Shown: positions 1 through 64,000 of the stretch, one piece after another
Position numbering within the stretch: position 1 is the stretch's first letter
Layout of the letters: each line of letters opens with the position of its first letter
NCBI GenBank assembly: GCA_963580285.1
Contig: OY757010.1
Location: 151,982,714 to 152,046,713 of the forward strand
Length of the DNA: 64,000 nucleotides
Direction of reading: 5' to 3'
Source: Lucinisca nassula
Lineage: Eukaryota > Mollusca > Bivalvia > Lucinida > Lucinidae
Made by a program: the position numbers and the translations under genes
The notes under the pieces: model-generated
Told to the model about the DNA's origin: nothing
The model's input: the letters and a program-made list of their open reading frames with translations, nothing else
Databases searched by the model: none

Positions 1-964
1 GATGCACTCCCTTTGGTAACAAACCTTACGTACAGATCATAGGTTGGTATTTCTAAACACCAACCACGTTAAAATTTAAAATACTTGCGACTGACATCTT
101 TTTTTTATAGGTTGCATAGTAATGTACCATCATTATATGCCAAACAACTACTTTTATATGGGTTTGAGGCGGGTGTGTGAGTTGGGGTGGGGGTGGGGGG
201 GATTAACATATTTTTCTATTGTCTGCGATAACATTATTTCACAATTTTTAAATGGTATTCTGTTTCGGAAGTGTTTTATTTTCAAATCAGGAATCAGAAA
301 TAAAGTCACTACATGATTTTCACAGGATTCTTGTCATTTTCATGAATCTAGAATACACCGCTAGAAGGTAAGTAAGGTTCGTTACATTTTACAAAGACAT
401 GTTTTTAAGCTTATATTTCCATAATGACACCCTATAACTTCCCATCGGATGCCCGACTTATCTGCAAACGTAGTTGCTTATAACTTGCGATTAAATAGAA
501 CAGAATGCAGACCAAAATCACAAATTGAAATACAATTAATATTAATCATGAGTTCCAGCTGCAAAACATGTGTTCACGTTAGAAATATCCATAAGGTTTC
601 AGTTTATAGTTTTTCAACAACAACAAGATCCAAGTTCAAAAGTAAAGGTCCTGTTGTTTAAACAAGCATGTTTATTGATGAAAATACAAAGTGTGTTTCC
701 ATCTCGGATGAAAGGGTGCTGAGATGTTGGGCTTTCAAATATGACAGTGGTGAAATAACAAACCTTACAATACTCATCAGACAATTTTAGGTGGGTTTAG
801 TCGAGTCCTCACTGTAAAAAAACGGTTGAAATCGTGTTGAAAATACTTCTGCGATGTGAATTTAATACTCATTCCTAAAGGACAACACTACTTTCAGTGG
901 TATTCAGCGAGGTTAAAATTTTTATATCTTTGACAGGTCATTTGCACCATTTTATTGAGAATGC
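1..964. other. No gene recognised; AT-rich flank
   Basis: I see no coding, RNA or repeat family here that recurs elsewhere in the window. A short G-rich run (about 181-202) is the only low-complexity feature. Short open frames on both strands look like chance. Confidence 0.5.
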
Positions 965-1412
965 ATGATTGAGGGTTTACGTCCCCGTCAAAACTATTTA
1001 TGTCATTTTGGAGGCGTTGGAGAAATTGAAAAAGTTCAGAATAAAGCTGCTAGATTTGTAACAAGCAATTACTGCTTTGAAACTGGGAGCATGGCTGGAA
1101 TTCTAGGAAAATTAAGATGGGAGTCTCTCAAAAAAAAGGAGAAGAGACATTAGGCTCGTATTCTTATACAAAAGTCTAAAGGGTGCTGCCAGCATTCCAA
1201 CGGATGATCTTGTTCCCCCAGCTAGGCACTGTAGAAAGCACCATTCAATGACGTTTCAGACCCTCACTGCAAGAACTGACATTTATAAAGAATCGTTCTT
1301 CCCCAGAACCATTAGAGATTGGAATGCCCTTCCCGATTCGATTATTTCGACGGCTGAAGGTGCTGAGGATTGTGTAGCTAAGTTTACCTCTTTGGTTAGA
1401 GCTAGGGACTAA
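965..1412 (+). pseudogene. Non-LTR retrotransposon (LINE) RT C-terminal fragment
   Basis: The translation carries the stretch VQNKAARFVTSNY followed by a GKLRWESLKKR-like run. After a frameshift in the A-run near 1130-1140 it continues with LYKSLKG and then ESFFPRTIRDWNALPDSI, ending at a TAA (1410-1412). This is the usual C-terminal tail downstream of the reverse transcriptase in metazoan non-LTR elements of the Jockey/CR1-like group; I cannot resolve the clade. The copy is 5'-truncated, with no RT catalytic box, and frameshifted, so it is dead. The same C-terminal motif recurs at 61872-62021, where it abuts a mariner. Its 3' end is split by a SINE at 1423-1733. Confidence 0.8.
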
Positions 1413-1422
1413 CTTCCCATAT

Positions 1423-1733
1423 TGCCGGCCTCGTTAGCTCAGTCGGATGCGCGTCTGACTGGTGATCAGGAGGACGCGGGTTCGACTCCCGCCGGGGTCG
1501 ACAACATTCTTTCGTGGAGATTGATCATGAAATCTTTTCTACGGTCATGCTCTCCCTTCCGCTGATTCAAGAAGGGCAGTTGTCAGTTTCTGGCGAAAGA
1601 ATGTGCACTGTACTGGTTAACCGCTTACGTATAAGCCTGCCCAGGAAAGTGTGGATAGGTAAACTGACCCGCTCAAAAATGACCTTAATAGTGTTGAATG
1701 GGCCGTTAAACTCCAATACAAACAAACAAACAA
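1423..1733 (+). mobile_element. tRNA-derived SINE (family 1) with 15-bp TSD
   Basis: A tRNA-like head holds box A (TAGCTCAGTCGG) and box B (GGTTCGACTCC), followed by a ~230-bp body and a (CAAA)n tail. The direct repeat ACTAACTTCCCATAT flanks it at 1408-1422 and 1734-1748, so the boundaries are firm. The anticodon stem CTGA/TCAG closes a loop whose anticodon would read GGT (Thr-like). A second copy lies at 11120-11426. It inserted at the LINE stop codon, and the LINE 3' UTR resumes at 1749. Confidence 0.92.
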
Positions 1734-1748
1734 ACTAACTTCCCATAT

Positions 1749-1822
1749 CACAGGTCATGGTGTATGGATGTCATTTGACGTGTCACCAGTAACAATTCTG
1801 ATTCTGATTCTGATGCTTCCAG
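1749..1822 (+). mobile_element. LINE 3' UTR and hexamer tail
   Basis: This is the continuation of the LINE at 965-1412 after the SINE. It ends in about three ATTCTG units (near 1794-1814), a microsatellite-like 3' end as in many non-LTR clades. About 1823-1860 holds a short piece of the R repeat (TTCCAGTTTTTGGGGACTTT). Confidence 0.6.
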
Positions 1823-2020
1823 TTTTTGGGGACTTTTACCCGACAATGAGGAGTTCAAACCCGTGCAGTGTAAGACTGAGACACAGAGGTATGCGTTTTA
1901 GGATGCCTCTGTTATACAGATTTTAAATAGTTTTAAGGGCTCATCCAGTGCTGTTTTAAGCTAAATTCTAAATTTAGCCACTCATTCAACTGAAGTAATG
2001 GCCAAATGTGACCGACTAGA

Positions 2021-2025
2021 TAGAC

Positions 2026-2091
<66 letters not shown>

Positions 2092-2092
2092 A
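2021..2092. repeat. (GATA)n microsatellite
   Basis: An almost perfect GATA tetranucleotide run that abuts an R repeat fragment. Confidence 0.97.
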
Positions 2093-2280
2093 TGACATCT
2101 CAAGCTCTGCCGACCAAATAACCAAAATGGTTTATCTGTAAGGACGGTGCAACTCGCACCACTTTTCCCGGGCAGGCTTAAACCCTCTAAGCGGTTTGCC
2201 AGTACTCACGCGCAGCTCTGCGTGGAAGCACCATGCAGCCCAGCTTAATTCTCCAAGCCCAGATGGGCGGGGACTGGATA
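2093..2280 (+). mobile_element. R repeat (GTTTAACGTCC family), 5' half missing
   Basis: It matches the R family from ATGACATCTCAAGC to GATGGGCGGGGACTGG. The family consensus, inferred from more than 20 copies here, runs from GAGGTTTAACGTCCCCGTC to GCCCCGATGGGCGGGG. In the other orientation it ends GACGTTAAAC...(CAAA)n. It is SINE-like in size and tail, but I see no convincing pol III boxes. Confidence 0.85.
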
Positions 2281-2449
2281 ATCGACAAATGGGCCGATAT
2301 AAAACGCAGCCTTTAACGCAGCTATATTAGGATTATAGGGAAAAGGCAGCCGCTTTACAGGTAATAGGTAATGCAGCTAATATAGGTATAGTGTCTAAGG
2401 GTGTAAACATGGTTAATTGGGTCGGCTATTCAGTAGCGTAAAATACCTG

Positions 2450-2660
2450 CTACTCGTTCAGGTAAAGAATTTTCTCCCCTCTGGCGTGGGGCTACTCGTT
2501 TAGGGAAGGATTTGCTCCCCTCGGGCGTGGGGCTACTCGTTCAGGAAAGAATTTGCTTCACTTGGGCGTGGAGATACTCGTTCAGTAAATAATCTGCTCC
2601 CATCGAGCGTGGGGCTACTCGGTCAGGGAAGAATTTGCTACTCTCGGGAGCGAATTCTCT
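2450..2660. repeat. Tandem repeat, five units of 41-42 bp
   Basis: Units begin near 2450, 2492, 2533, 2574 and 2615. Each has CTACTCGTTCAGG, then a TTTGCTCCCCTCGGGCGTGG-like half. The phrase AATTTGCTCCC also occurs in the hairpin tandem at 21240-21830, so the two may be related. Confidence 0.9.
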
Positions 2661-2766
2661 TCATGAAAGAGGAGTCCTCATCTCGAAGAAGGCTGATTAT
2701 TAATGATTTTAAGAACAGCCCCTATAATTTGTAAGAAAAACGCTATATTTAGGTGATTTCTAGTAG

Positions 2767-3105
2767 GCGCTACGCCCACGGTGGTGAATAAATCAAAGCA
2801 CTGAGATTACTTTTTCTTTTTTGGGTTTTGGTTTTACGGCCCTTTCAAGATTATTTCACTCATATCGAGCCGATCGTTAATCAGAGGTGGGCGAAAACCG
2901 GAGTACCCAAACACTGAGATTACTGGTGAGAGTATTGGTCTCTGGGTGGTAGGCTGAAATAATAGTTATAGACTGAGGAGACTTAAACTTCTTAAATTCC
3001 GGGGTTTTTTTTTTGGCAAAAGTGTTTAGCGGCGTCTGATCGGGAACTACACTAGTTGCCAAGCCAAACCCATGATCCCAGCCCGGATTCTACAGGTAAC
3101 CTTCT
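2767..3105 (+). repeat. Interspersed repeat G
   Basis: Shared with 18008-18196 and 58799-59010. Common landmarks are AAATCAAAGCACTGAGA, CTTAAATTCC and GGCGTCTGATC, ending at CCAGCCCGGATTC. This copy is split by a SINE at 2812-2911. Its origin is unknown. Confidence 0.7.
2812..2911 (-). mobile_element. 5'-truncated tRNA-derived SINE (family 3), 13-bp TSD
   Basis: This is the 3' part of the family seen in full at 20230-20479 and 38057-38298; ACGGCCCTTTCAAGATTATT and GGCGAAAACCGGAGTACCC are shared. The TSD CACTGAGATTACT lies at 2799-2811 and 2912-2924. The tRNA head is missing, consistent with incomplete reverse transcription. Confidence 0.92.
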
Positions 3106-3673
3106 TATGCACATCGATAGAATACGCGGCTATTTTCTATAATAACCTGGATACAAATCAGTGTTAGGTGGACTTAAGTCACGTGGATTTAAGCAGTGAA
3201 AAACTAATACGCTTTATAACTGTGGGTCGATTGACCAACATTTTTTAGCAAACTTTCAAAGTGGAATTTATAAGTTAATTATAACTGAAATAGTGGCACT
3301 AATTTTCCTTGTTGTGCGTAATTGCACTTTAAAAAAAAAACTGCCCCTAACATTAGACATTAAAGCGTGTGATGCGTAATGGGCGCTACGTATATGGTGG
3401 TGACAAATTAGAGTTCTTCGTTTCTAAGACAACTTTAATAGTTTTTTCTTATACTTAGAAATTGAGATTCTAGCATTTTAAGTGGAATTCATAATTTAAT
3501 CATAACTGAGTTATAAGCAGGAACCATACTGTCTAGGACCCAATCCATTCAGATGATATAGACACATACAACGTCGTACCACTGCGACCGACTTATCTTT
3601 TGAATAAAATTCTGTACAGAAAAACTGACAACCTTAACACAAGAATTTGCGTGATGTCACATTGTGATAATTA
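3106..3673. other. No gene recognised
   Basis: AT-rich sequence with no supported coding frame and no repeat that I could match elsewhere in the window. Confidence 0.4.
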
Positions 3674-4019
3674 CAGTCGAACTTCAGTGGCTCGAACACC
3701 TCTGGGACCTCGAAAATCTGTTCGAGACAGGGGTAGTTCGAGCCACTGAGGTTACTGTCAGGAGGCATAACGAGATACTTTTAGACATCATTTCGGTGTT
3801 CTATATTGAAAATGTATGCTGTGTGTACTCATTAGAATCGCCTCATCGAGGCGATTCTAATGACTACACACAGCAAACATTTGTAATATAAAATACTAAA
3901 ATCTCCTTAATTATCCCCCACTATTTCTTATTTAGAGGATTTTGCTAGGGGCTCAAGAATGGGTTCGACATACCCATGGTAAACGAGCCATCGGTGTTCG
4001 AGCCATCGAAGTTCTACTG
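3674..4019. mobile_element. Tigger/pogo-like MITE, copy 1
   Basis: 346 bp flanked by TA (3672-3673 and 4020-4021). Termini are CAGTCGAACTTCAGTGGCTC and its near-complement GAGCCATCGAAGTTCTACTG. The centre is a ~56-bp perfect-looking hairpin (3818-3874) built on TACTCATTAGAATCGCCTC. TA duplication and CAGT-type ends fit the Tc1/mariner superfamily, pogo/Tigger branch. There is no transposase. Sister copies are at 38850-39201 and 41777-42123. Confidence 0.88.
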
Positions 4020-4084
4020 TAATTGAATCGCGTCAACTCAACAGCCTGCATTATACCCCTATTCCACATGCAAACCACGTATCC

Positions 4085-4266
4085 AATCACGAAAACACGC
4101 CTATACAATTTGACACCCTTGAACCCCACTTTTATATAGTAAAACTGGGGTTCAAGGGGTAAACTTTATTTTTCTTATTTCTGTTCTAAAATAAAGATTG
4201 TGGGTACTCATTAGGACAGCCTCATCGAAGCGGTACTAACGAGTACCCACAATCTATCTTTTGAGC
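4085..4266 (+). mobile_element. MITE family A, left half plus central hairpin
   Basis: It begins ATCACGAAAACACGCCTATA and carries the AAACTGGGGTTCAAGGGG block and the hairpin around GGTACTCATTAGGACAGCC. The right terminal third is absent. It ends abruptly at TTTTGAG, where sequence shared with 10559-10605 begins. Confidence 0.85.
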
Positions 4267-4930
4267 ACACCGTGTAGCATCGACTCCGGAACTTGTTACT
4301 CAAAAGTACCAGATAAATGGGGAAAATGATTATACTGACGGTAGGTAATCGCTTAAGTTGGCGTTATTACGTAGTGTCAGAACTTAAACCCACTTCCCAT
4401 ATTTACTCAACTTATTTTTCTCTGAAATTCTTAAAAAGAAATATTGGAAAGCTTTGTCAGCTGCCATTTAAACACACAAATGAGTCGGCTGGTACATGGC
4501 TGGTACCGCGAAAATTCATGACAGCTTCACCTATCTGTGAATTTATTAAGGAAACGGCTATGACAATCTTCAATTCAGTGGCATCAATAGAAGCCGAATG
4601 CTTCGCTGCTTGTAATGTTTTAGTTGTTTTTCCCCCCAAAGAATAGTGTGACTGACTAAACAAGCCGAAACGCCCGACGGTCAGAGTACGGCAATTTGCG
4701 TCACTACGAAAAATACTGGACGGCAGTTTGCTGGGAACAGTACGGCGATTTGCTTTCAACAATTATACATAAAGTGCTATGGCGGAGAAGTGTTCTAACT
4801 TGTTTCACAACTGTCAATCTTAATATAAACAAAGGTTTGTTGAGTTTGTCGTTACTTGCATTGTCGTTCTCCTTTTTATCAGTAATTTTAAAGAGACAGA
4901 CGGGTTGGGATATAAGAAATTGGTAACAGA
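4267..4930. repeat. Old interspersed repeat abutting MITE A
   Basis: Positions 4268-4315 are the near-exact reverse complement of 10559-10605 (ATCGACTCCGGAACTTG and neighbours). Weaker similarity continues inward, for example CTGCCATTTAAA. Overlapping open frames of ~100 codons on both strands (4317-4646 +, 4457-4762 -) have no recognisable motif. I do not call a gene. Confidence 0.55.
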
Positions 4931-5320
4931 TTTACCTCTTGTTGTCCTCTAGTTTTTTTTCAACTTTTATCGATTTTCTTTCTTTCTTCCAGTACGTCTA
5001 AACCTCCGAGGGGGACATAAGACGAACTAAGTGTTGAAGGTGTTAGCTGAAAGAAAAGGAAAGGAAAGTTGGTGAAATGAGTTTATACAGTGGGAAAAGA
5101 GAGTGTTAGTACAGTTAAAAGATAAAAACAGAAATGGGTCTTTTATCTATCTTCATATCTTCATATACTAAGTCGGTCATACTTGGCAATTACCTCAGTT
5201 GGGTGGTGCGCTAAATTTAGAATTTAGAAAAAAAAAAAAAAAACTCACTGGATGAGTTCTTAAAACTATTTACAATCTGCTTTCAGAGGTGTTCTGAAAC
5301 GCACACCTCTGGGTCCTAAT
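4931..5320. other. No gene recognised; A-run
   Basis: Nothing recognised apart from a poly(A) run near 5227-5243. Confidence 0.4.
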
Positions 5321-6347
5321 CTATACCATGCGGGCTTTGAACTCCTCTGCAGTTTTGGCATTTACCACAGAGGAGGGAAGACTATTCCACTGAGGAATAG
5401 TTCTAGGGAAGAAATAATTCTTCAGGGCATCACTATAGGCCTGGTACCTCCGATATTGACTGTTGTTTAATTTTGATGCCCTTGTGTGAGTTGAAGTAGT
5501 CACAGGGGTCAAGTATTTATCTTTATTAAGAGACACGGTGTCAGAGTGTATCTTATAAAAGAAGGTTAAAGAGGACTGCTCGCGACGGGCCTCCACCGAT
5601 GGCCACTCCAGCTCATCGAGCATTTCACCAACACTACTTCTGTTCCGCCATCGCCCGCAGGTCCATCGGTCAGCCGTCCTCTAAACCTTCTCAACCTGTT
5701 CAACTGAGTTTTAACATGGGGATGCCAAACGGGTGATGCATTCTCGAGTTGAGGTCGAACCAAGGTTTTGTATGCAACGTCCTTTGTCTGCCTAGGAGCA
5801 AAAGCCAAATTGCTTCTAAGAAACCCTAATGTCGTAGTTGCCTTAGATGTAATCGCATAAATATGTTGACCCCAATCAAGATTATCAGTGATGGTGATAC
5901 CAAGATATTTAGCGGATTGGACATGTTCCAATGTATGCTGATGTAGTAAGTAGTTGAATTTAATCTGCTGTCTGGAGGGTGCCGTGACACCCTCATTTAA
6001 TGACATTTGGCCACATTGAACTTCATTTGCCAATCGGCCTCCCAACGTGCTAGGCTATCCAGGCCATCTTGTAAGATAAGGCAGTCAGAAGAAGTATATA
6101 TATTCCTATACAAAACACAATCATCAGCAAACAAGCAAACAGATGACCTGATATTATCAGGAAGATCTTTAATAAATATCAAAAAAAGGACCGATCCAAG
6201 TACCGAACCTTGTGGGACACCAGACAAAACAGGGACTGGATCCGACGCTTGATAATCAAGTACAACTTGTTGTGTGCGTCCAGAGAACCATGAGCTAACC
6301 CACTTATGTGTGGATCCTCTTATCCCATAATGATCCAAGTTGTACAA
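5321..6347 (-). pseudogene. LINE reverse transcriptase, 5'-truncated and frameshifted
   Basis: Read on the minus strand, the first segment (6347 to ~5997) holds RT block SGVPQGSVLG and the catalytic FADDCVLY box. The next (6045 to ~5566) has the post-catalytic YLGITITDNLDW and LVRPQLENASPVW motifs. The last (5623 to 5321) has NYFFPRTIPQWNSLP and a TAG stop. The order fits the C-terminal half of a Jockey/CR1-like non-LTR polymerase. At least two frameshifts separate the segments, and the endonuclease and N-terminal RT are missing. A related LINE piece lies directly upstream on the same strand (6360-6985). Confidence 0.9.
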
Positions 6348-6359
6348 TAGCCTCCTCCT

Positions 6360-6985
6360 TAAGGAGAAGCATGAGCCACCAGACTAACAGCACTGCTAAA
6401 CTGCGCCTACAACATAGGCAGGTAGAGCATTCCAGTGTAAAATAGTCCTGGGAAAGGTGTACTTGTAGTAGTCTATGAGGGTGTAAATCTGTCTGTATGC
6501 AAGGGGGTGATTGTGGCCTGAATGGTCTAGTATTGAGGATGAGATCATAAGTGATCTTATACATCATGGCGAGACGGTTATTAATGCGGCGTTGTTCAAG
6601 GGGGCGCCAATTTAGGTCCGTCATCATAGCTGTAAAACTTGAAGTGTAGCTAAAGTCATGTGTTGCCCACCTGGCAGCCCTTTGTTGGACTGCTTTCACT
6701 TTGTATATGCCAGTGGCAGTGTGGGGATACCATGCAGTGAACGCATACTCTAGTTGCGGCCTGACAAGACTCTTATATGCAACTGATTCCAGGTCCTTAT
6801 TATGGACCCGAATGTTTCTTTTAAAAAATCCAAGGGTCTGATTTGCTTTTGTAGTTATGTTGTCAATGCGGGGGCTCCTGTTTAGATCATCAGAGATAGT
6901 TACCCCAAGGTAATTAGCTGTTTCTGGTGCCATGCAATAGGTACACAGTTGGGATGGGGTTCTTACGTCGGGTAACATGAAGGAC
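6360..6985 (-). pseudogene. Second LINE RT C-terminal fragment
   Basis: Minus-strand translation shows NYLGVTISDDLNRSPRI, AYKSLVRPQLEYAFTAWYP and KVKAVQQRAARWATHDFSY, the post-RT region of a non-LTR polymerase. It is paralogous to 5321-6347 rather than a continuation, because the YLGITI-LVRPQLE region is repeated. It has neither the catalytic FADD box nor the upstream RT blocks. Its 3' end meets the 5' truncation of the first fragment at about 6348-6360. Confidence 0.85.
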
Positions 6986-7029
6986 CTGGCATTTAGAAGA
7001 ATTAAAGTTTATGTCCTACATCTTTTTTT

Positions 7030-7128
7030 CATGACATTGTGCTGCCATGAAACCGTATGTTTGTACAACGTTTTGTTTCTCATGTTATCATATTGCATAA
7101 TCGGAGAGAAATAAATTCGATTTGATTT
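7030..7128 (+). mobile_element. LINE 3' tail with AATAAA and (TTTGA)n
   Basis: The stretch ends GAGAAATAAATTCGATTTGA followed by repeats of GATTT, resembling a polyadenylation signal plus simple-repeat tail of a non-LTR element. A mirror-image version lies near 13487. The parent element is not identified. Confidence 0.5.
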
Positions 7129-7219
7129 GATTTGGTCGCGAAATACTTAACTGCCTGGGAGTGCAGATCTTGTGACACCCATTTGATTCGGCTTCTTTAT
7201 GACCTTGCCAGATCATGAT

Positions 7220-8190
7220 TAAATGGTCAACAAATAGTTCTTATCTTGGATTTAGCCAGGCTTTTGGCTAGGTGAATCACCGAAAGCTCTTTTGCAAGCT
7301 ACAGGGACATGGATTAACTATCCTGTGGGTTGGGAGAGTTGGGAGAGTCTTTTCTGATAGCGAGAGGTCAGGCAGTTGAACTTGAAGGTGAGTCCTCAGA
7401 TGAGGTTCCAGTTACTTCAAGTGTACCGCAAGGATCAGTTCTAGGCACCTTGTTATTGTTATTATACCTAAACACCTAAACGACCTGTCCGATTACCCAG
7501 CCCCCTCACCCGTCCCACCCTCTCTAGAGGGACTTAGACCGTCCAATCATAAGAATCTCACTGGGACATGGAATTCAAACGTAGAAAGCTCAAGTCATGC
7601 CCTCGAAATTGTTTCATCTGCAAGGTACTTAGGTTTCGATCTATCCACCAACATGAACGTCAACATACATATCGATAGAATCTCTTAAACTGCTAATGAG
7701 TCCTTTGTTTTATTTATCTAATATCAGAACAAAATAAAACTGCGTTCGGGAAGCAGCATACAAGACAATAGTCCGTCAAGACTTGAATGCGTCTCCACAG
7801 TATGGAGCCTATGCACACAGTCCTATGCCCATTAACTCGAAGTGATGTAGCGTTAATCCATCCACTTGACTCTGAACAATTATTTAACCTACTACACGCA
7901 GCCTTATCTTGGCTAGTGATCCTTGCAGCAGAGAAGGTCACTTGCCTGCCTCATTTATTTATATAAAATTATTCATGGCATAGTTGCAGTTTCTCCCTCC
8001 CCTTATTTCAAGCAACCAATCGAAACACGCGTCACAGCATGAGCCACCCACTCTCATTACGTTAATTGGTACATGTATTCGTTCTTCCCCTTGGCAATGG
8101 AACAGATTTACTCCCAATATTATTTTGATGCCTGCATTAACAAAGTTCAGCGTGGGAGTCAGGCCTCTTGGTCAGAAGTTGCCATGAACA
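7220..8190 (+). pseudogene. Highly decayed LINE RT relic
   Basis: Plus-strand fragments in shifting frames give SSVPQGSVLG (~7420-7445), then ARYLGFDLSTNMNVNIHIDRI (~7620-7685) and AYKT-like/STVWS remnants (~7745-7810). A C-terminal SFFP..W-like end follows (~8080-8140). Many stops and frameshifts. It is an older insertion than the pieces at 5321-6985. Confidence 0.7.
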
Positions 8191-8804
8191 CAGCATACCT
8201 GTTTTAACCTGTTTTTACCTAATCTATTGTTAACATTTAACACCATCACCTTTCTTCATTTCACTTTCATACTTTTTAGTCTCACCATTCATATTCATTT
8301 AACACTAACAACGCGCAGTCATCCTGCACACATTCAAGCAAAAGTTACTTATTACAGAAGCTTCCCGCTTGCTTTCGTCCATTTAACTGTCGCTGACCTT
8401 GTATAAAATCGAGGTACCGGTAATTTATAGCATTGCTAGTACACCTTTTACCTTTTTGTTCTCCCTGTGACGTCCGATCTCTGTGCAAAATGTTAAATAT
8501 AGACTTGCCTCGTGTGCTGTGACATTGGCTAACAGTGGATACCTAATCAGACGCCTCACAACGCGACGAATGACCAGATCTACACTGCTTGTTTAAAATG
8601 CTGGAACTTAAGGGTTAAACTAACAGTTTAGGTCACATTTCAGGACTATCTCAAATATAATCGATTACAACTAGGAGGAAAGTTATTTTTGCTGTCCTTT
8701 ATACAAAAGCGAAAGTAACCTCCTTTTGAGAACGGAAAAGAAATTTATTAAAGGACTTTTTTCAGGACATATTAAATAAACTTCTTTAAGGAGTTGAACA
8801 TTTT
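8191..8804. other. No gene recognised
   Basis: No supported coding frame and no match to the repeat families defined elsewhere in the window. Confidence 0.4.
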
Positions 8805-8990
8805 TTGATAAGTAGCCAGTTGGCCATTTTGTGAGAAAGTAACTGCCCTTTTAGCTTTCCGGTATTGATGTTTCCATCAGAGTCCAGTTTCTTCATGTTT
8901 GTGTTTCTTTCTTTCCCTTTGGTGTCACTGCTCGGGGCTGTGGGTTAATTGTATTGATTCCTGATCATTGCCTCCACTTCAATTTTGTTG
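8805..8990 (+). mobile_element. Solo copy of Naiad-associated 3' sequence
   Basis: It matches the sequence downstream of the Naiad RT (about 27835-28000). Shared blocks are GGCCATTTTGTGAGAAAGTAA, TGTGTTTCTTTC...CCCTTTGGTGTC and GGGTTAATTGTATTGATTCC. Other solo copies are at 45055-45235 and 52924-53145 (-). Confidence 0.75.
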
Positions 8991-9152
8991 TCTATGCCGT
9001 TGCTTAACTGTACAAATGTGAAATAGATAGAATATTCAAGATGAAGAAAGCAACATGCAGGCACTTTCGTGCCCGTCGATTTCGAAAATAATAATAATAA
9101 AACCATTATCCATGACATAGAATGCGATTTCAAAAGACTTATAGAAGACCAG

Positions 9153-9381
9153 CATGAAAACATGCCTATACAACTTTGACCGCCTTAAACCCCAATTTTA
9201 TTGATTACTTAAAACTGGGGTTTTTAGGGGTATACATTATTTTTCGCAATTCTGTCCAAAAACAGTGCCCACCGTATATGTCCTGAACTGCAATATGTAA
9301 AATATCAGATTTTTTATCAGAAAATTTTCAGTTTTTGGTGGAAATTTTTCAGTATATTTGAATAGGCATGTTTTCGGAATG
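9153..9381 (+). mobile_element. MITE family A, decayed copy
   Basis: Termini are CATGAAAACATGCCTATA and AATAGGCATGTTTTC, with the AAACTGGGGTTTTTAGGGG block. The central hairpin has lost its complementarity (GTGCCCACCGTATATGTCC). Confidence 0.8.
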
Positions 9382-10079
9382 CAAACAAGCGAACAAATAA
9401 TAGCCGAAGTCGTGATTTAAAATAACTGGAGTATAGCATGCATGCAGCAAGATTTTTGTTAGAATAAAGTCTCATTCGCAAAAGGAATAAATACATCTAA
9501 AAACATTAAATAACTATCACAAGAACGACGTAGAAACTATTTGAGTTCAATAAAAAAGACATTTTTATTTTTTCGTAAAAAAAAAAAAAAAAAAAAAAAA
9601 AAAACTTCATTTCACGAAAGTAAAGTTCCGTTTAAAGGGGGCAGACATAGTGTACATCATAAGTGTAGTTTATATTTTCTTGTCCTTTGGGATCATTGAT
9701 TCCATTGTGGAATTTTGAAAATATTTTAGGGTCACTGATGAGGCCTAATTGGCCGAAACTAGCTAGTCTGGCCCAGAAAGCATGTACACTCTATATTTTA
9801 CAGTTCTGTGGTGTATTCCTTTCTTACAAAGGATAACCCTTTCTAGAACATATTTCTTTCTACAATATTTCCTAAGTATTTACAGTAATAAAGCTAAGCG
9901 AAAGCAATGACAAATAATTCTCAAGAAGAAATATGGCCCTGGCGTATATTTCACAACTCCAGCTGTTAGATACACAAATAGATTGGTTTACGATCGGTAC
10001 TAGCATTAGAAACAAACCCTGGCTGAGTGATGAAACGAAACATGATAATAATCATGGTTGTTCGTTCAGAACGATGTTA
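9382..10079. other. No gene recognised; poly(A) run
   Basis: AT-rich, with a 26-bp A-run near 9579-9604. No retroelement body could be attached to it. Confidence 0.4.
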
Positions 10080-10605
10080 AAATGCTGTTAGTAATTTCCA
10101 AAGTGGCAATTCTGTGATACAAGTTGCCGTACTGTTAATTCAGCATTTTTCCCAAGTTGCCGCACTTAAAAATCCAAGTTGCCGTACTCCTTTGTTTTGT
10201 GTTTTCTGAAAGAAAACTGCAGTATAAAGCGAACCTTTCAATTAAAACTTATACACAACAACTTTTCTAACCTTCTGAATGTTAGGGCATGGAAAAAAGA
10301 AGGCCAGTGGTCTTGAATCAAAGCCAAAACCAGTACTTTCCACGAAAAAGATTATTTGTTCTTGGTACCAGCTGTCACTATTTCAGTTTGTTTAGCGATT
10401 TTCAGTGAGTTGTTATCGGACTCATGAAAGCAGGCAAGAGCTAAATATCTCTCCGACACATATCCATTTTGCTTTAAATGGCAGAATCCTGTAGAAACCT
10501 GTAAACAGCTTTTTGCCTACCTTACTGTGTGCCATGCTTGCGATAAATATTGATTTCGCTGGTACTTTTGAGTAACAAGTTCCGGAGTCGATGCTACACG
10601 GTGAA
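10080..10605. repeat. Old interspersed repeat (copy of 4267-4930, reversed)
   Basis: Its last ~47 bases are the reverse complement of 4268-4315. It contains three near-repeats of CAAGTTGCCGTAC within 10120-10190. It runs directly into the right terminal part of a MITE A at 10606. Confidence 0.5.
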
Positions 10606-10675
10606 GCAGAAATAAGATAAATATCACAATTTTTCCTCTGAAAACTGTCAATGTATTTGTACAGGCATGTTTTCG
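10606..10675 (+). mobile_element. MITE family A, right terminal part only
   Basis: Starts AAGCAGAAATAAGATAAATA and ends ACAGGCATGTTTTCG. The left half and hairpin are absent. With 4085-4266 it forms a pair of reciprocal half-elements joined to the same non-A sequence. Confidence 0.75.
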
Positions 10676-10908
10676 TTTGTTTGTTTTATTTCAGGTCTAA
10701 CGTCCCCATCAACACTGTAAAGGTCATTTTGGAGACGTTGCTTCCAATTTTGTGGGGCTTTTACCCGACATTGAGATGAAATGACATCTCAAGCCCTGTC
10801 GCCCAAGGAAATCAATAGGGTTTATAAGCATGGACTCGCACCGCTTTGCTAGGGCAGGCTTAGATCCTCTAAGCTGTTTACCAGTACTCGTGTGCGGGTT
10901 GGTCGGTA
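10676..10908 (+). mobile_element. R repeat
   Basis: Near-complete copy from TTTATTTCAGGTCTAACGTCC to CTCGTGTGCGGGTTGG. Confidence 0.88.
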
Positions 10909-10929
10909 CGTATGGGGTGCCGTATTACT

Positions 10930-11625
10930 ATTTAATACAACTTCGAGATATCAAAACATTTTATTATAGATATCTATATTCAAATTATAGATATCTATAA
11001 ATCAAATTATAGATATCTATAATTAACATTATTGATATCTATAATTATCGGTATTTTTGATATCATAAAATGTAATCAATGATATGTAATATATATTTCT
11101 TGATATCTATAAATTTGTTGCCGGCCTCGGTGGCTCAGTCGGATGCGCGTCTGACTGGTGATCAGGAGGACGCGGGTTCGACTCCCGCCGGGGTCGGCAA
11201 CATTCTTTCGTGGAGATTGATCATGAAATCTTTTCTGCGGTCATTCTCTCCCTTCCGCTGATTCAAGAAGGGCAGTTGTCAGTTTCTGGCGAAAGAATGT
11301 GCACTGAACTGGTTAACCGCTTACGTATAATCCTGCCCAGGAAAGTGTGGATAGGTAAACTGACCGGCTCAAAAATGACCTAAATAGCGATGACTGGGCC
11401 GTTAAACTCCAAAACAAACAAACAAACTATAAATTTGTTTTATGATATCCATTATTCCGTCGCATATATAGATATCTAAAACCAAATTATAGATATCTGT
11501 AATTATAATTAATGATATCTATATTATTTTCAGTTTATAGATATATAAAATGTAAAGAATTATTGATATCTAAAATAAATTGTATAATAAAAATTGCTAT
11601 CTCATATGCCATCCGATTTATTGAT
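10930..11625. repeat. AT-rich array of TAGATATCTA palindromes, split by a SINE
   Basis: The palindrome TATAGATATCTATAA and its variants recur irregularly in 10960-11106 and again in 11440-11600. The SINE at 11120-11426 interrupts it. EcoRV-type GATATC cores occur about every 15-45 bp. Confidence 0.8.
11120..11426 (+). mobile_element. tRNA-derived SINE (family 1), 13-bp TSD
   Basis: Near-identical to 1423-1733, with box A GGCTCAGTCGG and box B GGTTCGACTCC. The TSD CTATAAATTTGTT is at 11107-11119 and 11427-11439. The close match to the first copy suggests recent activity. Confidence 0.93.
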
Positions 11626-11639
11626 GTCAATAATTAGAT

Positions 11640-11893
11640 TTGTTTGTATGAGTTGAGGTTTTACACCCCCTCAACACTTTTTAGGTAATGTTTGAGACAC
11701 TGCTTCCAATTTTATGGGACTTTTACTCGCCATTGACTACGCATTGAGATGAAATGACTTCTCAAGCCCTGCATGCCAAACCAAACCAAAAGGGTTTATA
11801 TGCAGGGACGGTCCGACTGGCCCCAATTTTCCTCGGCAGGCTTAGTCCCTCTCATTGATTTACCGGTACTCGTGTGCGGTCGGTTTCACCCCT
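11640..11893 (+). mobile_element. R repeat
   Basis: Diverged copy (GAGGTTTTACACCCCCTC at the start), with an extra internal CATTGACTACG insertion. Confidence 0.82.
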
Positions 11894-12083
11894 GCGAGGA
11901 AACATGAGGTAGTCCAATCTATTTCTCCGAACCACATTTGGCGGGGGTCGCTAAATAATTAGAACTAGGGTGTCTAAAATAGACTGTGGTACATTTTTGT
12001 AAATGATAGGCCCTTTTTTAGAGCTCTTGGTGAGTTCTGCTGTTTGTTTCATTTGTCATTCATTGAAACATTCATTTACTGCC

Positions 12084-12386
12084 CCCGCCCATCGGGGCTT
12101 GAAGAAATAGATGGGCTCCATGATGCTTCCACGTAGAGCTGAATCCTACCACGCACGAGTACTGGTAAACCGCTTAGAGGATCTAAGCCTGTCCAAGCAA
12201 AGCGGGTTGAGTCGACTGTCCATGCTTATAAATCCTATTGGTTTAATTGGGTGACAGGGCTTGAGATGTCATTTCATCTCAATGGCGGATAAACATCCCA
12301 CAAAATTGGAAGCAACGTCTCCAAAATGAACTATGCAGTGTTGATGGGGACGTTAAACCTCAAATCAAACAAACAAACATTCATAT
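12084..12386 (-). mobile_element. R repeat, full length
   Basis: Runs from GCCCATCGGGGCTTGAAGAA to GGGACGTTAAACCTCAAATC and (CAAA)n. It is one of the cleanest copies and fixes the family's polarity and tail. Confidence 0.9.
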
Positions 12387-12562
12387 AGCCTTTGGGTCTT
12401 ATGGCTTCAGGTATGCACCTTACAGTCAATAACTATGATCACATCGCATAGTGGGGTCGGGAGATGGCACTCTGAATTTTGCCTGCTACACAAGCTGGGC
12501 CTCGGCATCTAATGGCGACCAAAATATACCAAGACTGACAATGTACCCCCAGAAATCATCAT

Positions 12563-12877
12563 TATGAAAACACGCCTATAAAAATACACTGTAAACTTTA
12601 CCACCAAAAAATGCAAATTTTCAGACGAAAAATGTGATATTTTTCTAATTTCTGCATGCTCAAAAACATAGATTGTGGGTACTCGTTAGAACCGAGGCTG
12701 CTCAAAAAGATAGATTGTGGGTACTCGTTAAAACCGCCCCGCCTTCTAACGAGTAACCACAATCTATGTTTTTGAGCAGAAATAAGAAAAATAATGTATA
12801 CCCCTGCAAACCCCAGTTTTACTATATAAAAGTGGGGTACAAGGGGTCAAAATTATATATAGGCATGTTTTCGTGAT
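12563..12877 (-). mobile_element. MITE family A with duplicated hairpin arm
   Basis: Inverted relative to the copy at 16851. Terminal repeats are TTATGAAAACACGCCTATA and TAGGCATGTTTTCGTGAT. The hairpin arm GATTGTGGGTACTCGTTA appears twice on the left (12669 and 12713) against one right arm, so a ~45-bp internal duplication broke the symmetry. Confidence 0.88.
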
Positions 12878-13486
12878 AAATCTCAAGTAACTGGCTAAAT
12901 GGCCGTGACCTAAAAATCTTTTTCTCTAAAACCCAAAGAAACACTTAAAAATGAAAATCTAAATCATAATAACATTCCCAGCCCATGTAAAAAAGGAAAA
13001 TTCAGAGTACGCCACGCCCCACATTTTGCCTTACACCCCACCTCACGCACTCTGTTCAAATTTGGCCAGACCATAATTTATAAACGTTTCAGGGATACAG
13101 TTTCTATTTATAAATATATTTCAAATTATGGATTACGGATATTCGTGAGATTTGACTGGATTCGCAGAATTCAAGTCACAATGATTGGAATACTGCACGA
13201 ACGTTAGAAATCAGTTTAGGATAGATTTTAAATGACAATTTCTCCACTATCACTTGGTGTATTTTCATAATCTTTATATCATTGAAATTTTTATCAAACT
13301 TAGTTAAAATTTATTTGTTCCAGTGATATTTTTTTTCATAAACTGAAAAAAGATTTTTAGCCATACATTACTTATATGGATTCGCCTTTTTATCAAGCAG
13401 CTCGAAATGGCCCTTTTTCTTAGAAAACCGCCAACAAGACCCTTTAAAATTAAGAACGATATGCCACGTATAATGTTCAAAATTCA
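12878..13486. other. No gene recognised
   Basis: AT-rich, no supported coding frame. Confidence 0.4.
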
Positions 13487-13720
13487 AATCAAATCAGCTT
13501 TATTTTTTCTCAGAATACATGCAGCATTAAATGAAAATTGTCAAAATACAAATACCGCATGGCGAAGCATATAAGTAAAACAAGGATTTGCCTTCCAAAA
13601 AGATGGTTTATAGTATAGTCAATCTGTTTGTACAGATTAAATATTCTGTTTGTACAGAATAAAGAGGTTGTACAGGATAAAGGCTTAGAAGTAGGGGGAA
13701 ATGACAGTAAGTGTTTAGCC
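13487..13720 (-). mobile_element. Possible LINE 3' end
   Basis: Read on the minus strand it ends in AATAAAGCTGATTTGATTTG, a polyadenylation signal plus GATTT repeat like the tail at 7030-7128. No coding remnant was seen upstream, so this is tentative. Confidence 0.35.
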
Positions 13721-13995
13721 TACCAAGGGAGAAAAAGCTGAAAAACCTCCAATAAAATAAGTACTATATAGTTTTGTCCCTTATATTTGGATGAGTTCCG
13801 TACCAAAATTAATAGGACACATTGAAGAAAAGCTCAACCACACAAGGTACTAAAAATCTGTGATACCTTTTCAAGAAACTTGAATACCAAAAACTTATAT
13901 AAATTGGCCAATAAATAAAGAGGATGAGTCGCTTCAAACAAATCACTCTAAATAAAAATTTCACTTTCCAGGAAGGCTACCATAACAGCTTCCTT

Positions 13996-14336
13996 CCCAG
14001 CAGGCTCATGACGTAATTATGACGTCACATTAACGTCGGTACAAAGTCATGACGATTATGCAACGTCAAATCAACGTCGGTGCAACGTCGTGACGTTGCA
14101 CTGACGTTGATTTGACGTCGGTCTAGCGACTTTTGCCTGCTTGGCCCAGCAGGCACATGACGTAATTGTGACGTCACATCAACGTCGAAACTACGTCATG
14201 ACATTTATGCAACGTCAAATCGACGTCGGTGCAACGTCATGACGTTGCACCGACGTTGATTTGACGTCGCTATGCAACGTCATGACGTTGCACCGACGTT
14301 GATTTGACGTTGCCATAGCGACGTGTGCCTGCTGGG
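13996..14336. mobile_element. TIR element dimer rich in TGACGTCA-like sites
   Basis: Two head-to-tail units (13996-14144 and 14145-14336), each beginning CCCAGCAGGC and ending GCCTGCT(G/T)GG. The interior is repeats of CAACGTC, GACGTTG and TGACGTCAC, largely self-complementary. A third, single unit is at 60154-60262. It is non-autonomous; the superfamily is not determined. Confidence 0.8.
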
Positions 14337-15154
14337 TGCACTCATGATTTTTTCCAGTTTAATGATGTTTACAAAAATAAATTTCCATTGCCTGGTGTTA
14401 TACAGAATGTTTTTGCAGTGCATGCAGTGTTATGAATAAGGGAGATATTTGAAGAAACATTAATATAACTGTGAATTGCTGGATATCTTTTGCTATCAAT
14501 TTAAGCTTGGTGTTCAATGGCCATAAATTTTTCACAGTCAATAAAAGTTGATCTCAGTGCCACATTTCTCAGGCCATAAATGGTCACTTATTAACGTCTG
14601 TATGTAGATGTTCCTTGTAAAAGAGTTTCGTATTGGTTCGACCAATTGTTACAGATCATTTTATCTCTCCGTGAGTGATGTTTGCTAATAAAGAGGAGGC
14701 ATGTAACTAACACGGTTTTAATTGAATAGCAGGTCTTGAAGAATTTCATTGGTTGAACTGAATATTTTACTTAATTTTCTCAAACTCAATTTTACTAAAA
14801 TCTATCAAAAACGCAAATTCAGTAAGAATCCACATTGTTTTTTGGTTCCGAGTAGAGACTATATAGGGAGGTCACTCCTGTTATTCAGGAGGAAATGCAG
14901 CCTCTTCTTAAGAATAGGTCGAATATATGTACGAATCCGGTACGAATAAAATGAATTTGTGACTACTCGACAATTCGTGGGGTTTTCTCAGATGGTTCTT
15001 AATTGCTTGGTACCTGCTAAAACTTTTGGAAAGAAAGATACATCAAATTTAATTATCTGCACCAAAATTAATTGGACATACTGAACAAAAGCTTCATTTT
15101 AACAGACACCACATAAGATACTAAAATCATCCATACATTATTCAAGCCTAGTCC

Positions 15155-15634
15155 GGCCCCCGCCCATCGGGGCTTGAAGAAATATATAGGCTGCATGAGT
15201 GAGTGAGTGTTTCAGTTTTACGTCCCACCAACAGCTAAGGTCATACGGAGACGGGACCTCGGTTTAAAGACTCATCCGAAAGTCTGGAGAAGCCCGGGAT
15301 CGAACCTGCGACCCCTGGTTTACAAGGCGAGTAGCGTAACCACTCGACCACGGAGGCTTCTAAATAGGCTGCATGATGCTTCCACGCAGAGCTGCAATCG
15401 ACCCGCACACGAGTACTGGTAGACCGCTTAGAGGATCTGGGCCTGCCCAGGCAAAGCGGTAGAAGTCGGCCCGTCCATGCTTACAAACCCTATTGGTTTC
15501 ATTGGGCAACAGGGCATGAGATGTCGTTTCGTCTCAATGTCGGGTAAAAATCCCACAAAATTGGAAGCAACGTCTCCAAAATGACATTTACAGTGTTGAC
15601 GGGGACGTTAAACTTCAAATCAAACAAACAAATC
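15155..15634 (-). mobile_element. R repeat, split by a SINE
   Basis: 15155-15198 and 15364-15634 together make one R copy. The interruption is the SINE at 15199-15363. Confidence 0.9.
15199..15363 (-). mobile_element. tRNA-derived SINE (family 2) nested in R, 13-bp TSD
   Basis: On the minus strand a tRNA-like head (GCCTCCGTGGTCGAGTGGTT, box B GGTTCGATCCC) is followed by a body ending GGTGGGACGTAAAACTGAAA and a (CACT)n tail. The TSD ATAGGCTGCATGA is at 15186-15198 and 15364-15376. Further copies are at 17756-17912 and 49145-49300. Confidence 0.94.
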
Positions 15635-16334
15635 AAGCCTAGTCTTTAAGGAACCTAAATTTCAAAAATTATATAATTTGGCCAATAAATAAAAGCCCTA
15701 CCTACCCATTTCTCGGGATCAATATGCAATTTCAATTCTTATTTGCATTTTTCGGTAGATTTTAGTAAAATTGAATTTGAGAGAATTAAGTAAAAATATG
15801 CATTCCAGTCAATGAAAGCCCTTCATTCCAGTTTTTCATTTATAAACCTGTTCGTTAAATGACCCTTGTTTGTCATTGAAACATTACTCATGGACAGATT
15901 AGAACACTGGTAATAATTATCCTCTTTTAAAAAGATCAGCTGCAAACACACCAGAGTCAATCAATGGCCTGAGAACTGCGGTGGTACCAGTAACCTTGAT
16001 TTGATTGACTGTGAAACGTTTATGGCCATTTAACATCATGCTTAAATTGATAGCAAAACATGTCCAACCACTTACAGTTAAAATTTTATATTTCTTCAAA
16101 TTTCTCTCTTTACCCTGCCAAAAAATAAATAGTTAAATTGTCAATGAAGATGCACTTTTTGAAAAATTAATTAAAATAATTAAATTGACAACCCATGATG
16201 TAATCTGTCCTTTAGTAACGTAAGTAACATTTAACTGAAGGCGACCTGGGTCCATTTGTTCAAAGCATCGATAGATAAACGAGCTCGTCAGTGGTCAAAC
16301 TGTAAACCCATTAAATGCCAATCACGATAATTGT

Positions 16335-16548
16335 CGTCTGCTCTTGTCGTCTGCTGGTTAATTTCAAAGTAATTGTTGCAAACAGTGTGGACCCAGATCA
16401 GACTGCTCCTCTGGGAGCAGTCTGATCAGGGTCCACACTGTTTGCCTGTGTGCAAGACTTATGTTTGAAAAGTTTGCATATCTGCTTTTGTCGTCTGCTG
16501 GTTACTTTAAAAGTAATTGTTGCAAACAGTGTGGACCCACATTGTTAG
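16335..16548. mobile_element. Hairpin element C with partial tandem duplication
   Basis: A ~70-bp near-perfect hairpin (16376-16446) has arms starting GCAAACAGTGTGGACCCAGA. The flanking CGTCTGCTGGTTA plus first half-arm is repeated at 16490-16548 without its partner arm. Confidence 0.85.
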
Positions 16549-16740
16549 ACTTATGTTTGAAAAGCCTGTATAACTATGCAGCAGACGACATTAAGAGACG
16601 ACATTTTATATGGTTTGGTGGCATCTTAAGGCTTAACTGTTCTAGGAAGTACAAAAACTAATACTCTGGTATCTTTGTTGGAAAAAATGTGAGTACATTG
16701 CTGAGGCAAGAGTACCTTATGCTGGGGCAAAAGCTACTCA

Positions 16741-16790
16741 TTATTATTAATATTATTATTTATTTATTTATTTATTTATTTTTTTTGTTG
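16741..16790. repeat. (ATT)n/(ATTT)n microsatellite
   Basis: Simple repeat followed by a G-rich run (~16795-16815). Confidence 0.9.
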
Positions 16791-16850
16791 CGGAGTGGGG
16801 GGTTGGGGGGGGGAATGTTTTCACGATACATTAACGACATCGTTAGTGTT

Positions 16851-17129
16851 CATCACGAAAACACGCCTTTATAATTTTGACCCCATTGAACCCCACTTTT
16901 ATACAGTAAAACTGGGGTTTACAGGGGTAAACCTTATTTTTGCTATTTCTGCTCTAAAATATAGTTTGTGGGTACACGTTAGAACCGCCTCGATGAGGCG
17001 GTTCTAACGTGTACACCCAATCTATATTTTGAGCAGAAATTAGAAAAATATCGCAATTTTTCATCTGAAAGTTTTAATTTTTTGGCGGTAAAGTTTACAA
17101 TGTATTTGTATAGGCGTCTTTAAGTAATG
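16851..17129 (+). mobile_element. MITE family A
   Basis: Begins CATCACGAAAACACGCC. It has the AAACTGGGGTTTACAGGGGT block and a hairpin (16967-17026) on TACACGTTAGAACCGCCTCG. The right end TATAGGCGTCTTTAAGTAAT is mutated relative to the terminal repeat. Confidence 0.9.
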
Positions 17130-17574
17130 GAACAACTTAACCCAGAACATGAGCACTATGAATATGAAGGTCATCTGCTTTATTTGTGACTGACGCACTA
17201 ATAATTAAGGAAGCAGATGTAGATTCTAGATACGCGCATTACAGAACTAGTGAAGTAGGGTAATTTTCATTAGCAAGTCTGATGGCAATCGCAGCAAAAG
17301 TGAAATTGATTTGAAAAAAAAGTCGTACATCCGATGCAATGTTACAGACACGTCATTTAAAGTGTTAAGGCGAACTGATAAACCTGACCTTATTAACAGC
17401 GCAGCTGATTCAACGTTGACTCAACGAGCAAACTGTTGGGAGACAACCTTTTTAAAAGGAAGCCCACTTTCTGACAGGAAAAGGAATCCGAAGAGACTCA
17501 CTTGGTGTCTTAACCTCTTAGTCCATATGGGCAGTGACAGGCACAAAAGGAGTCCTTGAGCAGGTTCCATAGAA
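17130..17574. other. No gene recognised
   Basis: Open frames on either strand here (for example 17311-17559 +) have no recognisable domain and are not called. Confidence 0.4.
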
Positions 17575-17755
17575 TAGATAAGGTGGGTATTTTGTGATAA
17601 TTGAAGGATAGTTTTCCTTATTTCTCCATATAAACCTATGTTGTGGATATTCATTAGAACCGCCTCGGCGAGGCGGTTCTAATGAATACCCACAACATAG
17701 GGTTTTATTGAGAACTGACAAAACCTATCCTTCAATTTTCACAAAATATGTCAGA
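17575..17755. mobile_element. Fold-back element carrying the shared hairpin module
   Basis: Outer arms TTTTGTGATAATTGAAGGAT and ATCCTTCAATTTTCACAAAA flank the hairpin 17640-17697 (ATTCATTAGAACCGCCTCGG). The outer arms differ from families A and B and from the Tigger-like MITE, although the hairpin is the same module. Confidence 0.85.
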
Positions 17756-17912
17756 AGCCTCCGTGGTGTAACGGTTACGCTACTCGCCTTGTACGAGTAA
17801 ACCAGGGATTGCAGGATCGACCCCGGGCTTTTCCAGACTTTCAGATGAGTCTTTAAACCGAGGTCCCGTCTCCGTATGACCTTAGCTGTTGGTGGGACGT
17901 AAAATTCATTCT
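17756..17912 (+). mobile_element. tRNA-derived SINE (family 2)
   Basis: Head GCCTCCGTGGTGTAACGGTT, box B-like GGATCGACCCC, body CCGAGGTCCCGTCTCCGTAT and end GGTGGGACGTAAAA. No TSD was identified. Confidence 0.85.
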
Positions 17913-18007
17913 AACACTCACTTCACAAAATATCAACCTATCTGTTGCTATGATAGTCTTGTTCGCTCAGTGAAGACTCAAATCAGCCTATGAACCCACT
18001 CGGTTGG

Positions 18008-18196
18008 AATCCTGCATGAATCAAAGCACTGAGAGTACTGGTGGGTCGATTGTCTCCGAGTGTAGGCTGGGAAAAGTCCTAGCCGGAGACAAAAACTGTT
18101 TCGTTTCACCCTTAAATTCCAGTTTTTAAACTAAGTGTCGTTCTTTGGCGTCTGATCTGGGTCGCCAAATTCAATACTTGATTCCAGCCCAGATTC
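18008..18196 (+). repeat. Interspersed repeat G, left part
   Basis: Shares AATCAAAGCACTGAGA, CTTAAATTCCAG and GGCGTCTGATCTGGG with 2767-3105. Its right end is interrupted by MITE B at 18197. Confidence 0.7.
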
Positions 18197-18460
18197 CATT
18201 ACGATAACACACCCGTGCGACAAAGTGCATTTTTCACATCTCCAAAATGGCTACTTTTCTGATGAAAACCCGTGATTTTTTTCTTTTGAAGTTTTGAATG
18301 CTCGTTAGAACCGCCTCTTGAGGCGGTTCTAACGAGTACCCATAACCTGTCTTGGAGAAAAAAAAAATAAGAAAAATAATGTATACGCACGTAACCCCCA
18401 CTTTTCTCTATATAAAGTGGGATGTAGGGGTGTTCATTTCACGGACTTGCTCACGTGATG
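18197..18460 (+). mobile_element. MITE family B
   Basis: Left end CATTACGATAACACACCCGT and right end TTCACGGACTTGCTCACGTG. It shares the AAGTGGGATGTAGGGGTG block and hairpin module (18293-18345) with family A but has different termini. Confidence 0.85.
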
Positions 18461-19754
18461 CTATAGATAACCCTTTTACGCATCAAAAAGAATAGCGAGG
18501 CTATTTTCTATAAATAACCGTTACCTGGTTTTCCGACAAGCCAGTGATAGTCACGTCGACCAGCATTGAATAGCTTACTGTGCCTTTTAGCTCACCTGTC
18601 ACGTAGTGACGAGGTGAGCTTTTGGGATCACTTTATGTCCGTCGTCCGTCGTGCGTGCGTGCGTAAACTTTTTCTTCAAACGACATCTCCTAAACCGGTG
18701 AATGGATTTTGATATAATTTCGCAGGAATGTTCCTTGGATGACCCTCTTTCAAAATTGCCTAAATCATTTCGCTCCTTTAAACATAATGGCCGCCAGAGC
18801 TAAAAATAGAAAAACCTTTAAATGACATCTCCTCCTAGGCAAATGGCCCGATTTGAAAATAATTTCACAGGAATGTTCCTTGAGTGACCCTCTTTCAAAA
18901 TTGCCTAAGTCGTTCTGCTCTGTTAAACAAAATGGACACCAGAGCTAAAAATAGAAAAACCTTCAAATTCCACAGCAATGAAAAAGGCCTGATTTGAAAA
19001 GAATTTCACAGGAATGTTCCTAGAGTAACCCTCTTTCATTGCCTAAATCGTTCTGCTCCGTTAAACAAAATGGCCACCAGAGATAAAAATAGAAAAACCT
19101 TTCAATGATTTTTCCTCCTAGGCAAATGGCCCAAGTTGAAAATAATTTCACAGGAATGTTCCGTGAGTGACCCTCTTTGTAACAATTGCCTAAATCTTTA
19201 CGCTCCCTTAAATAAAATGGCCATCAGAGCTAAAAATAGATAAACATTTAAATGACATCTCCTCCTAGGCAAATAGTCCGATTTGACAATAATGTCACAC
19301 GGGAATGTTCCCTGAGTGATCCTCTTTCAAAATTGCCAAAATCGTTCTGCTCCGTTAAACAAAATGGCAGCCAGAGCTAAAAATAGAAAACCTTTAAATG
19401 ACATATCCTAGGCAAATGGCCAGATTTGAAAAGAATTTCACAAGAATGTTCCTTGAGTGACCCTCTTACAAAATTGCCTAAATGGTTCCGCTTAGTTAAA
19501 CATAATGGCCATCAGAGCTAAAAATAGAAAAAACCTTTAAATGATATCTCCTCCTAGGCAAATTGCCCTATTTGAAAATAATTTCACAGGAATGTTCCTT
19601 GAGTGACCCTCTTTCAAAATTGCCTAAATCGTTCCACTCCGTTAAACAAAATGGCTGCATGAGCTAAAAATAGAAAAACCTTTAAATGACATTTCCTCCT
19701 AGGCAAATGGCCCAATTTGAAAATAATTTCCCAGGAATGTTCATTGAGTGACCC

Positions 19755-20062
19755 CGGCCCCCGCCAATCGGGGCTTGAAGAAATATATGGGCTGCATGAT
19801 GCTTCCACGCAGAGCTTAATCCGACCCGCACACGAGTACTGGTAAACCGCTTAGAGGATCTAAACCTGCCCAGGCAAAGCGGTGCGCACGAGTCGGACCG
19901 TCCATGCTTATAAACCCTATTGGTTTCATTGGGCGACAGGGCTTGAGATGTCATTTCATCTCAATGTCGGGTAAAAGTCCCACAGAATTGTAAGCAACGT
20001 CTCCAAAATGACCTTTACAGTGTTGACGGGGACGTTAAACCTCAAATCAAACAACCGAATCC
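19755..20062 (-). mobile_element. R repeat inside cassette 1, 11-bp TSD
   Basis: Full R copy flanked by TTGAGTGACCC at 19744-19754 and 20063-20073. This shows that R inserts with a target duplication and a (CAAA)-type 3' end, so it behaves as a SINE-like retroelement. Confidence 0.9.
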
Positions 20063-20227
20063 TTGAGTGACCCTCTTTCAAAATTGCCTAAACTATTCCG
20101 GTCTGTTAAACAAAATGGACACCAGAGCTAAAAATGGAAAAACATTCAAATTCCACTGCAATGAAAAATAGCCTCCAAAGATAAAAGGCTTTGGTCCACA
20201 TCGCCTTAAAGCAGTGAATCCTTCATT

Positions 20228-20229
<2 letters not shown>

Positions 20230-20260
<31 letters not shown>

Positions 20261-20479
20261 GTTTGGGTTTTACGACCCTTTCAAGATTATTTCACTCATA
20301 TCGAGCCGATCGTTAATCAGAGGTGGGCGAAAACCGGAGTACCCGGAGAAAAACCACCTGACCTTCCGTTGCAGAACTTGGCGTCTCACACGTGGCCCGA
20401 GCGAGGCTCGAACCTACGGCGGTGAGAGACCTAATGACTAAGAGTCAGCGCTCTTATCCACTAGGCCACGGAGGCCCGT
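20230..20479 (-). mobile_element. tRNA-derived SINE (family 3), full length, 15-bp TSD
   Basis: On the minus strand: head GGCCTCCGTGGCCTAGTGGA, box B GGTTCGAGCCTCG, body with GGTACTCCGGTTTTCGCCCA and a long poly(A) tail (the T-run at 20230-20259). The TSD TGAATCCTTCATTTC is at 20215-20229 and 20480-20494. Confidence 0.95.
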
Positions 20480-20641
20480 TGAATCCTTCATTTCCATTAG
20501 CTTTGAAACATCTTGGATTCAGGTGAGCGATTCCGGGCCATCATGGCCCTCTTGTTTAAGTTGATAAACAATCGACCAAAAATAGCGCACAGCAAAAAAA
20601 AAAAAAAAATGAAAAAAAAAAAAAAAAAAACTCTACCATAC

Positions 20642-21227
20642 ATTGCCGGCCCCAGCCCATCGGGGCTTGGAAAAATAATGTGGAATACATGAAGCTTCCA
20701 TGCAGAGCTGAAACCGACCGCACATGAGTACTTTGTTTTTTTGTTTGATCTGAGGTTTAACATCCCCGTCAACACTGTAAAGGTCATTTTGGAGACGTGG
20801 CTTCCAATTTTGTGGCACTTTTACCCGACCTTGAAATGAAATGACATCTCAAGCCCTGTCGCCAAATGAAACCAATAGGGTTTATAAGCATGGACGGACC
20901 GACGCGCAACCCTTTGCCTGGTCAGGCTTAGATCCTCTAAGCTGTTTACCAGTACTCATGTGTGGGTCGTTTCAGCTCTGTGTGGAAGCATCATGCAGCC
21001 CATATATTTCTTCAAGCCCCGATTGGCGGGGACCGACCGCACATGAGTACTGGTAAACCGCTCAGAAGGACTAAGCCCGCTGCATATAAACCCCATTGGT
21101 TTCATTGGGCAGCAGGGCTTGAGACGTCATTTCATCTCAATGTCGGGTAAAAGTCCCATAAAATTGGAAGCAACGTCTCCAAAATGACCTAAGGACGTTC
21201 TAACCTCAATTTTAACAAACAAACAAA
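20642..21227. mobile_element. Cluster of three R copies in -/+/- order
   Basis: 20642-20733 is a minus fragment (tRNA-distal end), 20734-21035 a near-complete plus copy and 21036-21227 a minus copy lacking its end. The junctions fall in the shared GACCGCACATGAGTACT sequence, so the cluster is fold-back prone. Confidence 0.85.
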
Positions 21228-21239
21228 ACCGTACATTGC

Positions 21240-21830
21240 GCGTGTCTTTGCTTGGCGCACAAGCTCGAAATTCCATCTTCGATTGGATGCAGCTCATGTG
21301 GACTAAAGGCGTCACTAGGAGAAAATAATTTGTACGCAAACCAAAGAAAGTAATAGAAATACTAATTATCGTTTACCAGATAGGGACGCTCTTACAGGAA
21401 AGAAATTTGCTCCCTTTAGGGAGCAGATTCTTTCCTGTAAGTTTGGTCCCCGCGGCAAAGAAAACCCATCTTCGATTGGTGCAACTCATGTGGACTTGGG
21501 GCTCATCTAGGAGAAAATAATTTGTACGCAAACCAAAGAAAATAATAGAAATAATAATCATCGATGGGGACCACTCTTACAGGAAAGAATTTGCTCCCCT
21601 TAGGGAGCAAATTCTCTCCTGTAAGTGTGGTCCCCGTGGCAAAGAAACCCCATCTTCATGTGGACTAAGGGAGTAACTAGGAGAAAATAATTTGTAGTAA
21701 ACCAAAGAAAATAATAGAAATAATCATCATCGTTTACCAGAAGGGGATCATGGCCTTTTACAGGAAAGAATTTGCTCCCTTTAGGGAGCAAATTCTCTCC
21801 TGTAAGTGTGGTTCCCGCGACAAAGAAGGA
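21240..21830. repeat. Tandem of ~185-bp units each with a hairpin
   Basis: Three hairpins of the form ACAGGAAAGAATTTGCTCCC / GGGAGCAAATTCTCTCCTGT lie near 21390-21440, 21572-21624 and 21757-21808. They are separated by a shared spacer (GGAGAAAATAATTTGTACGC). Minus-strand open frames repeating FGLRTNYFLL are a by-product of the repetition. Confidence 0.88.
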
Positions 21831-22400
21831 AATTATGTAAGCTGATAATCAGTGTTGTGTATATCCTAGACACATACAGATTTTGCTATTTCTTCTTCTA
21901 ACAAACATAAAATATTAGACGACGACGAAGAAGAAGACGAAGAAAAAACTAGAAAGCAGTCGATGGCACGCCATCGCGAATCCCGCGCTTTCTCTACAGG
22001 GGCCAAGACCCAAATAACAATCGCTAAGGCGTGGAGATAATGAAGGAAAAGAAAAAGAAGCAGCAGAAGAAGAAGGTGTACGCAATTGCGTATCTGCGCA
22101 AAGGATGCTACGCCACTGCGTATGGAAAAAAAATGTTCATTGTGTAGTCACGGTGAAGAACAGTTGCCTTGCCTTGGATATGTATATGTGCTCCACAATT
22201 TTCCAAAGAATGAACAATTTCCTTGAACAAGATAATAACAATTTACTTGTACAAGATTATAAGACGTTTCAGTACAAATCTTAATGAAGTTTAGAGTAAT
22301 TTTGTGCTGCACCAGCACAAATTAGAAATGTTCTATATAAAATTTAATCTTTAGACGCAAGGAATACGCCACGATTTTGTACATGTGCGTGTATGCGTGG
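21831..22400. other. No gene recognised; purine-rich tracts
   Basis: GAC/GAAG-rich tracts occur at 21916-21950 and 22045-22076. No supported gene. Confidence 0.4.
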
Positions 22401-22404
22401 AGTG

Positions 22405-22407
22405 TGT

Positions 22408-22453
<46 letters not shown>

Positions 22454-22472
22454 AGGGGGGGGGAGGGGTAGA
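22405..22472. repeat. (GT)n microsatellite and G-run
   Basis: Alternating GT from about 22405 to 22451, followed by GGAGGGGGGGGGAGGGG. Confidence 0.95.
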
Positions 22473-22852
22473 CAAGATATTTTCGGCGAATTATTACTCA
22501 TCAGTGACCCAGTCACAAAAACTTTTTCCAAATTCCACATTGGAATAAATGGCCTCGAAGGACTAGAAAATATAGTCTACACTGTGAGGACAGGGAGTCT
22601 TTCTACGACCGTCACACATTTCCTTAACCCCAGCTGTAGAGAATGTAAATATGCACTTCAAAAAGGTTAACCTGTGGAAACCTTCGTCATAAGCGGAAAA
22701 AATCCCAGGTTTTCCATTGAAATAAGTGACAAGCGGTTTTCAGCCATTGTCAAAACGTTTTATTATTTCACTATAAATGCCTGGGCATAAAAGGTCTGCT
22801 GATTCAAGATCTGTAGTCGTCAGATTCTGACTGTTCTTGTCAACCGTTTGTG

Positions 22853-23060
22853 GAGCACTGTGGTGCAGTGGTAAAGCATCGGATTTGAGATCGAGAGGTA
22901 GCCGGTTCGATCCTCGCAAGTGCCAAGTGTTGTTTCCTTGAGCAAGAAACTTTATCCACATTGCTTAGAACTGGTTCCTCCCCAGGAAAAGAGGGCCACA
23001 TGGAAGATTAGTACTAGTACTAAATGTGTTACCCTCTATAAATAAGGTCGATAATTAGAG
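22853..23060 (+). mobile_element. tRNA-derived SINE (family 4)
   Basis: The head GCACTGTGGTGCAGTGGTAA with box B GGTTCGATCC looks like a tRNA with matching acceptor ends (GCACT / AGTGC). It is followed by a CCTTGAGCAAGAAACTTTAT segment like those in SINE central domains and L2-type tails, and ends in a TTATTATTATT tail. No TSD found. It is not a functional tRNA, because the anticodon stem is poor. Confidence 0.7.
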
Positions 23061-23167
23061 TTATTATTATTAAATCATGTGGTTAGGAAAACTGGCCGGC
23101 TCGACATAACTTAGTGTTGACTGTGCTGTAAAACTTCAAACAAGAATATACATTAAAATTCCTATAA

Positions 23168-23250
23168 TAAGACCACCTTTGGGACTGTTCAAAGGTGGTC
23201 TTAAACACTTTAAGACCACTTTTGAACAGTTCCAAATGTGATCTTCCAGT
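23168..23250. repeat. Hairpin with duplicated arms
   Basis: AAGACCACCTTTGGGACTG pairs with a diverged CAGTTCCAAATGTGATCTT arm. A second inner pair (AAGGTGGTCTTA / TAAGACCAC) lies between them. Confidence 0.7.
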
Positions 23251-23340
23251 AGAGCACTTTGGATGTATAAAATACAAAGAAAATGTACCTGAAACCTTCT
23301 AAATGTGCTTTTAAAAACATGATTTGTCCTAATTTTAGGG

Positions 23341-23493
23341 CCATGCTTATAAACCCTATTGGTTTCATTGGGCGGCAGGGCTTGAGATGTCATTTCATCT
23401 CAATGTCGGGTAAAAGTCCCACAAAAATTGGAAGCAACGTCTCCAAAATGACCTTTACAATGTTGACGGGGACGTTAAACATCAAATCAAACA
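23341..23493 (-). mobile_element. R repeat, 3' half
   Basis: From CCATGCTTATAAACCCTATT to GACGTTAAACATCAAATC. 5'-truncated. Confidence 0.88.
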
Positions 23494-23781
23494 ACTGCGG
23501 AATTTCGCTGTAAATGCATTTTTGTCTGTACCTATAAATAAACGTTACCTTTTTCACAGATGTGATAGTCACGTGGGCAATCGCAGTGAAACGTCTTGAT
23601 CATTTGGTGACAATGAGTCAATTGATAACCAAACAATCGGCTAAAGAAACGAAACATACCGGAAAATCCTCCGATAGTATATGTCACCAATACCACCATG
23701 AGAGATGGATTATCATACAGGTTTTGTTGTACCTTCCTTCTATTCGAAGGAATTATCTTCAGTATTTTATATGCTGTTTAA

Positions 23782-26231
23782 CATAATGACCGGTATGAAG
23801 ATCCCTTTAGTTTTGACGGTATCAAAACCTTCTTAACCCACATGAGTATCACAAATACATTTAAAATATCAATATCAACCATTAGGTTACACTCTGCTTC
23901 TTCTGTACGGATTCCCCATTCTATTAAGAACTTTAATACTATGTTGCCTTCGGTATTGGTTAGACCCTTAAATTTGTCTTCTGTAACTTCAGTTATTCTC
24001 AATGGAGCAGGCAGTACCAATGTTTTTGGGAGTATTCTTCGTATAAGACTATCTCCTCTCAAATCGCCCATCCTTCGAAAATATACTAATCCGTGGAAAA
24101 GAAGTGGAATGTATCCTAGTATTTCTAGGTGCAATGCCAAGAGGTGCAGATGTTGTTCGCATTTAAGCACTGCGTCTATCGTTACTTCATCTGTAAACGG
24201 TAGACGCTTCTCTGTAGTTAACATGTCTGATTTGACATGACAGTCTACAGATTTAATTTATCTAATTACTTGACGTGCTGCAAACTGAAATATGCAGTAC
24301 GTCGGTCAAACTAACCGCATGCTTAAAACTAGATTGAACGAGCATTATGGAAAAATGAGTAAGCCTAAGAAAACTGACACTTTCTTGTACCGTCACTTTC
24401 GACGTACAGGTCATTCTGTAAATAACATTGTTACACAACCAGTGGAAAAAATTTATTACGATGCAAATTCTACATCTAGATTCAAAATAATCAAAAGACA
24501 TGAAGCTGAACTGAAATGGATTAAATTTTTACAGACCCCTTTTCGACTGGGATTTAATGACAACATTTATCATGAGGGTAATATTTCCAGAATGCCGGAC
24601 TTTGATATTTTCTCACTCCTCGATTGTCGAAAACGCAGAACTAGATCTCACGGCACCAGGAAAAATGGTAATTTTAAACGTAAATCACGTGCGTTTAAAC
24701 GAAACAATACTAGACTGAAGTGACTGTCAATGATATTATTAAATCATGGACGCCACTCTATGCTTTCATTTTTAGGTTCATTACCCGTTTCTGTCTTACG
24801 TCTTCTGGACACCGAGGCGAATAAATTCTACGATAGTTCTCATCAGTTATATGATGCTGCTCTCTTAACTAGAGGCTATACTCAGCATGCTCTCCGTCCT
24901 TACATTGATTCTGAAATTAATCATAAACGCCATTTCTTCAAAATATCCTTCATTAATAAGGGTATGGATTTTATAGATTTGCCCAGTATCTTCCGTGAGA
25001 GATCGGTGCTTTCTTCCTTTCCTGCTTATTTTCAAAATACTGAAACACCTATAATTTGCTATAAATATAACAAACCTGTTAGATCTATCATTTTTAATTT
25101 CAATAAACTTGTTTCAGATCTTGATATTGATACTAATACTCCTGATTCATGTGATTGTAAAAATTCAAAGTATTGTTATCCTGCTGCTGGTCATGTAATT
25201 ACTGGCAATTTGAAAATTATTCCTGATTCGAGGATAAGGAATATAATTTCTAAAGGACCGAAATATCGGTTTCCTTCTAAAATTGATTTCAGTAAATTTG
25301 GAGATGAAATCGCTGCTTCCTTGAATGAATTCGGTAATCGATGGTGTAAGCGAGAGTATGTTGAGCATAAAGCCCTTAAGGACTGGAAACTTAGCATTTT
25401 AAAACTAGTGAATAAACGCATTTGTTTCTATTCTCAAAATACTAACTTATTACCTCCTAAGCCTAAGACGTCTTTACGTCATCTTAAACTAGGTATTCTA
25501 GAATTGCATAAGAAGTTTGTTTTGGCCCCTGCAGACAAGGCCGCTAACAACGTCGTCGTTGTGTGACGGCTCCACTATGTTAACACGCTTAAGCAGGAGC
25601 TTGGTGGTACTAAGGCCTATGAACTTCAGCCTTTAGCTGAAGAGAGAGCTATAGTAGATAAACATGTTTGTCTTTCAGCCACCAAGTTTGCTGCGTGTGT
25701 TAACGAAGGCCAAGACAAGCTTCCTACGCTATACTGGTTACCAAAACTTCATAAAAGACCTTACAAAGCACGGTTTATTGCAAATTCTAGCTCTTGCACT
25801 ACCACTGAAATTTCTAAATTATTAACTTCCTGTCTTACTGCTATTAAAACGCATGTAATTAAATATTGTGATAAAGTCTTTGAAAGATCAGGAAGAAATC
25901 TGTTTTGGTATATAAAAAATTCGAATGAGGTTTTAAATATATTGAAATCCAGACATTTCCGTGCTTCTAGTCTGTCTACTTACGATTTTTCCACTCTTTA
26001 CACTACACTTCCTCATAATCTTATGAAAGAAAAGCTTAATGATTTAATTGAATGGGCTTTTCACAGAGAAGATTCTCTCTATCTTGCATGTAATGTCAGA
26101 AATGCATTTTTCACTTCTAAAGAGCATAAGAATTATACACTTTGGTCATGTCAGAAAGTGTGTGATGCCCTCACCTTTCTTCTTGACAATATTTATATTA
26201 GATTCGGTACTAAGTTATTTAGACAAATTGT
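23782..26231 (+). CDS. Naiad polyprotein, endonuclease and first part of RT (five in-frame TGA)
   Basis: The frame is open from 23782 (after a TAA at 23779) to the MITE at 26232 with no TAA or TAG in ~816 codons. Its only stops are TGA at 24238, 24271, 24286, 24721 and 25564. The first ATG is 23842. Landmarks: RCNAKRCRCC (~24130), the IYLIT...MQYVGQT endonuclease core (24256-24312), NEHY and HFRRTGHS histidines, a candidate catalytic Glu in RHEAELKWI (~24500), and CDC (25150). Next come APADKAANNVVVV (~25525-25563), LPTLYWLPKLHKRPYKARFI (~25720-25775) and DFSTLYTTLP (~25985-26015), a PLE RT block with a conserved Asp. If TGA is read as selenocysteine this part is intact; otherwise it is a pseudogene. 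Antisense frames at 23778-24224 are shadows. Confidence 0.85.
24238..24288 (+). other. Three in-frame TGA codons at expected Cys sites of the endonuclease
   Basis: TGA occurs at 24238-24240, 24271-24273 and 24286-24288, in the context DLT-x-QSTDLIYLIT-x-RAAN-x-NMQYVGQT. PLE endonucleases normally have Cys at the position before the IYLIT-like strand, directly after it, and just before N.QYVG. The last two would be the Cys pair of the CCHH motif. Selenocysteine recoding is the favoured reading and three nonsense mutations the alternative. Confidence 0.75.
24721..24723 (+). other. In-frame TGA between endonuclease and linker
   Basis: Context is TRLK-x-LSMILLNHG. The frame is unchanged across it. 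I do not know which residue the family has here, so the selenocysteine case rests on the other four sites. Confidence 0.55.
25564..25566 (+). other. In-frame TGA at the Cys after the KAANNVVVV motif
   Basis: PLE RTs usually read K-A-x-N-N-V-V-V-V-C here. The codon is TGA and the frame continues RLHYVNTLKQEL without other lesions. This site fits selenocysteine replacing cysteine. Confidence 0.7.
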
Positions 26232-26591
26232 AGTGTGGCGGATAAGTGGGAATTTTTACCAAAATAGTTCAGTTTGTGATACAAGCATGAAATTTCTACC
26301 AAATCATTATCGTTTATAGTGAGGTAGAATAAGAAAGTTGGCCACCGTAAATTTTTTGTCCATTTTGAAGTTGGCCACCAAGTTTTTTAATTGCACCCCA
26401 TTTCAACGCTATTTATTTTATAAACGCTACACCATGTGCTAACTATTTTTCAAAACGGCGGCCATCTTGAAAAAGTCAAAATTTTTCGTGGCCAACTTTT
26501 TTTTCATTTACTACACATACAAATTAGGCTTCATCCCAAATTCCATGCTTGTATCACAAAATGAACTATTCTGCCACTTATCCGCCACACT
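26232..26591. mobile_element. 360-bp MITE with long TIRs inside the Naiad RT, 5-bp TSD
   Basis: Termini are AGTGTGGCGGATAAGTGG and its exact complement. Imperfect complementarity extends ~125 bp inward (TTTGTGATACAAGCATG on both arms). ATTGT is duplicated at 26227-26231 and 26592-26596. Conceptual removal of the element plus one TSD joins RQIV to GIPMGTNC in frame, confirming the boundaries. The interior has repeated AAGTTGGCCAC. No coding capacity; superfamily undetermined. Confidence 0.94.
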
Positions 26592-27427
26592 ATTGTGGGT
26601 ATTCCGATGGGTACTAATTGCGCACCTCTTGTGGCTGATCTGTTCTTGTATTGTTATGAAAGAGACTTCAGTCGCTTTCCATTGATAACCAATCTGAAAT
26701 TATTGAAGCTTTTAGCTCCACTTCTAGATATTTAGATGATTTATTAAATATTGATAATACCTATTTTGATGGTTTGATCAGTCATATTTACCCCCCAGAA
26801 CTTCAGTTAAATAAAGCAAATTCTTCTGATACCGAAGCCCCGTTTTTGGATTTACATCTATCAATTGTAGATGGATTTGTTTCGTGCAAAATTTATGATA
26901 AACGCGATGACTTTGATTTTGAGATTGTAAATTTTCCTTTTTTGGATGGTGATGTTCCTCGTGCGCCATCCTATGGCGTTTATATTTCGCAATTAATTCG
27001 ATTTGCTAGAGTGTGTAGTCATGTAACTGACTTCAACACTCGTAATAAATTATTAACAGCTAAACTCCTTAATCAGGGTTATCGGTACCATAAACTACGC
27101 AAAGCCTTTTCAAAATTTTATAGACGTCATTCTGATTTAATTTCAAAATTCAATGTTGGACTTAAATCTCTTCTGCAACAAGGTCTATCGGAACCCGAAT
27201 TTTATGGTGACTTAGTATATAAATTCAGAAAAATATATTACCGCAATGACTTCAGCACCCAATTTCGTAAAATCATTCTTCGATATAAAAAGATTGGGTA
27301 CACCATGGATGTTATACGACAGACTGCATGCATGGTATTTAACCCAATCACGGTTGGCAACTTTGCTTCCCTCTTTAATTGCACGCCGGTGGGTCAGGCC
27401 TCAGATTCTATGACGGCTCCAACGTAA
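26592..27427 (+). pseudogene. Naiad RT catalytic and C-terminal part
   Basis: It resumes at GIPMGTNCAPLVADLFLYCYERDF (the RT block before the active site). A one-base loss (or two-base gain) between about 26660 and 26684 then shifts the frame. The shifted frame reads DNQSEIIEAFSSTSRYLDDL, the YLDD catalytic box (~26726-26740). It continues through HIYPPELQLNKANSS, FLDLHLSI, YKKIGYTMDVIRQTACMV and ends ASDSMTAPT with TAA at 27425-27427, a natural PLE terminus. No TGA occurs in this part. The single frameshift and the MITE make this copy non-functional. Confidence 0.88.
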
Positions 27428-28005
27428 AGGCTTATTGAGTATTAGAGAGATCTAATTCAAGGTAATGTTGGTTGGTGCCTGATGCTCTGTCTCTGGTCGG
27501 GCCCATCGGAGTCTAACTGTTGGTTTTCTTTTGCTCCAGCATTTCTCTGGTTTCTTGCTGTCGAGTCATCACCGTTGTCTCACCTCTGTGGTTCTTTGAT
27601 TTTTGTGTTCACGGAAATGTTGCACTGATGAGTTAGGAGGCCTTCATGCGGACTGAACAAATTATTTGTCTAAATCGCGACGGAAGTAAGGGCGAGGATT
27701 GTGGCCACGTAAAATCGATTTAAGCCTCCCAGTGGAAATCATTCCACTGACCGTTCCAAGGCGGTTCTTCTATGGCGGTTTATTTATGGTGTTGTTTGTT
27801 ACTTGCTGTGTGTATCACTTGTGCCTTTTTATTTTGGATGGCCATATGGCCATTTCGTGGGAAAGTAACTGTCCTTATGGCCTTCCTTTGTTTAGGTTTC
27901 CATTATGGTCTGGTCGCTTAATGTTTGTGTTTCTTTCCCTTTGGTGTCTTTGATGGGTGGGGTAAGTTAATTGTATCGATTCCTGATCTTTGTTTTACTT
28001 CTACT
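27428..28005 (+). other. Naiad 3' untranslated region
   Basis: Non-coding. The distal part (27775-28000) recurs alone at 8805-8990, 45055-45235 and 52924-53145, so it belongs to the element. I looked for a selenocysteine insertion (SECIS) stem-loop: an ATGA at 27628-27631 is followed by TGA at 27654, but the 22-nt spacing is too short for a normal helix. None is called. Confidence 0.65.
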
Positions 28006-28008
28006 TTG

Positions 28009-28298
28009 TTTGATTTGTTTGATTTTAGGTATAAAGTCCCCGTCAATACTGTATAGGTCATTTTGGCGACGTTGCTTCCAATTTTGTGGTACTTTCACCT
28101 AACATTTGAGATGAAATGACATCTCAAGCCCTGTCGCACAATGAAACCAATAGGACGGTCCGACTCGCACCGCTTTGCTTGGGCAGGTTTAGATCCTCTA
28201 GGCGGTTTACCAGTACTCGTGTGCGGTCGGATTTCAGCTCTGCGTGGAAACATCATGCAGCCCATCTATTTCTTCAAGCCCCGATGGGCGGTACAGCA
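28009..28298 (+). mobile_element. R repeat
   Basis: Starts TTGATTTGTTTGATTTTAGG and ends CAAGCCCCGATGGGCGG. It lacks the TTTATAAGCATGG segment present in other copies and lies directly after the Naiad 3' end. Confidence 0.88.
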
Positions 28299-28337
28299 CA
28301 GGTGTGTATTTAACTAAAAATTGGTATCGTAAAAGTG

Positions 28338-28617
28338 GCCCCCCGCCCATCGCGGATTGAAAAATTAGATCGCGATGATGCATGGTTCTTCCACACGCAG
28401 ATCTGAAACAGACCGAACATAAGTACTGGTAAACCGCTTAGAAGGCCTTAGCCTGTCCAGACAAAGTCGTTTGAGTAGAATCGTCCATGCATATCAACCC
28501 AAGCGGCAGACTTGAGATGTCATTTCATCGGCTTGAGATGTCACTTCACCTCAATGCCGGATAAAAGCCCCACAAAATTGGAAGCAACGTCTCCAAAATG
28601 ACCTAAAATCAAACAAA
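28338..28617 (-). mobile_element. R repeat, diverged
   Basis: From CCCCCGCCCATCGCGGATTG to CTCCAAAATGACCTAAAATC. It has an internal duplication of GGCTTGAGATGTCA.C.TCA and has lost the GTTAAAC tail. Confidence 0.85.
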
Positions 28618-28851
28618 AGTAAGAGCAGCCGATTTTTCTAGGTTCTAGAAATCTTCTGGCCACGCCCCTGGTCTGAACCATATATAGCAAATCAGTTCTT
28701 GCAAATATAGTTTAATTGCACTTCTACAAAATTTAGCTTAATCCATATATGACAATGGAATTTTTCACCTTATAAGTTTGGAGCGGCCCATTTCCAATTA
28801 AAGGGCTGCCAGGTATGTTTTTGTTAGTGGTAAATTGTACAAAAATGTATG

Positions 28852-28932
28852 TACTTTAAGCAATCAGTGTAGACGCAGATCAGACGCCGCGTCCTGCGGC
28901 GTCTGATCTGGGTCTACACTGTTTGCCAATGT
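28852..28932. mobile_element. Hairpin element C
   Basis: Arms CAGTGTAGACGCAGATCAGA / TCTGATCTGGGTCTACACTG with a GC-rich tip (CGCCGCG-TCC-TGCGGCG). The tip sequence differs from the copies at 16376 and 46978 but stays self-complementary. Confidence 0.88.
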
Positions 28933-29566
28933 CCCAAGAATGGGATGTTAGGCATATATGGGTTTAGTTCTTCCTAAGTAAACACAGATCAAGGTGATCC
29001 TAGAATCATGTAATAGGCGTCATTCAGCCTTAGGCCGTGTAACGTATGAAACAGAAAATTAGGGCTAATGGCATTTTTGTTTTTCTGTCGTGTTCCTAAG
29101 AAAAATAATTGACCGATTATTTTGCTCAGATAGAAACTAATTGAAGCATTGAAGGCGGAATTAATTTTCTGACACGCAACATATAAGGCTTGCTGATAAG
29201 AGAAACAATCAATCAATCCGCAAAGAAAAAAAAAACAACAAACAGAAAAAAAAAAACAATGGAAATGTGCATAGAACTGTTGACCCGTCCGATTGTGTTT
29301 CCGTTCATTAAGAGACTTCATTCACTAATCTGCTAATCATAAATTAACCTGTGCATGCGCTTGGCAAAGTTGACAGACTGCTGTACGGATGTGTTAGAAT
29401 GATAAGGACTTAGATATTCTAAGCGGTTTAAAGTCACAGCATTGCATTGGCTAATATCACTTTGTACTTTATTTTATTATTTATTCAAAATTTCATAACA
29501 TAAATACATACATGTGTACTACAAATACACATACAATGACAAAGGATTTGATGTAGGCACAGCCTA
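28933..29566. other. No gene recognised
   Basis: AT-rich. An open frame on the minus strand (28989-29321) has low-complexity Phe/Cys content and no motif, so it is not called. Confidence 0.4.
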
Positions 29567-29568
29567 TA

Positions 29569-30881
29569 CGAGGACTGTTCAAATATGAATGCAACTAAGC
29601 CCATAAAAATGATTCCGTGATAGATTTCGATGAAAAATTTATTTGGTCCCCTCAAAGTATTCCCCTTTAACAGATATACAAACTTTCAGTCTTCTGATCC
29701 AATCATTGAATGCATTTTGGTAGTCTTTTCGAGGTATACTATGAAGGCACTGGAATATTGCAGAACCGAGGTGTTTGCGCTGTACAAATTTTCGACCAGA
29801 AAGGTATTTTTTCAGCCACGGGAACAAAAAAAGTCACACGGGGCAAGGTCAGGGGAATACGTGGGGTGAGGGAGTTCAACAACCTTTTCCTGCTTCAGAT
29901 AGTCTTGCACAATGAACGCCTTGTGCGATGACGCATTGTCATGTAGCAATCTGACATTGGCCAAACCAGTTGCTGGTCTTCGTTCTTTGAAATATTTCTT
30001 CAATTTTCGAAGAACTTTATTCTTGTAAAACTTCGCATTTACAGATTTGCCTTTAGGCACAGTAACCTGAATAGCAGGGCCCTGATTTGAAAAGAATATG
30101 ACATACATTACCTTCTTGACGCTCTTGGTCCGCTTTGCAATGCATAATCTTTTGCAATACTTTGTTGCCAATATTTTGTTCTGAATCTTTCGTTTTGGCT
30201 CAAAAAAGTGAACCCATGTCTCGTCACCTGTGACGACATTAGCGAAAGACCGTGCATTGTAATTTGGAAACTTTTTAAGCAACGTCTTGGCGCACTGAAC
30301 GCGTGTCTTTTTCTGCTCATCTGTCAACAGATGGGGAATCCATCTAGCACAGATCTTTCTCATTTTCACATCCCGTTTCAGAATTGCATGAGCTGCTCAT
30401 AATGAGATGCCAACCATACTAGCTATTTGCCTGGTGGTGTATCGTGCATCGGTAGCAACTATTTCTTTCACTCTAGCAACCAACTTGGCAGATGTTGGTC
30501 TTCTGTTGAGCCTAGCCCACAACTGAATTTCTTACACCAACGAAAAACTTTCGGAAAAGACATTTCATTTTGCTCATAAACCGAACATATTTCATCAAAA
30601 ATGTCTTTGCACCGTATACCAAGAATACAACGATTCTTAATATAGGACCGTATTTCAACGGCGTACTCTGACCTTCTTCCAACCATGTTTTGTATTAGTA
30701 TACAAGAGTAGACAGTGTTTATCGAACGATATACGTGGCTAAAGTGTACGGATTTTAACAGGTTTGGTATCAATGTATAGGTAAAATGTTTTTCTACGTT
30801 GTGATATTTATTTCCAGGCGATTTTCGCATTAGTGCAACACGCAAAACGTTCTACTTGCATTCATATTTGAACAGTCCCCG
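29569..30881 (-). mobile_element. Mariner element, copy 1 (inactive)
   Basis: 1313 bp between TA dinucleotides (29567-29568, 30882-30883). Terminal repeats are CGAGGACTGTTCAAATATGA and, on the other side, CGGGGACTGTTCAAATATGA. It encodes one degenerate transposase on the minus strand. A second copy is at 60525-61871. Confidence 0.95.
29639..30686 (-). pseudogene. Mariner transposase, D,D34D type, degenerate
   Basis: The start is the ATG giving VGRRSEYAVEIRSYIKNR (helix-turn-helix region). Catalytic landmarks follow: TGDETWVHF (first Asp), LLHDNASSH (second Asp) and YSPDLAPCDFF (third Asp), ending VKGEYFEGTK and TAA. Compared with the second copy, this one has lost ~28 nt after GLGSTED, has TGA for the Gly codon in ISLG, and lacks one base in the T-run after CDFF. 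All three catalytic Asp codons are intact, so the inactivation is by frame, not active site. Confidence 0.93.
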
Positions 30882-30883
30882 TA

Positions 30884-31123
30884 TTAAACACAGCCTATAT
30901 TTATCCTCTCCTTAATGGTGTTGCAAACATATACAATGTACACATATGTTATCTTTATAGATGTATCTTTTCTTTTCCATGTCCAAAGATCATATACAAT
31001 ATCACTTTTTCACCGAGTATATCGCACATTAGCGTTATTATCATTTGTGTGCCGAGTACTTCGCACAGCCTACGCTTTAACTTCTAAATTATACTCGGAA
31101 TTATTTAAAATGAAGAGTTTGTT
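30884..31123. other. No gene recognised
   Basis: AT-rich spacer between the mariner and an R repeat. Confidence 0.4.
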
Positions 31124-31467
31124 TGTCTGTTTGTTTGAGGTTTAACGTCCCGGTTAACCGTGACTGTTCATCAAGAAAATACGCCTATATAATTCTGACC
31201 CTTTATATAGTAAAACTGGGGTTTACACCTTTTTTTTCTTATTTCTGCTCTAAAATATAGGCTGTGTGTACTCGTTAGAACAGCCTCAATTAGGCGGTTC
31301 TAACGTGTACCCACAATCTATATTTTGAGCAAAAAATAAGAAAAAAATTCGTGTGAAAATTGTCATTTTCTCGGCGATAAAATTTACATTTGTATTTGAA
31401 TAGGCGTGTTTTCGTAATGTAGGTCATTTTGGAGGGTTGCTTCCAATGAGACATTGAGATGAAAAGA
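31124..31467 (+). mobile_element. R repeat fragment split by MITE A
   Basis: 31124-31168 (TTTGAGGTTTAACGTCCCGG...) and 31420-31467 (TAGGTCATTTTGGAGG...) are adjacent in the R consensus. The intervening 251 bp is a MITE A. Confidence 0.88.
31169..31419 (+). mobile_element. MITE family A nested in R
   Basis: Ends CATCAAGAAAATACGCCTAT and ATAGGCGTGTTTTCGTAATG. Hairpin 31259-31318 is on TACTCGTTAGAACAGCCTC with one arm reading GCGGTTCTAACGTG. The ACTGGGGTTTACA block is shortened. Confidence 0.9.
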
Positions 31468-31593
31468 GTAAGATATGGATTTTTCTAACGTTCATGTGAT
31501 GAAGACAGCTGTCGTTGCTGAAAGTCTATTTTATTCATTCACAAAATTTCATATGAGAAATACATGTATCTGTACAATAAATATACTTTCAAA

Positions 31594-31848
31594 TATGAGC
31601 CAGCGCACGACAAAACCTACAATAAGACATATGCGCCCATCGAAGACTCAGATCAGCCTGCGCATCCATATAGCCTAACCAGAGACTGCTCTTGCTGCAT
31701 GGAGGAGCATTAGACCCTTGGCTATCCTTAGAGCGCACAACGAAGACTCTGATCAGCCTGCGCGGATGCGCAGTCCGCGCAGGCTGATCTGAGTCTTCGT
31801 TGGGCGCACACGTCTTATTGTAGGTTTTGTCATGCACTGGCTCATATC
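31594..31848. mobile_element. Fold-back element with ~65-bp arms
   Basis: The left arm begins TGAGCCAGCGCACGACAAAA and the right arm ends TTTTGTCATGCACTGGCTCA. Both include CCTACAATAAGAC and GAAGACTCAGATCAGCCTGC. An inner hairpin (GATCAGCCTGCGCGGATGCG and complement, 31751-31795) sits near the right arm, and the left arm carries an extra copy of that motif. Confidence 0.9.
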
Positions 31849-32500
31849 AAAGTATTGGATGTAGACTCAGCCTTTATTTATCCTCACTATTGTGCTTTAG
31901 ACAGGTACATATTTACCTTTTGCTAGTTATCAATGTTTCATGATGCATTTCTTGGCATTATAGTTGCGCCCACAGGGTCACTGTCTTTATTACGTCAAGA
32001 ACGTAAAGAAAATAAAATTTCATTCCTTAAATAGATACTGTTTCACAAGCCTATTAAGCCTTATATGGCAATTGAATCTTTCACCTAATAAGTTTAGAGT
32101 GGCCCATTTCTAATTATAGGGTTGTCAGGTTTGTTTTTCTTGTGGCAAATTTAACAAAAATGTATATAATTTAATCAAACTGTGTACACCTAGATAAGAC
32201 GCCTCAATCTCTTGGTCTGCACGGTCTGTCAATGCACCATAAATGGGACGCTAGGCATATATGGATTTAATTCAAAAGTGTGTTTGACAAATCTGCAAAT
32301 TAAATTTTGAATTACTACTGGAGAAAATTGATTTGTCAAGACAAATAGGTAGAGGAGGCAACTTTTGCCTTCTTATAAAACCAAGACCTTCCGAAGAAGA
32401 ATAACACAACCGCGTGACATTCTTTCATGGTCTCAAAATTGACCTAAATACATTGCATTTTTCCTTTATTTTATTTGGTGGTGGTGGTTGTGGTGGTGGG
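31849..32500. other. No gene recognised; relic of hairpin C
   Basis: The region 32040-32280 parallels 28730-28970 (TATGGCAATTGAATCTTTCACCT, GCATATATGG), including a decayed hairpin C near 32178-32235. It is an old duplicated flank. Confidence 0.5.
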
Positions 32501-32507
32501 GGGGGGA

Positions 32508-32572
32508 CTACAACCATAAATTGTTAGTGCTCGCTATTAGCGAGCACCAACAATTTATGGTTTTTAGCAAAA
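32508..32572. repeat. Hairpin with GTGCTCG arms
   Basis: Arms ACCATAAATTGTTAGTGCTCG / CGAGCACCAACAATTTATGG around CTATTAG. Downstream sequence (GCAAAAACAACTAAAATAAT) resembles the flank of the A/B hairpins. Confidence 0.85.
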
Positions 32573-33000
32573 ACAACTAAAATAATGAATACTTTTTCTC
32601 TATATTAAATAGGTTTACATTGATTTTTATTACATGCCACTGTTGATATTGGAGGGTAGATATTTTTCAAAAGAGTTGCCTCCCCTGACAGGGTGATAGT
32701 ATATCCATCCCCCTTAATTTCTTTTCGGGTAAAATCCAAAACATTCTTTTTATTCAACCGTTATAATTGTTTTCAAAGATATCGTGAAAAAAAAAACAAG
32801 CTTAAACAAAGGCAATATAGTTTTAGAACTTCATTATAACAGCTGCGAATGCCAAGGCTTAGCCAGAATGCGAAGAAGTGCAGACTGTACACTATTAATC
32901 ATTCTGTTATATCGGTCACAACACATCTATCTTGGAGACGTTCAGTTTTAATGAGTCGAGAATATGTATAAAGGGTTCTTTGCACGCGTGCGAACAGCGA

Positions 33001-33040
33001 AGGCTAAGGTGATCTGCGCATGCTCAGTCTCACCTTAGCC
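33001..33040. repeat. Hairpin GGCTAAGGTGA/TCACCTTAGCC
   Basis: An 11-bp inverted repeat whose loop contains CTGCGCATGCTCAG, similar to an NRF1-type GCGCATGC core. It lies ~680 bp upstream of the GPCR. Any regulatory role is conjecture. Confidence 0.4.
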
Positions 33041-33689
33041 ATACGATATAAGACATGGAAGAGCCTGAGCGACAGACTCAAGAAGTGGTCGCTAATTTCC
33101 TCCATGATAGATGCGTAAGGAATCAATTATCTTGCCATCGCTCAACAATGACAGCGATATCGTCACCTATTTTCTATAAGGCTTCCGTTTCTTTAGACTT
33201 AAACATCTGAGATATAGTGTCGGAAGTCGCACATTTGTTTTTTCCATTTATGATACATTTTACTTGTCTGATTCTTGCTCAGGGCACGTAGGGCATGGCA
33301 TTGGATAGATATCCAGAGCTTGCGGTAGATGACTTTGAAAACGGACTTCTCTTATCAGCTTTTATTTCGGTCGGAAGCTGATAGCTGGAAAGTATGCTAT
33401 TAACGTGCTTGGAAATAAAAGACAAGACACAGAGTAACAGCGGGTTAGGAAAAGTGAATTCGTGACTACAATTACGTTTTTTACAATCGTTAATGGGCGC
33501 GTTGGAATTCAATTATTTAATAGTTCTAACAGGAACGATCCATTTGTCATTACCTTTTTTTCTATTTCAAGGAGAACGTTTTTCAAAAACTCCTAAACGG
33601 AAGCAAAGTATTTTGAATAACAAATTGTGAAAAGTGCGTGGTTGAATGCTTAAATTGCCCAAATGCAATTTTGAAATGATTTTGACTGT
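33041..33689. other. Upstream region of the GPCR; no other gene
   Basis: No repeat family was recognised here, in contrast to the surrounding DNA. That fits, but does not prove, conserved 5' flank. Confidence 0.35.
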
Positions 33690-33698
33690 TTATAAAAG
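33690..33698 (+). promoter_or_regulatory. TATA-like motif just upstream of the GPCR ATG
   Basis: TTATAAAAG lies ~25-30 bp before the ATG at 33722. If used, the start site would fall at or inside the ATG, so it is more likely chance or serves a downstream start codon. Confidence 0.2.
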
Positions 33699-33721
33699 TT
33701 AAAAAAATCATATTGTTTCAA

Positions 33722-35062
33722 ATGGCGCAAAACTATTCAGAATGGAAGCATTTTAACTTTTCTGTTGATAAACTCAATGAAGATTTGTTTGAGGCCCTTT
33801 TTCCAGTAACAGTTTTTATAGGGTTAGAGACAGTTTTCGGATTTATTGGAAATATTTCAATTTTGTGCGTTTACATAAAATTATACTTACACTGTAACTT
33901 TCGGTACTTTGTGTTGTGTTTAGCTATCTACGATTTAACGAGCTGTGTGTTGACGTTGCCTGCTGAAATTTACTCCGAATTTTATTGGTTTGATTTCAGA
34001 TGTAATTGGTTCTGTAAAGCTAAGTCATATTTTAACGTGTTTACAGTGTGGGGATCGGCTTTTACACTACTTCTTCTTGCGTTTGACCGTTACAGAAAAG
34101 TTTGCCAACCTCTTGATTGGCAAATCCAGCCCTCGTCTGCCTTGAAGTTTTGTGGCCTCGGCATGGTACTCTCATCGCTAGTATCTATACCAGCTTCCGT
34201 TTTCTGGGGGATACAGACATACGTATACACTGTAGGCAACGTAAGTGTTACTATTTCTATATGTGAGAAGTCAGGGCAATATGCAGACGCCATTCACCCG
34301 TTTATTTACATTGCAAGCGTCTATGTTTTACCGATCGGAATTATGATGGCAGCCATTTTTGTTTGGAATATTTTGACAGCAAGACAAATGTTCTTCAAAT
34401 TAAATGAAATGCGTGCAGGTTCATCTGCCAGTATACTTGATAAAAAGACTAGTTTTATCAGGAACGCTTCGAATTCTAGTTCTGTGTCCATGCGTAGTTT
34501 GATCTCCTCCTGCATTCAGAAGTTAACGTGTTTAAAAACTTCATTTCATCACAAGATTCGACTGCCGCGCAGAAACAGCATGATGTCATTAACTTCATTT
34601 ACGCTGACAGAACTACCCAGCAGAGAAAAGTTTTACATCACAACAGACTTTGGAGAAAAGGAGAACTCAGAACAAGGCACTAACGAGGTCGGTTTTTGTA
34701 ATGAACGTCAGTCTAGACACAAGACTTCAGCGAGTTACAATACAGTGGACAAATTCTTTTCGCGGGAAATAAAATCTGAGGGAACGCATCTTCGTCGCAA
34801 GCGAAAGACAATGATAATGCTGATATTAACGTCAGTGTTTATGTTTACAATGGCGCTGTACATCATTTTAATTTCACTGGTCGCGGAGAAGCATGGGATT
34901 TTCAAACAAATGTCGAATTCTGAAAAGGCGGTCTACTTCTTTTTCCTGCGGATTTATTTCATAAACAGTGTGATAAACCCCGTTTTATATGGTTTAATGG
35001 ATCCTAGATTCAGAACCGGGCTGAAAAGGGTTTTCTGCTCTTGTCATGCCAGCAAGCGGTAA
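33722..35062 (+). CDS. Class A (rhodopsin-like) G protein-coupled receptor, orphan, intronless
   Basis: 446 codons, single exon, TAA at 35060-35062. The frame is open slightly upstream, but 33722 is the first ATG. Seven hydrophobic segments: TM1 ~29-52 (GN at 43-44), TM2 ~62-82 (LAIYD, Asp71), TM3 ~98-121, TM4 ~141-160, TM5 ~194-216 (Pro204), TM6 ~364-387 and TM7 ~403-424. An N-glycosylation site NFS is at 12. Cys98 and Cys181 probably form the extracellular disulfide. DRY is at 122-124 and NPVLY at 419-423, with Cys439/441 possible palmitoylation sites. The third intracellular loop is long (~145 residues) and Ser/Arg-rich. Odd: the TM6 CWxP toggle is replaced (TMAL). It resembles peptide/amine receptors in layout, but I cannot name a ligand. 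It should signal through G proteins at the plasma membrane. Confidence 0.93.
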   Translation: MAQNYSEWKHFNFSVDKLNEDLFEALFPVTVFIGLETVFGFIGNISILCVYIKLYLHCNFRYFVLCLAIYDLTSCVLTLPAEIYSEFYWFDFRCNWFCKAKSYFNVFTVWGSAFTLLLLAFDRYRKVCQPLDWQIQPSSALKFCGLGMVLSSLVSIPASVFWGIQTYVYTVGNVSVTISICEKSGQYADAIHPFIYIASVYVLPIGIMMAAIFVWNILTARQMFFKLNEMRAGSSASILDKKTSFIRNASNSSSVSMRSLISSCIQKLTCLKTSFHHKIRLPRRNSMMSLTSFTLTELPSREKFYITTDFGEKENSEQGTNEVGFCNERQSRHKTSASYNTVDKFFSREIKSEGTHLRRKRKTMIMLILTSVFMFTMALYIILISLVAEKHGIFKQMSNSEKAVYFFFLRIYFINSVINPVLYGLMDPRFRTGLKRVFCSCHASKR

Positions 35063-35079
35063 TTTTAAACGTGTTTCCA

Positions 35080-35175
35080 TTAGCCATTAAGAGGAATGGG
35101 AACACCTGGCAGGTTTTTCTGCCATTTTCCAAAGGGAGACGACTTTCGGGACTCCCTGTTCGCTTTTCTATAAGG
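35080..35175 (+). repeat. Short interspersed repeat after the GPCR
   Basis: GGAATGGGAACACCTGGCA and CTCGCTTTTCTAT-like stretches recur at 48548-48640. The origin is unknown. It begins about 20 bp after the GPCR stop, so the native 3' UTR is short or disrupted. No AATAAA is visible between 35063 and the next repeat. Confidence 0.7.
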
Positions 35176-35391
35176 CATTTATACTTGATTATTGCGGACT
35201 ATATCACATTACATAATATTATGTAGTCTTCAGTGCTGACTGAACAGAAGTCACCTGACGTCAACAGGTGTGGGTGGGGGGTCTCCATGGGGAATATATA
35301 AATAGTTTACTAACTAATAATTAGAGAAATAGATAAAATAGGTATTTGGTCATTACTGAGGTTAGGATTTTCTCCTGTCGCTTAATGACGT

Positions 35392-36280
35392 CGTTGATAA
35401 GCAGTGGATAACGTCGTGTAATAAAAATCGTATGACCACACGTGTAATAACACTTTGGCGGGATTCAGTAACGTCATGACGACATCCATGTCAACCATGC
35501 ATTTTTTTTGTGGAAAATTTGTCAACTATAATGCCGATAAAATACAATTTAAAGTAATCATATGATAAAGAGAATCTTACACTCGTGGTCATTTCATATG
35601 AAATGACCGCTCGTGTAAGATCCTCTATATCCATCACATGATTAAGTCCATGTCACATTGGAGAGCTACCTTTGTATTGTTTTATAATGATTAAAAAGAA
35701 TATAGAGGATCTTACACGAGTGGTATTTCATATGATATTTATGAAACGAGCCTTCGGCGAGTTTCATAAATGTCATATGAAATGACTATGAGTGTAAGAT
35801 TCTGTTTATCATATGACCACTTTAAATAGGATTTTATCGCCTTTGAATTTGACAATTTCCGGCAAAAAATGCATTGTTGACATGGACGTCGCCATGACGT
35901 TACTTAATCCCGCCAAAGTGTTATTACACGTGTGGTCATACGATATTTATTACACGACGTTATCCACTGCTTATCAACGACGCCGTATGATAAATGGGGG
36001 ATCTTACACGAGGGATCATTTCATATGAAATTTATGAAACGAGCCTTTGGCGAGTTTCATGAATTTCATATGAAATGACCAAGAGTGTAAGATTCTGTTT
36101 ATCATATGACCACTTAGAATTGGATTTTATCGCCTTGAAATTTGACAATTTAGCCACAAAAAATAAATGCATGGTTGACATGGGCGTCGTCATGACGTTA
36201 CTAAATCCCGCCAAAGTGTTATTACACGTGTGGTCATACGATTTTTACTACACGACGTTATCCACTGCTTATCATTGACT
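35392..36280. mobile_element. Repeat E, three units (one forward, two inverted)
   Basis: 35392-35636 is the forward unit. 35702-35977 and 35985-36278 are reverse-complement units in tandem. Shared landmarks are TGTAATAACACTTTGGCGGG, CATGACGACGTCC-like, TCATATGATAAACAGAATCTT-like and the inner hairpin TTTCATATGAAATTTATGAAACGAGCC...GGCTCGTTTCATAAATT (interrupted in the forward unit). A solo unit is at 55015-55318. The whole block can fold into a large cruciform. Confidence 0.85.
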
Positions 36281-36357
36281 GGTTCCCTCACCCTATAGCT
36301 CTATAGCTTTCGCATATAGGTCTATTTTTAATAGAACACAGGCATCCAGTTAATGCT

Positions 36358-37600
36358 TATAGCCCGGTCACACCTTTACGTTTCTGCTACGTTTCACCAC
36401 GTTTCTGACAAAAACCCAAAACGTGGCCAAACGTCGCAACCTGCTGCGTTTTTTATGCAAATTAGATGTCTTGTTGTGTACATGGAGTATGAGCTACGTT
36501 TCTACTGCGAAGACCCACGTATCGCGGCGTTTGCGTGACGTAAGTGCTGCGTATATCGCGTTGCTGTTACGTAGGAGCTGCGTTTCATTCTGACCTGCGA
36601 CGTTGCTGTTGCGTAACAGCGGCGTTTTAAAACGTATGTGGTAATATTATTGTTGTCATTCATTCAAGTGACATCGAAGTATCAACATGACAAGGAAGAG
36701 AGGAAAGGCAACTTGCAAGACCGGGGCAAAGAGAAGCTCGATGCCTAATCTCAGCCCTGCGGTTAATATTCGGACTGATCAGGGATCAGAGCGGGACAGA
36801 AATCCGTCCCCATCAGAAAGCTCAACCTTGGCTTCGAAGCAAACTCAGTAGCAACTCAGACTCAGCTTCTCAATGTTCAGAACCTGCTGGCGAAGAGGGT
36901 AACAAAAGTGAAGGCAAGAAAGAGGTCGCAAAAAAGCACGGAAGGCAAGGGAATGTGCTAACCTCTTGCTGTTGTATATATATAATTTATGTATGAGACC
37001 ACTTGATCGAGATTAAAATGTACTATGCGATGCCACTTGACCTCATTTGAAACTCAACAAAAGCCACAATCGTCGCTATTACGCCGCAGGTAAACTTGAA
37101 ACGCCACAGCTATTTTTACTACGTCGTACATACGCAGCAATAACGTCGCACATACGACAGCTACGTAGTACTTACGCCATGCTTACGTTATGATACGCCG
37201 TGGAAACGGCGTATCTAAAATTAAAACGTAACAGATACGCCGTAGATACGAAAGGAACGTCGCTGTTACGCAGCGACAACGTGTCGTACGCCACACTTAC
37301 GTGGTAAGTCTTGAGTGGCGTATGTGCGGCGTAAGAGGCGTTTGTGCTACGCTGCTGCTGCGTTCCTTTCGTTTGCACTGCGTTTCTGCTACGTATGTAC
37401 GACGTTTCGAACCTGCCACGTATGTGCGACGTAAAGAAGTTGCATGCAACTTCTTTACGTGGCAGCCTCGCGTAAGAGGCGTTCCTGCTACGTATCTCGG
37501 CGTAAGAGCTACGTTCCTGCGGCGTACCTTTAGTTTCGCCACGTATTGAGAAACGTTGCGCTTACGCGGGTCGAAACGTAAAACTGTGACCGGGGTATAA
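36358..37600. mobile_element. 1.2-kb TIR element rich in TACG repeats
   Basis: Ends are TATAGCCCGGTCACACC and, reversed, TATACCCCGGTCACAG. Interior sub-terminal zones (36380-36640, 37080-37590) are dense in TACGTTTCTGCTACG and GCGTAAGAGGCG variants, forming many small inverted repeats, including TTGCATGCAA flanked by GACGTAAAGAAG arms (~37430-37460). The centre (36650-37010) is different sequence with a 54-codon frame. Confidence 0.8.
36687..36851 (+). CDS. Small basic ORF inside the TIR element, unrecognised
   Basis: 54 codons, MTRKRGKATCKTGAKRSS at the start, then Ser/Pro-rich, TAG at 36849-36851. Basic N-terminus like a nuclear-localisation stretch. It is the only coding-like piece of the element and could be a truncated first exon of a transposase or chance. 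Confidence 0.3.
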   Translation: MTRKRGKATCKTGAKRSSMPNLSPAVNIRTDQGSERDRNPSPSESSTLASKQTQ

Positions 37601-37696
37601 TCAACGACGTCATGTGATAAAAGGATATTGATTGATTGTTTTGGCTTGATGACACTCCAACCCTTGTGGGTCATTTTGTGTCATCTCCCAGGAGAT

Positions 37697-37854
37697 TTTT
37701 TTTTTTTTTTTGGTTTTACGGCCCTTTCAAGATTATTTCACTCATATCGAGCCGATCGTTAATCAGAGGTGGGCGAAAACCGGAGTACCCGGAGAAAAAC
37801 CACCTGACCTTCCGTTGCAGAACTTGGCGTCTCACATGTGACCCGAGCGAGGCA
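37697..37854 (-). mobile_element. tRNA-derived SINE (family 3), 5'-truncated, TSD CCAGGAGAT
   Basis: The poly(A) tail is the T-run at 37697-37712; the tRNA head is missing. Direct repeats are at 37688-37696 and 37855-37863. Confidence 0.9.
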
Positions 37855-37904
37855 CCAGGAGATATAAGAGATAGTAAAGATGAACTATAAATCAATATCA
37901 GCAA

Positions 37905-37908
37905 AACT

Positions 37909-37968
<60 letters not shown>
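37905..37968. repeat. (AAAT)n microsatellite
   Basis: About 15 AAAT units. Confidence 0.97.
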
Positions 37969-38056
37969 GGAGTGTACAAAAAAAGGTAAGAAGAAATACA
38001 AAAGGCTTAGCAGGTCAAATAATAAAAACATCAGTTTTGTTATTATTATCTTAATA

Positions 38057-38298
38057 CGGGCCTCCGTGGCCTAGTGATTAAGAGCGCTGACTCTTGATCA
38101 TTAGGTATCTCACCGCTGTGGTTCGAGCCTCGCTCTGGTCATATGTGAGACGCCAAGTTCTGCAACGGAAGGTCAGGTGTTTTTTTTCCGGGTACTCCGG
38201 TTTTCGCCCACCTCTGATTAACGATCGGCTCGATATGAATGTAATAATCTTGAAAGGGCCGTAAAACCAAAACCAAAAAAAAAAAAAAAAAAAAAAAA
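38057..38298 (+). mobile_element. tRNA-derived SINE (family 3), full length, 13-bp TSD
   Basis: Head GGGCCTCCGTGGCCTAGTGA, box B GGTTCGAGCCTCG, tail CCAAAACC plus ~26 A. The TSD TATTATCTTAATA is at 38044-38056 and 38299-38311. Confidence 0.95.
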
Positions 38299-38311
38299 TA
38301 TTATCTTAATA

Positions 38312-38734
38312 TAATATTTTACATACCATTCTTAAAATGAAAATGTAATAAACATGTAAATTATATTTTTTTTTTTTCTTATTAATTACATTATTTTTTC
38401 AAAATATAAATATTTTATTTAGTGGTATAAATTTTTAATCTACTTTTTCATGTACATTATTGATTTTCCCCTATATTGCCTCAGTCAGGGGATTAAGTAA
38501 CGGCTACTAATCACCTTCCTTTGATCTGCTGAGGACAATATATCACAGGGGGCAATAAAACCATTAAGGACACACGGTGTGTCCTACTGTTGCAAGAATA
38601 AATGCCTTTAAGAGTTGATCCCTATTGACATGAGAGACAAAAACACTTTTGCAAGAGTTGCCTTACCTGAAGGTGTTCCTATTCCCCTTAAAGCGCCAGC
38701 GAAAGTAAGAACTGAAGGCAATTTTGTTTTAATC
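38312..38734. other. No gene recognised; AT-rich
   Basis: Very AT-rich to ~38460, then unassigned sequence. Confidence 0.4.
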
Positions 38735-38737
38735 AGT

Positions 38738-38835
38738 TTTCAGGGGAAATAAGGCTTGGCATTTCATGTGAATTGTCTGCCTTGCAGACGATTCACATGA
38801 AATGGCAAGCCTTATTAAGTTATTTGCTCTGAAAA
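38738..38835. mobile_element. Fold-back hairpin element
   Basis: Arms AATAAGGCTTGGCATTTCAT / ATGAAATGGCAAGCCTTATT with inner GTGAATTGTCTGC / GCAGACGATTCAC. Outer pair TTTTCAGGGGAAATAA / TTATTTGCTCTGAAAA. Confidence 0.85.
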
Positions 38836-38849
38836 TGAGAAAACAAATA

Positions 38850-39201
38850 CAGTAGAACTTCGATGGCTCGAACACCGATGGCTCGTTTACCATGGATGTG
38901 TCGAACCCTGTCTTGAGCCCCTCGCGAAATCCTCTACATATGAAATAGTGGAGGATAATTAAGAAGCTTTTATTTTATCTTGCAAATGTATGCTGTGTGT
39001 ACTCATTAGAATCGCCTCAATGAGGCGATTCTAATGAGTACACACAGCATACATTTCATACATTTTCATTATAGAACACCGAAAAGATGACTGAAAGTAT
39101 CTCGTTATGCCTCCTGACAGTAACCTCAGTGGCTCGAACTAACCCTGTCTCGAACAGATTTTCGAGGTCCCAAAGGTGTTCGCGCCATTGAAGTTCGACT
39201 A
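38850..39201. mobile_element. Tigger/pogo-like MITE, copy 2
   Basis: 352 bp between TA at 38848-38849 and 39202-39203. Left end CAGTAGAACTTCGATGGCTC. The right end has CTA for CTG at the last three bases. Hairpin ~38990-39050. Confidence 0.88.
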
Positions 39202-39203
39202 TA

Positions 39204-39835
39204 TTTGAAAATGACGTCTGCAAAAGTCGTGATTTGGTAGCTTAAGGGTTCAGTTTCTGTTTGAATACAAAGTTTATCACTGCTCCATGTCTTCGAACAA
39301 TTTCGCACAGAGCCTACAAACCCTTTTCAGAGTCTTCGCTGCTTCTTCAGCCAGCAGTGACGTAGCCAGAGCAGAAATATTATAACGTACAACTAGGAAA
39401 CTTTATGTTTAATCACCTTTCTCTGAATTTGGGCTACTCGTGAAGGCAAGCATTTTCTTCCTAGGGGACAAGAGCAATTTCTTTATATCCAGAATAGGCC
39501 CTAAAGGATGTAATGGTAAAATGCTTCTCTTTATGTGATTTATCTTTACTGCAAACAGTTTACATTTTTACATTACGCACATATATCCGTAATGGTACTA
39601 TATCTATGATATGCACAAAGACTCAAACAAGCCTACGCACCTTCGAAGTCTGACCAGACTCTTCTGTAGATGCCTTTGCTCTGACCATAACTTCTTCGCG
39701 CAGGCATGGACGAGTGTTTCCAAACCAAGTGGATATGCCGGCTTATCTAGGTGCTGAGCGCACACACTGCGATGACACATGGGCCCGCTAAAATGACTTC
39801 TTACTTACCTGTAGTAGCAGCATTTTTCAGGGGAT
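39204..39835. other. No gene recognised
   Basis: No supported coding frame or repeat match; possibly low-copy sequence. Confidence 0.4.
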
Positions 39836-42800
39836 TTTTGTTTAGCTCCCAAAGGCTCCGGAGGAGCTTATAGGATGTCCAAATATGGTAAAAACCTTAA
39901 AAACTCTTCTTCTGCAGGACCAATGTGCCGAGTATCTTGAAACTTGGTAAGTAGCATCGGGTGACTGGATACTACGAAGTTTGCAGAAATGATGACCCTA
40001 GGTTTACCTTGACCTATTTTACGCCAAGGTCAAAGGTTCCTTAGGCTTTTCAACAGGAAAAAGGTAAAACACTGCACTTTTCGAAAAATATTGTGGTCTT
40101 TGACATGAGAACAGGTACAAAATAAAAGTCTAAGAATGTTTTTGTGACCTTGGTCCAAGTCGCTTGGATTGCAGGTCCATTGTCATTTCAAATACTTTTT
40201 CTCTGAAACCTCTGGGCCAATTTCAATTTAATTTCACATGCAGCCTCCTGGCAGTGGATAAACGAAAGTTTGCAAGTACTGTCTCTGTCACATGACTAAG
40301 ATTGCCGCCATGCCAAAAATATGGTAAAAACATTAAAAATCTTCTTCTTCTAAACCACTGGGCCGATTGTCTCGAAATTTCGAATGACTGAGTATTACCA
40401 AGCTTGAAAAATGATGATCCTAGATTGACTCTGACCTCATTTACGCTAAGACCAAATTTGGTTCCATAGGCTTTTCAACGGGAAAAAACTAAAACAATGC
40501 ATTTTTCGAAAAATATTGTGGTCTGTGACATGAGACTAGGTACAAAATGAATGCCTTTGAATTCTAAAGGTAAAGGTTATTTGGTGACCTTGGTCCAAGT
40601 CGCTTGGACTGAAGGTCCATTCACATTTTAAAAAATAATTTCTCTGAAACCACTAGGCGATTTTTAAATTTCATATGCAGCCTCCTGGCAATGGGAGAAA
40701 GAAAGTTTGCACAAATGATCCAGGTCACGTGACCAAGATGGCTGCCATGCCAAAATATATGCAGATTCATTGACAGTTAAAATACATTTTCTCTGAAACC
40801 ATTGGGCCAATTTCATTTAAATTTTCTATGAAACCTAAGGACAATTGGAATCTGAAAGTTTATATGAATTATTCAGGTCACTTGGCCAAGATGACCGCCA
40901 TGCCCAGATAAGTGAAAAGCCTTAAAAGCTCTTTTATCCAGAACTACTGGACTGATTGTCTTGAAACTTGGTTTGTATCATTGGGTGACTTAGTATTGTA
41001 TAATTTGCAAACATGATTGCCCTAGGTTGACCTCGACCTATTTTACGCCAAGGTGAAATTTGGTTTCTAAGGTTTTTAAATGAGAAAAAGGTAAAACAAT
41101 GTATTTTTCGAAATATATTATGGTCTGTGACATGAGAATAGATACTAAATTAATGTCTATGAATGTCAAAGGTCAAGGTAATTCAGTGACCTTGGCCCAA
41201 GGTCACATGGTTTGCATGTTTATTCACATTTCAAAATACACTTCACCAGATCCATCAACATTTCAAAGGACGTTTTCACTTAAATAGCTAGGCGAATTTA
41301 AGTTTCATTTCATAGGCTACCCTCTGACAATTAATTGGGGAATGAAATCTTGACTGAATGGTCCCTGTCACATGATCAAGATGACCCCGTGCCCAAATAT
41401 GGTAAAAACCTGTACAAAATCTTCTCCGGAAGTGATGGGCCAATTTTCTCGAAACTTTTTATGTAGCATTTGGTGACTGAGTGCTACCAGTTTAGTGTAA
41501 ATGAAAACAGTCAATAAGTGACGCTTGTTAGATACCCCCGCACCTCGACAAGGTAACTCCCTATATAACGTGATATGGCAGTGTGGCCAAAATAGCCCCC
41601 TATCTTCAGCTCAAAGTATATGGATTGACCTTTTTTTGCATACAAGCTTTTTATTTTGGTCAGAATTTGAGTTTGAAAGTGCCAATGTGACCTTGAAAAT
41701 AAGATCAAGATGTCCAAAATCTAACCACTTCTTTCCCCACTGATAAAGCTGTGTAAGTTTAGTCAGATTCCATTTACAGTAGAACTTCGATGGCTCTAAC
41801 ACCGATGGCTCGTTTACCATGGCTGAGTCGAACTCCCTCTTGAGCCCCTAGGGAAATCCCCTTCACAAGCAATAGTGGGGGATAATTAAGAAGATTTTAG
41901 TCTTTTATCCTGCAAATGTATGCTGTGTGTACTCATTAGAATCGCCTCGGTGAGGCGATTCTAATGAGTACACACAGCATACATTTTCATTACAGAACAT
42001 CTAAAAGGTGTTCAAAAGTATCTCGTTATGCCTCCGGGCAGTAACCCTCAGTGGCTCGAACTACCGTTGTGTGGAATAAATTTTCATGGTCCCAAAGTGG
42101 TTCGAGCCATCGAAGTTCGACTGTATTGATTTTCATGAAATACGTGGCAACCAAGGCTCATTTTCAGCGTCTTTATAATGTAGTGACCTTGATAATGAGC
42201 TCAAAGTCATTGATACTCAAAGACTTATTTTCCCGTCCAACTGATGTATTTGTGCTACTTTGGTCAAACTCCAACTGTTGGTGCTAATGGTAGTGTGCAC
42301 ATAAGCTTTTTTCTATCAAATTTTAGTTGCTTAGTGCCAGTGTTACCTTGAAATTGAGGTAAAGGTCACCAAAATCTAATCACCTCTTTGTTCTATTCCA
42401 CTGAAGAAACTGTACTAGTTTGGTGAAATCCCATCTATTGATTCATGAGATAGATTACACAAAAGACTCTCTTTTCGAGTCTTTTTAACGTAATGACCGT
42501 GAAAATTAGGTCAAGGTCACCAAAACCGCATCACTTCTCTTCCCCATCCTTATGATGTATTTGTGCTAGTTTGATCAAGTTCGATTGATTGGTTAAAGAG
42601 AAATTATACCCACGGGCTTTTTATTGCATTAAGAAATTTTACAAAGGGGAAATAACTCCAAGAGAGTTGGTACCTAGCCGACCAAAATCTAACCACTTCT
42701 TTCCACAATCCCAATGAAGTATCTGTGCTAGTTTGAAAAAAAAATCTTCACTGATGCATAAGATATGAATGCACACAAGGCTAATTTTTAGTCTTCATAA

Positions 42801-45008
42801 CGTAGTCACCTTGAATATGAGGTCAAGGTCAACAAATCTAATCACTTTTTCCCCGTGTCTTAATGATGCATCTGTGCTAGTTTGTTAAATTCCTGTGATT
42901 TGTTTAAGATATGGTGTGCACACAAGCTTTTTCGTACGAAACTTGGAGATTCGAATTACCAGTGTGACCTTGAAAATGAGGAAAAGGTCACCAAAATCCT
43001 ATCACTTCTTTCCCATGTCATAATGATGCATCTCTGCAAGTTTGTTAAAATTCCAGTAATTGGTTTAAGAAACTGTGTGCACACAAGCTTTTTATTATCA
43101 AAATTTGAGTTTCAAAGCACAGTGTGACTTTCAAAATGAGGTCAAGTTCACCGAAATCTAACCATTTATTTCATCTATCCCAAAGATGTATCTGTGCTAG
43201 TTTGGCCAAATTCCATCTACTGATTCATGAGACAGAGTGCACAAAAGGCTCACTTTTCGAGTTTTTTCATGTGATGACCTTGAAAATAAGGTCAAGGTTA
43301 TCAAAACCTAATCACTTCTCTTTCCCATCCTAATGATGAATCTGATCAAATTCTGACCATTGACTAAAGATATATTGTACACATAAGCTTTTTATTGCAT
43401 TAATAAATTTTATAATAGGCAATAATTCCTGTCAAAATTTGAGTTTCAAAGTACCCGTATGACCATGAAAATGAGGTCAAGGTCACCAAATTCTAATCAT
43501 TTCTTCCCCCAATCCCAGTGATGTATCTGTGCTAGTTAAGTCAAACTCCATCTTTTGATTCATGAGATAGAGTGCACAAAATGCTCATTTTTCGATTTTT
43601 TATTATGCGGTGATCTTGGAAATAAGGTCACGGTCAAGGTCACCAATACCTGAACACTTCTCTTTCCCATTCTAATAATGTATCTGTGCTAGTTTGATCA
43701 AATTCCACCCATTGACTAAAGAGATATTGTGCAGACAAGCTTTTTATTGCATTAAGGAATTTTACAAAGGGCAACAACTGTAAGAGAACTACTTTTTCTT
43801 ATGCATGTACATCTTATTGATATCAATGTTTCTGCAGAAAACGATGACGGTACACCGATACCTTTTCAAGATGTTTAGAAAAAAATCGTCGCGGACGGAC
43901 GGACGGACAACGTGAAAACAGTATACCCCACCTCCACCACCACAAAGAGGGGGGGGGGGATAAAAATGACACCAGTCGACCTTGACCGATTTTACAGGAA
44001 GGTCAAATTTTGTCCCTTAGGTTTTTGAACAGCAATGCGTTTTTTAAAAACTAATGTGCTTTTTGTCATGAGAGTAAGTGCAAAACGAATGTCTATGAAT
44101 GTCAAAGCCTAAGGTCATTTGATTACCTTTGCCCCAAGTTACTTGGATTGCAGGTGCATTGACATTTATGAAGGTCAAATGTCAATTGGTGGCCTTTGCC
44201 CAGGTTTCTTGGACTGCAGGTGCATTGACATTCTAGATGAGATTTTCTCCACAACTGCAAAGCCAACTTCAGTTTTGTATGCAGCTTCCTAACAATGGCA
44301 GAATGAAGATTTATTTAAATGATCCACGTCACATGACAAATATGGCCGGCATAATATATGCTGGCATAAATTATGGTAAATCCCCAAAATAACAATCTTC
44401 TTCACCAGAACCTCTTGGTCAATTGCCTTGAAGCTTAGTATGTAGCTTTGTGTGACTATGTTCAACCAAATTTGTTCTGTCGATGACCCTAGGCTGACCT
44501 TGACCTATCCTTGGATAAGATCAAAGTTGCATTGTCACACAGGCTTTTGAAAGGGCAAGAGGTTAAATGTGTATTTTTTTTAAACTGTTGTGTTTATGAA
44601 ATGAAAGTAGGTACTGTATGAATGACTGTGAATGCTATTATATGTCATAGTCAGTCAGCAACTTTGGCCCCGGGTGTCCATCAACTTAAATTTTATATAC
44701 AGCTACCTGAGTAATGCTTGAACGATTTTTTTTTAAATGATCCAAGTCACATGACCAAAATGGCTGCCATGACCAAATACTAAAAACTTAAAAAAAAATA
44801 TTCTTCTCCAGAACCTCTGGGCCGATTTTTTGTTACTTTTGTGCAGCTTCAGGTGACAGAGTACTATAATATTTTATAAATAATGGCCCAAGGTTGATCT
44901 TGACCTAATTATCAATACCACGGTAGAAAGTCGCGGAGATGAGCAAAAATGGACCAAATAATATTCTGGACTCATGGGAGCGATAAGGACTACATGATCC
45001 TCTTGTTT
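39836..45008 (+). repeat. Satellite-bearing cassette 2 (~5.2 kb, two unit types)
   Basis: Left end is an AGCTCC...GGAGCT hairpin (AGCTCCCAAAGGCTCCGGAG, 39845-39864). The first array (39880-41500 and 43970-44930) has ~420-bp units with GAAACTTGGT, GACCTTGACCTATTTTACGC, TTTTCGAAAAATATTGTGGT and AGCCTCCTGGCAATGG. A second array (42150-43800) has ~260-bp units with TGTGCACACAAGCTTTTT, TTGAGTTTCAAAG and AATGAGGTCAAGGTCACCAA. It is followed by GCGGACGGACGGACGGAC (~43893). The right end is GGGAGCGATAAGG...CTCTTGTTT. No ORF. Confidence 0.8.
41777..42123. mobile_element. Tigger/pogo-like MITE, copy 3, inside cassette 2
   Basis: 347 bp between TA at 41775-41776 and 42124-42125. Ends CAGTAGAACTTCGATGGCTC and GAGCCATCGAAGTTCGACTG. 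Hairpin 41926-41984. The best-preserved ends of the three copies. Confidence 0.92.
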
Positions 45009-45054
45009 ATATATATATTCCAACATAGATTCTGGGTTCACGTTAATTTTTGGT

Positions 45055-45307
45055 TTTGGATAGCCATTGGCCATTTTGTGAGAAAGTGACTGTCCCTTTG
45101 ACTTTCCGCTATTGGTGTTTCCATTAGGGTCTAGTTATTTCATGTTTGTGTTTCTTTCCCTTTGGTGTCTCTGATGAGCAGTGGGTTAATTGTATCGATT
45201 CCTGATCATTGCTGTCACTTCAATTTTTAACGAGTACACACAAATAATGGTTTCGAGCAAAATTAGGGGAAATAATGTAAATCCATGTAAAAACCCAGTT
45301 TTAGCTC
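45055..45307 (+). mobile_element. Solo Naiad 3' sequence followed by a MITE A/B relic
   Basis: 45055-45228 matches the Naiad 3' UTR (GTGTTTCTTTCCCTTTGGTG, GTTAATTGTATCGATTCCTG). 45229-45307 keeps one hairpin arm and the AGGGGAAATAATGTAAATCC...CCCAGTTTTAG end of a MITE. Confidence 0.72.
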
Positions 45308-46830
45308 CTCTGTTCTTCAAAGAAAAACTTTTGTAGCTCTTGTCGTCACTCCGGCGTCTGCGTTGTCGTTGTTGTCGTCCTTATTGTCGCTCTGAAAAAA
45401 AAACCTTGGCTATAAGTTCAAAAGTACTTCAAAAGTATTTGAATTGGCCTCATGATACTCCAAACGCATACTAACCATCACATAAACTATATTCTTTCTT
45501 AGAGCCATATCTATATTCTTTATTTTAGCTGAAGTACATACACTTTTCCATTTTTTTACTGAAACGCATTTTCCCTCTCATTTCAATGCGATTTATAACA
45601 GAGCCTTCAAACTCCACATTTATGTTCCTTTGGACAAGACCTTTTCATGTTACCAATTTTTTTATCTGTGAACTTGACCTTTGAACTTGACCTATTATTT
45701 TAATTTTAACCAAAATCTTTAACCTTGGCCATATATCTCCAAACGTATTGGCTCTACCTTCATGAAACTTGACACACTTACTTACCATCACAAGAGCTAC
45801 ATTCTGACCAGGGTCATATCTCTTTATTGGTGATTTTGACTTAATTATCCCCACCCCCTTTTTTTTTTTGAAACACATTTCCTTTTCATTTCAATACAGT
45901 TTATAACAGAGCCTTCAAACTTCACATGGATGTCCTTAGGGGCAAGACAGTTCTATTGATACCAAACATTTTACCTGTGACTTTTACCTTGAAAATTGAC
46001 CTATTTAGAAAACACTTTTACCAAAAGCTTTAACCTTGGCCATGTCTCCAAAAGTACGTTTCATAGCTCCATGAAACACACATACTTTTCATCACACGAG
46101 TTATATATGCATGATGCTTCCACGCAGAGCTGAAACCGGCCCGCACACGAGTACTGGTAAACTGCTTAGAGGATCTAAGCCTGTCCAGACAAAGCGGTGC
46201 GAGTCGGCCCATCCATGCTTATAAACCCTACTGGTTTCTTTGGGCTGCAGGGCTTGAGATGTCATTTCATCTCAATGTCGGGTAAAAGTCCCACAAAATT
46301 GGAAGCAACATCTCCAAAATGACCTTTACAGTGTTGATTGGGACGTTAAACCTCAAATCAAATAAACAAACAAACAAACAAGAGCTATATTCTGACCAAG
46401 GGCCATAACTCTATTGCTTATTTGGACATAATTATCGCCCCTTTTTAACATTTTCCTGGAAACACTTTTTATCAGTCTGTTTTTCTGTACCACGTCTGTG
46501 TTTCAAAGAACAACTTTCAAGCTATTGTCGTCACTCCGGCATCTGCGTTGCCGTTGTTGTCGTCATTACGAGAAAACTTAACCTGGGCTGTAACTTCAGA
46601 AGTTCGTGTATTTGACTTAGCCTCATGAAACTTCATATGCATACTACCATTACAAGAGCTGCATTCTGACCAAGGGCCATAACTGAAACATTATGTTCTT
46701 ATTATCACACTATTAACAGTTCATAATATTACGTAAGCTCATTATAATATGCATGAAAACTTGCAACTCCTTGTTTGATTAAGAGAAAAAGAAAACCAGA
46801 CGAGCTTGCGGTGCTCCTGTTTTCTATATA
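45308..46830 (+). repeat. Satellite-bearing cassette 3
   Basis: Two direct copies of a left-end motif (TTGTCGTCACTCCGGC at ~45342 and ~46526) precede units with ACCTTGGCCATA...TCTCCAAA, CATGAAACTT and ACAAGAGCTACATTCTGACC. Units near 45420-45660 and 45660-45960 are tandem. The right end CAGACGAGCTTGCGGTGCTC parallels the GAGCG...CTTGTTT ends of cassettes 1 and 2. Confidence 0.7.
46107..46381 (-). mobile_element. R repeat inside cassette 3
   Basis: From ATGCATGATGCTTCCACGCA to GACGTTAAACCTCAAATC and (CAAA)n. Flanks GAGTTATAT (46098-46106) and GAGCTATAT (46382-46390) are a probable TSD with one mismatch. 5'-truncated by ~40 bp. Confidence 0.88.
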
Positions 46831-46977
46831 AAACAGGATTGACAGGGATGTTCATTGCCTGGTGTGTCTGAAGACACATTATCGTTTGCAGCGGCATAAA
46901 TAATACATGTTATCAACGTTTCGCATATTTAGTTTAGGATCTTTAACACTTATCTTGCTGTTCACGACAACCCCTAA

Positions 46978-47052
46978 TTTTGCAAACAGTGTAGATCCAG
47001 ATCAGATGGCTTCTTCAGAAGCCATCTGATCAGGATCTACACTGTTTGGCAT
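46978..47052. mobile_element. Hairpin element C
   Basis: Arms TGCAAACAGTGTAGATCCAG / CTGGATCT-like, with a tip pairing GATGGCTTCT and AGAAGCCATC. Differs from the other copies only in paired positions at the tip. Confidence 0.88.
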
Positions 47053-47246
47053 TCAGTTTATGCATTTGTAGCAATAAATTATTAAGTTATTTGATTGATG
47101 GATAGACAGATATGGGTGTGGCTTAAATGAATATTCAGCAAGATAAGGGTATTAGGTTTCAGTGTTGCTTTTTATGCTTCCGCCATCGGCATTATGTCGC
47201 GGGCTGTTTTGGTTGTCCGTACTTGTGCTTATACCCGTATACCTCG

Positions 47247-47470
47247 CATCACGATAACAAGTCCGTGAAACGAAGACCCCTCTAAACCCCACTTTATATA
47301 GCGAAAAGTGGGGTTTACGGGGCATACATTGCCTGCCTTATATTTGCTCAAAAACATAGATTGTGGGTACTCGTTAGTACCGCCTCATTGAGGTGGTTCT
47401 AACGAGCACCCACAATCTATGTTGCAAGCAGAAATAAGAAAGAAGTTATCATTTATACCCCAAATTTGTC
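47247..47470 (-). mobile_element. MITE family B, inverted, truncated
   Basis: Begins CATCACGATAACAAGTCCGT, the complement of the usual B right end. It has the AAACCCCACTTTATATAG block and a hairpin at 47358-47420 (GGTACTCGTTAGTACCGCC). The far end is missing. Confidence 0.8.
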
Positions 47471-48530
47471 CCTTCTGACACCATGTCGGACGCCATTATT
47501 TCACGCGGACCTGTTTTCCTAATGGTCCGTAACTTTGTTAAACTGTTTGTTATTGCCATTTTTGGTGAGCACAACAGGAATGTACAATAACTATGGTATT
47601 ACAATCTGTATGTCAGGATCATGATTTATCTCGAGAGTAAGGTACATTTTTTAAAAATTATTTTCATTCGAAAGCTTAAACATTTTTAAGCTTTAAGTTT
47701 GTGAGTTAAGACTATGGAATAACCATCTATATGCCACGTTCTTGCGCTTTCGAAAGATGATTTTTCAATCCCCCAATTCAACATCCGGTACTGGATCTAT
47801 CACCGTTTCGGTGCTTCGTTTGCTTTCCAAAATAGTCCTTAAAGCAACATGACAATGTTTTGAGCAAGCTTTGATCGCCGTTAAAGTTCGAATTACATGA
47901 ACTTTCTTTTATCAGATTTATCCATAATTCGCCAGTTTTACAAAAACCTTTGAATTCCAAAAAATAATGTTTTCTCAGAACTATTTGCTTGCGCGCTTGC
48001 CAACAACTATGATGTATTGACGCTATTCAGTTGTGGTACTTTTAGAAAGCGTTAAAGAGTAAAACATGGTCTGAACTCGTGGGCTAGGTTGGACTCAAAC
48101 CTTCGAGTTGGACTGGAAATGGGTTTATCTTTAGTGAAAGGTGACATGATTCAGTTTGAACACATCAATGATGAATACATATCAGGTCTGTTTGTACTGA
48201 AAATGTTTACCTTTTAGGTGAAGTAAACTGTATGTTATTTTATGTTTTAGTCCAAAAAGTTATGCGATTTCGAGATATATTTGGTACTTTACTTTCTTTA
48301 TTAGAATGATTATTTGTGTACTTCTTAGCTATATTCCAAGAAAATACATCTCTTCTTAAAAGGAGTCTATAACCTTGTTCATTTATAATTCAACGGATGC
48401 TTTCGTATGCCTAGCACCCTTTATATATATAACGCACGTGCATAATGGAAAATAATTACAATAAAGAGAAATTCCGTAAAAAATATCGCAGGTACTGTTC
48501 ACAAAGGAAAGAATTTGCTCCAATCAGGAG
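47471..48530. other. No gene recognised
   Basis: About 1 kb of AT-rich sequence with short open frames only. Confidence 0.4.
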
Positions 48531-48547
48531 ATACATCTTTCCTTTTC

Positions 48548-48640
48548 AGGGGAATGGGAACACCTGGCACATATTTCCGCCATTTTTCAAAGAGAAACAA
48601 CTTTTGGAACTTCCTGCTCGCTTTTCTATCAGCTCTGATG
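48548..48640 (+). repeat. Copy of the post-GPCR interspersed repeat
   Basis: Shares GGGAATGGGAACACCTGGCA and CTTCCTGCTCGCTTTTCTAT-like sequence with 35090-35175. Confidence 0.7.
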
Positions 48641-48651
48641 GTGGTCCCATT

Positions 48652-48995
48652 CCATTTAAGACCCTCTAAACGGTCTACCAGTGGTCCGGCGAAGGACATT
48701 CGAGCGGATTGACAGGACATTCGAGCGAAAATAAATGGACAATCGGGCGGCAAAAAGTGGACACTCAAGCGAAATGAAAAATAGTACATTAGAGCGGATA
48801 ACCTGTAATCTGTTGAATTATTTTCAGCTCGTTAGTCCATTTAAAAACCGTTCGATTGTCCACTATGACCTGTTGATTTTTCCGCTCGATTGTCCATCGC
48901 CCGAGACCCCAGTGGTCGTGTGCGGACGGTGTGAGCTCTGCAAGGAAGTACCATGCAGCTCAATCTATTTCTCTAAACCTCGATGGACGGGGGCC
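48652..48995 (+). mobile_element. R repeat fragment split by a MITE
   Basis: 48652-48682 (ACCCTCTAAACGGTCTACCA...) and 48909-48995 (CCAGTGGTCGTGTGCGGACG...) are adjacent in the R consensus. Confidence 0.85.
48683..48908. mobile_element. 226-bp MITE with GGACATTCGAGCG motifs, 5-bp TSD
   Basis: CCAGT is duplicated at 48678-48682 and 48909-48913. Ends GGTCCGGCGAAGGACATTCG and, reversed, GGTCTCGGGCGATGGACAAT. The left side carries four or five spaced copies of GGACA.TCGAGCG; the right side carries three inverted ones. No ORF. Confidence 0.85.
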
Positions 48996-49144
48996 CGACT
49001 TATATTTGATCTATTTCTGCTCCGTGTCAAATATTATGTTTGTTTTTATAATGACTTCATTTGGGCACTCATGATCTATTATGTTTATAGTAACTGAATA
49101 CTTTCGTCATACGTTCATGAAATATAAAATAATCTCACATATGA

Positions 49145-49300
49145 TAGCCTGTGTGGTGTAGTTGTTAAGCTTCTCGACTCAATCATAAACCGGGAGTCGT
49201 TGGTTCGATTTCGGGTTCCTTCAGACTTTCGGGTCAATCCTTAATCCCAGGTCCCGTCTCCCTATGACCTTAGTTGTTGTTGAGATGTTACAACGCAAAC
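49145..49300 (+). mobile_element. tRNA-derived SINE (family 2), old copy
   Basis: Head GCCTGTGTGGTGTAGTTGTT, box B GGTTCGATTTC, body CCCAGGTCCCGTCTCCCTAT. Diverged. Confidence 0.75.
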
Positions 49301-49813
49301 ACACAGAACAAAACGGGTGAGTTTTCCGCTCATCTTCAGACTTATCCTTACAAGAAAGAAATCGAAGGGGCTAATGCATGAACGTAGCTAAGTCCATTTT
49401 TTTGGAAAATCGGAGATATTACAATGGATACGTCATATCAAAACCTACAATCTGATATATACAGCTATATGTCTAATTTGCTTTATTGGCAATAAAAATG
49501 GTGATGAGGTTAAGTCCAATGACGTTGTAAGACAAAGTGCTATTTTATTTTGGTTTTTCCGTTTTGTCTTTTACAGTAGCTTTTAAGATTCTTTATTCAA
49601 AAATACATGTATGTAAGTGTTAAAGGAAAAATATTGGGTTACCGGTTTTTATTGAGAAAAAATGGACACGATGTCCAAGATGTTTTAATGCAAGGACGTG
49701 GCTATGTACGATAAGTCTTGGACTTAGCGCCGTCCTTGCACTAAAATGGTCGCAAATTAACCTAGGTAGTTAGTCGATATTCGGATAGGTAACGCGCTCA
49801 GTTTATAATAGGC
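49301..49813. other. No gene; one hairpin
   Basis: An inverted repeat TTTTAATGCAAGGACG / CGTCCTTGCACTAAAA spans 49682-49746, with CTTGGACTTAGC in the loop. Otherwise unassigned. Confidence 0.5.
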
Positions 49814-50072
49814 TGGTGCGATAATACATCCGTGTGATATAGTTCATTTATCAAACCTCAAATAAAGGCTATTTTTCTGAAGAAAATTTGTGATATTTTT
49901 CTTATTTATACTCCATAGATTTTGGGTATTCGTTACTGAGGCGGTTCTAACGAGCACCCACAACCCTATGTCTTGGAGCAGAAATAATGAATATAATGTT
50001 TACCCCAGTTTTCTCTATATAAAGTGGGGTTTGGGGGGGGGGTCTTTATTTCACGGACTTGTTCACGTGATG
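49814..50072 (+). mobile_element. MITE family B, decayed left end
   Basis: Right end TATTTCACGGACTTGTTCAC. Hairpin 49918-49975 with a shortened left arm (ATTCGTTACTGAGGCGG). Confidence 0.8.
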
Positions 50073-50546
50073 AACTTTGCATATAAAACATCAAATTATC
50101 ACCTACTTTCTCATCATCCCTGAATCTATATTCCTTCTACTTTCAGAAAATGTATTTTTCATAAAATTCTGTTGAAGAAAAGTTAGGTCATTTTCATAGA
50201 CAAACTACCTACCCCTCTTTCTATTAGTTACTATTGGGAATCGCCTTAAAATTGTGACAGTGGGTCTCAATAACTTATAAAAACAGCATTTAATTTTTAT
50301 ATAAATGCACAGTTTCTCATATAGCCTATAAAGTGAATAAATCATCTTTCTAATGGTATAAAATTCTCATTTCTACAAGAAACAAAAGTTAGGTCATTTT
50401 TTTTTAAAAAAAATGTCTAGAGACCGACCCAAAAAATCACTATTTTTTTCCGCTCGCGGTCGCTTATCGGTTTACTGTAGCACCCGGTTTGAATAGCTAC
50501 TGTAGGATTAACTGTTTTGGACAATAAGTTTTTGCATGTGCAAAAG

Positions 50547-50595
<49 letters not shown>

Positions 50596-50824
50596 CCTTA
50601 TTTGGGGGTTTACAGGGGTATACACTATTTCCTTATTTCTGCTCAAAAACATAGATTGTAGACCCCGTACTTGTTAGAACCGCATCGCCGAGATTATCGT
50701 CGATAAAATCAGAGCAGTTTGTAGGATTTTTACGAAATTTTATATATCAGTAAGCAACTTAAAAAAAATATTGAAATTTTGCCAAATTTTACGTTTTTCG
50801 CGTTTTCTAAAAATGTGACTTAGC
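50073..50824. other. No gene; (ATA)n microsatellite and MITE A relic
   Basis: (ATA)n at 50549-50595. 50600-50700 keeps GGTTTACAGGGGTATACACT and a decayed hairpin arm of MITE A. Confidence 0.6.
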
Positions 50825-51101
50825 CATCACGAAAACACGCCTATATAATTTTAGCCCCATTCAATCCCATTTTTATATAGTAAAAATGGGGTTTACAGGG
50901 GTAAACCTTATTTTTTCTTATTTCTGCTCTAAAATATAAATTGTGGGTACTCGTTAGAAACCGTCTCATCGAGGCGGTTCTAACGAGTAACCACAATCTA
51001 TATTTTGAGCAGAAATAAGGAAATTATCACAATTTGTCATCATAAATTTTTTTCGTTTTTTCGATGATAAAGTTTATTTGTATAGGCGTGTTTTCGTAGT
51101 G
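50825..51101 (+). mobile_element. MITE family A, complete
   Basis: Ends CATCACGAAAACACGCCTAT and ATAGGCGTGTTTTCGTAGTG. Hairpin 50938-50999. The best full-length reference for the family here (277 bp). Confidence 0.93.
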
Positions 51102-51410
51102 CAAGTTCTTGCACTAACCCATTCAATTGTTGAATCACTGACTGTCATTTTTCCTAAACATAGCTTGTGGTTCCGATGTTGCCTTATATGAACATATTCC
51201 GATTGTTGTAAGGCTTTTTTAATCTGATCGTCAAGTACTTTTCGAAACCTCATTTTGCCATCCTTTTTATTGAGGAATATAATTAGGGTCATTCTAGATA
51301 TTATTGAAGAAGTCCTGATTCCTGCATACATATTATGAATTACACCGGACAATACTATCAAGAACAGAGGCGCTCTTAGCTCGCCGTTACAGCACATGTT
51401 GAAGATAGAA

Positions 51411-51459
<49 letters not shown>

Positions 51460-51505
51460 GCGATCTTAATGGGTAACACGAAAATCTTGGTCTTTCTGAG
51501 ACGTA
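51102..51505. other. No gene; (AAT)n microsatellite
   Basis: (AAT)n at 51411-51459. A minus-strand open frame (51074-51559) runs through the microsatellite and an R repeat and is not a gene. Confidence 0.6.
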
Positions 51506-51616
51506 CGGCCCCCGCCCATAGGGGCTTGAAGAAATATATGGGCTGCATGATGCTTCCACGCAGAGCTGAATCCGGCCCGCATACTAGTACTGGTAAACCG
51601 CTTAGAGGATCTAAGT
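51506..51616 (-). mobile_element. R repeat fragment
   Basis: From CCCCCGCCCATAGGGGCTTG to CTTAGAGGATCTAAG, then joined to a 26-bp piece like the complement of the Naiad 3' end (TAGAAGTAAAACAAAGATCA). Confidence 0.85.
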
Positions 51617-51642
51617 AGAAGTAAAACAAAGATCAGGAATTG

Positions 51643-51888
51643 ATACAATTTTTTTTTTTTTTTTTTTGGTTTGGGTTTTACGGCCCTTTCAAGATTATTT
51701 CACTCATATCGAGCCGATCATTAATCATAGGTGGGCGAAAACCGGAGTACCCGGAGAAAAACCACCTGACCTTCCGTTGCAGAACTTGGCGTCTCACACG
51801 TGACCCGAGCGAGGCTCGAACCCACGGCGGTGAGAGACCTAATGACTAAGAGTCAGCGCTCTTATCCATTAGGCCACGCATGTCGAAC
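51643..51888 (-). mobile_element. tRNA-derived SINE (family 3), full length
   Basis: T-run tail at 51648-51667, body and tRNA head ending ATCCATTAGGCCACG. The TSD is unclear. It inserted at the R/Naiad-3' junction. Confidence 0.9.
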
Positions 51889-52494
51889 TTTAACGGACAT
51901 CCAGGTAACTGCTGTTGGTTAAAGTTAATACATAGATTTATATAGGAACTTGATAAGTATTGCCCCATAAAATAAAAACTTTTAGGAATATCTTTTCTGT
52001 GCAAGCGGCTCTTGATTTTACATCCTTTTTCGAATATGCACATATATTTTTAATGCAATTTTTTGAACAACTTTTTAGTCCTTTTTACATATATTTGGAA
52101 GCACCCTCTAAATGTATAGAATATATAGTAAAACTACTGAATACAGCGACAAAAACTGATGAACTTATTTTCATAACGTTTTTGTAAATTGTTTTTTCTT
52201 TTCTGTGCCAGCGGGAGTAAAATTGCAAATTTATTGTGAACACATCCATGTAAATTTTGTGAAATAAAAATAAAAAAAATTTGGTCCTTTTTGAAAATGA
52301 AATACACTACCCCCTTTTTTCTATTTCCAGTTTACCTTAGCAATCAGCGGACAGCGGTTGTCACCACGGTAAACACTAACAAAGGCTATGTTACGCCTTC
52401 GATGTACTAATTGATACATTTGACAATTTGTAATTAATATATCATTATGTAAATTATTCTTTATTCAGTCTTTTTTTTTTTTTTTTTTTTTTTG
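51889..52494. other. No gene; T-run
   Basis: AT-rich. A T-run at 52471-52494 borders an R fragment. Confidence 0.4.
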
Positions 52495-52690
52495 TCGACT
52501 CGCACCGCTTTTCCTGGGCAGGCTTAGATCCTCTAAGCGGTTTACCCGTACTCGTGTGACGGTCGGATTCGGCTCTGCGTGGAAGCATCATGCAGCCGAT
52601 CTATTTTCTATTTCTTCAAGCTCCGAAGGGCGGGGGGGGGGGGTTTGGGGGTGGGGGGGGGGTTTGGGGGTGGGGGGGGGGCAGGGCGAA
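52495..52690 (+). mobile_element. R repeat fragment and G-rich low-complexity tract
   Basis: 52495-52630 matches R from GACTCGCACCGCTTTTCCTG to GGGCGGGG. 52627-52682 is G-runs with TTT interruptions, a possible G-quadruplex tract. Confidence 0.85.
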
Positions 52691-52923
52691 GTAGTTACAT
52701 TATAACACTTTCTCTACTTTCATGAATTAGAAGTGACTTTAAAATACCAATAAAGCGGTCTCAGACTTCATACTGATGCCTCAAAATCGTTCGGATGTCA
52801 CCTAGGTAACCATGAGGCCTTGGGGAGATAACCATTTATTTTATGTGTTGTACGCGTTAGTTCCCTTGATTATCAGCAAAAATAGCAGTCATGTCCGTAT
52901 AAGTCCGGTATGGAGGCCCGTCT

Positions 52924-53145
52924 GAATTGATACAATTAACTTACTCCACCCATAAAAGACACCAAAGGGAAAGAAATACAAACATTAAGCGACCAGACCA
53001 TAATGGAAACCTAAACAAAGGAAGGCCATAAGGACAGTTACTTTCCCACAAAATGGCCATATGGCCATCCAAAACCAAAAGACACAAGTGATACACACAG
53101 TAAGTAACAAACAACAACATAAATAAATCGCCACAGAAGAGCCTG
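52924..53145 (-). mobile_element. Solo Naiad 3' sequence
   Basis: Reverse complement of about 27770-27975 with high similarity, including ACTTGCTGTGTGTATCACTTG-like and GGCCATATGGCCAT. It extends further 5' than the other solo copies. It abuts an R fragment. Confidence 0.85.
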
Positions 53146-53337
53146 TTCAGGAACCGCGGTGCGAGGCGGACCGTCCATGCTAATAAACCCTATCGGTTTC
53201 ATTGGGCGACAGGGCTTGAAATGTCATTTCATCTCAATGTCGGGTAAAAGTCCCACAGAATTGGAAGCAACGTCTCCAAAATGACCTTTACAGTGTTGAC
53301 GGGGACGTTAAACCTCAAATTAAACAAACAAAAAAAA
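53146..53337 (-). mobile_element. R repeat, 3' half
   Basis: From CCTGTTCAGGAACCGCGGTG to GGGACGTTAAACCTCAAATT and (CAAA)n. Confidence 0.88.
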
Positions 53338-54826
53338 CTTTCTGAGACGTCCGGTGAAGCTATGCCAATCTTTATGCTGTTTTTGGGCCGACTGTTTGTC
53401 AGTCGGAGCAATGTTACATGCTCTTAGCACACAAGCTCTTAAATACTGGTGTCCACGTGACTGTCACTGAATTTTAGAAAATAGAAGTGGAGGCAATAAC
53501 GGTTAATAGCCGGAGACATATATGTCAGAAACCCTCTAGAAATACTTTTTAATTAGCCATCGATTCGAAAGGATAAAAATACATCTGTATCAAAGAATAA
53601 TGTTTACGTGTTTATAGTCAGGGTGTTGTCGCATATTAAAGTGGGGACAAGCTGTTGAAATTAAGGGAGGTAACCCAGTTCCCAACAGAAAGCAATTATC
53701 GCAAAAGTCATAACAACAGCAAATCAATTGTACCTTTAGAGTAAAAAAAAAAAAAAAAGAATAAATGTTGTTTTAAAATGTTGTAGAAAGGTCGTGAACA
53801 CGTTTTTTTTTATCAGTTTGATAAAGAAATAATGGGAACAATGCACCAAGAATTACCTATTTGACAATACGTACATTTTACTATATAAAATCCTAGTTTT
53901 CCCTGAATTAAGTGTCATTAACATGCTATAACAGATTTAGAGGACAGAAACTATATTAAGCATTACAGCTTATATAATAAAATTAATCATAAAATATAAA
54001 TAAAATGTCTGATTCAAAGAGATATTCATATCAGTTTGCTTACTAGAATACATAAGGTCTATCTGGCCATAAATTATTATCTACAGATTGAGAACTGCTA
54101 GTAATTGGTAAATGCGTATGCTCCGACTGTCTAAAATAGAGGTTTCTTAATTGGTGGACTGCTTTGGTTTGTGCCATATTGTTTCATAAAATGATGGCAA
54201 ATAAGCCTCCTTACCACGCCAAGGTATAGTTTATCAACGACCTTTGAGAGTTCAACGTTCAAGCGTTACAAGATTATTCCATGTTTTAGGGGTAACAGGT
54301 TTCGGATTTCTTTTTTCACAGGGTTTTAAAATTCTAAATTTTTTTTTTATATAATGCCATTATGTTGAAGTCGTGGCCAAGTGGTTAATATGATGCAGTA
54401 CGAATCTCAGTAAAACTATATCGCCCATTGTAAAATCCCAACAGAAGGCGACTTACCTAAAACACGGACTATTCCAAAATTGAAAGTGCAGTCACGTTTC
54501 ACCGCGATTTGAAAGACTATAACAGCCCTTAAGGAGGTAAACATAGGTTACATTATGCTAAATATTTACATATCAGGGCCCAGGATTACAATGCGTACTT
54601 AAATTTTAAGTACCTACTTAAACTAAGTATTTACTTAACTGGCGTATAAAGTGAACTACAAAGAAATTCGTTCGTTTAAGTCGATACTTAACCACAGAAA
54701 ATACTTAAATATTTAAGGTAACCCAAGTAGGTACCTTAACTTTTAAGATTTGACCTTGACACATGAATGTATATATCAATAACCGCAAACCTTAGGGCTT
54801 TTATTTGTTCGAATTCGTCAGTGATG
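53338..54826. other. No gene recognised
   Basis: About 1.5 kb of AT-rich, apparently low-copy sequence. A short zone near 54600-54740 repeats TACTTAA. No coding evidence. Confidence 0.4.
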
Positions 54827-54900
54827 CTCGGTAGCTCAAACGGTAGAGTTTTTTTCTTGATATGCGAGAGGTCCTGGGTTCGAGTCCCGCTCGGGCCATT
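54827..54900 (+). mobile_element. tRNA-like SINE head or pseudo-tRNA
   Basis: Box A TAGCTCAAACGG and box B GGGTTCGAGTCCC with a loose acceptor pairing (GCTCGG / TCGGGCC). The anticodon arm is disrupted by a T-run, so it is not a functional tRNA. Downstream CTCCCTGTGGGGCAAGT may be SINE body. Confidence 0.55.
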
Positions 54901-55014
54901 TTTTCCTCCCTGTGGGGCAAGTCTACTTACCAAATAGGTACTGGGATGTATTTCTCCCTTGATGTGTCAAAGTGTGCGACGAACAGAGCTGTGAAAAAAC
55001 TTCCTTTTACATAA

Positions 55015-55318
55015 TACTGTTTATCATATGACGTTATTGATAAGCAGTGAATAAGGTCGTGTAATAAAAATCCTATGACCACACGTGTAATAACACTTTG
55101 GCGGGATTACGTAATGTCATGACGACGTCCGTGTCAACCATGCATTTTCTGTGATGAAAAGTGTCAAATTTGATGGCGATAAAATCTAATTTCATGTTGC
55201 CATATGATGAACAGAATCTTACACTCGTGGTCACTTCATAATAATTTTATGAAACTCGCCAAAGGCTCGTTTCATAAATTTCATATGAAATGACCACTCG
55301 TGTAAGACCCTCTATATA
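55015..55318 (+). mobile_element. Repeat E, solo unit
   Basis: Carries TGTAATAACACTTTGGCGGG, GATGAACAGAATCTTACACT and the hairpin AAACTCGCCAAAGGCTCGTTT-like tip. It has the same polarity as 35392-35636. Confidence 0.88.
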
Positions 55319-55407
55319 ATACTGGTGACAGGGCAATAATCAATTGTTTGGTGCGGGAAGGTTATTATACGTGAGAGGGGATCCTAAATGACTTGGTTGT
55401 TTTTTTC

Positions 55408-55456
55408 AGGGTAGGTGTATGTGTGTGTGTGTGTGTGCGGGGGGGGGGGGGGGGGT
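55408..55456. repeat. (GT)n and G-run
   Basis: GT repeat 55417-55438, then ~17 G. Confidence 0.93.
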
Positions 55457-56223
55457 TGGTCGGCGCATATCACTTTTGTCTGTTAGTTTAAAACTGATCC
55501 TGTGGCACATCGGGTCCATGTTCCTACGCTTATGGTCTGCTAGTTTTACTCATACACTGTTCACAACGATCATATTCCGCCTTTATATTCATTGTCATGA
55601 AATAGTATGACGCCACCTGCATTTATGAAATGACTTGTTTTTCTGCTGTTCAAGAGTATAAACGAACAGGGTCGCCTGCAAAGTAAATGAACTCTAAAGG
55701 GGTTCATATAAACTTTGCTAGCGACCCGCTGTCGTTCATACCTTCATGAACATCCGAAAAAATATTTCTTATATTTACATTCTTTTTTCCTCATCACTCA
55801 GCGAAAAAATTCTTATAAGGCAAACTGTTAAAGCTGAAAAACATTTACACGCTGTTTTTCTACAAAGAGCGGAACAGCATTGTCGTCGTCAACGCCCATT
55901 GAGATCATAGAGAACCATGGTTTAGGGTGTAGACTTGCGACACTTGACGTCATTGAAAATCATGTGATTCGATGCGTTCATGGAAGTATGAACAGGCGTA
56001 TAGGTTTACAATAGGTTTTACACTTGAAATGTACATATTAACTATTTTGGCGTGAACAACTGTAACGTATGTCAACGATGTACATTTGTTGGGCAAATGG
56101 TCAAGGTAAAGGCAATAAAATCCTATTTAAAATCCAATTCGAAGGCCCGTTTCGTAACTTTCATATGAAAGGACCATTTGTGTAAGATTCTCGATATCAA
56201 AATTAATGAAATACAAAGATTTT
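55457..56223. other. No gene recognised; small E relic
   Basis: 56140-56195 retains CCCGTTTCGTAACTTTCATA and TGTGTAAGATTCTC from repeat E. The rest is unassigned. Confidence 0.45.
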
Positions 56224-56470
56224 TTTTTGGATTGATTGATTGATTGATTGATTTGAGATTTAACGTCCTCGCAACACTATTTAGGTTTGATTTTGGAAGT
56301 GTTGATTCCAATTTTGTCGGACTGTTACCCGACAGTGAGATGAAATTACATCTCAAGCCCTGTCGCCCAATGAAACCAACAAGATTTACACATGTATATG
56401 CCTGGACGGCCCGACTTGCACCACTTTGCCTTGGCAGGCTTAGACCTTCCAAGTGGTTACTGGAGGTCGC
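56224..56470 (+). mobile_element. R repeat preceded by (TTGA)n
   Basis: The tail end is expanded to about seven TTGA/GATT units (56229-56254). The body is diverged, ending AAGTGGTTACTGGAGGTCGC. Confidence 0.85.
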
Positions 56471-57121
56471 GTGTGGTCGTTGTGTACTGGTTGGGTAAGG
56501 CGAAGGTGGCGTGTATCTTGCGTCACTGGGGCATCCAGCTGATTGTGACAAGGCCTGCTTTCCTAGCAGCAGGTAATGGTAGAGGGGAATGTTGTTATTT
56601 CTTCTGTTTCTGCACATCAAATCATTTGCCTCTTCTCTCTGCCTAGAAATGCTGAATAAAAATGAGTTTGAGGCGTTCCAACTCCCTTTGTAAGCTCGTG
56701 CATGTGAGTAATTAAGTGTGTTTGTGAGTGAGTGAGCGCTTTATGTCTCACCTCACTCATAAAAAGACGGGGAAATCCAAGATCGAATGTACAGTGATTT
56801 TATATTCATGTTTTTATTTATTTATTTATTTATTTTGTGTTGTTTTTGTTTTACTCCGACTGGAGCTACGGTTTTCTCCGGGTTTGTCTGTATGATGTTT
56901 GATCGTGTCCTTAATGACCATTTAAGCTACATACATGTAATGATGACATCCAAAAACAATATCGTAGCTTGGGTAAAGTGTCGGAGTCTTCCCTGTTCTT
57001 CACCATAGCGCAGAATATGTTTATTTTCTTAATTATCGACGCTACCAGATTGTTTTGAATATTATTCAATACGACTAACGGCATGAGAAGGGTTGAATCA
57101 TGGACAGACTCCATAAAACCG
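56471..57121. other. No gene; SINE family 2 relic
   Basis: 56715-56785 (GTGAGTGAGTGAGCGCTTTA, GGGGAAATCCAAGATCGAAT) is a decayed, inverted SINE family 2 piece. (TTTA)n at 56814-56834. Confidence 0.45.
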
Positions 57122-57211
57122 ACCCCCCCCCCCCCGGCCCCTTGGGGCTTGAAGAAACAGATTGGGCTGCATCATCGGGTGTTTCCAAGCAGAGCTGAAA
57201 CTGGCCACACA
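57122..57211 (-). mobile_element. R repeat fragment
   Basis: A C-run, then TTGGGGCTTGAAGAAACAGA and TTTCCAAGCAGAGCTGAAAC. Confidence 0.8.
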
Positions 57212-57741
57212 TAACAAAAACATTATAAATTTTACCTCCAAAAAAGGAAATTTTTAAGATGTAAAATTGTGGTATTTTTCTTATTTCTGCTCAAAATATA
57301 GACTTTTGGTACACGTTAGGCGGTTCTGACCGGTACCCACATTCTATATTTTAGAGCGGAAATAAGTCATTACGCTAACACACCCGTGCGACATGGTTCA
57401 TTTTTCACATCGCCAAAATGGCTACTTTTCGGATGAAAATCCATGATTTTTTTCTTATTTATACTGCAAACACAGGTTGTGGGTACTCGTTAGAACCGCC
57501 TCATTGAGGCGGTTCTAACGAGTACCCACAACCTATGTCTTGGAGTAAAAATAAGAAAAATAATGTTTACCCCCCCTAAACCCCAGTTTTCTCTATATAA
57601 AGTGGGGTTTAGAGGGCTCTTTATTTCACGGACTTGATCACGTGATGAAAAAAAAAAGGTCGACCCCCACTAAACCCCAGTTTTACAAAATAAAAGTGGG
57701 GTTCAAGGGGCTCAGAATTATATAAGCGTATTTTCCCGATG
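57212..57741 (-). mobile_element. MITE family A split by a MITE B
   Basis: 57212-57367 and 57648-57741 are the two parts of an inverted A copy (TTATTTCTGCTCAAAATATA, then AAACCCCAGTTTTACAAAAT and TATAAGCGTATTTTCCCGAT). Confidence 0.82.
57368..57647 (+). mobile_element. MITE family B nested in MITE A
   Basis: Ends CATTACGCTAACACACCCGT and CGGACTTGATCACGTGATG. Hairpin 57478-57538, perfect over most of its arms. The best full-length B copy (280 bp). Confidence 0.92.
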
Positions 57742-57963
57742 CCCTACTACTTGTAAACAGCTCGGAAGGATTAAGCCTGCCCAGGCAAAGTGGTGTGAGT
57801 CACAGTCATATCGTCCACTGCATATAAGCCTTTTGGTTTCATTGGGCGACAGGGCTTGAGGTTTCATTTCGTCTCAGAGTCGATAAACGTCCCACAAAAT
57901 TGGAAGCAACGTCTCCAAAATGAGTATAGTGTTGACAGGGACATTAAACATCAATTCAAATAA
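57742..57963 (-). mobile_element. R repeat
   Basis: From CCCTACTACTTGTAAACAGC to GGGACATTAAACATCAATTC. Lacks its 5' ~80 bp. Confidence 0.87.
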
Positions 57964-58798
57964 GACTCCATAAAACCGAGCTTTGCATATTCAAATATTG
58001 TATGAGTTCTTGTTTCTGAAGGGACCCCATAGAAACAGCGTTTTGAATATGTCGTGGTGCTACTTTGTGACAAATGTTTGCCCGCACAATTTGAGATCGA
58101 GTGTGATCCTTCAATTACTATGTAATCATGAAACTTGACTTTTCAATGATGTAAGCGAATTGTCAGTTACAGAAGTTCGCGTTATTGATAAAATTAAAAC
58201 ACTTTTTTAACAATTTTAATTTGCTACTACATTCAATTATACATTTGAAATCTGAATTTTTGCCGTTCGAATTCTATTTTTGATACATTCTGGATTTTTA
58301 ATAACGAACTATGTTTTTTGTTTTAATCATCGAAAGGGTATTCGGTTTTGATTATTATTTTATTTTCAGTCAGTACAGTCCTGAATATACTCCTGATATT
58401 TCATTGTTGAATTATCCCAAAATTAAAATTCATTGTTTGAAATGGATGACAGAAGTCTATGTGTGTTTAAAATAGATGACAGTGTTTCTACACAGAATGG
58501 TACAATCTACGGTTTAAACGTATCCCTTTCGATTCCAATGATTGTTTACTGCGCAATATTAAGACTGTTACTACAGCAAAGGTTAACCCTTTCAACCCTG
58601 AAGCCCGGCACAGATACTAATGCAACTGTGTAGATCCTGATGAGATGGCGCATAATGAGCCACCTTATAGGGATATATAACTTGTTATCCTGATGACTCT
58701 TTTAAGCTAGTACTATATAAAGTAGAATGGACGTGCCCAAAGTCAGTGATGGTAGAGCCCACGCCGATAACTCAGGGGTGGAAGGGGTGAAGAGGGTA
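57964..58798. other. No gene recognised
   Basis: An open frame from an ATG near 58442 to 58633 has no recognisable motif and enters hairpin-C-like sequence (CACAGATACTAATGCAACTG), so it is not called. Confidence 0.4.
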
Positions 58799-59030
58799 AA
58801 TAAATCAAAGCACTGACAGCACTGATAGGTCGAGTATCTCTTAGTGTAGATTGAAAAAATGGCCCGGAAGGGGAACTTGAACTGTTTCGTTTAACCCTTT
58901 ACCCTTAGCAAACAGTGTAGACCCTGAACAGACACCGCGTTCTGATATGGGTATACACTGTTTGCAAAACCCAACACATGATTGCAGTCCAGATTCTACA
59001 GATAATTCTCTAAGATGTAAATAACGCGGC
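58799..59030 (+). repeat. Interspersed repeat G with nested hairpin C
   Basis: G landmarks AAATCAAAGCACTGACAGCA and CCAGATTCTACAG flank a shortened hairpin C (58907-58975: GCAAACAGTGTAGACCCTGA / TACACTGTTTGCAAA). Confidence 0.72.
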
Positions 59031-59039
59031 TTTTTTTTT

Positions 59040-59711
59040 TCTTTTTTTGATTTGAGATTTAACGTCCCCGTCAACACTGTAAAGATCATTTTGGAGACGT
59101 TGCTTCCAATTGTGTGGTATATGTACCCCACACTGACATGAAATAACATCTCAAGCCATGTCGACCAATGAAACCAATAGGGTTTATAAGCATGGACTGT
59201 CCGACTTGCACTGCTTTACATGGGCAGGCTTAGTTCCTCTAAGCGGTTTACCACTGAGTCCTCGTGTGGGGTCGGATTTCAGCTCTGCGTGGTAGCATCA
59301 TGCCGCCCATCTATTTCTTCAAGCCCCAATGGACGGGGACCGCCCGACATTGACATGAAAAGACAACGCAAGCGCTGCCGCCAAATGAAACCAATAGGGT
59401 TTATAAGCATGGACGGGCCGACTCGTACCGCTTTGCCTGGACAGGCTTATATCCTCTTAGCGGTTTACCAGTACTCGTGTGCGGGTCGGTTTCAGCTCTG
59501 TGTGGAAGCATCATGCCGCCCATCTATTTCTTCAAGCTCCGATGGACGGGGGCCGCCCGACATTGAGATGAAATGACATCTCAAGCCCTGCCGCCCAATG
59601 AAACCAATAGGGTTTATAAGCATGGACGGGCCGACTCGCACCGCCTTGCCTGGGCAGGCTTATATGCTCTTAGCGGTTTACCAGTACTCGTGTGCCCCGA
59701 TGGGCGGGGGC
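59040..59711 (+). mobile_element. Three R copies in head-to-tail tandem
   Basis: 59040-59335 is near-complete. 59340-59552 and 59553-59711 start at CCGCCCGACATTGA.ATGAAA and lack the first ~100 bp. The last is deleted between CTCGTGTG and CCCCGATGGGCGGGGGCC. Confidence 0.88.
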
Positions 59712-59745
59712 CTTTTTTTGTAAATGATCCTTTCCTTGATTTCCT

Positions 59746-60012
59746 AAAAAACACGCCTTAATAATTTTGACCCCCTTAGACCCTACTTTCATATAGTGAA
59801 ACTGGAGTTAACGGTGATACCCATTATTTTTTCTTATTTCTGATTAAAAATAGCTTGTAGATGCCCGTTAGAACCGCCGGGCCGAGGCGGTTCTAACGAG
59901 TAATCACAATCTATATTTTGAACAGAAATATGATAAATATCAGATTTTCTTTTATCTGAAAGTTTTTTTGACGGTAAAATTTTCAATGCATTTGAATAGG
60001 TGTTCTTTGGTA
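59746..60012 (+). mobile_element. MITE family A
   Basis: Left end AAAAAACACGCCTTAATAAT, hairpin 59847-59910 (tip GCCGGGCCGAGGC), right end TTTGAATAGGTGTTCTTTGG, which is mutated. Confidence 0.87.
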
Positions 60013-60153
60013 AAGAGTGATAGTCACGTGAGGGCAACGTTGAAAGTGTTGTGCTTAGTAACTTTGGTCGATTGGCAAACAATCGACCCAAAAAGTGTTT
60101 TTGTGTGGGTCTGGGAGGGTGGAATTAACAGTGATTTCCGACATTGTTTGTTA

Positions 60154-60262
60154 CTTCCCATCACGCACATGACGTAATTGTGACGTCACATCTACGTCGG
60201 TGCAACGTTGTGACATTGCACCGACGTTGAGTTGACGTTGCCCTTGCGACGTGTGCCTGCTG
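60154..60262. mobile_element. TGACGTCA-rich TIR element, single unit
   Basis: CACGCACATGACGTAATTGT...GACGTGTGCCTGCTGG matches the unit at 14145-14336 with an internal deletion. The left end is worn. Confidence 0.8.
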
Positions 60263-60524
60263 GTTTATTGATATTCTCATACTGATTTTAAACTACAGTA
60301 TTTAAAACATTCATTATGCAATGAAAAATGGGACTGAAAATTTAAGTAGAACAATTATTTTTCTTTCATCCAATGTTAAATTTGAGAAAATCAAATAAAA
60401 ACAAATTGGGTCATTTTGAGGTTGTTTTAATTTTTTCGTGATTTTCGGAGCTGGAAAAATGCCAGTACAGGTAAAATCCATTGATTTGACATGAGGCATG
60501 GTGATCCCAATTGTCCCGTATGTA
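60263..60524. other. No gene recognised
   Basis: AT-rich spacer before the mariner. Confidence 0.4.
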
Positions 60525-61871
60525 CCAGGACTGTTCAATATGAATGCAAGTAGAACGTTTACTCATGCACTAATGCGAAAATCACCTGGAAATAAATATC
60601 ACAGCGTAGAAAAACATTTTACCTATACATTGATACCAAACCTGTTAAAATCCGTCCACTTTAGCCATGTATATCGTTCGTTAAACACTGTCTACTCTTG
60701 TATACTAATACAAAACATGGTTCGAAGAAGGTCAGAGTACGCTGTTGAAATACGGTCCTATATTAAGAATCGTATTCTTGGTATACGGTGCAAAGACATT
60801 TTTGATGAAATATGTTCGGTTTATGGGCATAATGAAATGTCTTTTCCGACAGTTTTTCGTTGGTGTAAGAAATTCAGCTGTGGGCTAGGCTCAAAAGAAG
60901 ATGCACCACATGATCGTCGGCCGAAAAGAGCAACATCTGCCAAGATGGTTGATAGAGTGAAAGAAATAGTTGCTACCGATGCACGATACACCCTAGGCAA
61001 ATAGCTAGTATGGTTGGCATCTCATTAGGAGCAGCTCATACAATTCTGAAACGGGATTTGAAAATGAGAAAGATCTGTGCTAGATGGATTCCCCATCTGT
61101 TGACAGATGAGCAGAAAAAGACACGCATTCAGTGCGCCACGAAGTTGCTTAAAAAGTTTCCAAATTACAATGCACGATCTTTCGCTAATGTCGTCACAGG
61201 TGACGAGACATGGGTTCACTTTTTTGAGCCAAAACGAAAGATTCAGAACAAAATATGGGCAACAAAGTATTGCAAAAGGCCATGCATTGCAAAGCGGACC
61301 ATGAGCGTCAAGAAGGTAATGTATGCCATATTCTTTTCAAATCAGGGCCCTGCTATTCAGGTTGCTGTGCCTAAAAGCAAATCCGTAAATGCGAAGTTTT
61401 ACAAGAATAAAGTTCTTCGAAAATTGAAGAAATATTTCAAAGAACGAAGACCCGCAACTGGTTTGGCCAATGTCAGATTGCTACATTACAATGCGTCATC
61501 GCACAAGGCGTTCATTGTGCAAGACTATCTGAAGCAGGAAAAGGTTGTTGAACTTCCTCACCCCCCCCCCCTCCCCCCGTATTCCCCTGACCTTGCCCTG
61601 TGTGACTTGTTTTTGTTCCTGCGGCTGAAAAAATACCTTTCTGGTCGAAAATCTGTACAGCGCAAACACCTCGGTTCTGCAATATTCCAGTGCCTTCATA
61701 GTATACCTCGAAAAGACTGCCAAAATGCATTCAATGATTGGATCAGAAGACTGAAAGTTTGTATATCTGTTAAAGGGGAATACTTTGAGGGGACAAAATA
61801 AATTTTTCATCGAAATCTATCACGGACTCATTTTTATGTGCTTAGTTGCATTCATATTTGAACAGTCCTCG
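60525..61871 (+). mobile_element. Mariner element, copy 2 (inactive)
   Basis: 1347 bp between TA at 60523-60524 and 61872-61873. Terminal repeats CCAGGACTGTTCAATATGAA and TTCATATTTGAACAGTCCTC. The left TIR has lost an A. It inserted next to or within a LINE 3' fragment (61872-62021). Confidence 0.95.
60717..61801 (+). pseudogene. Mariner transposase with mutated second catalytic Asp
   Basis: Starts MVRRRSEYAVEIRSYIKNRI and runs to FEGTK/TAA. A one-base deletion at CACCCTAGG (~60990-60998, CACCACCAGG in the other copy) ends the first frame at 61003. A second frame continues MVGISLGAAHTILKRDLK. TGDETWVHF is intact. The second catalytic site reads LLHYNASSH (Tyr for Asp). A C-run expansion adds Pro before YSPDLALCD. 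It keeps the APHDRRPKRATSAK segment deleted in copy 1. Confidence 0.93.
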
Positions 61872-62024
61872 TACAAAGAATCTTTCTTCCGTCGGACCAT
61901 TAGAGAGTGGAATGCTCTTTCCGATTCGATCATTTCCACAGTTGAAGGTGCTGATAATAATGAAGCTAATTTTGCCTCTTTCGTGATAGCCAGGGATAAC
62001 TTCACAGGTCCGGATCTTTGAATG
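61872..62024 (+). pseudogene. LINE C-terminal fragment
   Basis: ESFFRRTIREWNALSDSIIS and FASFVIARDN match the C-terminus at 1290-1410. Only the last ~45 residues remain, and the mariner TA junction cuts its 5' side. Confidence 0.8.
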
Positions 62025-62560
62025 GCAATTATTCAGTAATACTTCCGAATGCTGATTCTGGTATGTGACACCACCGATAGAGAAGAACCAGCATTTCCTA
62101 GGGTCATCCCAGAAGGCAAATATAGAGTCACTCACCTCAGAGTCCATAGGACACTTCAGTGTTTTTCACACGGTGCATCGTGACATTGACATTTGACCCT
62201 TGACCTCGAAAATCTATAGTGTTCATCATCGCTCCACGGGAAACATTTGTGGAATGTTTGATACTTCAATGATGATAGCTTTGCCTTTTATCCTATTCAC
62301 AATGTTTTCGCAGTCAAGTCCATTGTTAACTTGGCATTTGACCCTTGACCTTGAAAAATCAATATGATTTATTCTCTCTCCATGGGGAACATTTATGGAA
62401 GGTATGATGCTTCTCCGATGATGGCATTGTCTTTAATCCTGTTCACAAGTTTCCGGACACACGGACACCCACACAAACACCCACACACGGACGTATGGTA
62501 TCGATCAGGGGATAATAACGAACAATCATGTAATGTGTCATTGACTGGTGACAGATAGAT
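62025..62560 (+). repeat. Two tandem ~175-bp satellite-like units
   Basis: ACATTTGACCCTTGACCTCG (~62187) and GCATTTGACCCTTGACCTTG (~62334) mark the units, which share CTCCA.GGG.AACATTT.TGGA. They are followed by GACACACGGACACCCACACA. Akin to the cassette satellites. Confidence 0.75.
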
Positions 62561-62944
62561 CTCAAAGCTATAATTCTGAAGTCATTCAAAATTCCTAAAG
62601 TATTCTGTTGCTTATTTGCGGCGAAATGCTCTTTATGACCTTCTCGCGATGTTTCATACTCTTTTCCACCTTCTCTGTTTATGATTTGTACTGCCCGCAA
62701 TTGGGAATGGCCTTAGAAAACCTTTCCTATAATGAATCGGTAAGAAAAGGCTCATTCTCATGTATTAGGTCCAACCCTTTAAAGACATGTACAATTATGA
62801 AATCTTTTAATGAAATTAAAGGTAAACTAGATCGCACAGTCGATGGTATACCATCGCAAATACCCGCTTTTTCTATGAATAACACTAATGACTATGTATA
62901 AGCTAGCCAAAACTACATATAAGTTAAAAAAAAGTTGCAAAGAA
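62561..62944. other. No gene recognised
   Basis: The open frame at 62608-62901 has no motif. Confidence 0.4.
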
Positions 62945-63655
62945 CATTCTAACTGATAAGCAAAGTTTCAGGAGTGTAACCCTTATAGTTTAGAAGATAT
63001 GGCAAAGTCATACTTTTTTACCTTTGACCTTGGGATCATGTTGAGGTCCACCAAAATTATCCCCATTTATCCTTTATTCCAAAGGCCATCCAATATCCAA
63101 GTTTCAGAAGTGTAACACCAATAGTTTAGAAGATATGACAAAGTCATACTTTTTAACTTTTGACCTTGAGGTCATGTTGAGGTTGAGGTCACACCCAAAG
63201 TATCCCAATTTATTCTATATTCAAAGGGCCATCCAATAACCAAAGTTTCAGAAGTGTTACTTCAATAGTTTAGAAGATATGGCAAAATCATACTTTTTGA
63301 CCTTTGACCTTGGGGTCATGTTGAGAACGAGGTCACACCAAAAGTAGCCCAATATATTCTATATTCCAAGGGCCGTCCAATAACCAAAGTGTCAGAAGTG
63401 TAACTCCGATAGTTAAGAAGATATGACAAAGTCATACTTTTTTACCTTTGACCTTGGGCTCATGTTGAGGTCAAGGTCACACCAAAAAGAGCCCAATGTA
63501 TTTTATATTCCAAGGGTCATCCAATAACCAAAGTTCCAGAAGTTTAACTCCAATAGTTTAGAAGATATGGCAAATTAATACTTTTTGACCTTTGACCTAA
63601 GGGCCATGTTGAGGTCAAGGTCACGCCAAAAGTAGCCCAGTGCCATCTACTTTCC
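62945..63655 (+). repeat. Tandem array, about five ~140-bp units
   Basis: TTTTTGACCTTTGACCTTGG recurs near 63014, 63150, 63293, 63438 and 63582. Each is followed by GGTCATGTTGAGGTCAAGGT, CACACCAAAAGTAGCCCAAT, CCATCCAATAACCAAAGTTT and TAGTTTAGAAGATATGGCAA. This matches the general bivalve cassette style; its ends are not visible. Confidence 0.9.
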
Positions 63656-63660
63656 ATTTA

Positions 63661-64000
63661 TTATAAGATAAGATAAGATTTATTTAAAGTCGGCAAGTTA
63701 TGAACAATAGAACATAAGCTCTGTATGAGCTTTTGAACCGACTGCTTTAACAAAGGTATATGGTTAACATAGTGTAAGGCAGCTGTTTGGTAAAAGAATT
63801 GGTTAGTTAAAAATACAAAGATATTAATTTCGACAGAGTTGCCCAGGGGGGTGCATACCCCCGAGCAACTCAGCGACATTAAACTCAATACACAATTAAA
63901 CAAGCATGCATTTAAACATACAGATGGGAAGCAGAAATTGACATTAGCACATAGACAAAGCATTAACGTAAGATAAGCATAAAATAAGCTTAATATAATA
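63661..64000 (-). mobile_element. LINE 3' end (runs off the window)
   Basis: On the minus strand it ends AAATAAATCTTATCTTATCT, an AATAAA plus (ATCTT)n tail. The minus frame (63661-63963) is 3' UTR, not protein. It breaks into the tandem array at 63655. Confidence 0.5.

Follow-up and report, generated by a model that had tools for sequence, protein, structure and literature searches.

A multi-copy Naiad-type Penelope-like element with four putative selenocysteine codons in a bivalve, represented in the window by a dead copy

The window, a stretch of 64,000 nucleotides of the Lucinisca nassula genome, holds a Naiad-type Penelope-like element that is very probably a dead copy of a multi-copy family encoding selenocysteine (Sec) in this bivalve; Sec insertion, protein function and transposition are what we infer from the sequences. 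The earlier note on this DNA had read the element as a Naiad with a multi-Sec protein. Our analysis supports that reading with corrections: the family has four UGA sites, one of them is not a Cys site, and the window copy is dead.

Structure and damage of the window copy

Interruption by TGA alone was borne out. The forward frame from 23782 to 26319 contains five TGA (24238, 24271, 24286, 24721 and 25564) and neither TAA nor TAG. The earlier note had taken all five for a feature of the element. We compared them with a sibling set of twenty stretches and then five more, counting codons in blastn pieces of at least 200 nt from L009-L033, with L001-L008 excluded as duplicates. The TGA at 24238, 24271, 24721 and 25564 (S1, S2, S4 and S5) proved common to the family, but the one at 24286 is a private mutation, the siblings having TGT or TGC there. 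Across the four shared sites TGA is kept in 106 of 110 copy-by-site cells, and the four departures are TGT, TGT, TAA and TTA. The single TAA (at S2) and TTA (at S4) both come from one decayed copy, L013:7-1789, which is 80% identical and reads TGT at S1, TAA at S2, TTA at S4 and TGA at S5. Taken literally, the claim that at least four TGA occupy Cys positions is correct (24238, 24271, 24286 and 25564). Of these, however, 24286 belongs to the window copy alone, and with 24721 falling outside the Cys sites, three of the four family TGA stand in for a conserved Cys.

Ordinary decay, in which a pseudogene becomes enriched in TGA through CpG deamination, agrees with a window copy that is dead and carries one private TGA. 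As the origin of the four shared TGA it is ruled out by the sibling copies, which have them in common, and as an account of the element we give it next to no weight. Elsewhere in frame, the stops of these sibling pieces are mostly TAA (15 TAA, 7 TAG and 4 TGA in 21,673 codon cells) and fall at scattered codons, one of them hit twice. CGA is moreover an unlikely source of the shared TGA: copies without TGA at S1 read TGT there, and Cys is the residue of relatives at S1, S2 and S5. The excess of TGA over chance that the earlier note had suspected holds for the four shared stops, all of which are TGA (p 0.0006 against the spectrum of the other in-frame stops; p 0.007 against the two other forward frames).

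Table 1. Features of the Naiad-type element in the window (positions are those of the window).
Feature	Position	Strand	Remarks
Naiad-type Penelope-like element body, inserted element included	23722..28008	+	extent common to siblings (blastn)
ORF, first part, from the first in-frame ATG to the insertion	23842..26231	+	open if TGA is read; siblings continue without the insertion
S1, putative Sec UGA	24238..24240	+	just before the GIY (LIYLIT) motif; siblings TGA 26/28, TGT 2/28
S2, putative Sec UGA	24271..24273	+	between the GIY and YVG motifs; siblings TGA 27/28, TAA 1
Private TGA at a conserved Cys codon	24286..24288	+	siblings TGT 26, TGC 1, partly deleted 1, TGA 0 (n=28)
S4, putative Sec UGA, non-Cys site	24721..24723	+	siblings TGA 28/29, TTA 1
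CxC motif, Cys-Asp-Cys (TGT GAT TGT)	25150..25158	+	first Cys is Trp or the protein end in many near relatives
S5, putative Sec UGA	25564..25566	+	after ADKAANNVVVV, in the N-terminal part of the RT; siblings TGA 25/25
MITE-like inverted-repeat insertion, 360 bp, in the RT region	26232..26591	.	inverted arms; ATTGT on both sides (26227-26596 overall)
ORF, second part	26592..27427	+	4-nt deletion at 26670; RT motif YLDD at 26729-26740; TAA stop at 27425
SECIS-like element	27402-27489	+	AUGA 27410-27413, 12-nt arm, AAA 27426-27428, UGAU 27480-27483; present in aligned siblings
3' end, pseudo-LTR-like	27689..28008	+	several siblings have it again upstream of their ORF, e.g. L021:1006-1324 ahead of a body at 1570

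The window copy is dead and its whole protein cannot be made, because the ORF carries both the 360-bp insertion and a private 4-nt deletion. In siblings spanning the junction (L021, L015 and L028, for example) 26231 is followed directly by 26592, the two sides overlapping by 5 nt, and all 23 siblings compared have four extra bases at 26670. The TAA at 27425, present in 33 of 34 siblings, ends the ORF beyond the coordinates that the earlier note had given for it (23782-26231).

Inverted repeats flank the window copy on both sides (23355-23494 and 28015-28154, 89-96% complementary), and the same flanking repeat sequence lies beside several siblings (L018, L019 and L024); the Naiad possibly inserted into or beside another repeat. 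Elsewhere in the window there is an intronless rhodopsin-type GPCR-like ORF of 458 codons (33686-35062, forward strand), likely a host gene. Its nearest relative is 71% identical, PF00001 is found in its relatives, and the named proteins among the 120 listed relatives are all from bivalves (Mercenaria, Ruditapes, Mya, Mactra, Sinanodonta and Potamilus). Judging by eye from translations, we take 29812-30396 (reverse strand) and 60495-61801 (forward strand) to be remnants of mariner-like transposase ORFs and 5566-7008 (reverse strand) to hold remnants of a LINE-type reverse transcriptase.

Family copies in the genome and coding constraint

A search of the 2.93-Gb genome with a 401-base query gave 832 first-look candidates, and the 40 scored among them included 39 non-window copies that are 97-98% identical. 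A genome search with the relative P0024, in which 50 of 70,143 candidates were scored, listed 55 rows. Eighteen of these are full-length rows of the family (38-39% identity to P0024, query positions 45/46-896) and together hold 70 TGA, 1 TAG and no TAA in frame: fifteen have four TGA only, two have three TGA only, and one has four TGA and one TAG. Sequence was examined for five of the 18; the remaining 13 were placed in the family on their identity and pattern of stops. The frames of the five have 1,021-1,119 open codons, with TGA only at S1, S2, S4 and S5 and a TAA end, and two of them have TGT at S1; the ORF of L048 measures 1,074 codons counted from the first ATG. Scattered TAA and TAG, which the earlier note had expected of a family without Sec, are thus not seen in the full-length family rows. 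The remaining 37 rows are Naiad-like as well (46-61% identity to P0024; several are pieces of one copy, and two were examined as sequence), but differ in that their stops are a mixture of 28 TGA, 25 TAG and 42 TAA. Comparison of the two stop spectra gave a Fisher p of 2e-22, a value that is overstated, as rows are related by descent.

More diverged copies came from a subfamily search in which 40 of 5,400 candidates were scored and six stretches were examined. Over the stretch that holds these sites, the subfamily shares ~85-87% identity with the window, and it has TGA at S5 in six of six copies and at S4 in five of five; the sole copy covering S1 and S2 has TGT at the former and TGA at the latter. 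TGA is also found at S5 in L055. We considered L054, a Naiad-like row with four TGA, as a second Sec lineage and rejected it: its frame is degenerate and its TGA are not at S1, S2, S4 and S5. Head-to-tail copies with a spacing of 4,151 bases occur at C3:351916-362752 and C12:3640296-3646981, which suggests tandem arrays.

TGA can be inherited from a master copy, and conservation among 97% identical siblings alone proves little. The genome also has open-frame Cys-type Naiad-like copies, such as L052, and these could mobilise in trans a non-autonomous family whose UGA codons simply terminate translation. We regard such a family as improbable, and less likely than the decoding of UGA as Sec. The TGA at S4 and S5 persist in the 85-87% identical subfamily, the 18 full-length frames are free of scattered TAA and TAG (no TAA and one TAG), protein identity to the Cys-type elements is just 35-37%, and variants located after the UGA codons lean synonymous. 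Taking as shared those variants present in at least 2 of 86 young pieces, we counted 26 synonymous and 26 nonsynonymous changes downstream of all UGAs, compared with 9 and 37 in a pseudo-frame of the 3' UTR (p 0.003, the variants being not fully independent). Before S1 there are 6 synonymous and 2 nonsynonymous shared variants; between UGAs the synonymous excess is weak or absent (3/10 in 24289-24720 and 8/16 in 24724-25563). The counts downstream of all UGAs are a moderate signal of coding constraint there.

Residues in relatives, the SECIS-like element and the host machinery

We compared sibling L048 with 146 relatives listed from two protein searches (40 proteins, and 120 listed of 168). 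The distant relatives, a set of 12 proteins below 45% identity that includes two with a C-terminal endonuclease, have Cys at S1 in 10 of 10, at S2 in 11 of 11 and at S5 in 10 of 10; in an earlier alignment one of the two C-terminal-endonuclease relatives had Asn at S5. The nearer relatives (at least 45% identity) that align at S1 all have Trp there (5/5: 2/2 at 45-60% and 3/3 at 60% or above). At S2 there are one Cys, one Trp and one Lys at 45-60% identity, and Trp in 3/3 at 60% or above. At S5, 45 of the 51 proteins at 45-60% identity end right before the site and one has Cys, and the 83 proteins at 60% or above show Trp in 24, Cys in 12, Leu in one and an end right before the site in three; predicted proteins that stop there add up to 48 of the 146. 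The first Cys of the CxC motif is kept in 44 proteins at 45-60% identity (Trp in 3, Arg in 1, a gap in 1), and at 60% or above the position is Trp in 31, other residues in 5 and a gap in 1, with 20 proteins ending right before it. S4 is Asp in 62 of the 94 aligned relatives of at least 45% identity (Cys in 5, gap in 2).

The simplest reading of these patterns is that the Trp residues and the protein ends in relatives represent TGA codons, called as a stop in one set of predictions and probably translated as Trp in another by a gene call with code 4. Taken at face value, Trp at S1, S2, S5 and the first CxC Cys of near database relatives would suit a UGA read as Trp, either because A-to-I editing turns it into UGG or because a near-cognate suppressor decodes it. 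Other relatives end exactly at these codons (48 at S5 and 20 at CxC) or have Cys (12 at S5), and in the relatives that carry Trp at these codons it is also more frequent at unrelated columns (26 of 13,798 versus 11 of 14,079), a surplus that would be expected of a code-4 gene call. A reading as Trp, whether by editing or suppression, also leaves the SECIS-like element described below unexplained; we hold it to be very improbable, and less likely than Sec.

The earlier note had proposed to look for a SECIS in 27428-28005. A SECIS-like element is indeed present, but its site lies over the ORF end and not only in that interval: the last residues of the protein are encoded in its 5' arm, and its apical AAA consists of the AA of the UAA stop and the next base. 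The AUGA, 12-nt arm, AAA and UGAU correspond to the canonical parts of a SECIS. The Rfam model SECIS_1 matches 27400-27491 of the window with 24.1 bits (E 0.29), which is below the gathering score of 35. Among nine sibling loci it gives 14 matches in eight (23.7-25.5 bits, E 1.3-4.1) and none in L010, and it scores L043 at 20.8; the gathering score was reached in none of the 12 loci scanned. With a part descriptor, which was written after the candidate had been seen, the candidate comes out ahead of every other match in the 64-kb window, whichever the strand (-13.1 kcal/mol, followed by -10.5 on the reverse and -7.4 on the forward strand), and 0.1 such matches are expected per strand from 20 Markov sequences.

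Pairing over 19 distinct rows is kept in 97.4% of the cells of the upper stem and 92.1% of those of the lower stem. One stem pair varies between C-G, U-G and U-A, and sliding the partners drops pairing to 31-42%. We found no excess of covariation in the 19 rows, the two-sided measures being reached by 87 to 160 of 500 shuffles, and the folding energy of six copies was not better than that of shuffles. In five pieces less than 93% identical to the window, the core and arms have 203 of 220 positions identical, the upstream coding sequence 624 of 700 and the downstream 3' UTR 1,086 of 1,279, as plain counts with no statistical test. The lengths of the aligned regions are about 69, 88 and 100 nt.

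The host genome contains components of Sec decoding. A tRNA-Sec model gave 31 matches, nine of them over the cut-off. The two strong ones score 80 and 77.4 bits, and ARAGORN calls each a tRNA-Sec with TCA. The weaker matches were not counted, because the model also matches in all 14 control genomes (over the cut-off in 5). They include clusters of 41-50 bits at C1:147.7 Mb, C9:84.0-84.4 Mb and C15:129-132 Mb, which are perhaps tRNA-Ser genes or pseudogenes. SelenoP-like exons are represented by three SelP_N matches at C5:82.79-82.80 Mb.

Proposed mechanism and relation to known elements

We propose that intact copies would have one ORF that starts at the first ATG, runs for ~1,074 codons and is translated through four UGA, each of which would be decoded as selenocysteine by the host tRNA-Sec machinery. 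One SECIS, to which the end of the ORF, its UAA and the first part of the 3' UTR all contribute, would direct the insertion of all four Sec. Three of these would stand for conserved Cys, a pair of them next to the GIY motif and one in the RT part, and the fourth would occupy a site where relatives mostly have Asp. The resulting GIY-YIG plus RT protein may copy the element through target-primed reverse transcription, and a SECIS at the 3' end would be retained in new copies primed from the 3' end. We favour the idea that, where the host decodes UGA well, exchange between Cys and Sec is near-neutral, because the set of Sec sites seems to vary from lineage to lineage and takes in a non-Cys site.

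Naiads have an N-terminal GIY-YIG domain, a CxC motif between endonuclease (EN) and RT, a telomerase-like RT and pseudo-LTRs or a tandem arrangement, and they are not known to carry a hammerhead ribozyme. GIY-YIG followed by RVT_1 was found in all eight relatives scanned, some below the Pfam cut-offs, and the family shares this order by alignment; Pfam domains were not detected in the window frame or in two sibling frames. The CxC motif lies between EN and RT in both the window (25150-25158) and L048. The predicted structure of the relative P0025 (pLDDT 72.9, pTM 0.60) has telomerases as its 15 best PDB matches, with low TM-scores of 0.22-0.31 by query. No hammerhead ribozyme is among the Rfam matches of the window stretch or of the nine sibling loci. 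Domain order, CxC, the 3' ends found upstream, the 4,151-base spacing and the lack of a hammerhead match fit Naiads; the telomerase matches, with their low TM-scores, may do so too.

The Cys-type Naiad-like elements (P0024-P0026 and L052), at 35-37% identity, likewise have GIY-YIG followed by RT and the CxC, but they differ from the family in having Cys and not UGA at S2 and S5, and also at S1 in P0024-P0026. Canonical Penelope-like elements (P0039 and P0040) have both domains and Cys at S1 and S2; unlike in the family, their GIY-YIG is C-terminal. Selenoprotein P resembles the family in having several UGA in one ORF, but it is a host gene with its SECIS elements in the 3' UTR.

Spider and clam Naiads reportedly evolved, independently, selenoproteins with several Sec. 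The family is like them in its Naiad type, its bivalve host (as in clams) and its several in-frame UGA as putative Sec, a likeness in general features, and it perhaps belongs to the clam Sec-Naiad lineage that Craig, Yushenova, Rodriguez and Arkhipova (2021, Mol Biol Evol) are reported to have described. Multi-Sec Naiads having by that account been reported already, the family would be a further example and not a new kind of element. In the open-licence literature searched we found no paper on Sec-Naiads, nor a UGA at an Asp site or a SECIS over the stop codon, which does not show the latter two to be unpublished.

More tentatively, an element that carries its own SECIS may treat UGA as an ordinary sense codon. 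UGA could then become fixed at a former Asp-type site, and Sec sites could turn over between lineages (S1, S2, S4 and S5 in this family, to which near relatives probably add the first CxC Cys). The recoding signal would be fused with the end of the ORF, so that terminator and signal travel as a unit in every 3'-primed copy, and transposition would depend on the selenium supply of the host.

Sec-dependent mobile elements are easily misannotated as shredded pseudogenes, as illustrated by the 48 of 146 listed relatives that end right before S5 and the 20 that end before the first CxC Cys. The family has many young copies and a diverged subfamily, shares its genome with Cys-type cousins and carries a SECIS-like element that is compact, and so offers a system for testing how UGA recoding spreads. 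It also suits asking if Sec sites turn over neutrally and if selenium limits transposition.
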